This document shows, in pieces, positions 1-64,000 of a DNA stretch of 64,000 bases (the stretch's first letter is position 1; each line of letters starts with the position of its first letter). The position numbers were made by a program, and so were the translations under genes. Source of the stretch: Planctopirus ephydatiae (GTDB lineage Bacteria; Planctomycetota; Planctomycetia; Planctomycetales; Planctomycetaceae); contig NZ_CP036299.1 of the NCBI RefSeq assembly GCF_007752345.1, positions 1,875,001-1,939,000 on the forward strand, in the 5' to 3' direction. The notes below the pieces were generated by a model. The model was given only the letters and a program-made list of their open reading frames with translations, was not told the DNA's origin and searched no databases.

Positions 1-1869
1 TTTTTCGTAGTACCAGAGTTTTGCAAAGTAAAAACCAATCGGAGTCGGTTCGCGCCAGGTCTCGTTTTCAACCTTTGTAATGAGCCACGAAGCGCCGCGA
101 TGCAAGACGTTATGAGTAGCGTCGAAGCGACAGAGAGCAATCAAAGCGAGTGCCGTTTCTTCGACACTGGCGGGTTCTCCTTCGACATCGAACTCTGCGT
201 CGGAAGTATCGGCTGTTTCCATGGATGTACCGGGCCCCCAGGCACCATCCGCATGTTGATGTCTCACCAGCCAGTCACAGCCGCGCAATGCTGCCGAGCT
301 TCCTTCAAGACCGGCATCAGCATAGGCCAGGAGCACTCGTGCCGTGCCGTACAAGGGGTTTTCATCATCGGGGCTGTGCTGATTGCCAAACCATAATGGC
401 AGCCAAGACCCATTTTCCCGCTGCGTCTTTTCGAGATACTCAAAGCCTTGCTGAATGCTTCGCTGCATCTGCTCACGAAACTCAGGGGCTGGCACTTCGA
501 CTGTGAGTGGTCTGGAAGTGGTATCGACAGTGGCGTCGTTGAGCCTGCGTTCATATTGAATCAGCGCCCGCAGGCAATGAGCGGTGATATCATTCGAGCT
601 GCGGTCAAAAGGGAGTGCTCCCCAACCTCGGCAGAAAGTCGGCCAGCCACCATCGCGATTCTGCAGCTTGATCAGCCACAGCGCAGCCTGATAGAGGGCC
701 TGTTCAATCGAAAGACTCTCTTGCGAGGAAACAGAAACCCGGTCGAGTTCCATCAGAGCCAGCATGGCTCCAGGGGTATCGTCAGCATCGGGAACACCGC
801 CCGAAAGATTCGTCCAGGCCCAGCCACCAGGAGCAGCATTCGTATAGGGGTGAATCGTTCGATACTGCTGCTGTAACAACCAGCGCATCAGAGCTTCACG
901 CTCGTCCGACGAAAAGGCCTCAGCCCCCAGATGATTGATCGAAAGTGTGGTGACCCACGTGGCCAGATTGGTATCGATGGGCCAGCTTCCATCGGGCCGG
1001 ACGGAATCACGAATAAACTTGAGCCCGGCCAGTGTGACGGGATGATCCACACGTCCGACACTCGCCAGGCACATCGTGACGAAACTCGTCAGTGGAGTCG
1101 CTTCAAGAAAACCTCCACTTTCGGGCTGAATACTCTGCAACTTCTGCAATGTGCCTGGAATGGCAGCCCGCCGCACCCACCACCACGGGTTCCACGTTCG
1201 CTGCCTCAAATGCAGTGTCTGCCCGATCGCAATCAGTGCGGGTAAGGCATAGGAAACGACCGGGAGCTGAATGACCTCGAAAAAGCGATGCGGCAAGAGT
1301 GCCAGTTCATAAGGGAGTGCGGGGATCTCACTCCATGACACCAGCCCAGCCAGTGCCGCATGGGTCAGGATTGGAACTGAAAACGTTTGATCTTTCCCGT
1401 ATCGATCACGAATCGCCTGAATGCCTCCCAACTCTTCAATCAATCGGCCACTTCGCTCAATGGCGGCGTCGATATCGCTGGCGTTCAGCACCGGACTTTG
1501 TTGTATGACAGCTTCCCGGCAAGCGACCAGCGTGGCATGAGCGAGCATGGTGGTGCTGATGTTCGAGAGACTTTTGTCAGTGTCGCCCCAGCCGCCATCG
1601 GCCAGCTGATGCTGAAGGAGCCACGCCAGACCTTGTTCGATCAGTCGCCAGTCGCCTTCAGACTTCCCATCGAACACCTTTTGCAGACGGCCCCTTGCCT
1701 GCTGGCTTTTCGCATATTGAAAAAGAGCCATAACGGCTGTGGCTGTGGATAATGCCGAGGTCGAGAGTTCGCCTTCCCAATGCCTCAGGCCAGGTCGCAC
1801 ACGTTCATTCAGCAGTGCTCGCGAGGCGAGCTGCAGAGCTTGCTGAAGTTTTTGGGTGAGATCTTCCAT
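1..1869 (-). CDS. shc: Squalene-hopene cyclase-type class II terpene cyclase (3' end outside window)
   Basis: Reading leftwards from an ATG at 1869, the frame stays open for 623 codons to the window edge. The protein is probably a squalene-hopene cyclase-type enzyme, which cyclises squalene to hopanoids at the membrane. A DADD motif at residues 361-364 matches the class II catalytic DxDD, at about the position found in bacterial cyclases. QW-type repeats recur (QLADGGWGD, QNRDGGWPTF, QRENGSWLP, QHADGAWGP). The last visible residues, IGFYFAKLWYYEK, match the conserved C-terminal segment of the family, so only a few tens of residues should be missing. No typical Shine-Dalgarno site is obvious. 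It is divergent from the cytochrome gene at 2496. A cyclase paralogue acting on another substrate is possible. Confidence 0.88.
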   Translation of the reverse strand, partial: MEDLTQKLQQALQLASRALLNERVRPGLRHWEGELSTSALSTATAVMALFQYAKSQQARGRLQKVFDGKSEGDWRLIEQGLAWLLQHQLADGGWGDTDKSLSNISTTMLAHATLVACREAVIQQSPVLNASDIDAAIERSGRLIEELGGIQAIRDRYGKDQTFSVPILTHAALAGLVSWSEIPALPYELALLPHRFFEVIQLPVVSYALPALIAIGQTLHLRQRTWNPWWWVRRAAIPGTLQKLQSIQPESGGFLEATPLTSFVTMCLASVGRVDHPVTLAGLKFIRDSVRPDGSWPIDTNLATWVTTLSINHLGAEAFSSDEREALMRWLLQQQYRTIHPYTNAAPGGWAWTNLSGGVPDADDTPGAMLALMELDRVSVSSQESLSIEQALYQAALWLIKLQNRDGGWPTFCRGWGALPFDRSSNDITAHCLRALIQYERRLNDATVDTTSRPLTVEVPAPEFREQMQRSIQQGFEYLEKTQRENGSWLPLWFGNQHSPDDENPLYGTARVLLAYADAGLEGSSAALRGCDWLVRHQHADGAWGPGTSMETADTSDAEFDVEGEPASVEETALALIALCRFDATHNVLHRGASWLITKVENETWREPTPIGFYFAKLWYYEK

Positions 1870-2495
1870 ACTCGTATTCTGGAAAGTTCATTCTGCCTGT
1901 AACAGGCTGGGAAATCGCAGTCGCGCAATTTTGCTCGTTTTCTCATCACGTTTACTGGAAAAGTCTCGTACAGAAAGAAATGTTAATTGATCGAGGGAGG
2001 CAATTATCAAAAGGGGCGTCAGAGAATCCGGCCTTGATCCATCAGACTTTCAAACATTCGTGATTGCTTTCGCACAGGCTCGTCTGGCAAAATGTCACAT
2101 GGAATTTTCTTGATATCAACCCGCCCGACTTTTCCTCGCCCGGCACCGCCTCCCTCAAAAATCAGAAATGGTCAGTCGTCATGCGCTTTCCATAAAATCA
2201 GAGTGCAGAGTGCTCTGTGTGCCATGCTTGCAGCTCTGGGCAAGCATGTTTTCACTACCCACAATGCGGCGCTGTTTTCTGGAAAACGTAAAACAATCTG
2301 TGATTCGTTCATGAAGTTGGAATATTTTGCCATGAAAATGGTAACTTTTGATTTTTCATGACAGAATCTTGAGCCAGAATTGACGGTTAATGAAGAGTTG
2401 ATGCTCTGCATACAGTATGTTTCTGTGTGCAGAGTTGATCCGAGTGATGTCGCCACGATGAGAAATCACCTTTCGTGAATTGCAGGACAATACGC
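1870..2495. other. Divergent intergenic region with one palindromic repeat
   Basis: This gap separates two divergent genes and should hold both promoters, but I could not place convincing -35/-10 boxes. It contains repeat copy A (2219-2248). Short open frames here show no family features and I do not call them. Confidence 0.6.
2219..2280 (+). repeat. Dispersed palindromic repeat, copy A
   Basis: The core at 2219-2248 begins GTGCCATGCTTGC and ends GCAAGCATG, giving a 9-bp inverted repeat around an 8-nt loop. The next ~40 bases resemble the tails of copies B and D, though less closely than those two match each other. This is the only copy lying between divergent genes. Confidence 0.8.
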
Positions 2496-5915
<3,420 letters not shown>

Positions 5916-5946
5916 TTTGCCATGATCTGAAATAAGTCAGACAATG

Positions 5947-5982
5947 ATCCCCAGTGACAAGAATGTCGCTGGGGATTTTTTG
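5947..5982 (+). terminator. Rho-independent terminator after the PVC-type cytochrome gene
   Basis: ATCCCCAGTGAC pairs with GTCGCTGGGGAT (12 bp, one G-U) around a 6-nt loop, followed by a run of T. Confidence 0.9.
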
Positions 5983-6037
5983 TTGAACTCGCAGAGATGC
6001 TCTTTAACTCAATGTCGATGAAGTAATTGCGTTCTGT

Positions 6038-6102
6038 GTGCCATGCTTGCAGCTCTGTGCAAGCATGTCTTCGCAACCAATACAGCGTCGTTATCTCTTG
6101 GG
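6038..6102 (+). repeat. Dispersed palindromic repeat, copy B
   Basis: The core at 6038-6067 differs from copy A by one base in the loop side. The tail TTCGCAACCAA is shared exactly with copy D, and the similarity extends about 35 bases past the core. Confidence 0.85.
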
Positions 6103-6172
6103 AAATATCTTGGAGAAGGCCTGAATGTACCACGTTTCCCAGGAATCCATGAGGCTTTTAGAGTCCATCCAG

Positions 6173-6202
6173 CATGCTTGCTCAGAGCCGCAAGCATGGC
6201 AC
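6173..6202 (-). repeat. Dispersed palindromic repeat, copy C (inverted)
   Basis: The same core read on the minus strand (GTGCCATGCTTGC...GCAAGCATG) with a changed loop. It faces copy B in the same gap, forming a REP/BIME-like pair. The downstream tail is not evident. Confidence 0.8.
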
Positions 6203-6247
6203 GATGTGGCAGCAAACATGGCAGAATGAAGCTGAGCATCGCTGGCA

Positions 6248-7054
6248 TCAAAGCTGGTTCTTGCGGGAATGCCTGGCAATTCGACTGGTCTTGGACATGA
6301 TCGAACGGATGAGGCTGAGATCGTGTTGACCGAATGATCGGCCTAGATACAGCTTGAGAAAACGCAGCCGCTTGAGCCCGGAAATCTGCAAGGCACTGTA
6401 ATTGAGCTGTGCAAGATCTTTCACAATCCAGCGGCGTGCCAGTTTTCGGCAATGGCGGACTCGCCCCAGATCAATGATCCACGGAGTCGCCGTGACATCA
6501 GCTTCAGGAACCATTAAATGGCCCAGATAGTAATCCTGATGATGAAATCCCTGGCCATGCATCCGGGCTGTGAGTCGGGCCACATTTTCTAAAAGAAGCT
6601 GCTCCTGTGGTGCCGAAAGTTGCTGCCGCCGAAAGAGTTCTGAGAGTTTAACGGATCCTTCGAGGCTGCGCGTGACAAGGCCGCTGTATCGTCCATGCCG
6701 AAACAGAGCCACCGGCTGCATGGTCGGCAGTTGATGCTCAATAAACAGCCACAAGGCTTCCCACTCATGCTGTGCGCCTAATTGTGGCCACTGACCTCTC
6801 AGAAGGGGTTTAATCCATTCTTTAAGTGAGCTGGGAGAATGCCGCTTGATATAGAACCTGCGAAGAGTTCCATCAGCCTGCTTGAGTTCGAATCGGCTGG
6901 TCACACGTTCGGCACGCAGATTCTTGGCGGTCTCACTGGAGAGATGCCACAAGGACTCTGCCGAGAGCAGGCCATGTTCTCGAAAGAGCGGGGCATCTTC
7001 CGCGAAAATCTCGACCCGACCGGCATCATGAACTTCAAGCGGCCGCTTTTTCAC
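6248..7054 (-). CDS. WaaP/InaA-type lipopolysaccharide core kinase
   Basis: This is probably a kinase that phosphorylates sugars of the LPS inner core on the cytoplasmic side of the membrane. Motifs are those of the Kdo/WaaP kinase family: RFYIKRHS near the N-terminus (ATP-binding Lys region), HQDYYLGHL as the catalytic loop and IDLGRVR as the DFG-like metal site. The HQDYYLGHL motif is typical of WaaP rather than of protein kinases. I chose GTG 7054 because AAGAGGTG lies just upstream; an ATG at 7093 is possible but has no ribosome site and overlaps the upstream gene by 59 bp. It is the last gene of a four-gene operon and overlaps the preceding glycosyltransferase by about 20 bp. Confidence 0.82.
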   Translation of the reverse strand: MKKRPLEVHDAGRVEIFAEDAPLFREHGLLSAESLWHLSSETAKNLRAERVTSRFELKQADGTLRRFYIKRHSPSSLKEWIKPLLRGQWPQLGAQHEWEALWLFIEHQLPTMQPVALFRHGRYSGLVTRSLEGSVKLSELFRRQQLSAPQEQLLLENVARLTARMHGQGFHHQDYYLGHLMVPEADVTATPWIIDLGRVRHCRKLARRWIVKDLAQLNYSALQISGLKRLRFLKLYLGRSFGQHDLSLIRSIMSKTSRIARHSRKNQL

Positions 7055-8180
7055 TGAGCACCTCTTGAAAGACGGCCAGAGTCTGTTCGGCATTCGCTTC
7101 GGGTGTGTAACGCAGGGCTGTCGAACGAGCTGCCGCTGACATCAATCGCAACTGCGTTTCTCCACGACCGAAGTGAAAATCAATGCGATCCGCCAGACAC
7201 TCGACATCGTCTGGTGAGGCAATGACATAGCCATTGATTGCCGGTTCAATCGCATCCGCCCCGCCGGCAGTGGCTGTGGTGATCACAGGAATGCCACACG
7301 CCATGGCTTCGAGATTCACATTCGGAAATGGTTCATAGATTGTGGGCAGGACAAACAGGTCGCTGGCAGCATAGAGCCTGGCAATGGCCTGCTGGCGACC
7401 AGTAAACACCAGTCGATCAGCCAGATTCATAGAAGCCGCCAGGGCCTTGAATCGGGCAATATCCCCGTCACCAATGACCATGAGCCACAGTCCACTGGTT
7501 CGAGCGATCGCCATGGCCTGAAGTAATCGCGAAAGACCTTTGCGGCGGAAATCCATCGAAGCAAACGTCAGCAGCGGCGCATCGGCTGGAATCTTCCACT
7601 CAGCCCGCACTGCCAGCCGTTCGTGCTGATAATCGGGGTGAAAATTCGTTGTATCGACTCCATTGGTGACCCGGCAAAGACGCCTGGGATCGACTTCGAA
7701 ATACTCCTTGAGCAACCGCTCATCGAGCTTTGACTGGACGATGATGCGTCTGGGGCCAGCTGGCCCGAACAATTGCTTTTCAATTCTTAAAATAGTGCGA
7801 TGCCTGGGGTTCAATCTCTGCAGGAACTGCTGCATCTTCCCGCGATAAAAGACTTTTAGCCAATGCGTCTGGAGTGGATCGGTGAGCCGATAAGTGTCGA
7901 GGCCATAGACACGCGAAAGACCATGCACAATGTCGAAGCCTTGATTGGCAAAAACCTTTCTCGCATTGCGGGCAAGGCTCAGGTTTTTTGTCCAGGAAGT
8001 CCACTTCGAGACGGGCACCGCCAGATGAGCAGCTTCAGCCTTCAAGCAGTCATCCATCGATTCTCCCACGATGGTGACTTCGTGGCCTTTGGCCTTGAGT
8101 TGCCTCATGAGGTTAATGCAGTACCTTTCGGCCCCCGCTTTTTTCAGCGAGCAAACGCGACGGACGAGCGCAATACGCAT
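7035..8180 (-). CDS. Family 4 glycosyltransferase, LPS core (WaaG-like)
   Basis: A 381-residue GT-B glycosyltransferase that probably adds a hexose to the heptose region of the LPS core. The N-terminus MRIALVRRVCSLKKAGAERY is typical of WaaG-type enzymes. The C-terminal nucleotide-sugar domain has EPFPNVNLEAMACGIPV, the EX7E signature of GT4. The start at 8180 is set by AGGAGAGG a few bases upstream; the frame remains open further upstream, but that stretch overlaps waaF and has no family similarity. It begins 13 bp after the waaF stop and overlaps the kinase gene downstream. The acceptor and donor sugars cannot be read from sequence. Confidence 0.85.
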   Translation of the reverse strand: MRIALVRRVCSLKKAGAERYCINLMRQLKAKGHEVTIVGESMDDCLKAEAAHLAVPVSKWTSWTKNLSLARNARKVFANQGFDIVHGLSRVYGLDTYRLTDPLQTHWLKVFYRGKMQQFLQRLNPRHRTILRIEKQLFGPAGPRRIIVQSKLDERLLKEYFEVDPRRLCRVTNGVDTTNFHPDYQHERLAVRAEWKIPADAPLLTFASMDFRRKGLSRLLQAMAIARTSGLWLMVIGDGDIARFKALAASMNLADRLVFTGRQQAIARLYAASDLFVLPTIYEPFPNVNLEAMACGIPVITTATAGGADAIEPAINGYVIASPDDVECLADRIDFHFGRGETQLRLMSAAARSTALRYTPEANAEQTLAVFQEVLSEKAAA

Positions 8181-8193
8181 TTTGCCTCTCCTT

Positions 8194-9258
8194 CTAAGCG
8201 GCATTCCGCTGAGATAGATGCCGCTGGATTTCTCGCCAGACGAGATCGACTTTGAGCATTCGCATACAGTCATGATGCCCCAGTGGGCAAACCCGCTCTT
8301 GGCAGGGGCCGCAGGGCATGGCGAGTTGAATCGATGTCGAGACGGGCGACCAGGTTTCACTCCACGCCTGATGTGTGGGGCCGAAGAGGACCACATGGGG
8401 CACATTCAAGGCGGCGGCGAAGTGCCTGGGCCCGGAATCGGTGGTAATCAGCATCCTGGAACCGGCAATGGCTGATTTCGTCAGTGACAGCGAGAGTGAC
8501 TCGCGACCTAATGATCGCACGCGAGGATCGTTCACTTGTGACTCGATCTCGATACTTTTCTCTTTTTCTGCCGGGCCACAGAGCACAGCGACTGCGTATT
8601 CTGTCGAATTGATGATTTTTCGCGCCAGCTCGACAAAAGATTCTGTCGGCCAGTCTTTGGCAGCACCAAAGGCACCACCCGTATTGAAGGCTATGATCCC
8701 TGGTGCAGCGGAAAGCGCGGATTCCTTCGCGAGAAAACCTTTCCACGCGAACTGGCCTGGTTCCGTTAACGCCAGTTCCATGCGTGCCTGTTTAGGCGAT
8801 GGCACTACGGCCCCCGCCGCTTCGACAATCTGCAGATAATCCTCCATCGCCGGATGAGGAATCTTCTTATTGCCGGAAGGGATGCGCCGCGTGAGCAGTA
8901 GCCCCCTGCCATCGCGGTTTAAGCCAATTCGCTTTCTGGCTCCACTGGCCCAGCCCAGCCACGCAGAGTGCAATGAGTTTGGAAACAGAATCGCTTCGTC
9001 GAAGCGTTCTTTTCTTAATTGAGAAATCAGTGACCAACCCGAGAAAACTGGCGGCGAGTTCTCTGATAGAGGCTTCGATGTTTTGCTGCGCAGAATCAGA
9101 CGATCCACCAGACCTGTCCCGGCGAGAACCTCAGCCACGTAAGGTTGCAGAATCGCGACCGCTTCATCGCCTGGAAACGTCGATCTCAAGGCACGCAAAG
9201 CCGGTGTGGCCATCAACGCATCACCGACCCAATTGGGCATGAAAATGGCCCGTTTCAT
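8194..9258 (-). CDS. waaF: ADP-heptose:LPS heptosyltransferase II
   Basis: Family 9 glycosyltransferase (354 aa) that transfers ADP-heptose to the LPS inner core at the inner face of the cytoplasmic membrane. The start MKRAIFMPNWVGDALMATP is the hallmark of WaaF, and TDSGPRHFAAAL is the conserved C-terminal donor-binding motif. A Cys-rich stretch (CGPCQERVCPLGHHDC, near residue 325) resembles that in many WaaF proteins. Its ATG overlaps the hldE stop (ATGA, 9255-9258), which implies translational coupling with the gene that makes its ADP-heptose precursor. A heptosyltransferase of the WaaC or WaaQ type is less likely. Confidence 0.9.
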   Translation of the reverse strand: MKRAIFMPNWVGDALMATPALRALRSTFPGDEAVAILQPYVAEVLAGTGLVDRLILRSKTSKPLSENSPPVFSGWSLISQLRKERFDEAILFPNSLHSAWLGWASGARKRIGLNRDGRGLLLTRRIPSGNKKIPHPAMEDYLQIVEAAGAVVPSPKQARMELALTEPGQFAWKGFLAKESALSAAPGIIAFNTGGAFGAAKDWPTESFVELARKIINSTEYAVAVLCGPAEKEKSIEIESQVNDPRVRSLGRESLSLSLTKSAIAGSRMLITTDSGPRHFAAALNVPHVVLFGPTHQAWSETWSPVSTSIQLAMPCGPCQERVCPLGHHDCMRMLKVDLVWREIQRHLSQRNAA

Positions 9259-10817
9259 GCCGCTTTCCGATCCACATGACCAGCCGATGCTGGTGAAGTG
9301 ACTGCCGAAGCATGCGCTGCCAGTGACAGGACTGTGGCATCCTGCTCGCGAAGTCGGCGGACGATCTGAGTGGTCGAAAGACCTTCAACCATCCCCATCG
9401 GCTTAACAGTTCCACCGTAAGCCAGCACAACCTCCCGGCCCACAATTTCTTCGGCTGAGTAGGTACCACCTTTCACCAGCACATCGGGCTTCAAGGCATG
9501 CAGCAAGGCGTGAGGGGTATCTTCATCGAAGACGACGACGTAATCGACGACTTCCAGTGCCGCCAGCATGCGGGCGCGATACTCCTGATCGAAAATTGGT
9601 CGATCGGGAGCTTTCCCCAGCCGGCGGACACTGTCATCACTATTGATCGCTACAATCAGGCATTCGCCTTCGCAGGCCGCTTCAGCCAGGTAACTGACAT
9701 GGCCGGCGTGGAGCAGATCAAAACAGCCATTGGTGAAAACGACTCTCTGACCAGTCTTCTGCCGGGCACTGACATGCCGTTGAAGTGCCGGCACATTCAG
9801 AATTTTTCCCTCGGCATGTCGATGGGTCCGCATGAGATCGGTGAGGATCTCTTCCCGCGAAATGGCGACCACACCGATCTGCTCGACTTCGAGCCCGCCC
9901 GCGACATTCGCCAGCCGCCCCAGATCTGCAGGTGCCAATCCGGCTCCCAGGCCAACGCCTATCATGGCCATGACCATATCACCCGCACCGGTAATGTCAC
10001 AGACTTCGCGAGGCCGGGTCGGAAGATGCTCGGAAGTCCCATCCTTGTGCACCAGCGCAATTCCGTCGCGATCCATCGTCACGAATGCATAATCGAGCGA
10101 CATCAGTTCGCAGAGCTTCTTCCCGGCAACGAAGGCATCTTCCACAGTGCGTACTTCAACTCCGGTGGCACGCGTGGTTTCTAAGCGATTGGGCGTCACG
10201 GATGTGGCACCGCGATAAGCGGCACATTTGCCATGACTGGCGGGATCGACCACGACGGGAATTCCCGCCTTTCGAGCAGCCGCGATTAAAGGTTCGAGCA
10301 ACTCTTGAGTACACAGGCCTTTGCCGTAATCCGAAACAAGGATGGCCTGAAAGTCTTTCAAATGGGGCAGAATCTGATTGAGCAATCGGGTTGCCAGCTG
10401 AGAGTCTATGGCATGGCGGACTTCACGATCGACACGCAGCATCTGGTGTGGATGCCGGTACTGCGCACTCCCCATATAGCGTGTTTTCAACGTCGTTGGC
10501 CGGGAGGGATCGATGCAGACAGAGCCGGAATCAATATCGAGTCGTTCCAGTTCGCGGCAGGCCTGCCGCCCTTCTTCATCAGCTCCAATAATACTCAGCA
10601 ACGTGACTTCGGCATCGAGCCCTTTGATCATCTGGGCCACGTTCGCAGCACCACCCAGCCGAAGTTCCTGACGCTGTTCGTGCAGCAGAATTACTGGAGC
10701 TTCCTGGGAGATCCGCTCGGCATCACCCCAGACGTAACGATCCAGAATGAGATCGCCAACGACCAGTAACCGTGGGCAACCCAGACGCTCGACTGCGTCG
10801 ATGAGGTGATACGACAT
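9255..10817 (-). CDS. hldE: Bifunctional heptose-7-phosphate kinase / heptose-1-phosphate adenylyltransferase
   Basis: This cytoplasmic enzyme performs two steps of ADP-heptose synthesis for LPS core. The N-terminal half is a PfkB-family kinase with VSDYGKGL, DPASHGK, TPNRLE and the catalytic TGAGDMV. The C-terminal half is a nucleotidyltransferase with FTNGCFDLLHAGH and VKGG. About 520 aa against 477 in E. coli; the extra residues include a ~30-residue Ala/Ser-rich tail. I chose ATG 10817 (MSYHLIDAVE); the frame continues upstream to 10856 but without family match. It is the first gene of the operon. The other ADP-heptose genes (gmhA, gmhB, hldD) are not in the window. Confidence 0.93.
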   Translation of the reverse strand: MSYHLIDAVERLGCPRLLVVGDLILDRYVWGDAERISQEAPVILLHEQRQELRLGGAANVAQMIKGLDAEVTLLSIIGADEEGRQACRELERLDIDSGSVCIDPSRPTTLKTRYMGSAQYRHPHQMLRVDREVRHAIDSQLATRLLNQILPHLKDFQAILVSDYGKGLCTQELLEPLIAAARKAGIPVVVDPASHGKCAAYRGATSVTPNRLETTRATGVEVRTVEDAFVAGKKLCELMSLDYAFVTMDRDGIALVHKDGTSEHLPTRPREVCDITGAGDMVMAMIGVGLGAGLAPADLGRLANVAGGLEVEQIGVVAISREEILTDLMRTHRHAEGKILNVPALQRHVSARQKTGQRVVFTNGCFDLLHAGHVSYLAEAACEGECLIVAINSDDSVRRLGKAPDRPIFDQEYRARMLAALEVVDYVVVFDEDTPHALLHALKPDVLVKGGTYSAEEIVGREVVLAYGGTVKPMGMVEGLSTTQIVRRLREQDATVLSLAAHASAVTSPASAGHVDRKAA

Positions 10818-11092
10818 CCTTGGCAATCCCTGCCTTAAGTAAATCGCTGCTGGCAATCTGTTGCCACAGCGAAAAGTGTCTTCCTGACATTTGCCAGCTT
10901 GTCTGAATGCTCCATTTGAACCGACAAAGTGCTCCTATCACAGGACTTCTCGACTCAAGTTGGGTCACGTAATCTGGGATAATCCCTGTAAAACCAGACT
11001 TCGTCAATCCCGATTCTGCCTGGATGAGGAACAATCGACTGGCAACGTAACATTCACGCCTATTTCAAGTTAAGCCCAGGATTCTACAGCAG

Positions 11093-12337
11093 CTATACAT
11101 GCAGAAGACTCATGCGGCACAACAGCCAGTCCAATCGCATCGAGATCATCTGCCACCGCTGCCGATTCTGTGATTGGTGATCTCGGGCGTTTTTCCCGAT
11201 CAACGATTCCATCCAGAACATCCCGGCCATCAGCAAGCCGACGCGCTCCATGACGCGGGCAAGGCGAATCTCGATTTCAGAGAGTGGACGAACACCACGA
11301 TAATCGTCAAAGGCAAGCTCCCGGGTGGAAGGCTTCACGGTATGAAAACTTCCCAGAAATCTTGCGAGGTCAATGGCGACGGAATCTGTTCGAGCTGCCG
11401 TCGCATCGAGTAACCCGGAAACCTGGTGATGCTGCATAAGCACATGCTGACACCAGAAATCGCCCCAGCACGGCGTGAGCGGAACTTCCTGGTGTGCCCA
11501 GGGTGCCAATTCCCGGGTGATTGGTGGAATCAAATCATCAACAAGTTGAGCCAGCTTACGAAGCTTAGCCAAACACCGAAAATCATCGAAGCTGGTGAGA
11601 CAAGTTCCCCCAACGCCATGTTCCACCGCATCACGATGGGCAAGCCCGGCCACTTGGCGGGTAAGCTTGGCCAGACATTTAAGAACGGTCGGAGAAACGC
11701 CCTGGTGGCTCGGAGCAAACCATGCCTGGCACGATGGAGGTGATGTAAAAGAACAGGCAGCCGTATGCCAGCGCGCCAGCATAGCCATAGCTTTGGTCGC
11801 GCCTGATTCATCGAGATTACTGGAGTCGAGTGGTTGCCCCTTCAGCCACGGTTCCAACTGGCAGAGGAATTCTTCCTCTCGGCCCAACGTATTCATGCCC
11901 GACGAGTTCATGGCTAAGGGGGCCATGCTCGCTGAACACGAGCCAGCCCATAGCGGCGACGCGGCCATGATTCGAAAGCAACTCATGGTTTCTTGAGTGG
12001 CCTTACGCTTTGAAACAGGCACAGGAGCAGCAACTGGTAACCCGAGTTGCTGTGTATGCCGCAACAAAGCGTGCAGTCCCGCCAATCGCTCGGGCGGCAT
12101 GGCACCAGTCGGCCAGAGCCTGAGTGCAAATTGCCCGAGTTCGGGTGAATTCAACTGAAAAACCTGCGTACCACTGAAGGCGGTACTTTGAACGCGTTGA
12201 ATTTCCAGATCAGAAACTTGAGTCAGCCAGTCAAAATTCTGGCGGCACGTTTCGATCAAACACTGTTGCCAGGAGGCAGGAATGGGCTCCAGGCGAGTTG
12301 CCAGGAGAGCAGGTCGATGAGGATCACTGCGCGACAT
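11093..12337 (-). CDS. Phosphotransferase-fold protein (APH/HSK-like) with degenerate catalytic loop
   Basis: A ~414-residue protein with the layout of aminoglycoside/homoserine phosphotransferases. An N-terminal lobe includes FALRLWP (candidate ATP-binding Arg/Lys region), and a C-terminal lobe includes CWGDFWCQHVLMQHHQVSGLLD. In active members this reads HGDxxxxN followed by an (I/L)D metal site. Here His is Trp and Asn is His, while Asp is kept, so activity is uncertain. I do not recognise a specific substrate. ATG 12337 is preceded by TGAGG; the frame extends upstream to 12388. It is a stand-alone minus-strand gene between the LPS operon and a small membrane protein. Confidence 0.65.
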   Translation of the reverse strand: MSRSDPHRPALLATRLEPIPASWQQCLIETCRQNFDWLTQVSDLEIQRVQSTAFSGTQVFQLNSPELGQFALRLWPTGAMPPERLAGLHALLRHTQQLGLPVAAPVPVSKRKATQETMSCFRIMAASPLWAGSCSASMAPLAMNSSGMNTLGREEEFLCQLEPWLKGQPLDSSNLDESGATKAMAMLARWHTAACSFTSPPSCQAWFAPSHQGVSPTVLKCLAKLTRQVAGLAHRDAVEHGVGGTCLTSFDDFRCLAKLRKLAQLVDDLIPPITRELAPWAHQEVPLTPCWGDFWCQHVLMQHHQVSGLLDATAARTDSVAIDLARFLGSFHTVKPSTRELAFDDYRGVRPLSEIEIRLARVMERVGLLMAGMFWMESLIGKNARDHQSQNRQRWQMISMRLDWLLCRMSLLHV

Positions 12338-12400
12338 GATTGACCTCAGAGACTCACTGACACGGATGCCACCCAGGTTCCTGATCAAACAACTCTATTT

Positions 12401-12452
12401 CATGACCGCTCACAGATTCATGACCGCTCACAGATTCATGACCGCTCACAGA
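12401..12452. repeat. 18-bp tandem repeat, nearly three units
   Basis: CATGACCGCTCACAGATT is repeated exactly at 12401-12418 and 12419-12436, with a 16-base partial third unit at 12437-12452. It lies just upstream of the phosphotransferase gene on the minus strand, between it and the membrane protein gene. Confidence 0.9.
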
Positions 12453-12515
12453 GAGTTTCGTCGCTCAGTCGAGTGAAGTCCAATATCACCGCTGATTCCA
12501 CCATCATCGCCAGCC

Positions 12516-12935
12516 TTACAGTGTATGATCGCCAGACGAAACTTCGCTGGGCAGAGATGGTATTGATGGATGATTGGCAACTCTCCATTCGAGGAGACCC
12601 ATCCCACCGACAATCAACGCCTCACCGACAAAATGCCCGGCTCCCAGAAAACTCGCGGTACCCCACCAGACTAAGAACATCGCGAGACAGACGATGGCCC
12701 ACAGAATGTTCGCTGCAGCGATAATATGCAGCCCGGGGACATGATCCTTGCGACTCAGCAGCCAGAGAATGAACGAAAAACTCGCATACGCCAGATTCAC
12801 CATCCCGAACGTCAGCATCAGCCCCGAAGGCAACTGATAAAGTTCGGCAAGCCAATAGCGCAGGAGAATCATGAGCACTCCTGCACCAGCCCCAGCCGTC
12901 CAGTCGAGAAGAATCAGAAGCCTGGCAGAGGTCAT
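12516..12935 (-). CDS. Small integral membrane protein, unknown function
   Basis: A 139-residue protein with about four hydrophobic segments (roughly residues 12-30, 36-60, 68-88 and 94-110) and a short polar C-terminal tail. I recognise no enzymatic motif. The strong hydrophobic periodicity and orderly turns suggest a real gene. It starts about 110 bp downstream of the citrate synthase stop, on the same strand. Function is unknown. Confidence 0.6.
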   Translation of the reverse strand: MTSARLLILLDWTAGAGAGVLMILLRYWLAELYQLPSGLMLTFGMVNLAYASFSFILWLLSRKDHVPGLHIIAAANILWAIVCLAMFLVWWGTASFLGAGHFVGEALIVGGMGLLEWRVANHPSIPSLPSEVSSGDHTL

Positions 12936-13042
12936 ACTTTCGGCCTTACCAGACTTCTTGGCCTTGCTCTATCGTGACTTAGTCCATACGGGCAAAGACT
13001 CGATCTCACTGGCGCAGTCCAAACCTGTCATCAATCAACGCG

Positions 13043-14188
13043 TTATCGCTGGCTCACTGGAACGTAATGACGCTCTGGTGCACCGATGTAATTCGAAGAG
13101 GGCCGGATGATCTTGTTATCAGCCAGTTGTTCAAGCACATGGGCACACCACCCGACAATCCGGCTGGTGGCGAAAACACAGGTGAACAGATCACCGGGAA
13201 TTCCCATGTAATGCTGCAGACTGGCCGAGTAGAAATCGACGTTGCAATATCGGTTGATTGACTCACGCACCAGCCGCTCCATGAGGATCGACATGTCATA
13301 CCACTTGGGATCGCCCGTTTCTTTCCCCAGTCGCTCCGAGAGTGCTTTCAGATGGCGAGCCCGCGGGTCTTCAACCTTGTAGACCGCATGGCCAAAGCCC
13401 ATGAACTTACCCTTGTTCGCTCGGGTTGTTTCCACATAGCTGGCCACGTTTTCCACACTGCCGATTTCCATGAGAACCTTCAGCACTTCAGTGTTCGCAC
13501 CACCGTGAAGTGGCCCTTTGAGGGCACCAATCGCACCTGTCACAGCCGAATAAAGATCGGCCAGAGTGGCGGCAATCACACGGGCGGCAAACGTGCTGGC
13601 ATTCAGCCCATGCTCGGCATGCAGAATCAGAATCAGATCCATCGCTCGGGTAGCATCTTCGGATGGAACTGTCCCATTGAGCATGTACATGAAATTGCCC
13701 GCATGGCTGAGATCCTTGCGGGGGGCAATCGGTTCAAGACCTTCTCGCAAGCGGCGGAAGGCGGCAGTAATCGTTGCCATTTCGGCTGTCAGGCGAACGG
13801 ATTTCTCCAGATTCGCTGCTCGCGAGTTGTCCTCGGCCAGCGGGTCGTAACAGCCAGAGATCGACACCGCCGTCCGCAAAGCTGTCATCGGCGGGGTGCT
13901 GGGTGGCAAAGATTTCAGACAGTCAAGGACGGGCGCATCGATCTCACGATGGTGAATCAGAAGTTCAGTAAACTCTTTGAGTTGTGTTGCCGAGGGGAGT
14001 TCGCCGTGCAGGAGCAGGTATGAGGTTTCTTCAAAGGTGCTCGATTCAGCCAATTCGTGAATGTTAAAGCCACGATAAATCAGTTTGCCCAGATCGCCAT
14101 CCACATCACAGACTTGAGAATCAGCAGCCACGATCCCTTTGAGACCTTTGGCAGCGATTTTTTCCTTGTCGAGCGTAGCGTCGGACAT
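13043..14188 (-). CDS. gltA: Citrate synthase
   Basis: Condenses acetyl-CoA and oxaloacetate to citrate at the entry of the TCA cycle (cytoplasm). At 381 aa it has the size of the short bacterial form. Active-site segments are visible: HAEHGLNASTF and LHGGAN for catalytic and oxaloacetate-binding His, GFGHAVYKVEDPRA, VDFYSASL for the catalytic Asp, and FATSRIVGWCAH for the CoA/oxaloacetate Arg. The frame is open to 14344, but MSDATLDKEK at 14188 fits the family start. A 2-methylcitrate synthase cannot be excluded from sequence alone, but no prp genes are near. It is divergent from rpoD. Confidence 0.92.
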   Translation of the reverse strand: MSDATLDKEKIAAKGLKGIVAADSQVCDVDGDLGKLIYRGFNIHELAESSTFEETSYLLLHGELPSATQLKEFTELLIHHREIDAPVLDCLKSLPPSTPPMTALRTAVSISGCYDPLAEDNSRAANLEKSVRLTAEMATITAAFRRLREGLEPIAPRKDLSHAGNFMYMLNGTVPSEDATRAMDLILILHAEHGLNASTFAARVIAATLADLYSAVTGAIGALKGPLHGGANTEVLKVLMEIGSVENVASYVETTRANKGKFMGFGHAVYKVEDPRARHLKALSERLGKETGDPKWYDMSILMERLVRESINRYCNVDFYSASLQHYMGIPGDLFTCVFATSRIVGWCAHVLEQLADNKIIRPSSNYIGAPERHYVPVSQR

Positions 14189-14883
14189 TGGGTGGGCTTT
14201 CTCGTGTTCAGGCAAAGGCTGGTGATGTTGGCGGATTGATCCGGTGGTAGCAGTGATTGACACAAAAGTCGTCACCACATGAGTATAGCAGTGGCGAATT
14301 TGTTGAATCAACGCTCGATAGAGCCGAATCAGCATTCGAGACAAATTGACGTCCTGACATTCTCGTCAACCAGAAAATCTTTCAGCAGAAGAAGGGAGTG
14401 AAGGTGCACAACTGGACAGAAAAATTCGAGCGTTCTGATCGCGAGATGAATCGAAGTCAGTTGTGCAAGAAAATTTTTGGAAAAAAATTATCGAATGCGG
14501 CAGATTTCGCAGAAGTTTTCTTCTCTCGACGTTAGCATTTCGTGAGCAATTGATCGCAGAGAGAGAATGGAAGCTGTCGACGCGACGGTCGTTGCCTTGG
14601 TTTGCAGGCTTTGTCTCGCCTGAGCCATGGAGGCCGATCCTGCTAAGCAGACTGGACTGACAAATGAGATCTGAAGGCATGATGCCGCAGGATCTAATTG
14701 AAGATCAGCCAGATTCGTTCTTTCCCTGCGGTACGTTTGCGACGTGGATCGCCGGCCCGGGGGTTACGAGCAGTTTTTTGCATGCTCGTCGGGCGGCTCC
14801 ATGCCAAAGTGATACGGTCAAGGTACCGCTATCGCTCTGGTCAATGCGATCGGAAGCTGTCTCGACAAGGAGGTTTGACACTT
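14189..14883. other. Divergent gltA/rpoD intergenic region
   Basis: Nearly 700 bp with no convincing gene. It should contain the promoters of both genes. An AT-rich tract lies near 14455-14500, and an inverted repeat lies in the rpoD leader (separate entry). The sigma frame is open back to 14698 but that part has no sigma-factor similarity. Confidence 0.55.
14766..14789. promoter_or_regulatory. Inverted repeat in the rpoD leader
   Basis: ACGAGCA at 14766-14772 is repeated inverted as TGCTCGT at 14783-14789, separated by a T-rich spacer, about 95 bp upstream of the sigma factor start. It could be a regulator site or an RNA hairpin; function is inference only. Confidence 0.35.
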
Positions 14884-16617
14884 ATGGATCAATCACAACT
14901 CGCACTTCGTGAACTGCTGAATCAGGGCGCCACGCGCGGCTTTCTGACTTACGCGGAAATTGACAGGTACATCCCTGATGAAGGGGGAGATCCTGCCCTC
15001 GTTGATGAACTCATCATGGCCCTTGAGGCTGCCGGTCTCGACGCCGTTGAGCCTGAGGGTGGTATTGATCCACTGCAGTCGTTGCCTCCGCTGGAAATGC
15101 TTGAGCCGGAATCCAATTCCAGCTCGCGTGATCCGATTCGCATGTACTTGAGCCAGATGGGCCACATTCCTCTGCTGACACGCGAGCGGGAAATCTACCT
15201 GGCCAAACAGATCGAAATGACTCGCCGCTGGTTCCGCCGGCGGATGCTCGAATCCGATTTCGCGATTCGCATTGTGGTCGATACGGTTCACAAAGTCCGG
15301 CTTGGGGAACTCCCCTTTGAGCGCACTTTGCGGACATCAGATACCGAAAGCGTTCAGAAGGATCAGATTCTGGCTCGTATGCCTCACAATCTGCCGACCA
15401 TTGAGCGCATGCTGGACGAGAACAAGCAGGATTTTACACTCCTTCGAGCCGCCATCGGGACTCTCGAAGAAGCCGTCATCCGCGAACGCATGGCTATTCG
15501 TCGCAGCAAGCTGGCCACCCTCTGTGAAGAACTTAGCGTCCGCACACAAAGGCTCCAGCCTGTCATGCGGCGTATGGAACAGATCTCGCTCCGGATGACA
15601 GAACTCCAGAAGCAGATTTCTGCCCGCCAGATTCGTAAGATGCCGATGACAGCCGCCGATGTGGCTGCCGCTGAAGCCGAACTGGAAGGGTTGATTCAGG
15701 ATGTGCAGGAACTGCCAGCCGATTTCCAGAAGCGCATTCGCCGTGTCCTGGAAAAATTTGGTGGCTGGACACGTTCCAAGCAGCAACTCTCCGGCGGTAA
15801 CCTGCGGCTGGTGGTCTCAATTGCCAAGAAGTATCGCAACCGTGGCCTGAGCTTTCTCGACCTGATTCAGGAAGGGAATGCCGGCCTGATGCGTGGTGTC
15901 GAGAAGTATGAATTCCGCCGTGGCTATAAGTTCTCTACTTACGCCACATGGTGGATTCGTCAGGCGATCACCCGCGCCGTTGCCGATCATGCCCGGACGA
16001 TTCGTATCCCGGTTCATATGTTCCAAAGCATTTCCACGCTGAAGAACAAGAGCGAACAGATCCGCCAGGAAACTGGTCGCGAGCCAACCATCGAAGAACT
16101 GGCACTGGCTGTCGATATGTCGGTCGAAGATACCGAACGGATCATGAAGACCTGGAAGCACCCGATGAGTCTCGATACGCCGATCGGTGAAAGCGAAGAC
16201 TCCAGCTTTGGTGATTTTCTGGAAGACAGTCACGAATCGACACCCGCCGACAACGCCTTGCGTGAAATGCTGCGGGATAAGATCGATATCGTGCTCCGCA
16301 GCCTGACTTATCGCGAACGGGAAATCATCCGTTTGCGTTACGGCCTGGGCGATGGATACAGCTACACTCTCGAAGAAACCGGCCGAATTTTTAAGGTCAC
16401 TCGCGAGCGTATCCGCCAGATTGAATCGAAGGCCCTCAAGAAGTTGCAGCACCACACGCGTGCTCACCACCTGCAGGGCTTCGTAGAAGATCTCCTTCCG
16501 AACCCCGCCGCTCCCGGCACATTGCTCAACTCGGATACGATTCTCTCTGAAGAATCGAAGAGTTCACCATCTGCTCGTCGGCGGAAAGACTCCATGACAC
16601 TCGCTGCAGCCAACTGA
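14884..16617 (+). CDS. rpoD: Primary RNA polymerase sigma factor (RpoD/SigA)
   Basis: The housekeeping sigma-70 factor (577 aa) directing RNA polymerase to most promoters. Region 1.2 is seen in DPIRMYLSQMGHIPLLT. Region 2 contains NLRLVVSIAKKYRNRGLSFL and KFSTYATWWIRQAITRA. Region 4.2 has the helix-turn-helix around LEETGRIFKVTRERIRQIE. A non-conserved insert of about 170 residues sits between regions 1.2 and 2. The start at 14884 is fixed by AAGGAGG at 14867-14873. The protein ends in a short Ser/Arg-rich tail after region 4. It is monocistronic, closed by a very strong terminator at 16661. Confidence 0.95.
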   Translation: MDQSQLALRELLNQGATRGFLTYAEIDRYIPDEGGDPALVDELIMALEAAGLDAVEPEGGIDPLQSLPPLEMLEPESNSSSRDPIRMYLSQMGHIPLLTREREIYLAKQIEMTRRWFRRRMLESDFAIRIVVDTVHKVRLGELPFERTLRTSDTESVQKDQILARMPHNLPTIERMLDENKQDFTLLRAAIGTLEEAVIRERMAIRRSKLATLCEELSVRTQRLQPVMRRMEQISLRMTELQKQISARQIRKMPMTAADVAAAEAELEGLIQDVQELPADFQKRIRRVLEKFGGWTRSKQQLSGGNLRLVVSIAKKYRNRGLSFLDLIQEGNAGLMRGVEKYEFRRGYKFSTYATWWIRQAITRAVADHARTIRIPVHMFQSISTLKNKSEQIRQETGREPTIEELALAVDMSVEDTERIMKTWKHPMSLDTPIGESEDSSFGDFLEDSHESTPADNALREMLRDKIDIVLRSLTYREREIIRLRYGLGDGYSYTLEETGRIFKVTRERIRQIESKALKKLQHHTRAHHLQGFVEDLLPNPAAPGTLLNSDTILSEESKSSPSARRRKDSMTLAAAN

Positions 16618-16660
16618 TGGCCTGATTCCATTCGAGAATTCTCTCCATCTACCCTTCTGA

Positions 16661-16702
16661 AGAGACCTCACTTTGTTTCGACAAAGTGAGGTCTCTTTGT
16701 TG
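16661..16702 (+). terminator. Rho-independent terminator of rpoD with TTCG loop
   Basis: A perfect 16-bp stem, AGAGACCTCACTTTGT and its complement, is closed by a TTCG tetraloop (16677-16680) and followed by TTGTTG. Confidence 0.92.
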
Positions 16703-16757
16703 ATAGATCTACCCATCTTCGAAATCCTACGCTTTCCAGGAAATAATAGCGCTCCGT

Positions 16758-16822
16758 GTGCCATGCTTGCAGCTCTGGGCAAGCATGTGTTCGCAACCAA
16801 CAACTCGCTGTTGTTTCCTTGG
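16758..16822 (+). repeat. Dispersed palindromic repeat, copy D
   Basis: The core at 16758-16787 is identical to copy A, and the tail TTCGCAACCAA is identical to copy B. The copy lies between convergent rpoD and opgH. Confidence 0.87.
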
Positions 16823-16918
16823 AACCGTATCAATGGCGCGTAGAGAGCCGATCAGGCAGACTTGCTCCGAGCCACTGTCTATGTCACACATTCCGATGTC
16901 ATTATCACCCCAACAAAA

Positions 16919-16988
16919 GTGATCACGAGTGGCCCGGCCAACTCGTGCCCACCTCGCCGAGACGGGTTGTCGTGCCGTTGCACGACAA
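16919..16988. repeat. Cluster of inverted repeats
   Basis: GTGATCAC (16919-16926), CACGAGT/ACTCGTG (16924-16930/16941-16947) and a perfect 9-bp stem TTGTCGTGC/GCACGACAA with a CGTT loop (16967-16988) follow each other within 70 bp. No T-run follows, so these are not ordinary terminators. Confidence 0.7.
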
Positions 16989-17124
16989 CAAGAAGCCGCG
17001 CCATAAGCATGCCCCGCCACCACTCTTGACCTGGTCTTGAGTGGTACGCTTTTGAGTGGCACGACCGTGGAAGCCCAAAATCAAAACACTGGCTGTCAGT
17101 TCCAGATTAACTATTAAACAGCCG

Positions 17125-17143
17125 GACCTCATCCATTGAGGTC
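17125..17143 (-). terminator. Possible weak terminator of opgH
   Basis: GACCTCA and TGAGGTC form a 7-bp stem directly after the opgH stop. On the minus strand only a short T-rich stretch follows, so confidence is low. Confidence 0.4.
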
Positions 17144-17145
17144 AT

Positions 17146-19197
17146 CTACATTGGCGAAGCAGTCGCTGACTGTTCGGGATGTAATTGCCGCACTCGATAT
17201 TGAATATGCAGCTCACGCAGTGCTTCTCGATCGAGTAAAAGCTGCCGGCGATCCTCGACACTCAAACTCTCGGGTCCTTGAGTGAGTATGGCTTGAGTCC
17301 ATTCGCGAACTTTGGCTTCTGGAGCCGGGAGCCCTGCGGCTGTCTGCTGCAGGATCGAAGCATGCAAAGCTTGAAAGCCAGGGTCGGAAAGCAACTCCCC
17401 GAGTAACTGACTGCGATCATGCGCATTCGCGTACTGCTCATGCTGTTCCAGAGCACGCTGCTGCAGCTTGAGAATCGGTGTGAGTTCGGATTCTTCAGGA
17501 ATCAGGAGCAGTCGCCGATGAGCGAGCCATTGCCCAAGTTCGACACTGCCGAGAATTCTCGAGAAAGGAATAGTCAGCGTCAACCCGAGCAGAATGGGTG
17601 ACAACCACAAAAACAGGCCGGGGGCAAAGAAAAGGATCAAGGCACTTCCCACCAGCCCGGTCAATGTATGCGGGCCAAAAACCCGGCATGCAGCCAGAAA
17701 ATCAATATCGCCATCTCCCCGGTTCTGAGCATTCCACTGCACTTTCTCGCCCAATAAGGTAGAGATCACAAATCGCGTATGAAACAGCATCATGATGGGC
17801 GCCACCAGAACTGAGGCGGCAGTTTCGATCAGCACGCTGGGAATAATCTTTGACCAGCCTCCGAATTGTTCTCTTCGCGGACGATCAAACGCTAAAGCCA
17901 CCAGACTCCAGACCTTCGGTGCCATCAATAGAAACATGGTGAAAGCAAAGACCACCAGCCCGCTGATTCGTTCCTGAGTACTCCCTAGCCAGATCCCGTC
18001 GATCGCCATGGCCAATAGCCCCAGCAGCGTAAACAGCAGCCACAGAGGCGATGCGAGGTAAGACATCACGCCCATGGCCAGATGCAGACGGCTGATCGGC
18101 CTTAAACCTTCGCTGATAATCAGCCGCATGTGCTGTAGATTTCCCTGGCACCAGCGCTGATCTCGCTTCGCATAATCAAGCAATGTCGTGGGGCATTCTT
18201 CATAGCTCCCCGCCAGATCGTGCGCGAGAGCCACTTTCCAGCCACCGCGTGCCATCAGGGCGGCTTCTACGAAATCGTGACTCAGAATTTCGCCACCCAG
18301 TGGTGCCACGCCCGGGAGTGTGGGCAACCCGCAGTGATCAATAAAAGGAGCCACGCGGATAATCGCATTATGCCCCCAGTAGTTGCTGTCAAAGCTCGCC
18401 CACGAACTGAAGCCTTCCATGTGCACCGGGCTGTAAAGTCTGGCTGAGAACTGCTGCAGTCGAGCAAAAAATGAAAGCCGGTTCACAGGGACAGGTGGCA
18501 CCTGGAGAATTCCCAGAGCCGGATCATCCTGCATGCGACGGGCCATTTCGACCATCGTCTGGCCATCCATCACGCTGTCGGCATCGAGCACAATCATCAG
18601 GTCGTACTGTGTGCCCCAGCGTTCACAGAAATCAGCAATGTTCCCCGCCTTGCGTGCCGTATTTTTCGGCCGTCGGCGGTAAAATACATTGGTCGGGCCA
18701 GTCAGTCGCTGACAAAGGCGGCCCCACATCCGCTCCTCTTCCAGCCAGATATCCGGGTTCGTCGTATCACTGAGGACGAAGAGGTCAAAGTCCGCCGCAT
18801 GCGGTGTGGTGGCAAGCGATTCAATCATCGCCTGAACATTCGCGAACACACTGGCGGGAGTTTCATTGTAAACGGGCATCAGGATCGCCATTCTTGGTAA
18901 AGAACTGTGCGATGACTGCGAAGTCGATGCTGTCTGGCGACGTTGGGAGATCGTCAACCACAAACCAAGAGTGCTAGTCCAGAACGAGAAGGAAATGATC
19001 AGCACCAGCAGAGCGAATAAAGGCACCAACAGCCAAGTTGCCGGATTTTTAGAAATATCTCCCAACGACCACAAAAACAGCCAGATGGCAAAAGCGGTTG
19101 TCGTCAGAGTGAGCACAGCGAGCGACAGTCGAAAGCGACGACTTCCCGGCTGAGAAACCTGTGAGACCTTCAAAGGAGTGATGCTGCTGGCATTCAC
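17146..19197 (-). CDS. opgH: Osmoregulated periplasmic glucan glucosyltransferase
   Basis: Inner-membrane family 2 glycosyltransferase (683 aa) that makes the beta-1,2-linked glucan backbone from UDP-glucose and passes it to the periplasm. Two membrane segments lie near residues 25-45 and 55-80. The GT domain has AILMPVYNE, VLDADSVM (DxD), SHDFVEAALMARGGW and the acceptor-binding QRWCQGNLQH. Several membrane segments follow between about 370 and 560. It is shorter than E. coli OpgH (847 aa), mostly by lacking a long N-terminus. It lies downstream of opgG and an unknown gene on the same strand, with a 310-bp gap before it, so it may also have its own promoter. Confidence 0.9.
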   Translation of the reverse strand: MNASSITPLKVSQVSQPGSRRFRLSLAVLTLTTTAFAIWLFLWSLGDISKNPATWLLVPLFALLVLIISFSFWTSTLGLWLTISQRRQTASTSQSSHSSLPRMAILMPVYNETPASVFANVQAMIESLATTPHAADFDLFVLSDTTNPDIWLEEERMWGRLCQRLTGPTNVFYRRRPKNTARKAGNIADFCERWGTQYDLMIVLDADSVMDGQTMVEMARRMQDDPALGILQVPPVPVNRLSFFARLQQFSARLYSPVHMEGFSSWASFDSNYWGHNAIIRVAPFIDHCGLPTLPGVAPLGGEILSHDFVEAALMARGGWKVALAHDLAGSYEECPTTLLDYAKRDQRWCQGNLQHMRLIISEGLRPISRLHLAMGVMSYLASPLWLLFTLLGLLAMAIDGIWLGSTQERISGLVVFAFTMFLLMAPKVWSLVALAFDRPRREQFGGWSKIIPSVLIETAASVLVAPIMMLFHTRFVISTLLGEKVQWNAQNRGDGDIDFLAACRVFGPHTLTGLVGSALILFFAPGLFLWLSPILLGLTLTIPFSRILGSVELGQWLAHRRLLLIPEESELTPILKLQQRALEQHEQYANAHDRSQLLGELLSDPGFQALHASILQQTAAGLPAPEAKVREWTQAILTQGPESLSVEDRRQLLLDREALRELHIQYRVRQLHPEQSATASPM

Positions 19198-19507
19198 GAA
19201 TTTAATCCTGAGAGCATGAACCAGTCGCAGCTGTCTGTTGCACCCTCAACGGGGAACAAACAACGTCTGGTGGTGAAAAATGATTCCGTTGATCGAGCCA
19301 CTACCAATCCATCAGTCACTATCGAGGGACTTGCTTATCTCTGGCTCATAGAGACTCTTTTCAGACACTGCCTCTCGAAAACTCCCTTGGGAAAACTGTG
19401 TCCGCACCTGTTCGGAAGCCAATCGCAACATAAGACAAACTGGAGCGGGCATCCGATTTCCGAAGGCCCGCACCGTTCACCAGGTATCTTCCGCAAACAT
19501 TCTCAGC
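19198..19507. other. Gap upstream of opgH
   Basis: About 310 bp between the unknown opg-locus gene and opgH, both on the minus strand. I see no gene and no clear terminator; it may hold an opgH promoter. Confidence 0.5.
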
Positions 19508-20167
19508 TCAGCGGACAGGCTCAAGTCGCAGCTTGACGGTCGTGACCACCTGGCACAAATTCTTCCAGGCGCCTCGCCAGTAACCCTTGCGGAAGACTCG
19601 CAAGAGCTTGGGACGAAGTTGTGCCCGCATGGCAATTTTCTGGCTTTCCGGAGCCACATCACTGGGCCGAATTCTCACCATCGAAATCTGGGCCAGATGC
19701 GGCACAGCCCCCTGAAGCCGACGATCCAGATATCGCGAGCTATTGCTGTTTCCTAGTGTTTTGCTACTCGCTTCCACGCCTTCAGCGAGTTCCGCAGGTG
19801 CCTCCTGCAGTTCCGCTGTTCCCCCATTCGAACCCCCCGGAATCACAGTCATTTTTCCCGAGAAGTCCTTTGCTCCAGGAAACAGTTCCACGGTCGATTC
19901 GAGCTCGCGCAAAGCCAGCCTCAAGGCAGCTTCACACAACTCGGCAGCACTGTAAGGATGATGTTCCCCATCCATCCCTGCAGGTTGCGTATCTTCCAGA
20001 AGCTGTTCAGCCTCTTCGACAAATCGCTTCGAGAGCGACGACAGCAGATCGGGATGCCGGATCCCTGCATCTCGGAGATAGTCGGCCACATGGCAGCGGG
20101 CAACAATCTGTGCGGAGCTTCCCAGATCAACCGGTGAGTCTTCAACTGCGAAAGCAACCATGATCAT
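19508..20167 (-). CDS. Unknown protein coupled to opgG
   Basis: A 219-residue protein that I do not recognise. Its ATG overlaps the opgG stop (ATGA at 20164-20167), which implies translational coupling. It has no signal peptide or membrane span. The first ~110 residues look helical and acidic (DLLSSLSKRFVEEAEQLLED). The middle is Gly/Ala/Glu-rich, and the last ~60 residues are basic (RPKLLRVFRKGYWRGAWKN). The frame is open upstream into opgG but no start there is plausible. Position between opgG and opgH suggests a role in periplasmic glucan synthesis, perhaps as a cytoplasmic regulator or accessory; that is inference from context only. Confidence 0.7.
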   Translation of the reverse strand: MIMVAFAVEDSPVDLGSSAQIVARCHVADYLRDAGIRHPDLLSSLSKRFVEEAEQLLEDTQPAGMDGEHHPYSAAELCEAALRLALRELESTVELFPGAKDFSGKMTVIPGGSNGGTAELQEAPAELAEGVEASSKTLGNSNSSRYLDRRLQGAVPHLAQISMVRIRPSDVAPESQKIAMRAQLRPKLLRVFRKGYWRGAWKNLCQVVTTVKLRLEPVR

Positions 20168-21849
20168 CGAGATGTCTCCTGTTGATTCTGTTGAACACGC
20201 CACGGTGGCAAAACCACCGGGGGAGCCTCCAACGGGCACAGATAACTCCATCGTTCTGTGATGGGCTGGCCTTCATCGCTCAGCCGGGCAATCAATTCCA
20301 GGGGGCCTTCACCTGTCGGTTCGGCAACAAGATGCAGTACCCACTGCTGATCTGAAACTTTTTCAATCCGCTGAGAAGTGATCGCACAGCGGATCGAGAT
20401 CAGTTCCAGATTCACTTTCTCCGGATTCGCTTCTGCAAGACGTGCGCCAGTTAGATCGACTCGAAAGACAAACTTCTTGGGACTTTCCCGAACCAGATCA
20501 ACAGCCGTGACTTTCGCCTGTTGATGTTCGGGCGGATCACCGCCAAAAAAACTGACTCGATACTTCAGATCCAGTGGCTGACCAACGACCGGCTTCTGAT
20601 CAGGGACCCACCACGTTGCCACGTTATCGATCCCCTCATGTTCCGCTGGCAACTCCAGGAGTTCCAGAGCCCCCTTCTCCCACGGAACCTGTGGTTCGAT
20701 CCAGACACTGGGACGCTCCGAATACCGCGCCTCATCATCTTTGTAATGCTCGGAATTTCGATCGCGCTGAATGACGCCAAAGCCCGCGAGCTTTTCAAAC
20801 GGGTATCGCACCAGCGATGGGTAATTCTGCCTGTAAAAACTTCTCCAGGCCCACTGACCATCGCCACCCTTCATCAGCAAACCGTCGGCATCATGCACTT
20901 CGGGGCGGTGATCGCCTTTGGGACCTGCCAACGCATCACCCCACATCCACATGCTGGTTAAGGGCGCGATCCCCAACTTCTCGGGAACTTTGCGGAAATG
21001 CAGACGAGCCGTCACATCAAAGGTGGTCGCCTGAACTCCAGGAGTCATCACGAACTGATAAGCCCCCGCCACACTCTCGCTATCAAGCAGCGCCAGAAAG
21101 GTCAGCGACAAATCGCCCGGCTTCGGTTGTTGCACATAAAACGCCCGAAAGACCGGAAACTCTTCCGCCTTAGGCAGCCCGCAGTTAATCGCCAAGCCTC
21201 GGGCCGACGAGCCCCAGACCGTCTTCTCGCTGTGAGCCCGGAAGTAACTGGCACCCACAAACGAGGCGACTTCCGAATACTGCGGATTGCCCGGGAAAAA
21301 TCCAATGAAGCGGACGCCCGCATAACCAAGATCGGCCGGCAAATCCCCCGCCTTCAAATCGCCTTCGTACTTGAAATGAGCCTTATCGAATTCAACCAGT
21401 CTGGGCCTGACAGAATTCTGGGCGGCGACTCCCAATCCCAGAGATTCCAACAAGTAGAGCTGCACCTGATCTTTGTGCACGAACCCACGATGGAAGGTCT
21501 GCAACCAATAAGGTCGCTTCTCATCCAGCCAGAAACTTCGCTCTGGCCGAAAGCGAATCATCCGATGCTGATCATAAGTCATCTCGGCCAGCGATTGCGG
21601 CAAAGGATCTGTCGGGAGAACGGGACCTTTCGCCAGTTCACTGGCCACAAGATCCAGATCTGCAAAAGACTGCACATGGCTCATCCGACTCTCCAGCTTG
21701 GGAGGTGAATCGTTCGCCATGCTAACAAAAGTCATGCTGCAGAAAAACAGCGTTTTGGAAAATACGGCAGCCATGCGTCCTGCTTTGGCAAACAGTGACT
21801 CAGGCAACAGAGAGTCCATCACGCGAGCGGCAAGCGTGGGATTCAACAT
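20164..21849 (-). CDS. opgG: Periplasmic glucan biosynthesis protein OpgG/OpgD
   Basis: Periplasmic protein of the MdoG family (561 aa) that acts on the glucan backbone made by OpgH, introducing branches or shaping the glucan. The N-terminus has a signal peptide around MAAVFSKTLFFCSMTFVSMA. Family motifs include FWLDEKRPYWLQTFHRGF, FDKAHFKYEG, GYAGVRF, FVGASYFRA, SMWMWG and RPEVHDADGLLM, followed by the Ig-like C-terminal domain. Assignment as OpgG rather than OpgD rests on linkage to opgH. It is the first gene of the locus. The start could also be the ATG at 21774, just before the hydrophobic segment. Confidence 0.9.
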   Translation of the reverse strand: MLNPTLAARVMDSLLPESLFAKAGRMAAVFSKTLFFCSMTFVSMANDSPPKLESRMSHVQSFADLDLVASELAKGPVLPTDPLPQSLAEMTYDQHRMIRFRPERSFWLDEKRPYWLQTFHRGFVHKDQVQLYLLESLGLGVAAQNSVRPRLVEFDKAHFKYEGDLKAGDLPADLGYAGVRFIGFFPGNPQYSEVASFVGASYFRAHSEKTVWGSSARGLAINCGLPKAEEFPVFRAFYVQQPKPGDLSLTFLALLDSESVAGAYQFVMTPGVQATTFDVTARLHFRKVPEKLGIAPLTSMWMWGDALAGPKGDHRPEVHDADGLLMKGGDGQWAWRSFYRQNYPSLVRYPFEKLAGFGVIQRDRNSEHYKDDEARYSERPSVWIEPQVPWEKGALELLELPAEHEGIDNVATWWVPDQKPVVGQPLDLKYRVSFFGGDPPEHQQAKVTAVDLVRESPKKFVFRVDLTGARLAEANPEKVNLELISIRCAITSQRIEKVSDQQWVLHLVAEPTGEGPLELIARLSDEGQPITERWSYLCPLEAPPVVLPPWRVQQNQQETSR

Positions 21850-22357
21850 AGACAGATCTGACTAGTGCCTCCAAATTGAGCGAGGAGCGGGTTGTAGGAA
21901 GAATGAGCAAGTCGTATGCCAGCAGCTAAAGACGGTACTTATTCCCTGATAAATCGATCGCGAGTTGAAGCATCTCTCGCAATGGGCCCGCTACGCTAAA
22001 TTTTGATCGCTTCCTCAATAAGGTTACAGAAGGAATCGCAGCGGCCTTCCAGTTCGAAACATATGTCTCTTGCGTGATGCGTTCCCTCACGCTGGCAACT
22101 CTCTGTGCATCTCTCCCAAAGCGCGAGGAGTTTGCCAAGTCGCTTTTCCACTGTGAATCAACGGCCATTGATACCAGCCATTTTCTGCCAACAATGCCAA
22201 TCATTACCCGGCAACTTCGATTCTTTCGGAATCTCGAATTGACCCTGAATCGTCAGCACCTGAGAATTTCCAGTGATGCACCGACACGCGGATCGAATTC
22301 ATTCACGAATCAATACTCTTCACTGAGCGATCGATTCCAATTCCAGGGAGTCAGGAG
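21850..22357. other. Divergent opgG/decarboxylase intergenic region
   Basis: About 500 bp that should carry promoters for both sides. I found no convincing gene or conserved box. Confidence 0.5.
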
Positions 22358-24163
22358 ATGGCCCGCAATACATCAAAATCAGCAAACTCATCGCCCAAGC
22401 GAAATGGCGCTCCAACAACCAGAACACCTTCCAAAGCCTCACCGGCAGGCACTTCCCGAAAAGGAGGTTCCGCCAAAGCGGTCGAAGAGTTGGCAACGCA
22501 TGCTCACGGAACAAGCACCACTGCTTCTATAGAGACAAACCCCACCATTGGCGATTACCTGATCCGCCGTCTGCTCGATTACGGCATGAAGGATATCTTT
22601 GGCATCCCTGGCGACTTTGTCCTGCAGTTTTACGGTGATCTCGAAAACAGTCCCATTCGTGTCATTGGTTGCACGCGCGAAGACAATGCCGGGTATGCCG
22701 CCGACGGTTATGCCCGCATTCATGGCATTGGTGGCATTTGTGTGACTTACTGCGTGGGCGGATTGAGTGTTTGTAATTCTGTCGCCGGGGCCTTTGCAGA
22801 AAAGTCACCCGTCGTCGTCATCACCGGCTCGCCAGGAGTCGAAGAGCGACGCTCGAACCCGCTGTTACATCATCGCGTGCGGGAATTCAGCACTCAGCGC
22901 GAAGTCTTTGAAAAGATTACGATCGCTTCGACAGTCCTCGACGATGCCCTGACAGCTTGCCGGGAAATTGATCGCGTGCTCGAAGCCTGCGTCCGTTTCA
23001 AGCGGCCGGTCTATATTGAATTGCCGCGCGACATGATCAAGGTCCGTTGTCCTTATCAGCATGTGCCTCAGGCCGGAACCATCAAAAGCGATAAGGCGGC
23101 CCTCAAGGAAGCCTTGAGCGAAGCGGGAGCCATGCTCGCCAAAGCCGAGCGACCCATCATTCTCGCCGGTGTCGAGATGCACCGCTTCGGACTGGCCGAC
23201 GAACTGATTCACTTTGCGGAAAAGTTTGAGATTCCGATCTCTGCCACCTTGCTGGGGAAATCGGTCATCAGTGAAAAACATCCCCTCTTTATTGGCATTT
23301 ACGAAGGGGCCATGTGCCGGGAATCGGTGCGAAAATATGTCGAGCAAAGCGACTGTATCGTCATGCTCGGAACATTCATGACAGATATCGATATGGGAAT
23401 CTTTACAGCCGAACTCGACACATCAAAAACGATTTATGCGACAAGTGAAACACTCAAGATATCCCATCACCATTTCCATGACATTCTGGTGGCCGATTTT
23501 GTGAAGGGGCTTTCGAAACTGGATGTCAAAATCGTCAAGCGGCCCTTGCCTGCGAAGGCCAAGCCGACACCCAAATTCGTGGCTGTCCCGGAAACTGCTG
23601 TAACGAGTGCCCGGCTCTTCGCGCGGATCAACGAACTGCTCGACGAAAAAATGGTCGTCGTCGCCGATGTCGGCGATTGCCTCTTCGGCGCAGCCGATTT
23701 GACCATCTACCGCGATACCGAGTTCCTGAGCCCCGCTTACTACACTTCGATGGGCTTTGCCATCCCGGCCGCCTTAGGTGTCCAGGTCGCCCGCAAAGAT
23801 CTCCGGCCGATTGTTCTCGTAGGCGATGGCGCCTTTCAGATGACCTGCCTCGAACTCTCGACAGTTCTGCGGCACAATTTCAATCCCATCGTCATCGTGC
23901 TCAACAACAAAGGTTACACCACCGAGCGATTCATTCAGGATGGCCCCTTCAACGATATTCTCAACTGGGACTATCATCGATTGCCCGATCTGCTCGGCGG
24001 CGGCTGGGGATTCGAAGTCCGCACGGAAGGGGAACTGGATCAGTCGTTGCATGCCGCTCTCAGCAACAAAGAAACGTTCTGCCTCCTCAACGTGCATCTC
24101 GATCCACTCGATGTCAGCCCGGCTCTCAAACGACTGGGCGAGCGTCTTTCCAAACATGTTTAA
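22358..24163 (+). CDS. ThDP-dependent 2-oxoacid decarboxylase (pyruvate/indolepyruvate decarboxylase family)
   Basis: A 601-residue enzyme that probably removes CO2 from a 2-oxoacid to give an aldehyde, using thiamine diphosphate and Mg2+. All catalytic positions of the PDC/IPDC family are visible: Asp86 in GIPGDF, Glu108 in [15 protein letters not shown], the His171-His172 pair in LLHHRV, and the C-terminal Glu in [10 protein letters not shown]. The cofactor motif starts GDGAFQM and ends at NNKG. The first ~55 residues are a Ser/Thr/Lys-rich low-complexity extension absent from typical members. AGGAG directly precedes the ATG. Pyruvate, phenylpyruvate or indolepyruvate are all possible substrates. 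Confidence 0.85.
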
Positions 24164-24244
24164 GTTCCAGTACGTTGGTTCCGCAGGTCAGTATCCCTCG
24201 CCACAAGTTCCGTTACGTTCCCAGCGACAAAAGTGCCCGGTGAC

Positions 24245-25159
24245 ATGACAGATCAGAACCATCACTCGTCAGCACTTGCTCAAACCGGGAATGTGCACCT
24301 GGGAGTGACCCCTTACAACTTTCTCACGAGTCTGCTCGTGGTGCTGATCTGTGGGCTGGCGTTTTCACTCGCGGGGCTGGTGATCTATTTCGGTTCCATT
24401 CGTCCCGTCAAAATCATCGAAGTCGTTCCCGTCGAAATGCTCGAACTTCCGGGCGGCTCGGAAGATGGAACTCCTGATGAATCGTTACGCGTCGAGAACG
24501 AATTCCCCGAAACGAATGATGCCTCACCCGCCGAGATCCCTTCCGATGTTGCCGAAGTGGCAGAAACCATCGAAAAAATGCTCGACGTCTCCGATCAATC
24601 GACCGAACTCGTCGAGCAGCAGTTTGATCTCGGGATTCAGAACTCCGGAAAAGTCGGGAGTGCCCGCGGCACAGGGGCCCGCGGCTTAGGCAAAGGTCCC
24701 GGCAAGGGGGGACTTTCGCGAGAACAACGCTGGTATGTCAGCTTCAATGACAGACTGACGGCTGACGAATACGCCAGACAACTCGAATCTTTTGGCATTG
24801 AGCTGGGAGCAATTGAGCCGGATGGGACTGTCAGCTATCTGAGTCGCCCGGCAACGAGCCCCAATGTCCGCCGGGGCCCCTCAGCAGCCGAAACACGCCT
24901 CTTCATGTCCTGGCGAGGCGGCAATCGCAAGCAACTCGACCAGGAACTCCTGACCCGCAATGGCATCACAGTACGTGACGACACTCTGATTGTGCACTTC
25001 TACCCGGCGCAACTGGAGCAATCGATGCTCCGCATGGAACAGGACTTTCAACACCGCCCCATCGAATCCATCCGCCGGACATACTTCGAAGTGACGCAGA
25101 AAGACGGAAAATACCAGTTCATCGTCATCCGCCAGATATTGAATACGGCGGGGAAGTAG
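24245..25159 (+). CDS. Single-span membrane protein, unknown function
   Basis: A ~304-residue protein I do not recognise. One hydrophobic segment (about residues 25-50) follows a short polar N-terminus. Then come an acidic linker (LELPGGSEDGTPDES), a Gly-rich stretch (RGTGARGLGKGPGKGG, near 150) and a folded-looking domain of about 130 residues starting RWYVSFNDRLT. The layout resembles TonB/TolA-like proteins of Planctomycetes, but no exbB/exbD genes are adjacent. ATG 24245 is preferred; a GTG at 24233 is in frame. It follows the decarboxylase by about 80 bp and may be cotranscribed. Confidence 0.65.
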   Translation: MTDQNHHSSALAQTGNVHLGVTPYNFLTSLLVVLICGLAFSLAGLVIYFGSIRPVKIIEVVPVEMLELPGGSEDGTPDESLRVENEFPETNDASPAEIPSDVAEVAETIEKMLDVSDQSTELVEQQFDLGIQNSGKVGSARGTGARGLGKGPGKGGLSREQRWYVSFNDRLTADEYARQLESFGIELGAIEPDGTVSYLSRPATSPNVRRGPSAAETRLFMSWRGGNRKQLDQELLTRNGITVRDDTLIVHFYPAQLEQSMLRMEQDFQHRPIESIRRTYFEVTQKDGKYQFIVIRQILNTAGK

Positions 25160-25355
25160 CGGCAGTTCGGGACTGATGGAAGAGGTGCCCGGCATCATAC
25201 GTCTGTCCCCGACTACCAAGCCTCGAAGATTCGGTGATGATGTTTTCACTCCTTCGACAGCGACTGATGGTTGATTGCGATCGATGGCTGCGGATCGTAA
25301 CTTGTTGTGCATCAAACCTTCCTGATGCGTATTCAACTGTCGAGACGATCCACCC

Positions 25356-27404
25356 ATGAAAAAATTCCCGGCTTACTCTGTGCTGGTGCAAGCAGCCCGG
25401 CTGTTGTGTGTGGCACTGGTCCTTTCGAGCCTCGCCTGGGCTGATGGGCCGGGTGATAATCAGGTGCAGAGTGTGCGGCCGGTTCCACCGCCCGGGATTT
25501 CCATCGATCCTGCCATTCGTGCGGAACTGGAAGCGGGCCTCAAACAACTCGAAGACAAGTTTCAAGTTCTCAAAGAGAAAGCCGGCAAGGATAGCTTTAC
25601 GGCTCGGTATCTGCCCGATGTTGAGATCTTCCCGCGAGCGATCAGGCTGGCACTGGAAGAGGGGACCTTCTACGACGCGAAAGAATTCCAGCAGGCCAAA
25701 GACGTCCTCGCTGAAGGAATGACTCGGGCCGAAGAACTTGCCGCTGGTAAAGCCAGTTGGGCTACGCGGACGGGCCTCGTGGTCCGCGGGTTTCGATCAC
25801 GCCTCGATGGCACAGTACAGCCTTACGGTGTGGTCGTTCCCGCCAGTTACAATGCTGACACTCTGCATCGCTGCGATCTGTGGTTTCGCGGGCGTGCTGA
25901 AAAGACGCCAGAGCTGCAGTTCATTTACCAGCGCAGCCGGCAGGCGGGAGAATACACTCCCGCGCGAACGATTGTGGTCCATCCCTTTGCCCGCTTCTGC
26001 AATGCCAACAAGCTGGCTGGCGAAGTCGATTCTCTGGAAGCGCTGGAGCATGCCCAGAGCCACTATGCCGTCGATCCTGATCGGATCTCGATTCGCGGTT
26101 TCTCGATGGGTGGTGCTGCGGTCTGGCATCTGGCGGTGCATTATCCCGATCGCTGGTTTGCTGCCAATCCGGGAGCAGGATTCTCGGAGACGCCATTGTT
26201 CCTCAATGTCTTCCAGCAGGAAAAGCTGGCTCCTTCCGAATTTGAGCAAACCCTCTGGAAGCTCTACGACGCTCCATACTGGGCACTCAATCTGAAGAAC
26301 CTGCCCACGATTGCCTACAGCGGCGAAATCGACAAACAGAAACAGGCGGCTGACGTCATGGAAGCCGCCATGGCGAAACTGGGCGATCGACTGGTCCATA
26401 TCATCGGCCCGCAAACCGCCCACAAGCTGCATCCTGATTCGAAAGTGGAGATCGAGAAGCGGATGGCTTTACTGGCAGTTGAGGGGCGAAATCGAGTCCC
26501 TGAGCGAGTCCACTTTACAACGTGTACGCTCAAATATGACCGCAGTTTCTGGGTGCGGGTGACGGGACTGGAGGAGCATTGGACGTTCGGCACGGTTGAC
26601 GCCACGCTCATTGCTCCCGGCGGTATTCGCATTCGATCTGAGCGGGTCACCGACCTTGAATTGAACTTCGAGGCAGGGACGTTCCCCCTGAGCAATCAAA
26701 GCATCGTCGTGGAGTTTGAAGGAAAGAAGCCACAAAGTCTTTCCGTCCCCGGTCGGATGTCGGATGGCTCGTGGATGGCTCAATTCCATCAAGTGAACGG
26801 ATCGTGGAAAGCCGGCCCCCGCCCTGTCGAGGGCTTGCGAAAATCCCACAATCTGCAGGGCCCGATTGATGACGCTTTGATGGATTCATTTGTGTTTGTG
26901 CTTCCTTCGGGAAAGAGTGCCAGCCCTGTGGTGGAGGCGTGGGTGCAGAGTGAAGCCGCCCGTGCCCAGAAAGAATGGCAGCGGCAGATGCGGGGTGAAG
27001 TTCGCGTGCTGAAGGCCGATCAGGTGACACCCGAGGTCATGAAAACCTCGCACCTGATTCTGTGGGGCGATGAACAAAGCAATCCGCTCATTGGCCAGTT
27101 GGCCTCCCAGTTACCAATCCGCAAAGTTGGCACCAATTGGAACGTGGGGAATTCCAAGTTCTCTGATACAGACCATCTGCCCATTTTGATTTACCCGAAT
27201 CCTCTAGCACCGGGCCGGTACATTGTTTTGAACAGCGGGCTGACATATCGTGAGTACGATTACCTGAACAACGCCCGGCAAGTCCCCAGGCTGCCCGATT
27301 GGGCCATCATTGATTGCCGCACACCTCCCGATGCCCGCTACCCGGGCAAGATTGTCAAAGCGGGCTTCTTCGATGAACAATGGCGGCTTAAATCTGAGAA
27401 GTAA
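25356..27404 (+). CDS. Secreted alpha/beta hydrolase (prolyl oligopeptidase/esterase-like)
   Basis: An exported hydrolase of 682 aa. A signal peptide covers about residues 1-29 (hydrophobic core LLCVALVLSSLAW, then ADGPG). The alpha/beta hydrolase core has the nucleophile elbow RGFSMGG with Ser250. A His candidate lies in PQTAHKLHPD (about residue 350) and an acidic candidate in YSGEIDKQ. The C-terminal ~300 residues carry an extra domain of unknown role. Likely substrates are peptides or sugar esters in the periplasm or outside the cell; the precise reaction is not readable. Confidence 0.75.
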   Translation: MKKFPAYSVLVQAARLLCVALVLSSLAWADGPGDNQVQSVRPVPPPGISIDPAIRAELEAGLKQLEDKFQVLKEKAGKDSFTARYLPDVEIFPRAIRLALEEGTFYDAKEFQQAKDVLAEGMTRAEELAAGKASWATRTGLVVRGFRSRLDGTVQPYGVVVPASYNADTLHRCDLWFRGRAEKTPELQFIYQRSRQAGEYTPARTIVVHPFARFCNANKLAGEVDSLEALEHAQSHYAVDPDRISIRGFSMGGAAVWHLAVHYPDRWFAANPGAGFSETPLFLNVFQQEKLAPSEFEQTLWKLYDAPYWALNLKNLPTIAYSGEIDKQKQAADVMEAAMAKLGDRLVHIIGPQTAHKLHPDSKVEIEKRMALLAVEGRNRVPERVHFTTCTLKYDRSFWVRVTGLEEHWTFGTVDATLIAPGGIRIRSERVTDLELNFEAGTFPLSNQSIVVEFEGKKPQSLSVPGRMSDGSWMAQFHQVNGSWKAGPRPVEGLRKSHNLQGPIDDALMDSFVFVLPSGKSASPVVEAWVQSEAARAQKEWQRQMRGEVRVLKADQVTPEVMKTSHLILWGDEQSNPLIGQLASQLPIRKVGTNWNVGNSKFSDTDHLPILIYPNPLAPGRYIVLNSGLTYREYDYLNNARQVPRLPDWAIIDCRTPPDARYPGKIVKAGFFDEQWRLKSEK

Positions 27405-27463
27405 TGTGAGCCTGAACCGGTTCACATCGCATAGCAAGCCTATTGAATGCCGGAGTATCGCAC

Positions 27464-28561
27464 ATGAATCATCCCCAAACAGAAACGACCTTTCGATTCT
27501 GGGGATGGGTGCTGATGGCTATAGCGTGGCCCCTGGGACTTGCGCTGCAGGCCTCGGTCTGGGTGGAAGATCGTGCCCTATCGCCAGCTACTGCCATGGG
27601 ACAGGAACCGGCACAGGCTCGCCAGCCTGCTGTCGAGTTTTCGGCCAAGAAAATCGCGTCGGCTCACCTGGAAAATCTGCATCACATTGAGTTAAAGCCT
27701 GCTCAAGCATCAGCGAATCAACAGGCCGTCAACAAACAGGCCATTTGGTTTGGTGGCAGTCCAGAGACAGAGGCGGCCATGGCGGAGTTGGCGGCCTCAG
27801 GTGTAAAGACGATTGTCTCCGTCGATGGAGCGCCGCCACTGGTCGAACTGGCGAAAAAACATGGCCTCCAATACGTCCATATCCCGGTCAAGTACTCGGC
27901 TCTCTCGCGCGACCAGATCGTTTCGCTCGCCGCAGTGTTGCAGCGAAATCGCGAGCCGGTCTATGTCCATTGCCATCACGGCAAACATCGCGGGCCGGCA
28001 GCACTCGTCGCGGCACTCAAGTGCACCGTGACCGATCTGGAAACCGACACCTTACTCAAAACGTTCGGCACCGATCCGAAGTACCGCGGGCTCTACGAAG
28101 CTGCTCGCACAGCGCAACCGCTTCAAGCTCATGAACTCGCCCGGGTGCCGGAGAAACTGCCGGAAGCGATCCAGGATCTTTCGCCCGCGAGGTTGATGTC
28201 CGAAATCGACTGCAGCTTCGATCAACTGCTGGCCTTGCGAAAAGTGGGCGAGCCGCTGGAGAACAAAGAGTTACCTGCGCAGCTCAAAACCTGGCAGGAA
28301 CAGGCAATTGATCTTGAAGAAGCATTTCGGGAATACCAGCGACTGCTGGAGCCACAATTCCCCATGATGCCGCCTGAGCAGCAGGCGCAATATCGACAAT
28401 TCCTCAAAACCTCCCTGAGCCATGCAGCAGCAATTCGCAGTGAACTTTCCAAGGCTGTGGACACTCCGGAAGAGATGCCAGCACGACTGAAAACATACCG
28501 CACGAACCTCGAAGCCTTACAGCAATCGTGTGCAGGCTGTCATGCTCAATTTCGTAATTGA
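27464..28561 (+). CDS. Exported tyrosine/dual-specificity phosphatase-like domain joined to cytochrome c'-like heme domain
   Basis: A 365-residue protein with two recognisable signatures. A hydrophobic N-terminus (about residues 8-28) suggests export. The middle has the fold pattern of small dual-specificity phosphatases: GVKTIVSVDG, then VHCHHGKHRGPAA with Cys170 and Arg176 in CX5R spacing. The last third is predicted helical, ending in CAGCHAQFRN, a CxxCH heme c site (Cys356, Cys359, His360) placed near the C-terminus as in cytochrome c'. ATG 27464 has GGAG upstream; a TTG at 27443 is an alternative. I infer a periplasmic heme protein with a phosphatase-like fold; whether it is an active phosphatase is unknown. 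Confidence 0.8.
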   Translation: MNHPQTETTFRFWGWVLMAIAWPLGLALQASVWVEDRALSPATAMGQEPAQARQPAVEFSAKKIASAHLENLHHIELKPAQASANQQAVNKQAIWFGGSPETEAAMAELAASGVKTIVSVDGAPPLVELAKKHGLQYVHIPVKYSALSRDQIVSLAAVLQRNREPVYVHCHHGKHRGPAALVAALKCTVTDLETDTLLKTFGTDPKYRGLYEAARTAQPLQAHELARVPEKLPEAIQDLSPARLMSEIDCSFDQLLALRKVGEPLENKELPAQLKTWQEQAIDLEEAFREYQRLLEPQFPMMPPEQQAQYRQFLKTSLSHAAAIRSELSKAVDTPEEMPARLKTYRTNLEALQQSCAGCHAQFRN

Positions 28562-28705
28562 AAAGGATATCTGAAAAATAGGCCGGGCTGATCGGCATTG
28601 ATGGTAGCGACCTGCCGCTGCTACACCGTCGCTTACGCTTCCGGCTCGTTTTGATGGCGCTCGTTTGGTGGGACGACGATGCAAACTTTCTAAGTAAGGG
28701 GGGCA

Positions 28706-29461
28706 TCAACCGGCGCTTTGTTTGGGGCGGGGGGCGATGACTCCCAGGCCGCCGTCGATGCCGAAGATCTGGCCTGTCACCCACGTCTGAGCGGGGTCGA
28801 GCAGCCATTGCATCAGGCTCGCGACATCGTCGGGCTCACCAATCCGGCCCAGAGCATGCATCTGGGCCGACATCGCTTCGGAAGCTGCGCTTTGCCAGAT
28901 CTTCTGCGTGAGTGGTGTGCGGACAAGTCCCGGGGCCACCACATTCACGCGGATGTTTTTACTGGCATAAGTGGCGGCTGCCGAAAGTGCCAGGCCTTGA
29001 ATGCCTCCCTTGGCGGCAGCAATCGCTTCATGATTTGCCAACCCGATCCGGGCAGCGGCTGAAGAGACGAGCACAATCGAACCACCGGCACCACGCATGA
29101 GCTTCGCAGCAGCCCGCACAACCGCCAGACTGCTCCCGATATGCAGCATGAGCGTATTCATCAGCTCCTGATCGGTCGTGAGATGGGCCGGCTTGAGAAT
29201 GAGCGAGCCCACACAATTCGCAATCCCGGAAAGGCTGCCTGTCGCCGAAGCTGCCTGCTGGCAGGCCGCTTCAATTTCACCGGACTGCATGGCATCGACC
29301 ACTTGACCGGGGGCCCCCAGTTCGTTCATCAAGATCTGCAGCTTTTCAGGATCCCGGGCTGCCAGAAAAAGAGGAGTTCCCACGGCATGCAGGCGGCGGG
29401 CCAGAGCCGTACCAATTCCACCGGTTGCACCAAAGATAACGACGGGATCAGTTGCCGGCAT
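28706..29461 (-). CDS. Short-chain dehydrogenase/reductase family protein, catalytic Tyr replaced
   Basis: A 251-residue Rossmann-fold protein with the NAD(P) motif GATGGIGTA near the N-terminus, a VSS segment for the catalytic Ser, and the C-terminal GQIFGIDGGLG typical of SDRs. The active-site block reads NHEAIAAAK. The Lys is present but the position four residues before it is Ile instead of the usual Tyr. Such variants exist in the family and may be non-classical reductases or non-enzymatic. The next gene on that strand is not coupled. Confidence 0.85.
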   Translation of the reverse strand: MPATDPVVIFGATGGIGTALARRLHAVGTPLFLAARDPEKLQILMNELGAPGQVVDAMQSGEIEAACQQAASATGSLSGIANCVGSLILKPAHLTTDQELMNTLMLHIGSSLAVVRAAAKLMRGAGGSIVLVSSAAARIGLANHEAIAAAKGGIQGLALSAAATYASKNIRVNVVAPGLVRTPLTQKIWQSAASEAMSAQMHALGRIGEPDDVASLMQWLLDPAQTWVTGQIFGIDGGLGVIAPRPKQSAG

Positions 29462-29734
29462 GAATCAAACCTTGTGACTGTGGAAATCTACTGTGGGAAT
29501 CTGGCGTATTTGCTGTCGTGATCATGGAATAACACGCGAGTGGGTCTGTTAAGGTTGTAGGCGCATCGCCCGAGAATGGCATCTGGCAGAATTTCGATGT
29601 GGTCTTCGGCTGTCGAAGTGCGATAATTGACGTCAGGACAACGGAATTCATGAATTGGCTCTCGAAAAACGCATGTTCGAGATCAACAGCATGAGCCGTT
29701 GTGGTCTTGATCGCGGGCCCATCGCGAAACAGAC

Positions 29735-30232
29735 ATGGAAAGAATTATGCTCGGTCAGTTAGTCCCGGTCGGAGGTGGTGATCCCATTCCGTTATTGCAA
29801 TCGCGGATTGTGGTGGGCCGCCGCCCGACGTGCGATATCGTCCTTGAATTCTCGAATGTTTCCTCGCAGCATTGCGAACTCCTCTACGAGCAGGGGCATT
29901 GGAAAATCCATGACCTGGGTTCGAGCAATGGCACCAAAGTCAACGGCGTTCGCCACGACGAGCGCTGGCTCAAGCCGGGCGACGAAGTCACGTTTGCGAA
30001 GCACAAGTTCGTGATCGATTTTGTGCCAGGCAGCTCAGATCCTCCCCCTGCCAATGAAGAAGAAAATCCCTTCTCTCGCTCGCTGCTCGAAAAGGCCGGT
30101 TTAGCAGAACCTGAACGCAGACCACGATCGCCTCGAACCCAGCTGCCAGTCCGTCCTCCGTCACGTCCTCAGCCTGATCCAAACTCTAAAGAAGGCGAGG
30201 AAGACATCCTCCGCTGGCTGGCTGATGAATAA
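29735..30232 (+). CDS. FHA domain protein
   Basis: A 165-residue protein. The N-terminal ~100 residues form a forkhead-associated domain that binds phosphothreonine peptides: GRRPTCDIVL, then SSQHCEL and DLGSSNGTKVNG, the usual conserved GR, S..H and NG positions. The rest is a Pro/Arg-rich tail ending EEDILRWLADE. It probably serves as an adaptor in Ser/Thr kinase signalling, which is extensive in Planctomycetes; its partner is not in the window. Its stop lies only 14 bp from the stop of the convergent lipoprotein gene. Confidence 0.88.
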   Translation: MERIMLGQLVPVGGGDPIPLLQSRIVVGRRPTCDIVLEFSNVSSQHCELLYEQGHWKIHDLGSSNGTKVNGVRHDERWLKPGDEVTFAKHKFVIDFVPGSSDPPPANEEENPFSRSLLEKAGLAEPERRPRSPRTQLPVRPPSRPQPDPNSKEGEEDILRWLADE

Positions 30233-30246
30233 GATTAAGAGCATTG

Positions 30247-30693
30247 TTACTTCAGTTCAAAGGGCGGGAGCTTGGCACCTCCTGCAGGGACATCGATAAT
30301 CAGGTCTGTGGTTTCTTTCATCGCGTATTTCTTGGGGAGGTCATTGGGTTTTGTTCCCATGCCACCTTTGGAAACGACGATCTCGTGATGCACGACTGTC
30401 ACTTTGTATTGCCCCGCCGGTGCCCCATCGTCCCGATCGTAAGTTCCCACGACGAATTCGCCGGATTCTTTGGTTTTCGCCAGTGGCCGGACCGATTCGG
30501 GAGAACGTTCATCCAGCGGGAAGAAGGCCAGTTCGGCATCTTTCACTGGCTTGCCTTTATAGGTGACAGTCCCACTCACCGGGTGAGAAGTTTTCCAAGG
30601 TTCACCTGATCCACAACCGAAGACTGCAAAGGTCAATGCGGCGATGACGAGTCCAGTGATGCGTTGGTGGAGACGAATGGATGGAAGTAACAT
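30247..30693 (-). CDS. Small lipoprotein with carboxypeptidase-regulatory-like fold
   Basis: A 148-residue predicted lipoprotein. The signal sequence ends in FAVFGCGSG, a lipobox with Cys about residue 28. The mature part has SGTVTYKGKPVKDAELAFFP and GQYKVTV, features of the transthyretin-like/carboxypeptidase regulatory fold. Such proteins commonly follow DUF1559 genes in Planctomycetes, and here it follows one by 216 bp on the same strand. I chose ATG 30693 because the longer frame lacks a proper signal. Role unknown, probably a structural envelope protein. Confidence 0.8.
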   Translation of the reverse strand: MLLPSIRLHQRITGLVIAALTFAVFGCGSGEPWKTSHPVSGTVTYKGKPVKDAELAFFPLDERSPESVRPLAKTKESGEFVVGTYDRDDGAPAGQYKVTVVHHEIVVSKGGMGTKPNDLPKKYAMKETTDLIIDVPAGGAKLPPFELK

Positions 30694-30799
30694 CTTATAT
30701 ATCTCTTTTGAGCGAAACGGAGAGATCAAGGGAAGGTGCAACTCGCTACGAGTGCTCGAAAAAGCTACGGGCGAACTTGCAGAACGAGGGCAGGAACAG

Positions 30800-30832
30800 A
30801 AAGGGGTGCTGCAGGAAGCTGAGCACCCCTTT
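30800..30832 (-). terminator. Hairpin between DUF1559 gene and lipoprotein gene
   Basis: AAAGGGGTGCT and AGCACCCCTTT form an 11-bp perfect stem. On the minus strand a short T-rich stretch (TTTCTGTT) follows. It may partly terminate transcription between the two genes. Confidence 0.55.
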
Positions 30833-30909
30833 CCTCATACAACATGCCGGGGGCCAACCTTCAAGACGTTGACCAGCCACTGGCATGGATCCTTATGCGG
30901 AATGGTGGT

Positions 30910-32070
30910 TTAGAATTCACCAATCACTTCACCACCTGAGGGAGTGCACAGGTTGATGAAATTCCGGAAATCGACGTTCTCGCTGATGAATCGCACAGAG
31001 CCATCTCCCATCGTGAAGTGAGCACCACCCGTGTGGAACGAGAAGGGAGAACCGGTTCCGTGAGTGGCAATCGGCAGGCCGAGAATTGTCGAGGCAATCC
31101 CGGAGTTGGTGTAAGAGAGGCCGCGAATGTTATGTCCGTTGGTGGCATTCATCGCAATTGCACCACCCAGTGCACCGGTTGCCGATGTCGTTTCGCCAAA
31201 GATGATGATGTCGCTCGCTGGACGTGACCAGCCACCTGAATTCAGGCGATCTGTGCTGGTTGAATTGGCATCTGTATCGGTCAGAGCATTACCGCCAGCT
31301 AACTTCCTGGGACCTCTCGTATAGACAAATGGGCGGCCCGCTGATTCTGCGACAGCAATGGTATTGCTGAGCCCATCGGTCACATCGCGGAATTTTTTCC
31401 CCTGCCGAGTCGGGAGACCTGTCGTTCTATCAATTGTGGCATTCTTCGGGAAAAAGCCGGGAACATAGGTGTAAGGTGTCGTGGAGCCAGCGAAAACTTC
31501 GGCTGGATCGGCAAATGTTGCCGGAGCAGTGATTCCTAAAGTTGTGGTAAAGACACCAGGTGCGATCCCAAAGATCGGCGAGTAATCCGTCGTCGAAGCG
31601 ATGTTGGGGATCCAGACGCCGGCTGTCGAGGGTGGTGCCAGATCGAGCACACCTGCATCAGGATTTGAAGGGCACTGGAAAGCCGTGATTTTCGTCTGAG
31701 ATAGAGGGGTATTGTTCGCTGAGTTCCAGTTCGTGGATTTGTCGTAACGGTTGTAGATCGAGGCCTGATCAATGTAAGGCAGTAAATCTGTCAAAACTGC
31801 CACGCGTGATGCCGTGTTAAGCGTGGGTCGAATACTGGTGGGCAGAAAGCCATAGGTGCTTTCAAAGTTATGGAAAGCCAGACCAATCTGCTTGAGATTA
31901 TTGCGGCATTGAGTCCGCCGGGCGGCTTCGCGTGCCTGCTGAACAGCTGGCAGCAGGAGAGCGATGAGGATGGCAATAATGGCAATGACCACGAGCAGCT
32001 CAATCAGCGTAAAGCCTCGTGAGCGTTGGCGGGGGCGAAGTGCAGCAGGAACGAAGGATTTAAAGAGCAT
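30910..32070 (-). CDS. DUF1559 protein with prepilin-type N-terminus
   Basis: A 386-residue pseudopilin-like protein of a family greatly expanded in Planctomycetes. The prepilin peptidase motif [20 protein letters not shown] (residues 18-37) is followed by the helix continuing through QQAREAARR, then the DUF1559 domain beginning [14 protein letters not shown]. The C-terminus has the H...[12 protein letters not shown] block. It is expected to be inserted in the inner membrane and processed by a type IV prepilin peptidase, then assembled or displayed in the envelope; its exact function is unknown. Confidence 0.95.
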
Positions 32071-32547
32071 TGGAAAACCTTTCTCAGATCATCTGGCGAG
32101 CGACAGATTCAATGAAGGCTGTCGCCATCGGGGAAGTTTAAGTTTGAGTTTGAGTGACAGATCCGCAGGCCAGTGCCTGCAATAAGCTGATGATTCGCAT
32201 GAACCTTTGTGGGAGATTGAGGGGAGGTGGGCAGGATCAACACGCCTCTACTCTGTAAGGTTTCTTAAGGTGAGAACTCTGGCCGGCGAGTCTTTGCTGC
32301 TGGCGAATTTGTTCAGGCTTGTTCATTTGGATCAGATCACCTAGGGCCCCAAAAACTAATCACCACCAACTGGATGTGTATTAAATAGCTCGGAATTCTC
32401 TGGCTGTCAAGTCGATAGAATCCGCACTTTTGGAATCGATTTCTGGGCAAATCGCTGAAAAAGTTTCTCCAGTCGGAAAAATCGAGCTAGGTTTCGTCAG
32501 ATGGCCATGTCCGAAATCTGAGACTCTCAGGCGAGGTTCTGACTTCC
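32071..32547. other. Divergent DUF1559/Flp pilin intergenic region
   Basis: About 480 bp between divergent genes. I looked for a sigma-54 type -24/-12 box near 32281-32300 but the spacing is wrong. No gene is seen. Confidence 0.5.
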
Positions 32548-32721
32548 ATGGAAAGCGTGATTCGATTTCTTCGGAGTGAAGATGGCCCCACCGCCGTTGA
32601 GTATGCAGTCATGCTGGCCATGATTCTGCTGGTTGTGATCACTGGTATCTCTGCGTTTGGTAATGCCCAGGCGAACTACTGGGGCGGGATCCAGTCTGAT
32701 CTGGAAGGTCACGGGTTTTAA
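32548..32721 (+). CDS. Flp family type IVb pilin
   Basis: A 57-residue protein starting MESVIRFLRSEDGPTAVEYA. The pattern of a short charged leader, G-x-TAVEYA and a hydrophobic helix (VMLAMILLVVITGI) is that of Flp/Fap pilins, whose leader is cut by a TadV-type prepilin peptidase and which polymerise into thin adhesive fibres. The usual tad/cpa assembly genes are not in this window, so the gene is an orphan here. It is divergent from the DUF1559 gene. Confidence 0.85.
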   Translation: MESVIRFLRSEDGPTAVEYAVMLAMILLVVITGISAFGNAQANYWGGIQSDLEGHGF

Positions 32722-33053
32722 GTCACCCCAAACGCTCCCCACCCTTCTCAAGTTTCATTCATCTTCGAGTTTCACTTACTTCAGGGCTTCAGCCATCTGG
32801 CTAAGGGGCGATGCCCGTCAGTTGCTGAAGCTTTTTCTTTGGAATCATCCCGGCTGGCAGCGAAGTGCCAGGTTTTCATCATGCCGATGACTCAACCAAA
32901 TCCCTGCGAAACCACGACCAACGCTGGTGACCAGAAATGGATTTGGTTAGTTTTATCCTTGGCTTACTTCACGGCGGAGAGTTTGCTTCATCCGTGAACT
33001 GATGCCTCAAAGATTGGAATTCCTTCACTGTTGATATGCGGGGTCCATGGCAC
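32722..33053. other. Gap between Flp pilin gene and folK
   Basis: About 330 bp. It holds only a doubtful 38-codon frame (separate entry) and no convincing terminator. Confidence 0.5.
32881..32997 (+). CDS. Possible 38-residue membrane microprotein
   Basis: An ATG at 32881 opens a 38-codon frame: a polar N-terminus then WIWLVLSLAYFTAESLL, which could span the membrane. The ribosome site is weak and chance occurrence is quite possible. Confidence 0.22.
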   Translation: MPMTQPNPCETTTNAGDQKWIWLVLSLAYFTAESLLHP

Positions 33054-33821
33054 ATGCCAACCTGTTGTGTGGCTGCTGGCGGTAACATTGGAAATGTTGC
33101 CGCCACCTTTCGACAGGTCTGGCAGATACTCGAGCAGACTCCAGGTATTGATGGAGTGATCGCGAGCCGCCCTTACCAGACACTCCCCGTCGGCGAGAAT
33201 GCCGGGAATGTCTTTCTGAATGGCGCTTACCGCTTCGAATCGACTCTCCCGGCGACAGTGATTCTCAATCATCTACGCATGATTGAGGAACAGTTTGGTC
33301 GATCACGATCCCTCGCCTGGGGTCCCAGAACGATCGACCTCGATCTCGTGATCTACGGCGAAGATGTCATCCAGTTGCCGCAACTCTCGGTTCCGCATCC
33401 GGCAGCCTGGTACCGCCGCTTTGTCCTCGATCCCATGGTCGAAATCGCTGGCGAACTGGTGCATCCCGTCCATCGCGTCACTTTTCGAAGATTGCAGGAG
33501 CGGTTACTCGAGTTGCCACTCAAGGTTTCGCTGGGGCCTCTTGCAGAAGAGAGCGAAGACAAACTTTCTGATCTGCGATGGCAGCTTCAACAGGAGTTCC
33601 CACAGGTTCAACTGATGGAACTCAGCGAAGCCTCGACCGCAGATCTGATAATGGCAGGCAGAATTGATGCTCTCGAAACACTGGGGGCCAGACTGATTGG
33701 CACAACCAGCACTCGTTTAGTGGATACAGCCCTGCGACCAGTGCGAACTCTGGCAGAGGTCCGTCATGTGCTCCTTTCCGCCACAGACTCGCCTCAACCT
33801 TTAGAGCCTGGGTGCGAATGA
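33054..33821 (+). CDS. folK: HPPK (folate pyrophosphokinase) with long C-terminal extension
   Basis: Transfers pyrophosphate from ATP to 6-hydroxymethyl-dihydropterin in folate synthesis. The first ~160 residues match HPPK: GGNIGN, ASRPYQTLPVG, NGAYRFES, FGRSRSLAWGPRTIDLDLVIYG and VPHPAAWYRRFVLDPMVEIA. The HPPK signature WGPRTIDLDL is intact. Residues ~165-255 form an extension that I do not recognise. ATG 33054 is preferred to ATG 33036 since it begins at the usual distance from the first conserved strand. No other folate gene is adjacent. Confidence 0.88.
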   Translation: MPTCCVAAGGNIGNVAATFRQVWQILEQTPGIDGVIASRPYQTLPVGENAGNVFLNGAYRFESTLPATVILNHLRMIEEQFGRSRSLAWGPRTIDLDLVIYGEDVIQLPQLSVPHPAAWYRRFVLDPMVEIAGELVHPVHRVTFRRLQERLLELPLKVSLGPLAEESEDKLSDLRWQLQQEFPQVQLMELSEASTADLIMAGRIDALETLGARLIGTTSTRLVDTALRPVRTLAEVRHVLLSATDSPQPLEPGCE

Positions 33822-33904
33822 CGAAGCCATGAGTTTAAGTTTTTTTAAGAGATAGTGATCTGTTTCGTTCCAGTTCAAGATTTTCAGCAAGTGAGAAACC
33901 CGAA

Positions 33905-34588
33905 ATGCCGACTCGACGCGGGACAGTGCTGTTCGATATTGATGGGACACTCATCGATGCTGGTGGAGCCGGACAGGCCGCCATGGAAGATGTCTTCCGT
34001 GAAGAATTTCGCACACTGAAAGAAGTGACGGGAATTCCCACAGCGGGGCGAACGGATCGTGCCATCACGCGTGATCTTTTTGCGTTTCATGGTGGTGAGT
34101 GTGATCCACTGAGTCTGATGAAGCTGCGTGATCGATATCTGGCCCATCTGCCAAAATATCTCGAAACACATGCCGGCGGGCTCTTGCCGGGAACGGTGGA
34201 AATTCTCAGCCAGCTTTCGCATTCGGGGGAATGGCGGTTGTCGTTGCTGACAGGCAACTTCGAAGAAGCTGCCTGGATCAAACTGCGTCATTATGGGATC
34301 GACCACCATTTTTCCGATGGCGGTTTCGGTGATGAACATGTCGATCGCGATGATGTCGCGCGATCCATCTGGAGTCGCCTCACAGGTGATGAACCTCAAT
34401 TGGAACGTTTGCCAGTGATCGTCGTGGGAGACACCCCTGCCGATGTGAAATGTGGTCGCGCGATTGGTGCCCAGGTGGTGGCTGTAGCGACCGGCGTTTA
34501 TGGGCGTCATTCGCTGGAAGCTGCAAAACCCGATTGGTTAATCGACAATCTGCACGACACCCGCTGGCTGCAGGAATTGCTGGCATAA
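33905..34588 (+). CDS. HAD-superfamily hydrolase (phosphoglycolate phosphatase-like)
   Basis: A 227-residue cytoplasmic phosphatase-like protein. HAD motif I is LFDIDGTLID (nucleophile and acid/base Asp), motif II LLTGN (Thr), and motif IV VVGDTPADVKCG. A helical cap lies between about residues 18 and 90, as in the phosphoglycolate phosphatase/beta-phosphoglucomutase group. The substrate is not determined by sequence; 2-phosphoglycolate is a reasonable guess. It starts 83 bp after folK and may be cotranscribed. Confidence 0.85.
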   Translation: MPTRRGTVLFDIDGTLIDAGGAGQAAMEDVFREEFRTLKEVTGIPTAGRTDRAITRDLFAFHGGECDPLSLMKLRDRYLAHLPKYLETHAGGLLPGTVEILSQLSHSGEWRLSLLTGNFEEAAWIKLRHYGIDHHFSDGGFGDEHVDRDDVARSIWSRLTGDEPQLERLPVIVVGDTPADVKCGRAIGAQVVAVATGVYGRHSLEAAKPDWLIDNLHDTRWLQELLA

Positions 34589-34755
34589 TCGCGAACTCCA
34601 TCGCTCGAAAACAACGCCATCATGAACCCGACTTCTCGATTTTTCTCATGCTTCCAGCGTGCGGGATCTGTTATTGATAGTTGTCTAAACCCGCTCCTCA
34701 GCCGATGTGGAAACCGGAGTTGGGATTCAGAGAACAGACCGTGAAGGTTGTCGCT

Positions 34756-35529
34756 ATGCAGGATCGCCGCAAGTGGCTGAGTCAGATGCTGGTCGGGGCG
34801 TGCCAGATTTCTGCCGGAAGTTTTCTGGCGATTGGCGGCACTTCGATCACCCAGGCGCAATCCAAAAAAATTGCCGGCCCGAATGCCAAAGAGGCTCAAA
34901 AGAATCCGCCCTGGGAAATTTTGTTTCTTCCACCCCGACAACGAAAAGTTGGCGTGCAGGCCCTGCCTGAGAAAAGCCCGATCAAACTCGTGAAGACGCT
35001 GAATCTTTCCGGGCCGGCTAAAGGCCATCCGCACCTGCTGGGTGAGTTTGCCATCAATGGCGAATTTGGAATTCTCAACAATCTGCTGTCGCGAGTGACG
35101 GGAGCAAATGCCGCCATCGAGATTGGTAGTGCCCATCAGTTCGAGCTGGAAGGGATGATGCAGGCCGAAGGAACGGGTGGCTGGTTCTTCCTGTTAGGAT
35201 GGAAAGACGGCTCTGGCCACGTTCTCTTCCAGATCGGCACCAGAACCAGTGGTTCGCCCTGGTTCCATTGTGTGTTCAAGGAAGGGGCCGCAGAAAAAGA
35301 TTCGCACGTCGAATTCGGGCGGATGGAATGGAAGGGCTCTCTGCCGGTGTCGCTGGTCGTCAAAAATCAGGCGGCATCGCTCAAAGTCGGCACTCTCCAA
35401 CTGGCCCAGAATCTACCGCTGAGGGATTACAGCGAAGGTGGCATTGTCATTGGAACGTATGACACCCAGTACGGGCCCAGAAACCTGCAGATTCAGTCAC
35501 TCAGACTCAGAAAATTCGCAGAGGAATGA
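34756..35529 (+). CDS. Exported protein with Tat-type signal, unknown function
   Basis: A 257-residue protein starting MQDRRKWLSQM, with RRKWL preceding a moderately hydrophobic stretch, consistent with a twin-arginine signal. The mature part is rich in beta strands (FELEGMMQAEGTGGWFFLLG, HVLFQIGTR, WFHCVFKE, GGIVIGTYD), resembling a concanavalin-like lectin/DUF1080 jelly roll. I do not recognise catalytic residues. ATG 34756 is preferred; the frame is open back to a TTG at 34681. A carbohydrate-binding role is inference. Confidence 0.6.
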   Translation: MQDRRKWLSQMLVGACQISAGSFLAIGGTSITQAQSKKIAGPNAKEAQKNPPWEILFLPPRQRKVGVQALPEKSPIKLVKTLNLSGPAKGHPHLLGEFAINGEFGILNNLLSRVTGANAAIEIGSAHQFELEGMMQAEGTGGWFFLLGWKDGSGHVLFQIGTRTSGSPWFHCVFKEGAAEKDSHVEFGRMEWKGSLPVSLVVKNQAASLKVGTLQLAQNLPLRDYSEGGIVIGTYDTQYGPRNLQIQSLRLRKFAEE

Positions 35530-35595
35530 TTCGGCGCTGGTGGAGAAAAAATATTCCTGCAGGCGTGGTGGATTGAAGTCAGTTCACAGAATTCA

Positions 35596-36468
35596 TCAAC
35601 CCGTCGGTCGAATGTGCCGCAGGGAAGGCTGAGCGATCTGTTCGTTGCCAAAATCGTAAAGGCTCTTTAGAGAAGCTTCCCAGTCGGACTCCTGGAGAAT
35701 TTCGTGCAGATGCTGGGGCAGATATTGAAGTTCGGCGGTTAAGCCCGGGCTCAACTCATTGAGAAACTCCTGTGCCCCTGAGGGATGCACTGTGCGATCA
35801 TCTGCCCCTTGCAGGATTTTTACGGGGACACGAATGTCCGATGCCTCGCGGTGAACCTGCTGAAGTGCCGACTTCATGCTGAAAAACCAGCGAGCCGTGA
35901 TACTCTTCAGGAGAAAAGGATCGCTTTGGCGTCTGGCCAAAGCCAGAGGATCTTTCGTCATCTGTCCATGTCGGAATTTCGTGGGGAAACGCGTGGCCGG
36001 CGCCAAGATGTTACAGATGGCCCCCATCGCCAGCGTGAGCGGAGAGATCTGCTGCTGAATTTTCAGTAGTGGGGAAGAGAGTGCCAGAACTGCCAGGCCG
36101 CGCGGTTCGAGCTGAGCATATCGAGTAGCGACCAGCCCCCCCATGCTATGTCCCAGCACCATCAGGCGTTGGGGATCGAGATCCAGCGATTTTCTCAAAA
36201 GCACCAGATCATCGATATACTGGGAAAAGTGCTTGACGAAAGTTCGCACACCTCCCGAGCGACCATGGCCGCGAAGATCCGGGACGATCACCCGGACACC
36301 GCGCTGCAGCAGCCAGCGGGAAACATGGTCGTAACGTCCCCCGTGCTCGGCCACTCCATGGACAATCAAGGTCGTCCAGCCAGCACTTCGGTCAGGGCGA
36401 TAATCCCGGTATCGGAGGTCGACACCGTCATTTCCACGTTTTTCTGCCAGCCAGCAGGCCCCATTCAC
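35596..36468 (-). CDS. Alpha/beta hydrolase, monoacylglycerol lipase/lysophospholipase-like
   Basis: A 290-residue serine hydrolase of the Hydrolase_4 type. Visible are the oxyanion HGVAEHGGRY, PDLRGHGRSGG, the nucleophile elbow GHSMGG (Ser108), the acid in QGADDRTVHP and the His in PQHLHEILQE. This set matches monoacylglycerol lipases and lysophospholipases, which hydrolyse lipid esters. The start is GTG 36468 with GGAGA upstream; there is no in-frame ATG before a TGA further upstream. Stand-alone gene. Confidence 0.85.
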   Translation of the reverse strand: MNGACWLAEKRGNDGVDLRYRDYRPDRSAGWTTLIVHGVAEHGGRYDHVSRWLLQRGVRVIVPDLRGHGRSGGVRTFVKHFSQYIDDLVLLRKSLDLDPQRLMVLGHSMGGLVATRYAQLEPRGLAVLALSSPLLKIQQQISPLTLAMGAICNILAPATRFPTKFRHGQMTKDPLALARRQSDPFLLKSITARWFFSMKSALQQVHREASDIRVPVKILQGADDRTVHPSGAQEFLNELSPGLTAELQYLPQHLHEILQESDWEASLKSLYDFGNEQIAQPSLRHIRPTG

Positions 36469-37321
36469 GGTGAATTCTCCCAGATGGCGGGTGCGTCCCG
36501 AGTGCCAATACCCCAGTCGATTGTCATTTGTCCATCGGCTGAAGTTTGCTCACCGATTACAGGAATCTCCGGGATTCAGGGATTTCACCTTAACCCTTGA
36601 TTGAATTGCATGTTACGAAAAATCGATCTTGATAAAGGCACTCTCAATGACCATCGGTCAGCGGGCTACTCTGAGTACACTTTCCTTGATTTTGCACGAT
36701 TCTCCGGGCCAGTCGCAAGAAATCGAGATCGTTCCAGAGAGAAATCGTCGAACCTTAGCCAAGTTCCAAGAGGTAATTCATTGACAACTTGGGATTAAAG
36801 CACAGTTCCGCTGTTTTGGAAGTTTCGCCTGAAGATCAGGTCATCAGTCTACGGGAGTGCTTGAGGAACTTAGTCACCCCACGCAGAACACAGACATGCC
36901 GTTGGGTGCAATGTAAAGGTTTGTTTTGGTGAATACTGAAGTCTCTTTGAAATTGGGCGTGTGGATTGACAGAAAATGCCAATTGCACTTCTCGAAAATG
37001 AGCGGTAGCGTATGCTGAATAGATAGTCACATCTGGCAAATCCGATTTAGCTTTCGGAAGATGGGATGAGTGTGTTTGCTCAGGTGAATCAGCAAGGAAT
37101 TGATGTGGAAGCGACGACACCCTGAAACAGTGATCGTCAATTTTGCATTGAGTTGGATAAAGTAGGGTTGGGTCTATCGGGATTGGTCTACTCAATCAGG
37201 TTTGGTCTACAAGGATCTGCTGCTTTTCGGCGAGAGAGAATTCAGTGACAGCGCATTCAGAATGTATCACTTCTGAACGACTGACGTTACCGATTGGCAG
37301 TGAGCCTCTTCAGGTGCAAAA
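36469..37321. other. Long divergent intergenic region
   Basis: About 850 bp between the hydrolase and the VWA protein gene. I see no supportable gene. A TTGGTCTAC word is repeated near 37180-37212. Promoters for both sides are expected here but not placed. Confidence 0.5.
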
Positions 37322-39241
37322 ATGGCCAGCATAACACAACCGCAGGATGATGTTGTTTACGAGATGGACTTTGGTCCTTCCTGGTGGGATCGCATCAAGG
37401 AATCTGGTGCGTGGACCGTCAGCCTGGCACTCCATGTGGTCGTGCTCTTCTGCTTTTCACTCATTACGTTCTCGGACACCATCCGTGAGCAATTGATGAT
37501 TACGAGCGAAATTCAGGACATTCCGCAGGAAGCCGAATTCAAATTTGATGTTGCCGTCTCCGATGTGATGGGCAACGACAGCAACTTCAATATGCTGGGT
37601 GCCTCGCAGGAAGCCTCTGTGGCGATGGGCCAGAAGTCGGAAGAAGAATTCAAAGAGCAGTTGGAAGATCCCTTCAAACCCGAACTTCCTGCGACCGAAG
37701 CCATCGTCGAACCTCCACGAACAGAATTGACACAGGCGATCAACGCCCAGGGTGCGACTGAGCATCCCGGTGGCGTGGAAGGTGCTGTCGATCGAATGGC
37801 TTTTGAAATCGCCGCCTCCTTGCGTGAAAAGAAAACACTGGTCGTTTGGCTGTTTGATGTTTCTCCCTCATTGCACAAGCGGCGTAACGTGATTGCAGAT
37901 CGCGTGGAAAACATTTACGCCCAACTCAACGCCATGAATGTTTCCGCAGACAAAGCCCTCAAATCAGCCGTCGTGACCTTCGGCGAACGAACAAATATTC
38001 TGACCGAAGAACCTGTCGATGATGTCGCCCAACTTGTCAAGACGGTTCGCGGTGTGAAGAGCGAATCCGGAGGTCAGGAGAACACCTTTGGAGCAGTCAT
38101 TACTGCTGCTAATAAGTTCCTCTCTTACCGCACGAAAATGGGCCGCAACGTCATGCTGATCGTCGTGACCGACGAAGCAGGTTCCGACGCGCGTGAAAAA
38201 CTCGAGCAGGCCATTTCATCGACCAAACGCGCCGGCATTCGCTGCTATGTTGTTGGTGACGCCGCTCCCTTCGGCAAGCGTCAGGTCGAAGAGCCGTTTG
38301 AACTGGAGAATGGGGAACAGGTCATCGGTGTGATGGATCGCGGCCCGGAATCGTTCTACCAGGAATTTGTCCATCTCGGTTTCTGGGGGATTAACGATTA
38401 CGGCCTCGAAAACCTTTCCTCAGGCTTTGGACCTTATGCATTGACTCGTCTTTGTGCCGAAACCGGCGGCCTCTACTTTGTGGCAGACAGTGGCAAAGGA
38501 CCATCGCTCGATCCACAGACGATGCGTAACTATCAGCCTGATTACCGCACGATCACATTGCTGGATCAGGATATTCGCAAGAACATGGCCAAGCAGGCTC
38601 TGGTCACATTGGCTGAGCAGAACAAAGACATCCAGATTCCATTGCCCAGCCTCGGCTTCCCCGCAGCCAATGATGGTGAACTTCGCACATCAATCGATCG
38701 CGCTCAACGTCCTCTGGCCGATTTCGACTACAAGATTTCGCAGCTGCTCACACAGTTGGAAGTCGGCGAAAAGGATCGTGCCAAAATTACCGAACCTCGC
38801 TGGAAAGCCAGCTATGATTTGGCCATGGGCCGATTGCTCGCCTTGAAGGTGCGTGCCTTTGGCTACAACACCATGCTGGCTGAAATGAAGGCTTCGCCAC
38901 GCAAATTCGAGAAAGCCGGAAACAACCGCTGGGAGTTGGTTCCTGCCAAAGAAATTACATCCGGGGCCAGTGTCAAGAAATTGGCGAACCGGGCGAATGA
39001 GTACCTGAAGCGTGTAGTGGATGAGCATGCTGGCACCCCCTGGGGTTTGATGGCTGAACGTGAACTGAGCCGTCCTTTAGGTTGGGAATGGAAAGAGGGC
39101 TACTACAACGCGGCCGCCATGCGAGGTGGTAACGGGAATGACGAAAAGCTCCGTCCACGATTTATCGAAGAAGAAGATCCCAAGACTGGCAAGAAGGTCA
39201 AGAAGATGGTTCCCGCTGGCCCTGTCCGACGAGAGATCTAA
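37322..39241 (+). CDS. Membrane-anchored VWA domain protein
   Basis: A 639-residue protein with one membrane span (about residues 33-50) after a cytoplasmic start, then an acidic linker, then a von Willebrand factor A domain (about 170-320). The MIDAS motif DVSPS begins at Asp179; MLIVVTDEAG gives the later Asp. The remaining ~300 residues include a helical region and a Lys-rich C-terminus. It is probably displayed on the periplasmic side and binds a metal-dependent ligand. Similar VWA proteins are common in Planctomycetes, but the role is unknown. Confidence 0.8.
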   Translation: MASITQPQDDVVYEMDFGPSWWDRIKESGAWTVSLALHVVVLFCFSLITFSDTIREQLMITSEIQDIPQEAEFKFDVAVSDVMGNDSNFNMLGASQEASVAMGQKSEEEFKEQLEDPFKPELPATEAIVEPPRTELTQAINAQGATEHPGGVEGAVDRMAFEIAASLREKKTLVVWLFDVSPSLHKRRNVIADRVENIYAQLNAMNVSADKALKSAVVTFGERTNILTEEPVDDVAQLVKTVRGVKSESGGQENTFGAVITAANKFLSYRTKMGRNVMLIVVTDEAGSDAREKLEQAISSTKRAGIRCYVVGDAAPFGKRQVEEPFELENGEQVIGVMDRGPESFYQEFVHLGFWGINDYGLENLSSGFGPYALTRLCAETGGLYFVADSGKGPSLDPQTMRNYQPDYRTITLLDQDIRKNMAKQALVTLAEQNKDIQIPLPSLGFPAANDGELRTSIDRAQRPLADFDYKISQLLTQLEVGEKDRAKITEPRWKASYDLAMGRLLALKVRAFGYNTMLAEMKASPRKFEKAGNNRWELVPAKEITSGASVKKLANRANEYLKRVVDEHAGTPWGLMAERELSRPLGWEWKEGYYNAAAMRGGNGNDEKLRPRFIEEEDPKTGKKVKKMVPAGPVRREI

Positions 39242-39362
39242 TCTGGGACGATCTCAGTTCGTCATGCATGCTGATCTTTAGACGCGAAGATTTGATAATC
39301 AGTTAACGTGCTAGGTCGTGATGCTCGCCGGCGATGTACCCCCGGGAATATGAGGGCAAAGT

Positions 39363-39395
39363 AAAAACGCTGTTCGGTTATCCCAACAGGCGTTT
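39363..39395 (-). terminator. Terminator overlapping the 3' end of the phosphatase gene
   Basis: AAACGCTGTT pairs with AACA-G-GCGTTT (one bulge) around a ~10-nt loop, with five T on the minus strand after the stem. The TAA of the phosphatase gene (39378-39380) lies in the loop. Confidence 0.7.
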
Positions 39396-40448
39396 CCACC
39401 AAGACATCTTCTGAGCGGAACCCGAGGGTTGTTCTCTGCGATTTGAGCGAGACGACCCTCGCTTCTTTTCAGAAGCTGTTCTTCCCTGCTCAGCATGTCC
39501 TGAGGGCGTTTTTTGCTCGGCTGATCGATCGCATGGAACTCCATGTGAAGTCGATACCCGCTCGGAGATTCGATTCGATTCAGTTGATATCCCTCGCTGC
39601 GGAGAGACTGCGGCAGAGGGCTGAACGTGAGCACCATTTACTGTTGCTGATGATGATTCGTGATGCCGGGTGGGAATCGATTGATCGACTTGAGTCACAG
39701 CGCGATCAGCCCCGCCGCGACTCTGGAGAATCCGGCACTCTGGAAGAATCACACAGCTCAGTTCGCCACGCAGTCCACCCGTAGTGTCTGTCAGAATTCT
39801 CTTGGGCCGGATAACGACTTCTGCTGTGGGAACGTGCCCGGAGATAACTCGTCGCCAGTTATCGGGCGGGCCATCCTGGGCAGCAAAGGCTTTATCGCAT
39901 AGCCAGGGTGGACGAACGAGCGTCCAGTCTTTGGCATGCAGAATTCTGAGCTGCATTTCTGTCGGCTGATTGGCATCCAGACCGGCATGCACAAAGATGT
40001 TCTCCGGATGTTCCACCACCCAGGGCATCGTTGTCAGAAATTCTTTATGTTCGGGCGGAATGGCCCGGGCCAGACCTTCCAGATCACCCGGCTCAACCCC
40101 GTAAGAACGAAACGTCGGTTCTGAGTCGTAGAATTGAATCCATCGTGGGTTCCATTCGGCAAACTCTGGCGTTGGCACCCAGCCCAGGGCACCGAGCATG
40201 GCCAACTCGTGATTACCAAAGACCACCGTGGTGCGGCGATGTTCTTCCCGGAGTTCAAGAATCCGTTGAATCACCCCGCCAGGATCGGGCCCACGGTCTA
40301 CCAGATCCCCAATCAGAACGATCCATAACTCATCATAGTTGGGTAGCTGTTGAAGTTGCGAAAGGATGGAATTCAACAGGTCGAGTTGACCGTGAACATC
40401 GCCAATCACAGCCACAGGCCCCTGAATACGGGTTGGCCAGGGTTGCAT
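39378..40448 (-). CDS. PPP-family metallophosphoesterase (serine/threonine phosphatase-like)
   Basis: A 356-residue protein. The first ~240 residues have the complete PPP metal-binding set: GDVHGQLD, GDLVDRG, FGNHE, an HAGLD block and ISGHVP. Substrates may be phosphoproteins or dinucleotide polyphosphates. Residues ~245-356 form a low-complexity tail rich in Ser, Arg and Gln, ending MSWWKRLLG, which is not part of the catalytic fold. Convergent with the VWA gene. The terminator sits over the stop codon. Confidence 0.87.
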   Translation of the reverse strand: MQPWPTRIQGPVAVIGDVHGQLDLLNSILSQLQQLPNYDELWIVLIGDLVDRGPDPGGVIQRILELREEHRRTTVVFGNHELAMLGALGWVPTPEFAEWNPRWIQFYDSEPTFRSYGVEPGDLEGLARAIPPEHKEFLTTMPWVVEHPENIFVHAGLDANQPTEMQLRILHAKDWTLVRPPWLCDKAFAAQDGPPDNWRRVISGHVPTAEVVIRPKRILTDTTGGLRGELSCVILPECRILQSRGGADRAVTQVDQSIPTRHHESSSATVNGAHVQPSAAVSPQRGISTESNRISERVSTSHGVPCDRSAEQKTPSGHAEQGRTASEKKRGSSRSNRREQPSGSAQKMSWWKRLLG

Positions 40449-40786
40449 GAATCATCCTTTGGTGGAGTCCTGACTTATGAGAAATCGCAACAACACGGCA
40501 ATCTCGATGACGTCATATTTTGTGCATCGTACCAAATCTGGCGACATGAGATAATCTCAGGTCTTCCTGGCAGCCGAGCAGCACGTCGGATCACCAACAA
40601 ACCAATTCGGCATCGAGAGGGATATCACAGTTTCGTCAGAAAATTCCCTGAGAGCGGCTCTGAGTTCTCAACGCTATGGACTACTGGAAGCCTGTGAGAT
40701 GAGGTAGTCTATTTCCCAGATGATGTATTCGACGAGCAGTAACCGTTGATCTCTGGTGGGGCCTTTCAGTCAGGATTTTTGAGGCT
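40449..40786. other. Divergent intergenic region
   Basis: About 340 bp with no supported gene; promoters of the phosphatase and dehydrogenase are expected. Confidence 0.5.
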
Positions 40787-43700
40787 GTGGAAATCTGGGC
40801 GACTCGAATCAAGGAAGACCTCTCCGGACTGTTTCGGGGCAAGCTCGATGTGAGCCGGGTGGCATCGATTGTTTATTCCCAGGATGGAGGTGTCACTCGT
40901 GAGGCTCCCTGTGGAGTGGCGCAGCCAGAAGATGCCGAAGATCAGGTCGTGCTGGTGCAGTATTGTCATGAGCACAGCATTCCGATGACTGTGCGAGGTG
41001 CAGGAACTTCGCTCTTTGGGCAGTCTCTGGGCCCGGGGTTGATCATTGATGTTTCGGCCAGAATGAACCGTGTGCTCTCGATGAGTGAGCGCACTGTCCG
41101 CGTTGAGCCGGGGATCACTATTGACGAACTGAACCGTCGTTTAAGGCCTTATGGCCGCGAGTTTGGGGTCTATCCTCTGGATTCTGCCGTAGCAACCGTG
41201 GGCGGAGTTGTCGGAGTTGATGGTATCGGGCCGCACGGCTTGCGTCATGGGGCAGCCCACGATCATGTCGCCTCGCTGCAGGTCATGCTTGCCAGAGGGA
41301 CACAGTTTACGGCGGGGTTGGAACCCTTAGCCATGCCCGATCGGCAGGCCCCGGAGAATCAGCCCCATCAGGTCAAACGAACCATCATTTGCCGGCTCGA
41401 ATCGATCTTGAGAAATGAGGCCGCACTGATCAAGGCGTCTCAACCGGGAGTCACGCTGCTGCGCAGGGGAGGCTATCAATTACGGGGAGTTCTGACGGAA
41501 GAGCGGCTCGATTTGTGCCGCCTGCTGGTCGGTTCCGAAGGCACCCTGGGTTTGTATACAGGGATCACGCTGCATACGACCCCATTGCCAGCCCATCGCG
41601 GCGTTCTGCTGTTACTTTGCCCGACACTTGATTCAGCCATTGAAGTGGTGCATCAGGTTCGAGTGATGGAGCCGGCAGCCTGTGACCTCGTCGATCGCAG
41701 AATCCTGACTCTGGCACGAGAACTCGATGACCGGTTTCTGATGATTATTCCTCCGACCATAGAAGCTGCAGTGCTGATTGAAGTGACAGCCGAGACGGAA
41801 TCGGAGTGTCGCGAACAGTTGACCAGCCTCAGACGCTGCACCGCACGCATTGCGGAAGGGCATTTAACAGCCTATGAAGCGAATTCGCTCAGTGATGTCG
41901 AGTTTCTCTGGTCGCTTTCCCGCAAGATTCTTCCCCAACTGGAAAAGCCTCGTGGCGGCATGCGGACTGTGCGGATCTTTGATGATCTGGTGGTTCCGCC
42001 ACAAGCACTCGCGGAATTTCTGGCCAAGGCCCATAAAGCTTTTCAAATGGCCGATATCTCGGCGGTCATGTATTCGCATGCTGCCATGGGTGTCGTTCAC
42101 TTTCGACCTTTGCTGACAGATCGAGCGGCATGGCCTGTTGCCGCTTTAGAGCAGTTGCAGTATGCATTGTATGAAGCCGCCTGGTCTCTGGGTGGTTGTA
42201 TCGGCAGTACTCAAGGTCTGGGCAGCTTGCGAACCAGCGCTCTGCGAGAGCAGTATGGTTCTTTGTGCGATATCTTCAAAGAGGTCAAAAACATCTTTGA
42301 TCCTGAAGGATTGCTGGCTCCCGGGCATGTTGTCCCTGCCGCAGCGCGTGTCGGTTGGGGAACGGCTTTTTCCTCTGCCAGTCAGCAGGCAAGAGCTGTG
42401 GATCCCATTCACTTTTCTGGCCGGGAATTGAAGTCGACTTTTGAGCAGGAACTGCCAGCTCAAGCTCCTACCGGCGAACTGGTGGAGTTATGCCACTCCT
42501 GGCCCCAGGGAGAAGCGATTGAGGCCGTCAATGCCTGCAATGGCTGCGGAAACTGCCGTCGTGAAGACCGTAATCATCGCATGTGCCCGTTCTTTCATTT
42601 GACCCATCAGGAGGTCTCCAGTCCACGAGCCAAAGCGGTAGTGTTTCGAGATATTCTTTCTGGCAGGCTTGCGCCAGAAACGCTGACTCGCCCGGAAATG
42701 CTCCCTATTCTCAATTCGTGCTTTAACTGCCAGCAATGTTCACTCGAATGCCCTTCCCATGTTGATATCCCGCGAATGGCCATCGAATTGAAAGGTCAGG
42801 CGGCATCTCAACAGGGTGTTTCCCGAGTCGACTGGCTCCTTTCGCGGCCTGATGTCTGGGGGCCATGGGGGAGTTGGTTAGCACCAGTCCTCAACCCATT
42901 GCTCAACTGGGGCACGTTTCGCCGGGTTTTGGAATTGCTGACAGGAGTCGCCAGAGAGCGGCGATTACCACTTTTCTCTCGAAAATCTTTTCTCCAGCAA
43001 ACCGCCCAACAAGCCGTTGAGGTTCCGCGATCTGCTTCTGAGCCGGTTGCAGCAGAGAAAGAGCCACTTCAGCCAGTGGTTTACTTTGTCGATCATTTTG
43101 CGAACTACCACGATACAGAACTAGCCATGGCGTTCAGCCGTGTCCTGGAGCATCTGGGGTTTGAGCTCATTGTGCCGACAGGACAGTTGGCCTCCGGGAT
43201 GGCCTTGATCTCGGCTGGTGAGTTGCCAGCGGCACGTGAACTAGCAATGGAAAATCTGCGAGTGCTGGCCCCTCATGCTCGTGACGGGTTACGGATTATC
43301 TGTACTGAGCCAACGGCGGCTTTGTGTTTGAAGAAGGAATATCCCAGGCTGACTCAACATCCAGATGCCGACCTGGTGGCACAACAGACCGTGGAAGCGG
43401 GGGCATTTTTAGCAGAATTAGCGGCAATTGGGCGTTTACCAATACCGACAGAACCTCTCGCGATGACCCCCTTGCGGGCGGTGTACCATACACCCTGCCA
43501 TTTGAAATCACTCGGCGAAAGACAGCCTCTTCTGGAGATCTGCCGACTGATTCCCAAGCTGGAACTGCATGCCGTCGAACGGGGCTGTTCGGGAATGGCC
43601 GGCACCTTTGGGCTGTCGAGCAAAAATTTCCAGACCTCGATGAAAATCGGCCATGAACTCATGGAAACCATGCGATCCCGTGATTGGGATTTTGGCGTGA

Positions 43701-43849
43701 CGGAATGTAGTGGCTGTCGTTTGCAGATGACCCAACGCACTTCCACGCCCACATTACATCCCATCAAGCTGATGGCGATGGCTTATGGTCTCATGCCGGA
43801 ACTCAAGGCTCGGTTCAAGCACCAGACCAGAAAATATACTCTCGAATGA
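40787..43849 (+). CDS. FAD- and 4Fe-4S-containing 2-hydroxyacid dehydrogenase (YdiJ/D-lactate dehydrogenase-like)
   Basis: A 1020-residue oxidoreductase close in length and layout to E. coli YdiJ. The PCMH-type FAD domain (about residues 35-290) has VRGAGTSLFGQ and a glycine-rich VATVGGVVGVDGIG, followed by the FAD-oxidase C-terminal domain. Two ferredoxin-type Cys clusters follow (CNGCGNC from residue 584; CFNCQQCSLECP from 645), then CCG-type segments (HTPCHLKSLG; GCSGMAGTFG, with one Cys changed to Ser). It probably oxidises D-lactate, glycolate or D-2-hydroxyglutarate and passes electrons to the respiratory chain. The start is GTG 40787 with an AGGA about 12 nt upstream. Confidence 0.87.
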   Translation: MEIWATRIKEDLSGLFRGKLDVSRVASIVYSQDGGVTREAPCGVAQPEDAEDQVVLVQYCHEHSIPMTVRGAGTSLFGQSLGPGLIIDVSARMNRVLSMSERTVRVEPGITIDELNRRLRPYGREFGVYPLDSAVATVGGVVGVDGIGPHGLRHGAAHDHVASLQVMLARGTQFTAGLEPLAMPDRQAPENQPHQVKRTIICRLESILRNEAALIKASQPGVTLLRRGGYQLRGVLTEERLDLCRLLVGSEGTLGLYTGITLHTTPLPAHRGVLLLLCPTLDSAIEVVHQVRVMEPAACDLVDRRILTLARELDDRFLMIIPPTIEAAVLIEVTAETESECREQLTSLRRCTARIAEGHLTAYEANSLSDVEFLWSLSRKILPQLEKPRGGMRTVRIFDDLVVPPQALAEFLAKAHKAFQMADISAVMYSHAAMGVVHFRPLLTDRAAWPVAALEQLQYALYEAAWSLGGCIGSTQGLGSLRTSALREQYGSLCDIFKEVKNIFDPEGLLAPGHVVPAAARVGWGTAFSSASQQARAVDPIHFSGRELKSTFEQELPAQAPTGELVELCHSWPQGEAIEAVNACNGCGNCRREDRNHRMCPFFHLTHQEVSSPRAKAVVFRDILSGRLAPETLTRPEMLPILNSCFNCQQCSLECPSHVDIPRMAIELKGQAASQQGVSRVDWLLSRPDVWGPWGSWLAPVLNPLLNWGTFRRVLELLTGVARERRLPLFSRKSFLQQTAQQAVEVPRSASEPVAAEKEPLQPVVYFVDHFANYHDTELAMAFSRVLEHLGFELIVPTGQLASGMALISAGELPAARELAMENLRVLAPHARDGLRIICTEPTAALCLKKEYPRLTQHPDADLVAQQTVEAGAFLAELAAIGRLPIPTEPLAMTPLRAVYHTPCHLKSLGERQPLLEICRLIPKLELHAVERGCSGMAGTFGLSSKNFQTSMKIGHELMETMRSRDWDFGVTECSGCRLQMTQRTSTPTLHPIKLMAMAYGLMPELKARFKHQTRKYTLE

Positions 43850-44008
43850 TGGAAATTCCGCGCCGATTAAATACCCAAATTTTTTACGGGAATAGTAAAA
43901 TCAGGGTGCGGCACATGGAAGTTGTCCTCGGTTCGTAATGAATCCCGTTGTCAATCAGTGACCAGACCTGTGCCAGCAGATTTCATTTCCGCTTCAGGAG
44001 GTGATCCG

Positions 44009-44287
44009 ATGAATTCCAGTGTCATTCATGAACAGGTTGTGGACGTGCAATTGTTTGCCCTGGCACGGGAACTCACCAATGTCGCCAGGGTTTCGCTCGA
44101 AGTTCCTGTCGAAGGGCGACCTGTGACAATCGCAGATGTTCAGCACGCTCTCATGACCCGATTTCCGCGGCTGGCTTCCCTCGGGTCGAAGCTGCTCTTT
44201 GCCGTCGGGACTCAGTACGCAGATGAAAATACCGTGGTTCAACCCGGCGAGCCGGTCGCCTGTTTTCCACCCGTGAGTGGGGGATAA
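44009..44287 (+). CDS. moaD: Molybdopterin synthase small subunit
   Basis: Ubiquitin-fold sulfur carrier (92 aa) for molybdopterin synthesis. The protein begins MNSSVIHEQVVDVQLFALAR and ends in PPVSGG; the C-terminal Gly-Gly is the site that becomes a thiocarboxylate. An excellent Shine-Dalgarno sequence (AGGAGGTGAT) fixes the ATG at 44009, although the frame is open to 43922. It pairs with moaE just downstream. Confidence 0.9.
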   Translation: MNSSVIHEQVVDVQLFALARELTNVARVSLEVPVEGRPVTIADVQHALMTRFPRLASLGSKLLFAVGTQYADENTVVQPGEPVACFPPVSGG

Positions 44288-44373
44288 GCCCTACCTGGTG
44301 CATGTGCGCTCGCCTTGAATGCCAAATCTCGCCAGTCATCAGCTTTGTATCAGTGGAAAAAGCCAGGAGCAAG

Positions 44374-44781
44374 ATGCCAAAACTGACTGAACAACCGATT
44401 GAATCACAGCAGTTGCTTTTCGCTGTCCAGACAACACAAGCGGGGGCCGTGATCCTGTTTCTGGGAACCGTGCGGGAGTTTACGAATCAGCGACAGACCC
44501 TGGCTCTCGATTACGAAGCATTCGCACCCATGGCGATTGCCGAGATGGAGCGAATTGAAGCCGAGGCCCGCGAAAAGTGGTTGGTGGCGAAGATCGAGAC
44601 CATCCATCGGCTCGGCCACCTGACGTTGGGCGAAATCAGCGTGGGAGTCGCAGTCTCTGCTCCTCATCGCGATGCCGCCTTTGCCGCGGGGCAATATGTT
44701 ATTGATGAGTTGAAGCGGCGTGTTCCTATCTGGAAGAAAGAGAACTGGTCCGATGGAAGCCAGGAATGGGTTCATCCCTGA
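44374..44781 (+). CDS. moaE: Molybdopterin synthase catalytic subunit
   Basis: Large subunit of molybdopterin synthase (135 aa); with MoaD it converts cyclic pyranopterin monophosphate to molybdopterin. Characteristic segments are VILFLGTVREFTNQR, LDYEAFAPMA, HRLGHLTLGE, VAVSAPHRDAAF and the active-site Lys region VPIWKKENW. ATG 44374 is preceded by AGGAG; an upstream in-frame ATG at 44302 is less likely. It follows moaD by 86 bp and is probably cotranscribed. Other moa/moe genes are not in the window. Confidence 0.93.
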   Translation: MPKLTEQPIESQQLLFAVQTTQAGAVILFLGTVREFTNQRQTLALDYEAFAPMAIAEMERIEAEAREKWLVAKIETIHRLGHLTLGEISVGVAVSAPHRDAAFAAGQYVIDELKRRVPIWKKENWSDGSQEWVHP

Positions 44782-44877
44782 TCGATCGGCATTTGAGTGA
44801 TCGGTCGCAGGGCATCTTCCAACCTGAAGAATGCTCAGTGCTTGCCAGAATCGTTATCCAGAATCGTTAACGAACAG

Positions 44878-44910
44878 AAAAAGAGCTGCCGGAAGTGATC
44901 CAGCAGCCCT
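44878..44910 (-). terminator. Rho-independent terminator of rpsR
   Basis: On the minus strand AGGGCTGCTGG pairs with CCGGCAGCTCT (11 bp, two G-U) around a 7-nt loop and is followed by TTTTT. Confidence 0.8.
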
Positions 44911-44993
44911 CTGAGAATTTCTGATAGTATGAGCCGCAATAATCAGTGCCTGGCAATGAACTCAGAGACTGATCTGGTCATCCCTGCACAACT

Positions 44994-45278
44994 TTACTCT
45001 TCTGCCACGTAGGGGAGAAGTCCCATGAAGCGAGCTCGAAGAACGGCATCACGCACCACACGCTGATACTTCACGCAGGTGCCCGTCTTACGGCGAGCCA
45101 GCAGATTGCCTTCGCGGTCAATCATGGCGCGGAGTGTTTTGAGATCTTTGTAATCGACAAAGATCGGACGTGGTGGCTTATCGCAGCCATCCGGACAGAA
45201 GCGGCACTTGAGCTTCTTCTTGAGTCGCTGACGCTTCTTGCGAAGCTTCTTGATTTCGGTTTTGGTGTACTGGGCCAT
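44994..45278 (-). CDS. rpsR: 30S ribosomal protein bS18
   Basis: Small-subunit ribosomal protein of 94 aa. [18 protein letters not shown] and the basic C-terminal part ([20 protein letters not shown]) match the family. Near the N-terminus CRFCPDGC supplies Cys residues that could bind zinc, as in Cys-containing paralogues of bS18. It stands alone, away from rpsF, ssb and rplI with which it is often linked. A GAGAGGAAA site precedes the ATG. Confidence 0.95.
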
Positions 45279-45609
45279 TCGTTTCCTCTCGTTGGGCGAC
45301 CTGAAAAATCAGGCCCGTCTCTGAACATTTTTCAGAAACGCTTCGATGTGGCAGACATTTCTTTTTCAAAATCTCTGCATTGCTTAGTAATTGAGCATTA
45401 TCGCAACAGTGAGAAAGTTTGCAACTGTCGCCCCATCTCACTGCAAAGTCTTTGTAAGTTATTTCTGGGTTTATTGTTACGGTCAACCTTAAAGGCTAGC
45501 AAGAATCCTGAAGCTTCGGCATAAGCTTTTCTGCCATTGGGATTTGACACATCGACGCGAAGAGATTCTCAAAACTTCAGCCCGCAAGACGCGGCAAGGG
45601 CATGCATTC
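45279..45609. other. Divergent rpsR/M28 peptidase intergenic region
   Basis: Holds a candidate rpsR promoter (next entry) and a leader of about 115 nt. I see no gene. Confidence 0.5.
45397..45424 (-). promoter_or_regulatory. Candidate sigma-70 promoter of rpsR
   Basis: On the minus strand TTGCAA (45424-45419) is followed after 16 bp by GATAAT (45402-45397), giving 4/6 and 5/6 matches to the -35 and -10 consensus. Confidence 0.45.
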
Positions 45610-47319
45610 ATGAATTCTGGACATCCAGCAAGTGACGGTGATTGGAAACGCTGCGGACTGAGCCATGACCGGATCTTCGGACATGTACTCTCACTCGAGC
45701 TGTGGCTTTGCCTGCTGACGCTTATCGTCTGGCATGTGCCGAGCCACCCTCAAACGCTGAAGGCTGGCGAAGCACAGGTCTCTCGAGCAGGAGTTCTCCA
45801 GAAGCCGGATGTTCTGACGGCCGCTAATGCTGAAGCCAACGAAGCGCTCAACAGCAAAACTCACTCTTCCGCCTCTTCCGCCGAAAGCCTGATCCATCGC
45901 GATGCCATCCGGCAGACGGTCGGAGTTCTGGCCAGCGATGCATTAGAAGGCCGTCAGGCGGGAAGTCGCGGCGGTCAGGCAGCGGCGGCTTACCTTGTAA
46001 CCGAACTCAAGAAAACCGCTCTTGAGCCGGCTGGCACATTTCAGTGGTATCAGGAATTCGGGAATAACTGCCGCAACATTCTCGCGAAGAAAACCGGCAG
46101 TGATCCCGCGTTGCGAGAGGAAGTGATTCTCCTGGGAGCCCATTTCGATCATGTGGGTTATGGGAATGTGAACAACAGCCGGGGTGGCGTGGGACAGATT
46201 CACAACGGGGCCGACGATAACGCCAGTGGCACATCACTCCTGTTGAGTATGGCCCGTGCTCTGGATGCACACCCTCCACTGAGGCGTACGGTCATCATTG
46301 CCTTTTGGGATTCGGAAGAAAACGGGTTGATCGGCTCGACTCACTGGGTGAACAGCGGCTTAGTTCGCACGGATCGAATTCGCGCAGTGATCAATACCGA
46401 CATGGTAGGCCGTTTGCGCAACGATACCATCAAGGTGCAGGGGTGGCGTTCGATGGCGGGGTTTCGCGAGATCCTTGCCCGGGCCAATCAGAGCTCGAAG
46501 CTGCGCATCAAATTTGATGACACGGTCAATTCCGATTCCGATCACTGGCCATTTTACAGCCGCCGGATCCCGGCCTTGCAGGTCGATACAGAGCTGCACG
46601 AAGACTATCACCGCCCCACAGACGATGCCGACCGAATTGATTTTGAAGGCATCGAGCGAATTTCCCGCTGGATCTTTCGTGCAGTGCTTACCCTGGGAAA
46701 TCAGGACACAATCCCAGCTTTTCGAAATGAAGTTCTTCAGGAAAGCCAACGTGGTGTCCAGTATGTCACTCCTCTGGCGGCAACCCCTCCCAGACTCGGG
46801 CTCACCTGGAAAAACGAACCGGCCGAGCAAGGTGAAATCGTGATCGATTATGTGCGCCCCGGCTCAGCCGCTACATTGGCTGGCATTGAAGTCGGCGAGC
46901 GCATCATTTCATTTGGCCCATTTACCGAATTGAATACACAACGACTGAAATCTCTGGTGGTGACAGCTCCACCTGTCGTGCCTGTCACTCTCAGGAAACC
47001 CGATGGGACTCAGCGAGAGGTCACTCTTCATCTGGCGGGTTCCGCGATCCGCGTCGGTGTGGCGACTCGCTCTGATCCCGCCATGCCCCACGTGGTGGGT
47101 GTCACCGATGTGATCCCCTTTTCACCCGCGGCAGCAGCAGGATTGGTTCCAGGAGATTGGATCTATCAGGTGGCTGGTCAACCCGTGGGGTCCATTCAAA
47201 AATGGAGACAAACTGCGGACCAGATGACAGAACCTACAGAACTGGAAGTTGAGAATATGGGGCAGCTACGCAAAGTGATTGTCACCCCAATTCTCTTCAG
47301 CGGGTCGAGCGGCTCATGA
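45610..47319 (+). CDS. Exported M28 family zinc aminopeptidase with PDZ domains
   Basis: A ~569-residue metallopeptidase. A hydrophobic segment (LELWLCLLTLIVWHV, about residues 28-42) implies export or anchoring. The M28 core carries the zinc ligands and catalytic acid: HFDHVG, NGADDNASG, DSEENGLIGS, NTDMVG and EDYHRPTDD. Two PDZ-like regions follow: one around VRPGSAATLAGIEVGERI and one around SPAAAAGLVPGDWIYQVAG. It probably degrades peptides in the periplasm or outside the cell. ATG 45610 is the best start; the frame is open to 45544. Confidence 0.88.
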   Translation: MNSGHPASDGDWKRCGLSHDRIFGHVLSLELWLCLLTLIVWHVPSHPQTLKAGEAQVSRAGVLQKPDVLTAANAEANEALNSKTHSSASSAESLIHRDAIRQTVGVLASDALEGRQAGSRGGQAAAAYLVTELKKTALEPAGTFQWYQEFGNNCRNILAKKTGSDPALREEVILLGAHFDHVGYGNVNNSRGGVGQIHNGADDNASGTSLLLSMARALDAHPPLRRTVIIAFWDSEENGLIGSTHWVNSGLVRTDRIRAVINTDMVGRLRNDTIKVQGWRSMAGFREILARANQSSKLRIKFDDTVNSDSDHWPFYSRRIPALQVDTELHEDYHRPTDDADRIDFEGIERISRWIFRAVLTLGNQDTIPAFRNEVLQESQRGVQYVTPLAATPPRLGLTWKNEPAEQGEIVIDYVRPGSAATLAGIEVGERIISFGPFTELNTQRLKSLVVTAPPVVPVTLRKPDGTQREVTLHLAGSAIRVGVATRSDPAMPHVVGVTDVIPFSPAAAAGLVPGDWIYQVAGQPVGSIQKWRQTADQMTEPTELEVENMGQLRKVIVTPILFSGSSGS

Positions 47320-47862
47320 TGCGGAATACATGCCCTGGCAAATCATTGGTTGCAAAAAGTAAATCGAAGTGGCTGAAGTGTCGCGAACTGGGCTAATGAA
47401 AGATCGGCAGATCATGCTTTGGAATGGGCAATTGTCAGAGTTTTTTGCAATAGTACGCCTGAGGGAAGCAGCTTTTGCATGATTGATGCTGAAGTGTGGA
47501 ACTGGCCATGTTAACGTTTCAATTCGAGTTCGATTCCTGTTCAATCCACCCTCATGATCCTGCCGAAAAGTCGCGTATAAGGCAGAACTCTCAGGGATTG
47601 ATTGAAAAACATCTTTGAGACGTTCGGCCGATTTGGCCGGTCGTGTCTCTCAGATATTCAAATAAGACAGCGTTGATGGAAAGTTGACGCATGATAATGG
47701 CCTGAAGGAAGCTCTCCTTGGAGAAGACCTTTGGCCATCAGGCATTTGTTCGAAGTCAGCTTGGATGCTGCCGTCAGTCTTTCCTGTACAAAGGCTTGAA
47801 AACGTATGTGGTGCGTATCTGCGGGCACAGCGATCCGAGTTCGTCGTCAAGGAATACTTCGA
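47320..47862. other. Gap upstream of the exported Pro-rich protein gene
   Basis: About 540 bp between two plus-strand genes. I see no supportable gene, terminator or repeat. Confidence 0.5.
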
Positions 47863-49905
47863 ATGCACTTCCTGAAAAGGGCGCTGGCCTGCGGATTGCT
47901 TTCGCTGGGGATGTTGTCGAATGTCCACGCTCAGACAGGAGCGATCACCGGGCCATCGTCTCTGCCACCAGGTGTGAATCCCACGGGAATCGCGGCTCCT
48001 GTGAATCCTGCCACTGGGGGAACTTCGGCAGGCGCCAGTTCACCGGCAGGAATTGGAGTCGTGACATCTCCCGTCACGGTAGCGCCCAAGACATTTATGG
48101 TCCCCGCACCGCCGTTTCCTGCAAATGATCCTTTGAGCGATCCTCTTTATCAGCAGGTTTCGACAGCCATTCAGGTCACGAGTCAGCGATATCTGACGGC
48201 TAATGTGCATACGCCGTGGCAGATTTTCCACGGCATCCTGGCACTTCGCGAATCGTTTCAACTCAAACTGGGTAACGAGAAGGTTTCGGCCATATCCTGG
48301 ATAGCCAGTTCGAATCCCCAGTTTGATGGTAAACCCTGGATCCTGATTACGCCCAATGGCGGGAAGTTTCATCCCTTCACACGTGCCTATGCCTTTGAAG
48401 GTCACCCATCTCAATTCCTCGCCTTGCTCTCGGAATCCGATCTGCCGCCCACCTTCGCCTTCAAGACCCCCACTCGGGATGTCACGATCACCGAGATGCT
48501 GCAGACGAGCATGCGCGATGTCAACGACCGTGAAGAAATCACGTGGGTGCTGTGGGCTCTGGTTCACTATTACCCCACCACGACGCAGTGGGCCAATGCA
48601 CGAAACGAGCCCTGGAGTATCGAACGACTGGTGCAGATCCAGAATGCAGCCGCCGTTGAAAAGGGGGCTTGCGGAGGAAACCATGGGTTGTTCGCGCTGG
48701 CGCGTGCCCGAGACAAGCACATCAAGGAAGGCCTGCCTCTGAACGGAGTTTGGTTTGAAGCCGATTACAAGATCAAGCGATACACCGAGACGGCCCGCTC
48801 CATGCAGAATCCCGATGGCACCTTTTCGAGTAAGTTCTATCAGGGCCCAGGCTACACGACCGATCTCAATTCCCGGTTGAATACCACCGGGCATACTCTG
48901 GAATTTTTAGCGGCAGCACTTCCGGCTGAAAGGCTTAACGAACCATGGGTGCGAAATGCCGTGACCGTGCTCTCCAAGGATATGATTGACAATCGCAAAG
49001 CTCCTTCGGACTGCGGGCCACTCTATCACTCTTTGAATGCTTTGCGGATTTATCACAGTCGGGTCTGGCCAAAGCCTGTTGTTGAACACACTCCTGAATC
49101 AAAACCAGCGAATGATCCCCAGCCTTCCACACTGCTTCCAGGGATCACCGCCACCCCGGGTGCTGTTCCTGCCACAAAACCTGGGCCTGATCAGAACGCT
49201 CTTCCAGCGACAGAAATCAAATCAAACTCTGCAGACAAATCGAGTACCGAGACTGGGCCTGCCAGTGCCAGTTCCCCAGTGATACCTGGTACTGCACCAG
49301 TGGTATTGCCACCAGCCGCAGTCCCCACTCCTGCGCCAGTCCAGGTGACACCAGCTGAACCGGCACCTACGCCACTCAAACCAGCCACGACCACTCAGAA
49401 CATGAGCCCCGCTGGGCAACTCCCTGTACTGACAATTGAAGACCCTCGAGAGCAGCAGGCCCGGCTGCGATCGTTAAATGTCTCAGGAACAGTCGCTCGT
49501 CCGGCCATGAACTCTGGCGACGAACCTGAACGCTTCAATGCGGCTCCGTCGGCTATTTCGATTCTGGCACCAGCCTCCGCCCTGAAGCTGGAGAACGTGC
49601 AGGATCGTTCGCTCTCCAGCACTTCGCCTCAGGATGACAAAGTTCTCGCTGTTCCCGAAACCAAAGATCCGACCAGTGGCAATGTGAGTCACTCGCTGTC
49701 GACTGACCAGAATCGGCGTGGCTGGACAATTCGGGCGGTTCCCTTTGATGCAGGCTCACTCAAGCCAGCTTCGAATCAGACAACTATTCCAGTCAGATCG
49801 ACTTCCGATTCCACAGCACCTGCCGAATCCCACAACGAGACTCTTCCCACCAGCGAATTGCCACCACCGTCCCGGCCTTTGACCAAAAGCAGCGATGGCA
49901 CATAG
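47863..49905 (+). CDS. Exported protein with possible alpha-toroid domain and Pro/Thr-rich tail
   Basis: A ~680-residue protein I do not recognise with certainty. A signal peptide covers residues 1-23 (MHFLKRALACGLLSLGML...VHAQ). The part from about 85 to 415 is helical and includes KGACGGNHGLFALARARD and QNPDGTFSSKFYQG, which recall QW-like turns of alpha/alpha-toroid proteins. The remaining ~260 residues are Pro/Ala/Thr/Ser-rich and probably disordered. ATG 47863 has AAGGA upstream. Convergent with the minus-strand gene at 50138, with a palindromic repeat between. Confidence 0.65.
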   Translation: MHFLKRALACGLLSLGMLSNVHAQTGAITGPSSLPPGVNPTGIAAPVNPATGGTSAGASSPAGIGVVTSPVTVAPKTFMVPAPPFPANDPLSDPLYQQVSTAIQVTSQRYLTANVHTPWQIFHGILALRESFQLKLGNEKVSAISWIASSNPQFDGKPWILITPNGGKFHPFTRAYAFEGHPSQFLALLSESDLPPTFAFKTPTRDVTITEMLQTSMRDVNDREEITWVLWALVHYYPTTTQWANARNEPWSIERLVQIQNAAAVEKGACGGNHGLFALARARDKHIKEGLPLNGVWFEADYKIKRYTETARSMQNPDGTFSSKFYQGPGYTTDLNSRLNTTGHTLEFLAAALPAERLNEPWVRNAVTVLSKDMIDNRKAPSDCGPLYHSLNALRIYHSRVWPKPVVEHTPESKPANDPQPSTLLPGITATPGAVPATKPGPDQNALPATEIKSNSADKSSTETGPASASSPVIPGTAPVVLPPAAVPTPAPVQVTPAEPAPTPLKPATTTQNMSPAGQLPVLTIEDPREQQARLRSLNVSGTVARPAMNSGDEPERFNAAPSAISILAPASALKLENVQDRSLSSTSPQDDKVLAVPETKDPTSGNVSHSLSTDQNRRGWTIRAVPFDAGSLKPASNQTTIPVRSTSDSTAPAESHNETLPTSELPPPSRPLTKSSDGT

Positions 49906-49958
49906 CAGCCAGCCGTAGTACGACTGTTTATAGATGTCGGGTTCATATGGTGTCCTTC

Positions 49959-49988
49959 GTGCCATGCTTGTAGCTTTGAGCAAGCACG
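49959..49988 (+). repeat. Dispersed palindromic repeat, copy E (diverged)
   Basis: The core GTGCCATGCTTG...GCAAGCACG has four to five changes from copy A but keeps the inverted repeat. It lies between convergent genes. Confidence 0.72.
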
Positions 49989-50137
49989 CCTGACAAACCT
50001 CTCTCAGCATCACAGATCTCTCGCAAGCGTCTAAAGTCATCACTGGCGATTTAAACCACCACGTTGATGCATCAGCCAAGACCAGCGACCTGTCGATAAC
50101 TCCCAGTCTGATAATCTGTGAGCAGAGTAACCTGGGG

Positions 50138-50875
50138 TTATCGAAGCGACCTGGGACGCGAGAGAATTTCATTGATGAGGACGGCTTGCGCTGCCCCGCC
50201 GGGACGTTTCAGCATTTCAATAATCGGGTGCGGCCCCGTTGGTGCTGACATTCGCCCCGGGTCAGCCAGATTACCGGTCTGATTACCGGCAGTCCCTCCA
50301 GCCATCATCCCCAGTTCACCAAATTGAGATGGGTTCGCCGTCTGAGAAGCGGTGCCGGACATACTGGCTGAATTTGCAGTTCCCACAGGCTCATTGAGAT
50401 TGAGTGCTCCAGAGGAACTGGGAAATGAACTCGGGTTCGACGAAGGAGCCGTGTTCGCAAATGGGCGGTTGGATGGACTTGCAAGTCCTTTCCCACCAAT
50501 GCTGCTGCCTTGTGGTCGAGCAGTCGAATCCTTAGGTTTTTTCTGCTGTTTTTGTTGCTCTTTGGCAGTTTTTCGCTGCAGAGCTTCCTGCCGGCGACGG
50601 GCTTCTTCCGCACGTCGTTGAGTTCGCTCCTGATTCCCCCCCGAAAGCTTCTCGTTGGCTTCTCGAAGAAATTCTTCAATTTTGGTGGAAGCGTTGTCAT
50701 TGGGAGGCGTGCGAAACTTTTCTTTGGCCTGCTTTTCAGCCATCGCCTTCTGGGCACCCTGAATCGCGTTGACGACCCAACTCAGGACAGTAAACAGGAG
50801 CACCAGCAAACCGACAATCTGCCCGGCATCAATCCCTAATGAGGGTGCCAGCAAGAAATCGCTCGGTGTGAACAT
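50138..50875 (-). CDS. Membrane-anchored coiled-coil protein linked to floA/nfeD
   Basis: A ~245-residue protein of unknown function. A membrane segment lies near residues 20-40 (IVGLLVLLFTVLSWVVNAI). A charged, Gln/Arg/Lys-rich coiled coil follows (about 70-120), then a Ser/Asn/Gly-rich linker, then a conserved-looking end, GGAAQAVLINEILSRP. It lies downstream of floA by 92 bp on the same strand, which suggests a role with flotillin membrane domains; that is inference. ATG 50875 (MFTPSDFLLA) is preferred to an upstream start. Confidence 0.7.
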   Translation of the reverse strand: MFTPSDFLLAPSLGIDAGQIVGLLVLLFTVLSWVVNAIQGAQKAMAEKQAKEKFRTPPNDNASTKIEEFLREANEKLSGGNQERTQRRAEEARRRQEALQRKTAKEQQKQQKKPKDSTARPQGSSIGGKGLASPSNRPFANTAPSSNPSSFPSSSGALNLNEPVGTANSASMSGTASQTANPSQFGELGMMAGGTAGNQTGNLADPGRMSAPTGPHPIIEMLKRPGGAAQAVLINEILSRPRSLR

Positions 50876-50991
50876 CTGCCTGTCCTCATCATGACTCAAT
50901 CGATCAACCGGGTGAGATTTCCCGATCTCCAGCTCTCACGAATACCACACTCAAAAAGGATCGGAATGAGTATTAACAGAGTAAATGAACA

Positions 50992-52050
50992 TTATCGCTG
51001 CGTGACAGATTGCCCGGCAATAGCAGATCGCATCTGAGTATCCGCCTGGACATTTTTCAGTTCGTAGTAATCGAGCAGCCCCAAGGCGCCGTTCTGGAAA
51101 GCTTCTGCAACCGCTTTAGGAACTTCCGCTTCTGCCAGAACAACTTCTGCTCGGTTGGCCTGGACTTCGGCAATCATTTCCTGCTCGCGAGCCGTAAACT
51201 CCGCACGTCGTTGCTCAGCATTGGCCTGAGCGACACGCATGTCGGCTTCGGCCTGATCAGCAGAAAGCCGTGCACCGACATTCTCGCCCACATCGATGTC
51301 AGCGATATCGATAGAGACAATTTCAAAAGCCGTATTCGCTTCGAGTCCCAGTTCCAGCACTGTTTGTGAAATACGGTCGGGATTCTCAAGAACTTTCTTG
51401 TAGTTTTCGGTCGAGCCAATGGCCCGCACAATCCCCTGCCCCACACGAGCAATAATCGTTTCTTCGGTGGCACCACCAATCAGTTGCTGGAGATTGGTAC
51501 GCACCGTCACTCGGGCTCGCGCTTTCAATTGAATCCCATCCTGAGCCACTGCATCGAGCGTGTTCGAGCCTTTGCGAGGATCAGGACAATCAATGATTTT
51601 GGGATAGACACTGGTGCGAACAGCTTCCAGCAGATCACGTCCGGCAAGATCAATCGCCTGAGCTGTCTGCCAACTCAATTCAATCTTGGCGCGATATGCT
51701 GCCACCATGGCTTTGATGACATTCAACACATTCCCTCGTGAGAGGTAATGAGCCTCGAGATCCCGCGTCGTGATTGGATAGATTTCTGTCATGCCAGATT
51801 GCACGGCCATAATCTTGGCCCGCACGATGACATCGGGATCAACCTTGCGGATCGACATCGTGACAAGTTGGAACATACCAATCCCAACGCCAGTCAACTT
51901 GCACTGAATCCAGAGGCTGAAAAAACGAATCAGCAGGTAAGTCAGAATTAGACCGAATATGACAACGACAGCAGTCACACCAATGACAATCCCCGTCGTT
52001 CGGTTCTGGGCCAGCAAGAATCCAGAATCAGCCGCAAAATCACCTAACAT
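50992..52050 (-). CDS. floA: Flotillin-like protein FloA
   Basis: Membrane scaffold protein (352 aa) that organises functional membrane microdomains. An N-terminal hydrophobic segment (about residues 20-45) is followed by the FloA/UPF0365 body with [52 protein letters not shown] and an Ala/Glu-rich helical region ([17 protein letters not shown]). Length is close to the Bacillus protein (331 aa). The partner nfeD lies upstream on the same strand. Confidence 0.93.
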
Positions 52051-52430
52051 GCGAACCTCAAACTCGGGTCAGAAATGGATGTTCTTTTTGGAAGCTTAAA
52101 GTCTGACGAAAATGCGACCGGAGCAACTTCTTGATGAGACTGTTCGGAGTTCACAACGGAAAATCTGCAGAATCAGATCAGTCTCTTTAACGTTTCATTT
52201 TCACTCGGGAGCAGCAATATCGACCCACACAATTTCCTACGGTCTAATCTGACGAGAGGCACAAATCAAGGAGTGAATTGTTTTCCAAAGGCCTGGCGAT
52301 GGATCTCGTCTCTTCGGTTCACAAAGAAATGTTCAATCCCGCCAGCATCGAATTGCCTGCCCAAAGGGCGAGGCGAAGTGATTCGATGCTCGTGCCCCCG
52401 GGTGTGAATTTTCGCAGAACAAGGAAAAAC
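52051..52430. other. Gap between nfeD and floA
   Basis: About 380 bp between the two minus-strand genes with no supported gene. A separate floA promoter may lie here. Confidence 0.5.
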
Positions 52431-53246
52431 TTAAACAGCTTTCGTGTTATCTCTGGCGATGTTTCCTGGATCATCAGCCAGTTGGGCGAACGGATCGAGT
52501 TCCACTACTGGAGAAGACAACACAGGAGAAGGCAACACAGGGGAAGCCTGAGGAGCGGGTACAGAAGTTTCGGGGTTTGGCAACTGAGCTTCCTGAATTG
52601 TCGATGATCCGGGCTCTGTTGCTGGAAGAACTTGATCCTCCCGAAGATTCGTCATTTGTTCCGTTTCAGGCGGGAGGGATGGAACTGGTGAACCAGGCGG
52701 GATCTGGGTCGTCACCAATCCCTTTGCGACTGGAGACACGATCAGCGTAGATCCACGTAAACCCGTGACGACAATCGGGGAGCCTGGGTCGATCAGGGAT
52801 TCTCCGGAAATAGCCGAGTAGCGGACATCGTCGATCATCACTGTCCCACCCGGGGAGAGCGCCGTTCTGGCCAACCCGTGACGTCCCACCAGAGAGGCCA
52901 GTTTCTCGTCCGTCGATGCCTGCGGGGCTTTCAATCGATCACCATCAGGCCCTTGCAGAATCATCCGTTTACCAGCTCGCGTTCTCGGGAGAATTTCAAG
53001 GGCGCCCAGCAGGCAGAGCGGCACCAGAACCAGGACTAAAGCAAAGTGAGCAGCGAAAACAAGTGGTGCCGCCCAGAGCCATGCCATGGCCGAAAATATC
53101 AACGAGCCCACAATCGCTAGGACAGTAATGACTGCGAGTGCCCCACCGGAAGGAATAAAGACTTCGGCAATCAACGTCGTCAACCCAAAGATCAGCAACA
53201 GGATTGACCAGAGGGCGTAACCGTTCATTCCAATTCCTGAAAACAT
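52431..53246 (-). CDS. NfeD family membrane protein
   Basis: A 271-residue partner of flotillins. Four hydrophobic segments lie between about residues 10 and 85 and include the NfeD pattern LIAEVFIPSGGALAV. A soluble OB-fold part follows (about 110-185) with LVGRHGLARTALSPGGTV and GSPIVVTGLRGSTLIV. The last ~80 residues are a Pro/Ser-rich tail, longer than in most NfeD proteins. It lacks the ClpP-like protease domain of long NfeD. It precedes floA on the same strand. Confidence 0.88.
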   Translation of the reverse strand: MFSGIGMNGYALWSILLLIFGLTTLIAEVFIPSGGALAVITVLAIVGSLIFSAMAWLWAAPLVFAAHFALVLVLVPLCLLGALEILPRTRAGKRMILQGPDGDRLKAPQASTDEKLASLVGRHGLARTALSPGGTVMIDDVRYSAISGESLIDPGSPIVVTGLRGSTLIVSPVAKGLVTTQIPPGSPVPSLPPETEQMTNLREDQVLPATEPGSSTIQEAQLPNPETSVPAPQASPVLPSPVLSSPVVELDPFAQLADDPGNIARDNTKAV

Positions 53247-53678
53247 TGACAGAGGGTCGCTATGGACTCATGGTAACGGAAGCGAGATTCTTGTGCTGAT
53301 GATTTCTCAAACAGAGCTTTTCATCTCGCGAGAATTCCTTGTGGGTCAGATTGTTCCAGGATCAAGACGCTTTGAGATTTAACGATCTCTCAAAGGTTTT
53401 GTTCGCGTGACATTAGATGACACATTCATGGATCCACCCACATTGTAGACGTCAGCCGGCTTGAAATGTGAGCTTGAGTCGTCCAGACTTTGGTGAATGG
53501 ATCCATCCTGCGGTTATTCGCAGCGAAGTGGCATGAGGAACTCGAATCGCAGGGCGATTGACTGGAAATACCAGAGAACAGGCGATAAACTCCCAGTTCT
53601 CTTTGGGTGCTTGTGTCGAACAAAGTGTTTTTAACAAGCATTTTTAATGCAACTTAACGTCAATCTGGTTCAGTAGTT
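53247..53678. other. Divergent nfeD/rpsT intergenic region
   Basis: About 430 bp without a supportable gene. AT-rich sequence near 53610-53650 probably includes the rpsT promoter. Confidence 0.5.
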
Positions 53679-53993
53679 ATGCCAAACAGCGACGGTGCAA
53701 GACGATCTCTTCGCAAACAGTTAAAGCGACGAGCCGCCAATCGAGTTCTGCGTTCTGTACTGCGTACGACAGTGAAAAAGACACGTCTGACGTTCACTGC
53801 TGTTGTCACCGGTGGCCCTGTGGATGATGCCACCACTCAATTGCGCGTGGCGATCAAGAAGATTGATCAGATGGCAGCTCGCGGCCTGATCCACAAAAAC
53901 AAAGCCGCCCGCGATAAATCGCGACTCACGATTTCGCTCAACAAAGCACTCGCTGCCAAAACTGCTGCAGGACAGACACCGGCAGCACAGTAG
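53679..53993 (+). CDS. rpsT: 30S ribosomal protein bS20
   Basis: Small-subunit ribosomal protein (104 aa) that binds 16S rRNA. The protein starts MPNSDGARRSLRKQLKRRAA and shows the family features NRVLRSVLRTTVKKT, AIKKIDQMAARGLIHKNKAARDKSRL. The C-terminal AAKTAAGQTPAAQ tail is Ala-rich. Monocistronic, followed by a strong terminator. Confidence 0.94.
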   Translation: MPNSDGARRSLRKQLKRRAANRVLRSVLRTTVKKTRLTFTAVVTGGPVDDATTQLRVAIKKIDQMAARGLIHKNKAARDKSRLTISLNKALAAKTAAGQTPAAQ

Positions 53994-54360
53994 TTTGTTG
54001 AGAACCATGACGCATTGAGTTTGTACGGCTAACAAAATGGCATCGGGTGATGGCTCAGTCATCACAACCTGCTGCAACGCTGAATCCAAAGAGGCACTGA
54101 CCATGATCAGTGCCTCTTTTTGTTTCAATCGAGCGTTTAGAAGCCCGTATGGCAACTAGTGAATATGGTGTTCGGAAAGTCTGATCATTCCATGCTTACA
54201 CCCCCAGGCAACCATCTCGCAACAACCTCCAACTTCAAACCCCTTCCTTCGTCAAAACCAGAAGAATCGTTAAACTCAACCACGTCATCGAACCGATAGG
54301 TGAGTCAGAGAGTAGTCCAGGCACGGCCTGGCCATTGAATCACTTGATCGGGAGTCGACG
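53994..54360. other. Gap between rpsT and the small exported protein gene
   Basis: Holds the rpsT terminator. No other element is clear. Confidence 0.5.
54088..54122 (+). terminator. Rho-independent terminator of rpsT
   Basis: AAAGAGGCACTGA pairs perfectly with TCAGTGCCTCTTT around a 6-nt loop, with T continuing after the stem. Confidence 0.92.
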
Positions 54361-54891
54361 ATGGCCTTCTTTTCCGGCCTGTATGTCCAGAGTCGACTGC
54401 GCATTATCACTTCCGCCGTGATTCTGGCTTTGACGGCCGTGCCTTGTGCCGCCATAGGCTTGTGGTGGACCTCACAGTCTCCCGCCGTCATCGATCAAGA
54501 GGACTCATCCACCGGGATTGACGCCCTGCTCGGTTCACTCGAACGGGGAGATCCTGCGCAGGCACTCGTTCCTGTTCCTCGATCAACCTCCATCGCTGGC
54601 AAGGTTGAACTCTCTGAAGCCGTTCCCGCATACGTGACAGCTGCCGTTCACTCAGTGCATGAGAATGATCGCACTGAGACGATTGAGCCCGCTTCTTTCA
54701 ATCCGTCAGCCACAAAGTCCTTCTCCAATCAGGCAGTCTGGTTTGCTGGCGAGATTGAGCCCATTGAAACTGATCCAGAGCAACCCGTTGCTTTCTCGCC
54801 AGATCGTTCCTCTGAAACTTCTCCCACAAAATCATGGGTAGAAGTTGTGCCACATTCCCGGAGTGCAGCACCTGCAAACCTTGCCCCGTAA
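54361..54891 (+). CDS. Small exported or anchored protein upstream of ExeA-type ATPase
   Basis: A 176-residue protein I do not recognise. A hydrophobic segment (about residues 14-36, IITSAVILALTAVPCAAIGLWW) follows a short basic start. The rest is acidic and rich in Pro, Ser and Thr, without clear domain features. It precedes the ExeA-type ATPase gene by 42 bp on the same strand, so the two are probably cotranscribed and may act together at the membrane. Confidence 0.6.
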   Translation: MAFFSGLYVQSRLRIITSAVILALTAVPCAAIGLWWTSQSPAVIDQEDSSTGIDALLGSLERGDPAQALVPVPRSTSIAGKVELSEAVPAYVTAAVHSVHENDRTETIEPASFNPSATKSFSNQAVWFAGEIEPIETDPEQPVAFSPDRSSETSPTKSWVEVVPHSRSAAPANLAP

Positions 54892-54933
54892 GTGCAGGCT
54901 TGCAGCGTGAATTTGTTTTGACAGGTAAACAAC

Positions 54934-55791
54934 ATGTACGAATCTCATTGGGGATTAACCCGGCCGCCGTTTGGGGGAGAACTTCCCACGTCAGGATTTC
55001 TCGGGAGTCGCTCACATCAAGCCGCACTGCTGAAGCTTCGTTATCTGATCGAGACATCGAAAGGAGCGGGCCTGCTGGCCGGCCAGCCAGGATTAGGAAA
55101 AACAACCGTTCTGGAAATGCTTTCCCGCGAGTTGCAGGCAGACGAAAACTCGAAGAACTCAGAGAGCGGAGCCGCCAGATACCGCTTTGTCCCTGTGCTT
55201 TTCCCACAACTGACACCCTCCGAACTTCTGGGATACATTGCCTCCAAGCTCGTCCATGCTGCCACCGGAGACCATCGTCCCGGCACTGCAGATTCCAGTC
55301 TGCAAGTGATCGAGCAGCACCTGACAGCACTGACTGCCGCAGGCACCAAAACGATTCTTCTCTTTGATGATGCCCAGTTGATCGAAGACCGGCGCGTCTT
55401 TGGAGTGATTCAGTCGCTGATGAATTTTTCACAGCCGGGGAAGATGGAACTCGTCACAATTTTTGCCGGCCAACTGGAACTGGTCAGCGCGATCAAGCGG
55501 ATGAGACCACTCGATGAGCGGATGGCCTTCAAATGTCTGCTCTTACCACTCTCGCTGGAAGAAACGACCCAGTATGTCACCGGGCGGATGGCAGCCGCTG
55601 GGTGTCGGGCAAATGTGTTTTCGACCGATGCCCTGCAGGCCATTCATCTCCTCTCGTCGGGAGTTCCTCGAAGAATCAACCGCCTGTGTGATTTCGCTCT
55701 GCTGGTGGGTTACTCAGAAAACCTCGCCCGCCTGACGGCCGAACACATCCATGCTGTCGCGGAAGAGATGCTCTCTGCCATGGCGGCATAA
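54934..55791 (+). CDS. ExeA/GspA-type AAA ATPase
   Basis: A 285-residue ATPase. MYESHWGLTRPPF is the usual start of the ExeA family. Walker A is GQPGLGKT (residues 50-57) and Walker B ILLFDDAQ. C-terminal sensor segments include GVPRRINRLCDFALL. In Aeromonas, ExeA with ExeB helps place the secretin of type II secretion in the peptidoglycan; here no peptidoglycan-binding or membrane part is fused. A similar mobile-element TniB/IstB-like ATPase is less likely as no transposase is near. Confidence 0.85.
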   Translation: MYESHWGLTRPPFGGELPTSGFLGSRSHQAALLKLRYLIETSKGAGLLAGQPGLGKTTVLEMLSRELQADENSKNSESGAARYRFVPVLFPQLTPSELLGYIASKLVHAATGDHRPGTADSSLQVIEQHLTALTAAGTKTILLFDDAQLIEDRRVFGVIQSLMNFSQPGKMELVTIFAGQLELVSAIKRMRPLDERMAFKCLLLPLSLEETTQYVTGRMAAAGCRANVFSTDALQAIHLLSSGVPRRINRLCDFALLVGYSENLARLTAEHIHAVAEEMLSAMAA

Positions 55792-55835
55792 GCATTTGGG
55801 GATTTCTTGAAAATCAACGAGTCGATGATGGCTCA

Positions 55836-55877
55836 AAACAGGATGGTCTGATCAATATTGATCAGGCCATCTTGTTT
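55836..55877. terminator. Bidirectional terminator between the ATPase gene and fumC
   Basis: An inverted repeat of about 18-21 bp with two G-U pairs has T-rich flanks on both strands. It lies between convergent genes and can serve both. Confidence 0.85.
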
Positions 55878-55923
55878 GATGTTGCCCTGCTATTTGAGAT
55901 CTGCTGACCAATCTCTCCGGAAC

Positions 55924-57348
55924 TTAAGCATGAGGTTCCGTCATGCTGTAAGGGTCGAGAGCCTCTGTGAGTTGTTCCTCGGAAAGAATCTTCTGTTCGA
56001 GGCACAATTGCCGAATAGTTTTACCGGATTTAAAGGCTTCTTTAGCCAGTTGTGCAGCCTTCTCGTAGCCAATGTACGGATTGAGGCTGGTAACCATGGC
56101 AAGACTCTTCTCAATAGAGGCTTCACAAGCTTCAGGATTGGCCTCCATCAGTTTTGCACAGAGATCATCAAAGGCTTTGACACCCCCAGCCATCACCACC
56201 ACACTCCCGACCGTCGTCTGCCCCATCACTGGCATCATGATGTTCAATTGGAAGTTTCCGCCAGTGGCACCACTGAAGGCTACCGTCTGGTCATTACCCA
56301 TCACCAGGGCCGCAACCTGCATCAGGCTCTCACACATGACCGGGTTGACTTTCCCGGGCATGATCGAACTTCCCGGCTGAAGATCAGCCAGGATCACTTC
56401 ATAAAAACCGCACCGTGGGCCCGAACCGAGCCAGCGAATATTGTTGGCGACATTGAAGAGCGTGACGGCAATCGCCCGCAAATGGCCATGACACTCGACC
56501 AGCCCGTCGCGCTGGGCGTTGGCCTCAAAATGGTTCACAGCTTCGATAAAGGGAATATCCAGCTCTTTGGCCAGGACGGCACAGACCCGGCTGCTGAACT
56601 CAGGATGTGTGTTGATGCCTGTTCCGACAGCAGTACCACCCACCGGAAGTTCCAGCACGGCTGCCATAGCCTGCTGAGCCCTCTGAACGGAAAGCTCAAG
56701 CTGGCGGGCAAAACCACTGAATTCCTGGCCCAGCCGAATCGGTGTCGCATCGGCCAGATGTGTGCGGCCAATTTTCAGAACTTTATCCCAGGACTTGGCC
56801 TTTTCGTCGAGCGTATTCGCCAGACTCTTCAGCGCAGGAATCAACTGAGTTTTGATCGAATGGGCCACAGCCACATGGATGGCCGTCGGGAAGGTGCAAT
56901 TCGTGGACTGCCCCATATTAACGTGATCATTGGGGTGAATTGGCTTTTTCGCCTCAAATCGATCACCACCAGCCAGCTCAATGGCGCGGTTGGAAATGAC
57001 CTCATTGACGTTCATATTACTCGATGTTCCAGAACCTGTCTGGAAAACATCAATCGGGAATTCGCCATCCCATTTCCCATGGGCCACTTCCAGTGCCGCG
57101 TCGAGCATGAACTGCACTTGCTGGTCGGTCAGCTTGTTTTTTCCCGAGTGAGTGAGCTTGCCAAGATCTCGATTGGCAACACCGCAGGCATACTTGACCC
57201 AGCCCATGGCTCGAATCAGTTCCGGGTGCAGTGTCCAGCCAGAAACAGGGAAGTTTTCAATCGCCCGCTGAGTCTGAGCACTGTAATAGGCCTTGGCAGG
57301 GACATGAACTTCACCCATGGAATCAGTTTCGATGCGAGTTTCCGTCAT
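55924..57348 (-). CDS. fumC: Fumarate hydratase class II
   Basis: Interconverts fumarate and L-malate in the TCA cycle (474 aa, cytoplasm). Conserved segments include TGSGTSSNMN, PNDHVNMGQSTN, GRTHLADATPIRLGQEF, GTAVGTGIN and the family signature GSSIMPGKVNP. MTETRIETDSMGEVHVPA fits the usual N-terminus, and an AGGA site precedes ATG 57348. An upstream ATG at 57393 would add 15 residues without a ribosome site. Confidence 0.94.
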   Translation of the reverse strand: MTETRIETDSMGEVHVPAKAYYSAQTQRAIENFPVSGWTLHPELIRAMGWVKYACGVANRDLGKLTHSGKNKLTDQQVQFMLDAALEVAHGKWDGEFPIDVFQTGSGTSSNMNVNEVISNRAIELAGGDRFEAKKPIHPNDHVNMGQSTNCTFPTAIHVAVAHSIKTQLIPALKSLANTLDEKAKSWDKVLKIGRTHLADATPIRLGQEFSGFARQLELSVQRAQQAMAAVLELPVGGTAVGTGINTHPEFSSRVCAVLAKELDIPFIEAVNHFEANAQRDGLVECHGHLRAIAVTLFNVANNIRWLGSGPRCGFYEVILADLQPGSSIMPGKVNPVMCESLMQVAALVMGNDQTVAFSGATGGNFQLNIMMPVMGQTTVGSVVVMAGGVKAFDDLCAKLMEANPEACEASIEKSLAMVTSLNPYIGYEKAAQLAKEAFKSGKTIRQLCLEQKILSEEQLTEALDPYSMTEPHA

Positions 57349-57741
57349 GAGCCGGGGTCCTTTATCGCTGTAATGTTCGGGTTGGTCTGACATCGCCAGT
57401 AGAGAACGACAAACGCCTTATCAGGTTCAATGTTCAGATTGTCCCTTGGATTGGAGCAGAAGACCACTCAGCGGGCCACGGTTTGGTCAGGAAAAGCGAT
57501 GGCGGCCAATCTTCATGAAGATTCCGGAACCATCGATTTTGTGTTCTCAATAGCCAGGATGGCGAATAATGCTGGGGTGTTCGAGATTCACCAACCGCAA
57601 CCTTTGGGAGAAAACCTCACCATGAATACCGGCTTGAGATGCCAGAGAAATCCTGAGGGCGCCATGGCCTGAAAAGCAGAAGTCCGGCTCACTCATCGAG
57701 TCAGCCGGACTTCTGCAAATCGAACCTCAGGTTTCATCAAG
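57349..57741. other. Gap upstream of fumC with tRNA terminator
   Basis: About 390 bp containing the tRNA-Leu terminator. No gene is supported. Confidence 0.5.
57672..57716 (-). terminator. Rho-independent terminator of tRNA-Leu
   Basis: GCAGAAGTCCGGCT and its inverted copy form a 14-bp stem, with TTTTC after it on the minus strand. Confidence 0.85.
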
Positions 57742-57825
<84 letters not shown>

Positions 57826-58352
57826 ATTACGGCAATCGATGAAACCTGCCTTGTTACTGTCAGCTTCTTGCAACTGCGTTGCCAGGAAGAAATTTGCTCT
57901 TCCCGTTTGAGGCACAAATCACAAAGTGAGCTGGCAAACAGGTCTGGCGAGTATATCGCCAGAACAGGTCGCCGCAAGTCAACAGCACAGACCCAGGGCA
58001 TTGATTGTCAGTTCCTGGGCCCGAAAAGCATGTTCCAGGTAAGTTCTGCTGAACCGGTAAATCCGGCAAAAACTGATCAGTTAACGGAGGATGGGTCTCG
58101 AAAATTTAGAGCCATACGTTTGCCCTGCATTTTGTCGACGAAACTTGCCAACTGGAGGTCTCTTGGAGTTCGTAAGTTGTTTTCTAGCATAAATTACGGT
58201 CAAGGGCACAATTTCCTGCTTCGGACAGTTGGCGAATCGTTTTCCATCGATTACATTTATACATTACACAGTGGCAGCCTAGCGGGCTTTTCCGGTGGTT
58301 TTATCCCATACAGGGCCATTCCGATGCAGACACAGAATGAAGGAGTTTTTTC
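57826..58352. other. Divergent tRNA-Leu/rpsU intergenic region
   Basis: About 530 bp with no convincing gene. Promoters of the tRNA and rpsU are expected here. Confidence 0.5.
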
Positions 58353-58547
58353 GTGGTAAAGCTGCGGTTGCGCGAAAATGAGTCGATCAATGATGCTGTC
58401 AAGCGATTCCGTAAGCTGGTTGAGCATGCTGGTATCAAGAAGGAAATGCGCCGCCGCGAATTCTACGAAAAGCCCAGTGAAACCAAGCGTCGTACACGTC
58501 GTCGTGCAGACCGCCGTGCCAAGCTGCAGAGAGTGATGAGCTCCTAA
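58353..58547 (+). CDS. rpsU: 30S ribosomal protein bS21
   Basis: A 64-residue very basic ribosomal protein needed at translation initiation. [19 protein letters not shown] and [19 protein letters not shown] match the family. The start codon is GTG, with AAGGAG at a good distance upstream. Monocistronic. Confidence 0.94.
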
Positions 58548-58611
58548 TACTTCGATGAATGCGGGTATGAATTCTCAGCGTTCAACCGACCACCACACGA
58601 CGCGAATTTCT

Positions 58612-58646
58612 AAAGCCTGTCTCATGAGAGATGGGCTTTTTGTTTT
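58612..58646 (+). terminator. Rho-independent terminator of rpsU
   Basis: AAAGCCTGTCTC pairs with GAGATGGGCTTT (12 bp, two G-U) around ATGA and is followed by a T-rich run. Confidence 0.88.
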
Positions 58647-58805
58647 TTGGTTGACCTCACCACAGACAGACAACTCTACGCTTTCTGTGAAACAATCTCG
58701 CAGCATGTCTCCCCAACAAGCACTGCGTGTCACTTCCTGAGAATGATCTCCTGAGGACAATCTCAGTGGATCGAACCTGTGCCGGATCAAATCCTGTCCT
58801 GAGAT

Positions 58806-58839
58806 AAAAAGAGAGGCAGCCTGTACCAGGCTGCCTCTC
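58806..58839 (-). terminator. Rho-independent terminator of the 730-residue protein gene
   Basis: GAGAGGCAGCCTG and its inverted copy form a 13-bp perfect stem with a 3-nt loop; TTTTT follows on the minus strand. Confidence 0.92.
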
Positions 58840-58888
58840 GATAGAACACGCGATTATCCCGGCAATCAGCCAGGCTCAACGCTTATCT

Positions 58889-61081
58889 CTACTGCACATC
58901 GACGATCACCCAGCCATCGACCACTGCCAGCTTGGTGACATTCGCAAAGACCGTTTTCTTGGGCCCATCAATCTTGAACTTGCTCTCCACAGTGCGATCT
59001 GGCAAAGCGTCCTGAATCTTCTTGCGAATCACACCCTTCGTAGCAATCCCCAGATCGCCTTCAACATCGGCCACGGCAATAGTCCCGCGAGTGACGGTGA
59101 TTTCCGGACCAGCCACAGTGAAATTGAGTGGCACCGTGATCTCAGAAACGGGGATGTCTTCCCGGTCATCCGACTTGAAGCCCGTCCTCAAGGTGAGAGT
59201 TAAACCACCTGAAGCCGCCTTAAAGCGAATGGGGTCTTCCTTAGCGAAGACAAACGAATTCTTGCTGGGCATTTCGCCTTCGGCTCGTGGGCGATCCTTC
59301 AATACAATTTCGCGACCCAGAGCGGTGCTCAAGAACGTCTTAATTTCCTTGCGGAATTCTTCTTCGGTAAAGGTCTTCCCTGCAAAGCCCATTCGGTCAA
59401 TCGAGTTATTGAGCAGCGATTCATGCAGCAGAATCGTGGCACCTGTCGTGGCTGTGAGGAAGTTCGCAGGAGGAATATTCCCACCAATTTCTTCTGCTGT
59501 CATCAGCCGGGTCGAAAGCTTCAAATCGGTTTCGCTGGTCTGATAGACTTTGGCATCCGGGAAAAGTTTGACTTTCTTGAGGCCAGCGAATAGTTCGTTT
59601 TCCAGCTTCGCACCAGCGTCCTTCATGGCGACGTCGGCTTCCTGGTTGAAGCGAGGCAGCACACGTTCACGCACACGCTGGGCAGCAATGGCTTCGGCCT
59701 GTGGACGGCGAGAAGCAACTTCACCAGCAGCAACTCGGTCAGCATAGTTACCGAACAGCAGCGAACCACTGTAGCGAGTGGAAATCCCTGTTGTCGTGTT
59801 GTTCGGACGAACGCTGATGAGCGCTGGTGCTGTGGTGAATTTTTCACCATCAAAGTTGACGTCTTTCGTGGCGTAGAATGTGTGATAGCCATATGTGTTT
59901 ACTGTCGCTTCGCTGGTGACACCCGTGGTATTCGACTGCACGGTTCCGTTGAGTGTCAGATCGAATCGCACTGAGTTCGGCGATGGCTTCAGGTTGATAC
60001 CCACCACGGTGGATGTCGTCTGGTAACCACCAACGTTCGCTCCAAGAACAAAGTCCCGAACACCACCAGATTCGGTCCGTGCATCCGACATCAGCTTCGA
60101 GAGGAACGTTTCGCTCGCCACCAGCCTCAGGTTGTAGTTCAGGAAGTTTTTCTGAACAACAGCCAGCAAGGCTACACCGCCACCCGGCACAGTTTCTTTG
60201 ACTGTCTTGATGGCTGCTCGCAAAGCTGCGGCATTCGCAGAGGTCGGGTCATCCTCGGCATTCCTGGCTGCTGCTGCAAGTTGTGCAATCACAGTACGAA
60301 TTTTTTCTTTCGAAGCTTCGTCGACCGGAGCATTGATAGCAGCCACATAACCTTCGAGGGCAGATTTCAGCGCGACAAACTCGGGCCGTGATAAAAATGC
60401 CTTCTGGGCGTCGTTTTCAATCTTGGCGACACCGTCAAGACGTTCGATTGTGGCCTTGGCAGCCACTGTGGTGGCAGCTTCGTCACTTCCAGCCATGGCC
60501 TTGGCGAGTTCTTCACCACGGACAAACGGGAGCCACGCCTTACCGCCCGGAATTTTATCCAGAGCCGCCTGAAGAGCCTCCAGGGCCTTAACAGATTCAG
60601 CCTTTTTGAACGTAATCGTTTCGAGACGAACCTTGACGGGATCGAGTGCCAGCGATTCGAGAATAGCATCCGAGAATTCGATCGTTCGGCTCAACGAGCC
60701 TTTGAGTGTCGAAAGCGGGCCAAAAATCGTGCGATAGCTGGGATCAGCCAGTGACTTATCGATAATTGCGAGCCTGGCTTTGAGTTCATCCAGCGCGGCC
60801 TTCTGGGCAGCGATATCGCCTTCAAGCTGGAAGAATTTTTCCACAGCCGCCGTCGTATTCTCGCTCCACTTGGCCCAGTTGGTTCCCAGTTCATCGAGAA
60901 CGTCGCTGCTCAAACGGGAAGGAACAGTGTTCGGCAGAATACCTCGCAAACCTTCCGGAGCAGGATCCTGATTGCCAAACGCCCAGCTTCCCATCGCCAG
61001 GCCAGTCATGGCGCCGACAGAAAGAACACCTCTCCAGGCACGGTTTTCTCGACTCGATAGGCGGGTCAAAACTTGGGACAT
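58889..61081 (-). CDS. Large exported protein, unknown function
   Basis: A ~730-residue protein I do not recognise. After a basic start, a hydrophobic segment (about residues 22-38, VLSVGAMTGLAMGSWAF) suggests export. Residues ~75-330 are strongly helical with heptad-like patterns (DIAAQKAALDELKARL). The second half (about 360-730) appears mainly beta, with DLTLNGTVQSN and TVNTYGYHTFYATKDV. Ser/Thr/Asn-rich turns hint at an extracytoplasmic fold. ATG 61081 has GGAGG upstream; ATG 61111 is possible. Monocistronic with its own terminator. Confidence 0.68.
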   Translation of the reverse strand: MSQVLTRLSSRENRAWRGVLSVGAMTGLAMGSWAFGNQDPAPEGLRGILPNTVPSRLSSDVLDELGTNWAKWSENTTAAVEKFFQLEGDIAAQKAALDELKARLAIIDKSLADPSYRTIFGPLSTLKGSLSRTIEFSDAILESLALDPVKVRLETITFKKAESVKALEALQAALDKIPGGKAWLPFVRGEELAKAMAGSDEAATTVAAKATIERLDGVAKIENDAQKAFLSRPEFVALKSALEGYVAAINAPVDEASKEKIRTVIAQLAAAARNAEDDPTSANAAALRAAIKTVKETVPGGGVALLAVVQKNFLNYNLRLVASETFLSKLMSDARTESGGVRDFVLGANVGGYQTTSTVVGINLKPSPNSVRFDLTLNGTVQSNTTGVTSEATVNTYGYHTFYATKDVNFDGEKFTTAPALISVRPNNTTTGISTRYSGSLLFGNYADRVAAGEVASRRPQAEAIAAQRVRERVLPRFNQEADVAMKDAGAKLENELFAGLKKVKLFPDAKVYQTSETDLKLSTRLMTAEEIGGNIPPANFLTATTGATILLHESLLNNSIDRMGFAGKTFTEEEFRKEIKTFLSTALGREIVLKDRPRAEGEMPSKNSFVFAKEDPIRFKAASGGLTLTLRTGFKSDDREDIPVSEITVPLNFTVAGPEITVTRGTIAVADVEGDLGIATKGVIRKKIQDALPDRTVESKFKIDGPKKTVFANVTKLAVVDGWVIVDVQ

Positions 61082-61566
61082 TGTTCGCAAGGCCTCCGTG
61101 TGTAAAGTCATCAGAAAGTCCGGCAAGGTGTATCTGTGGCAGAGTTGGCAGGTCGGTTGTCCATCGACGCTTCGCACTGGGAAATTTCATCGACCGGCAG
61201 TTTTTTGCGACCGTAGCCGACGCTATTTCTTTTCGATCCTCTGCAACACGAATATCACGCTCGACTGGTACAATCCACAACATCCTTAATTCTTTACTAA
61301 CCGACAAACTTTGCCAGTCCCCCATATGCTACCCTTCGCACCTCGCTCCGGCAATGACTGCCGCCGGATTGATGCCCAGCCGCATTCCAGAATCAACGGC
61401 CTCATCCCAACGAGTGAAAATGGAATCAGTGGGTTTCACAGCCGATTCGCAGGGTCCAATCCAGCGAACTCACTTCTCGTTTGCCACTGATTTGGGCATA
61501 GTATTTCAAGGGATTTTGCCTGTAGAGAAATGAGAAGTTTGTTCAGCAACGGAGTGCTCAACCGCT
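61082..61566. other. Divergent intergenic region before the helicase gene
   Basis: About 485 bp with no supportable gene; promoters for both flanking genes are expected. Confidence 0.5.
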
Positions 61567-64000
61567 GTGACTCAACTTTTAGATGATTTGACACCATCGC
61601 AGGCAGCGGCCGTAGAACACTTCGAAGGTCCCATGCTGGTTCTAGCCGGCCCGGGGTCGGGAAAAACCCGTGTGGTCACCCGGCGGATTGCCAGACTCAT
61701 CGAACGGCGGGTCCATCCCGCAGAAATTCTGGCCATCACATTCACCAACAAAGCCGCCCGGGAGATGGCCGAACGTGTCGAGCACCTCATTCCCGGAAGA
61801 CGGGTGGCAGTCAGCACATTTCATAAGTTCTGTGCCCGCATCTTGAGGCAGTATGGCGGTGTCGTTGGCCTCAAACCCAATTTCTCAATTCTGGATGTGA
61901 AAGATCAGGATGCAGCTCTGAAAGAAGCTGTCAAAGAGGAAGGCTTCGACCCCACGCATTACAGCCCCAGTCGCATTGGCTGGCGGATTGGTCAGCTAAA
62001 AAACGAGTGCATCACACCGGCCCTGTTCGCACAGCAGGCTGGCGAACGCGTCGGCACACATCTCGATTCAGTTGTCGCCAAAGCGTATGGCCGATATCAA
62101 CAGATACTCCTTGATGCCAATGCCGTCGATTTCGACGACCTGTTGCTGCATGTGGTGACCATCCTCAAAGAAAACCCGAATCTACGACAATCGCTCGATG
62201 AACGGTATCGCTTCATCCTCGTCGATGAATACCAGGATACCAATCAGGCGCAATACCAGATTGTCTCCGCCCTCTCACAAAACGAGCCCAACCTGTGTGC
62301 CACAGGCGATCCTGATCAGTCGATTTATGGCTGGCGGGGAGCACAAATCGAGAACATCCTGCGATTTGAACGCGACTTCCCCCGCGTCAAGATTGTGCGA
62401 CTCGAGGACAATTTCCGCAGCACCCCGGAGATCCTGGCAGCAGCCGACGACCTGATTCGCCATAACACCCAGCGCAAAGCCAAAAGTCTCAGAACGTCAA
62501 ATCCTTCGGGTTTACCTGTGGAGATTCGGCAGTATGCCGATGGCTTCCAGGAGGCGGATTCGCTGGCGGCCGAAATCCGCGAGCGAGTGGCCAGTGGCGA
62601 ACGCCAATACTCAGACTTTGCCATATTTTACCGCGTGAACTCGCTCTCCCGCTCCATTGAAACAGCTCTCGGACGAGCCCGCGTCCCGTTTGCCATCACC
62701 GGTGGTGTCGCGTTCTATGAACGGACGGAAGTCAAAGACCTGATTGCCTATTTGCGGGTCATTGAGAACCCGGATGATCGCCCTGCGTTTCGGCGGATTG
62801 TGAACACACCCGTCCGTGGGATCGGCAAGAATTCGCAAGAAAAGCTGGATCGCTGGGCCAGTGCTCGAAATCTCAATCTGTGGGATGCAGTGCATCAGAT
62901 CGATGCTTCCATCGGTCTACCGAAAAAAGCCGAGTACTCGCTGAAACTGTTTGCCAATCTGCTCGACGAACTGGCCCGTCGATCTCATGGGCCGATTGCA
63001 GAACTGCTGGAGGTAATTGTCGAGAGAACTGGCTACCTGCAGAACCTGAGTGGACTCGAACCCGAAGAGTTCGCCAATCGCAAAGCCAACGTGGAAGAAC
63101 TGGTCGCGAGCGCCCGCCAATTCGATCAGGATCATGTCGAACGTGGTTCACTCAGTGAATTCCTTGAAACCTGCTCCCTGGTGCAGGATGCGGACACGAT
63201 TGATGAGTCAGCCGGACAGGTGCAATTGATGACTTTGCATTCTGCCAAAGGCCTGGAGTTCCCTTGCGTCTACCTGGTGGGTGTCGAACATGGATTATTG
63301 CCTCACGAGCGCTCATTGCGTGATGGCGATCCACTCCAGATCGAAGAAGAGCGGCGGTTGTTGTTTGTCGGTATGACTCGGGCCCGCGAAGAGTTGTATC
63401 TCACCTGGACACGCTTGCGATCCACCCATGGCCGGTTACTCAGTACGATTGCCAGCCAGTTTTTGACTGAGCTGAATGTCGCGCGACACGATTACTCCAC
63501 CGATGATGACACCTCTTTTGGCGACTGGTCTCCTCAGGAAATGCGACGGGGGACATCCGGAGATTCAATTCTCGCTCAAATGGCTGACTGGGGAGAACAA
63601 GCCAGAAAAGAGTCCTCCAATCCACCTGACGAAACCACCTCGACAGAAGATGATCATGCAGATCTGGCCGAACCTGGCGTCGATTCACAGCTCTTCACTT
63701 CCTCTGAAGAAGACGCACAGCCGAAGGCGAACTTTATTGACCGAGTTCTGGAATCTGCAGTGACCTCCGAAGATTCGAGTGGCCACGAGACTGCGGCCAC
63801 ACAACCGGTGATAACGCGAAACTCCCGATCTTTCTCGAAGAAGAAAGCTCCTCGCGTGCCAGAAGCCGAACGTATCGATCAGCTCAAGTCGCGGCTGATG
63901 ACGGGAGCCGATCTGATGGCTCGCGATCAATCGCTTAACAGGTTTCAACTGGGAATGCAGGTCAGGCACCCCGAATATGGCCGCGGGCTCGTGGTGGGAT
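61567..64000 (+). CDS. PcrA/UvrD-type superfamily 1 DNA helicase (3' end outside window)
   Basis: ATP-dependent 3'-5' DNA helicase for repair and replication. From GTG 61567 the frame is open for 811 codons to the window edge. Motifs in order: Q-motif region LTPSQAAAVEHFEGP, Walker A AGPGSGKT (residues 27-34), TFTNKAAREM, motif II DEYQDTN (from Asp220), GDPDQSIYGWRGA, LEDNFRS, TLHSAKGLEF and VGMTRAREELYLT. An acidic linker of over 100 residues follows. The last visible part, VRHPEYGRGLVV, resembles the C-terminal tudor-like RNA polymerase-binding element of PcrA. Only a short C-terminal piece is missing. A CGGAG site lies upstream of the start. Confidence 0.92.
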   Translation, partial: MTQLLDDLTPSQAAAVEHFEGPMLVLAGPGSGKTRVVTRRIARLIERRVHPAEILAITFTNKAAREMAERVEHLIPGRRVAVSTFHKFCARILRQYGGVVGLKPNFSILDVKDQDAALKEAVKEEGFDPTHYSPSRIGWRIGQLKNECITPALFAQQAGERVGTHLDSVVAKAYGRYQQILLDANAVDFDDLLLHVVTILKENPNLRQSLDERYRFILVDEYQDTNQAQYQIVSALSQNEPNLCATGDPDQSIYGWRGAQIENILRFERDFPRVKIVRLEDNFRSTPEILAAADDLIRHNTQRKAKSLRTSNPSGLPVEIRQYADGFQEADSLAAEIRERVASGERQYSDFAIFYRVNSLSRSIETALGRARVPFAITGGVAFYERTEVKDLIAYLRVIENPDDRPAFRRIVNTPVRGIGKNSQEKLDRWASARNLNLWDAVHQIDASIGLPKKAEYSLKLFANLLDELARRSHGPIAELLEVIVERTGYLQNLSGLEPEEFANRKANVEELVASARQFDQDHVERGSLSEFLETCSLVQDADTIDESAGQVQLMTLHSAKGLEFPCVYLVGVEHGLLPHERSLRDGDPLQIEEERRLLFVGMTRAREELYLTWTRLRSTHGRLLSTIASQFLTELNVARHDYSTDDDTSFGDWSPQEMRRGTSGDSILAQMADWGEQARKESSNPPDETTSTEDDHADLAEPGVDSQLFTSSEEDAQPKANFIDRVLESAVTSEDSSGHETAATQPVITRNSRSFSKKKAPRVPEAERIDQLKSRLMTGADLMARDQSLNRFQLGMQVRHPEYGRGLVVG

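Follow-up and report, generated by a model that had tools for sequence, protein, structure and literature searches.

A probably exported planctomycete protein with a tyrosine-phosphatase-like domain and a predicted class II cytochrome c domain in one reading frame

PRL phosphatases (PTP4A) are eukaryotic, intracellular proteins, and the inositol pyrophosphate phosphatases PFA-DSP1 and Siw14 are cytoplasmic eukaryotic enzymes with a P-loop of the form HCxxGKHR and a Thr after its Arg. Among the class II cytochromes c, the sixth-ligand position of the heme is occupied in c556 and NaxLS. To our knowledge, the PRLs, PFA-DSP1, Siw14 and the DUF442 and BLH families are without heme, and cytochrome c', c556 and NaxLS are small cytochromes without a PTP domain. 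Nearly all CC1 phosphatases carry a Ser or Thr after the P-loop Arg, which hydrolyses the phosphocysteine, and the PRLs have an Ala there and form a long-lived phosphocysteine (PMC10040874, excerpt). For TpbA, the periplasmic dual-specificity phosphatase of Pseudomonas aeruginosa, Asp105 was proposed as the general acid, and the catalytic efficiency of a D105A mutant was down by only 53% (PMC4409338, excerpt). The sixth heme position of cytochrome c' is vacant, with Tyr-16 beside the heme in PHCP and a Leu in AXCP, and some members of this fold family bind NO and CO (PMC5368077, excerpt); background on NaxLS is given in part of a paper on anammox cytochromes (PMC8388095).

In a 64,000-nucleotide stretch of the Planctopirus ephydatiae genome, hereafter the window, we analyzed a gene that joins domains of these two kinds (Table 1). 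Its open reading frame starts with an ATG at 27464 and ends with a stop codon at 28559-28561. An earlier note on this DNA, made from the letters, had described a hydrophobic N-terminus and named Cys170, Arg176, Cys356, Cys359 and His360; all of these positions were verified in the translation. Compared with its close relatives at loci L031 and L002, the gene differs at codon positions 1/2/3 by 14/13/45 and 22/27/65 nucleotides, respectively, an excess at third positions that is the expected pattern for a translated gene. One match to the fusion gene is present in its own genome, a single contig of 5.2 Mb. When 392 Planctomycetota genomes were searched, 178 contained a match at E <= 0.001. The family counts refer to the 150 matches listed from this search (30 loci and 120 regions), weaker unlisted ones being left out; four of the 150 run off their contig, and the 146 with complete 3' ends were counted. 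Proteins with a CxxCH at most 60 residues from the C-terminus were defined as heme-fused, a definition in which the other conserved residues play no part. By this measure, 132 of the 146 listed matches are heme-fused and 14 are heme-less. Heme-fused proteins occur in at least 131 of the 392 genomes, and one genome (G100) has two.

Table 1. Features of the fusion gene in the window (positions are those of the window; residues are those of the encoded protein).
Feature	Position	Strand	Basis
Complete gene for the fusion of a PTP-like and a class II cytochrome c domain, product probably exported	27464..28561	+	365 aa + stop; family conservation
Hydrophobic helix at the N-terminus, residues 6-38, either a signal peptide or an anchor in the membrane	27479..27577	+	AlphaFold2 helix
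Predicted PTP/DSP-fold domain, residues 64-227	27653..28144	+	Pfam; AlphaFold2 and VIA-align; TpbA profile match
Asp121, end of SVDG strand	27824..27826	+	D in 130/132 heme-fused; R in 9/14 heme-less (matches listed)
Ser145, aligned with TpbA general acid Asp105	27896..27898	+	D in 73/132 family members (matches listed)
P-loop HCHHGKHRG, residues 169-177	27968..27994	+	C170, G173, R176 in 132/132 (matches listed)
Predicted four-helix bundle of the class II cytochrome c type, residues 238-365	28175..28558	+	AlphaFold2; profile matches; NaxLS 6r6n fold match
Met245, predicted sixth (distal) heme ligand	28196..28198	+	132/132 (matches listed); alignments to c-556, b562, Kusta0087
CAGCH motif for attachment of heme c (Cys356, Cys359, proximal His360)	28529..28543	+	Sequence

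Four Pfam families matched the window protein above their cut-offs, namely PTP-NADK (4e-10), Tc-R-P (3.7e-8), PTP-SAK (1.3e-7) and BLH_phosphatase (PF04273, 7.6e-7). The name Tc-R-P mentions toxins; no other sign of a link to polymorphic toxins was seen. A profile of 75 family members found TpbA as the best sequence relative of solved structure in the PDB (4.5e-11). Run on a 75-member alignment, AlphaFold2 predicted both a PTP and a heme fold for the full protein with a mean pLDDT of 89.0 and a pTM of 0.80, the models being heme-free. VIA-align superimposed residues 57-227 of the model on TpbA (4r0s) with a Z of 16.0 and an rmsd of 2.9 over 152 aligned residues; VHZ, Siw14, PFA-DSP1, DUF442 and PRL structures were also matched in similar residue ranges. 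By its predicted fold and the CX5R P-loop at a strand-loop-helix, the fusion family belongs to the PTP/DSP superfamily. This membership stands despite a Gly or Ala at residue 177, directly after the P-loop Arg, in 107 of the 132 listed heme-fused proteins, because the PRLs are an accepted exception.

For the C-terminal domain, the Cytochrome C' family (PF01322) gave an E of 0.028 with the window protein alone, which is below the Pfam cut-off, while 59 of 75 aligned family members matched it at E <= 0.01. A profile of this domain found solved structures of cytochromes c' (1.6e-6), a b562-type chain (2.7e-6) and c-556 (1e-4). Modelled alone, residues 231-365 yielded a four-helix bundle (pLDDT 90.8, pTM 0.84), for which a chain of Kuenenia NaxLS (6r6n) was the best natural heme protein by structural alignment (Z 14.1, rmsd 1.8, 105 aligned). 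Designed bundles (Z 15.5 and 14.5) rank above NaxLS, and Foldseek with the heme domain alone returned nothing at E <= 0.001, focal-adhesion-targeting bundles being ranked first, so that the fold is supportive and by itself no proof of kinship with cytochromes. The stronger evidence for this kinship is the sequence profile together with CxxCHxxxR. With its predicted four-helix bundle and its C-terminal CxxCH, the domain is assigned to the class II cytochromes c. Both domains that had been proposed beforehand, the PTP-like one and the cytochrome c'-type four-helix heme domain, were recovered by structure prediction as well as by family and profile matches. The genome of P. ephydatiae contains three further PF01322 matches, one of them above the curated cut-off (L231, L232 and L233, near 4473171, 2180023 and 2406934); by eye, these proteins are without an HCX5R loop.

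The homologues keep both motifs. Cys170, Gly173, Arg176, Tyr144, Pro100, Pro141 and Met245 are each found in all 132 listed heme-fused proteins, and His172 (128), His175 (129) and Arg364 (131) are near-invariant in the same listed set. Since Cys170 and Arg176 are kept in every one of these listed proteins, a chance fusion is ruled out, and read-through was rejected on the same joint conservation; the pairing first noticed in one sequence is widespread and conserved. A separate contig scan, which used YVHCHHGK as one pattern, gave 110 loci, and after removal of four open-ended ORFs and five duplicates 101 non-redundant proteins were left. The P-loop invariance in this set of 101 is partly built in, because YVHCHHGK served as a search pattern.

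Of the 14 heme-less relatives among the matches listed, 10 have the ordinary loop HCxHGxDRTG and are without Asp121 and Tyr144 in the alignment. The other four (L111, L112, L113 and L119) have other loops, three of which are close to the heme-type loop. When the PTP domains were placed on an unrooted FastTree, the best-splitting branch separated 131 of the 132 heme-fused proteins from the 14 heme-less ones plus L116, with a local support of 0.876. As the tree split and the loop types coincide, the special P-loop and the heme domain are linked in evolution, with a few exceptions. L116 (G270:C1:1253751-1256236) is a divergent heme-bearing locus with a sodium/calcium-exchanger-like stretch (by eye), a divergent PTP domain (TCETGRDR) and a CxxCH cytochrome in one frame; it may be a fusion to a transporter or two genes joined by read-through. 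L113 (G143:C171:11416-12952) carries the heme-type loop HCHHGKHRGG, and CxxCH is absent from every frame of the locus; by eye, its C-terminal part resembles a second, degenerate PTP-like domain at the place of the cytochrome. Verrucomicrobiota-type titles were found on 13 of the 80 kept loci of the pattern-based contig scan. In a phylum sample around G392, a record titled Verrucomicrobia, one of 194 genomes matched at E <= 1e-8, namely G392 itself, suggesting that the family is rare in this phylum.

The residues that assist catalysis in known enzymes are less uniform. At position 145, 73 of the 132 listed heme-fused proteins have Asp and the rest mostly Lys, Ser, Arg, Asn, His or Ala, with Ser in the window protein. 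Residue 177 is Gly in 104, Ser in 25 and Ala in 3 of the same 132 listed proteins, and Thr in none. Asp145 and Ser177 are both absent from 53 of the 132, including the window protein, and both present in 19 (among the matches listed). Ordinary dephosphorylation is doubtful, since neither the Asp aligned with the general acid nor a Ser/Thr following the P-loop Arg is conserved and the window protein lacks both. Residue 121 is acidic in 131 of the 132 listed heme-fused proteins (130 Asp, 1 Glu), and Asp121 could act as a replacement general acid. Position 171 of the P-loop is His in 91, Phe in 37, Tyr in 3 and Glu in 1 of the 132 listed, and the His (91) and Phe/Tyr (40) types may represent two substrate subgroups.

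The view that the protein is an ordinary periplasmic protein (tyrosine) phosphatase like TpbA, with the cytochrome as an accessory for localisation, stability or mild redox regulation, would be in line with TpbA, a periplasmic DSP, being both the best solved sequence relative and a top fold match. It would also agree with the invariant Cys and Arg, with the acidic residue 121, and with the annotation of a copy in Aquisphaera as 'dual specificity protein phosphatase'. The absence of a general-acid Asp is not fatal to it, because the D105A mutant of TpbA kept much of its efficiency, as described above (PMC4409338, excerpt). The incomplete conservation of Asp145, the hydroxyl after the Arg in only 25 of the 132 listed proteins (all Ser) and the 53 in which both are missing argue against it, however, as does the invariance of Met245, which equals that of the catalytic Cys and would not be predicted by a mere accessory role. 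Overall, we consider a conventional phosphatase somewhat unlikely.

Met245 forms the sole invariant Met column among the matches listed (132/132; the next best column has 72). It is residue 15 of the domain model, lies within helix 11-30 and is invariant in 74/74 alignment rows. In a weak phmmer match (E 0.026), it aligned with Met12 of the Rhodopseudomonas cytochrome c-556 1s05. The structural alignments start with domain residue 9 on residue 1 of b562-type chains and with domain residue 8 on residue 25 of Kusta0087; assuming a gapless first helix, these offsets place Met245 on residue 7 of b562 and on residue 32 of Kusta0087. Met7, at the position matched by Met245, is the known heme ligand of b562. 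Residue 32 of NaxLS is a Cys according to the titles of 6r6n and 6r6o, which name the mutants C32M and C32G, and this Cys32 is presumably a heme ligand as well. The register is not uniform: the sequence profile paired b562 residue 7 three residues after Met245, out of structural register, the match of the C-terminal domain profile to 1s05 stops short of the Met, and the structural offsets of cytochrome c' chains relative to Met245 vary by a few residues.

The invariant Met of the fusion family thus aligns with the vacant sixth position of cytochrome c' or within a few residues of it. Because Met245 is invariant and aligned with a sixth ligand, the heme is probably of the Met/His electron-transfer type and not that of a gas-binding cytochrome c'. 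As expected of a cytochrome c556 (class IIb), the first helix carries a Met where the ligand would sit, with the weakness of the c-556 match borne in mind, and we predict a heme that is probably six-coordinate, Met/His-ligated and class II c556-like, in a register that is somewhat doubtful. The earlier note had suggested that NO or CO might be the ligands of the heme, in which case a gas sensor would control the phosphatase. Such a role would suit a domain of the cytochrome c' fold family, of which some members bind these gases (PMC5368077, excerpt), and Arg364 of CxxCHxxxR is nearly always kept, as in cytochrome c'. In the alignments, however, the invariant Met falls close to the site left vacant in cytochrome c' (PMC5368077, excerpt), and it would need to be displaced for NO or CO to bind. 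Gas binding is therefore unsupported, and we regard a gas sensor as very improbable.

A hydrophobic segment N-terminal to the PTP domain was found in 128 of 131 relatives among the matches listed, using a simple hydropathy rule on open frames. Lipobox-like sequences occur in 55 of 131 relatives by one rule, and a second rule based on the aligned Cys counts 70 of 132 (among the matches listed), suggesting that many family members are probably lipoproteins. The predicted N-terminal helix and these segments support the view, already taken in the earlier note, that the fusion protein is probably exported. Export fits with covalent attachment of heme, and PF01578, a family of cytochrome c assembly proteins, has two matches above cut-off in the same genome. 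The next-best Cys column after the conserved ones, with 96 of 132 listed proteins, is the N-terminal lipobox-like Cys; in a column survey of the listed heme-fused proteins, Cys170 was the only conserved Cys of the mature part outside the heme motif. A disulfide switch of the PRL/PTEN type was rejected for this reason.

A lone conserved non-heme Cys beside a predicted electron-transfer heme would also suit a sulfur-handling enzyme of the DUF442/Blh kind, in which the P-loop Cys takes up sulfur as a persulfide or thiosulfonate and the heme removes electrons. BLH_phosphatase is above its Pfam cut-off, the DUF442 structures 3gxg/3gxh were matched, and sub-threshold NCBIfam matches were obtained with the TIGR01244 sulfur transferase (1.1e-5) and Blh (3.1e-6). 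These matches, however, reach 25.4 bits against a cut-off of 85.85 for TIGR01244 and 26.3 bits against 625 for Blh, and TpbA stands above DUF442 in the family profile ranking. With the exception of a single sulfatase, no family of sulfur metabolism is present among the 25 of 67 neighbour families listed. A sulfur-handling enzyme is accordingly improbable in our view.

The gene surroundings gave no conserved partner. ORFs near the 80 kept loci of the pattern-based contig scan were selected by length and grouped with BLASTP; no neighbour proved conserved, the largest clusters covering 6 of the 80 loci. When 53 of the 56 nearby neighbours on the same strand were scanned with Pfam, no family occurred in more than two, among the 25 of 67 families listed. 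In the window, the neighbours of the fusion gene are a TPP enzyme, a prolyl-oligopeptidase/esterase-like protein, an SDR and an FHA protein, and they suggest no function for it. Close relatives keep the local synteny with the window, which carries little information. No PADLOC match was obtained at E <= 1, and a defence-system reading was rejected on this ground.

Upstream of the esterase-like gene, the window encodes a protein of 308 aa (24233-25159, + strand) that begins with a hydrophobic stretch and has a part rich in glycine, and for which a Pfam scan found no family above cut-off. On the minus strand, at 17146-21849, a protein for periplasmic glucan biosynthesis, MdoG (6.7e-145), is encoded close to a glycosyltransferase of family 2, possibly an osmoregulated periplasmic glucan pathway in a planctomycete. 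A plasmid collection contained two copies of the fusion gene, one in Aquisphaera giovannonii (pOJF2_1, L236) and one in Planctomyces sp. SH-PL62 (pPL62-1, L237). Both plasmids are large; on pPL62-1, genes for cytochrome c oxidase subunits lie ~2 kb away from the fusion gene, and a DUF3365 protein is encoded nearby. Since the Aquisphaera copy is named as a phosphatase and the SH-PL62 copy as a 'hypothetical protein', the heme half is invisible in annotation.

Alignments and models give two predicted folds, a Cys/Arg loop and a Met alongside CxxCH that are both invariant, and joint inheritance of these parts; on this basis, the best reading is that thiol chemistry may be coupled to the redox state of the heme. 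In the form we tentatively favour, to which we give somewhat less than an even chance, the protein is an exported, slow-turnover cysteine P-loop enzyme or sensor coupled to a Met/His electron-transfer heme. The P-loop would bind phosphate-like or other oxyanions, and Cys170 would form a covalent adduct. Turnover of this adduct would be slow because most members lack the Ser/Thr that normally hydrolyses phosphocysteine and the residue aligned with the general acid is unconserved. The heme would exchange single electrons with a periplasmic carrier and so tie the state of Cys170, or of the adduct on it, to redox conditions outside the cytoplasm, and the output could be a redox-gated slow phosphatase or sensor, or a cysteine-based oxidoreductase. 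Against slow turnover stand the acidic residue 121 and the 19 listed proteins with both Asp145 and Ser177. The neighbour survey without a conserved partner, the non-uniform register of Met245 and the single conserved non-heme Cys count against the proposal as a whole.

A bolder version, in which the phosphatase fold carries a redox enzyme in the periplasm of many Planctomycetota, seems unlikely to us; here the P-loop Cys would form a covalent adduct with a substrate, either an oxyanion or a sulfur compound, and electrons would be injected or removed directly by the fused Met/His heme. Were thiol and heme coupled, the family would provide a cysteine-phosphatase-fold protein with its own covalent heme, which would be either a phosphatase under redox control outside the cytoplasm or a phosphatase fold recruited for electron transfer.

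The earlier note knew of no described system with this pairing, and nothing was found in open-licence papers on the P-loop string, on GKHRTG or on a phosphatase-cytochrome pairing. Both parts are of known kinds; the fusion, its spread and its special P-loop are absent from the open-licence literature searched and represent a new combination. TpbA (4r0s, 2m3v) has the PTP fold, export and the HCxHGxxR loop in common with the fusion family. TpbA has no heme domain, a Thr after the P-loop Arg and Asp105 as its proposed acid, whereas the family has Gly, Ser or Ala after the Arg and an aligned Asp in just over half of the listed proteins. The PRLs likewise resemble the family in their PTP fold, and the Ser/Thr after the Arg is absent from most listed fusion members. 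PRLs end in a C-terminal prenylation motif (PMC10040874, excerpt), while the fusion proteins end in the heme motif CxxCHxxxR, and the PRL combination of a prenylation motif with Ala after the Arg does not occur in the family, where residue 177 is rarely Ala among the matches listed. PFA-DSP1 and Siw14 have a PTP fold like that of the window protein (6byf, Z 15.0; 7mog, Z 14.9). DUF442/BLH phosphatase-like proteins (TIGR01244) also have this fold in common with it, and the window protein passes the PF04273 cut-off and fails the curated cut-off of TIGR01244. With the class II cytochromes c, namely cytochrome c', c556 and NaxLS Kusta0087/0088, the fusion has in common the predicted four-helix bundle, a CxxCH close to the C-terminus and, four residues beyond its His, an Arg. 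The aligned sixth-ligand position appears to be occupied in the fusion family, by Met245, as it is in c556 and in NaxLS, where it corresponds to Cys32. In cytochrome c' this position is vacant (PMC5368077, excerpt).
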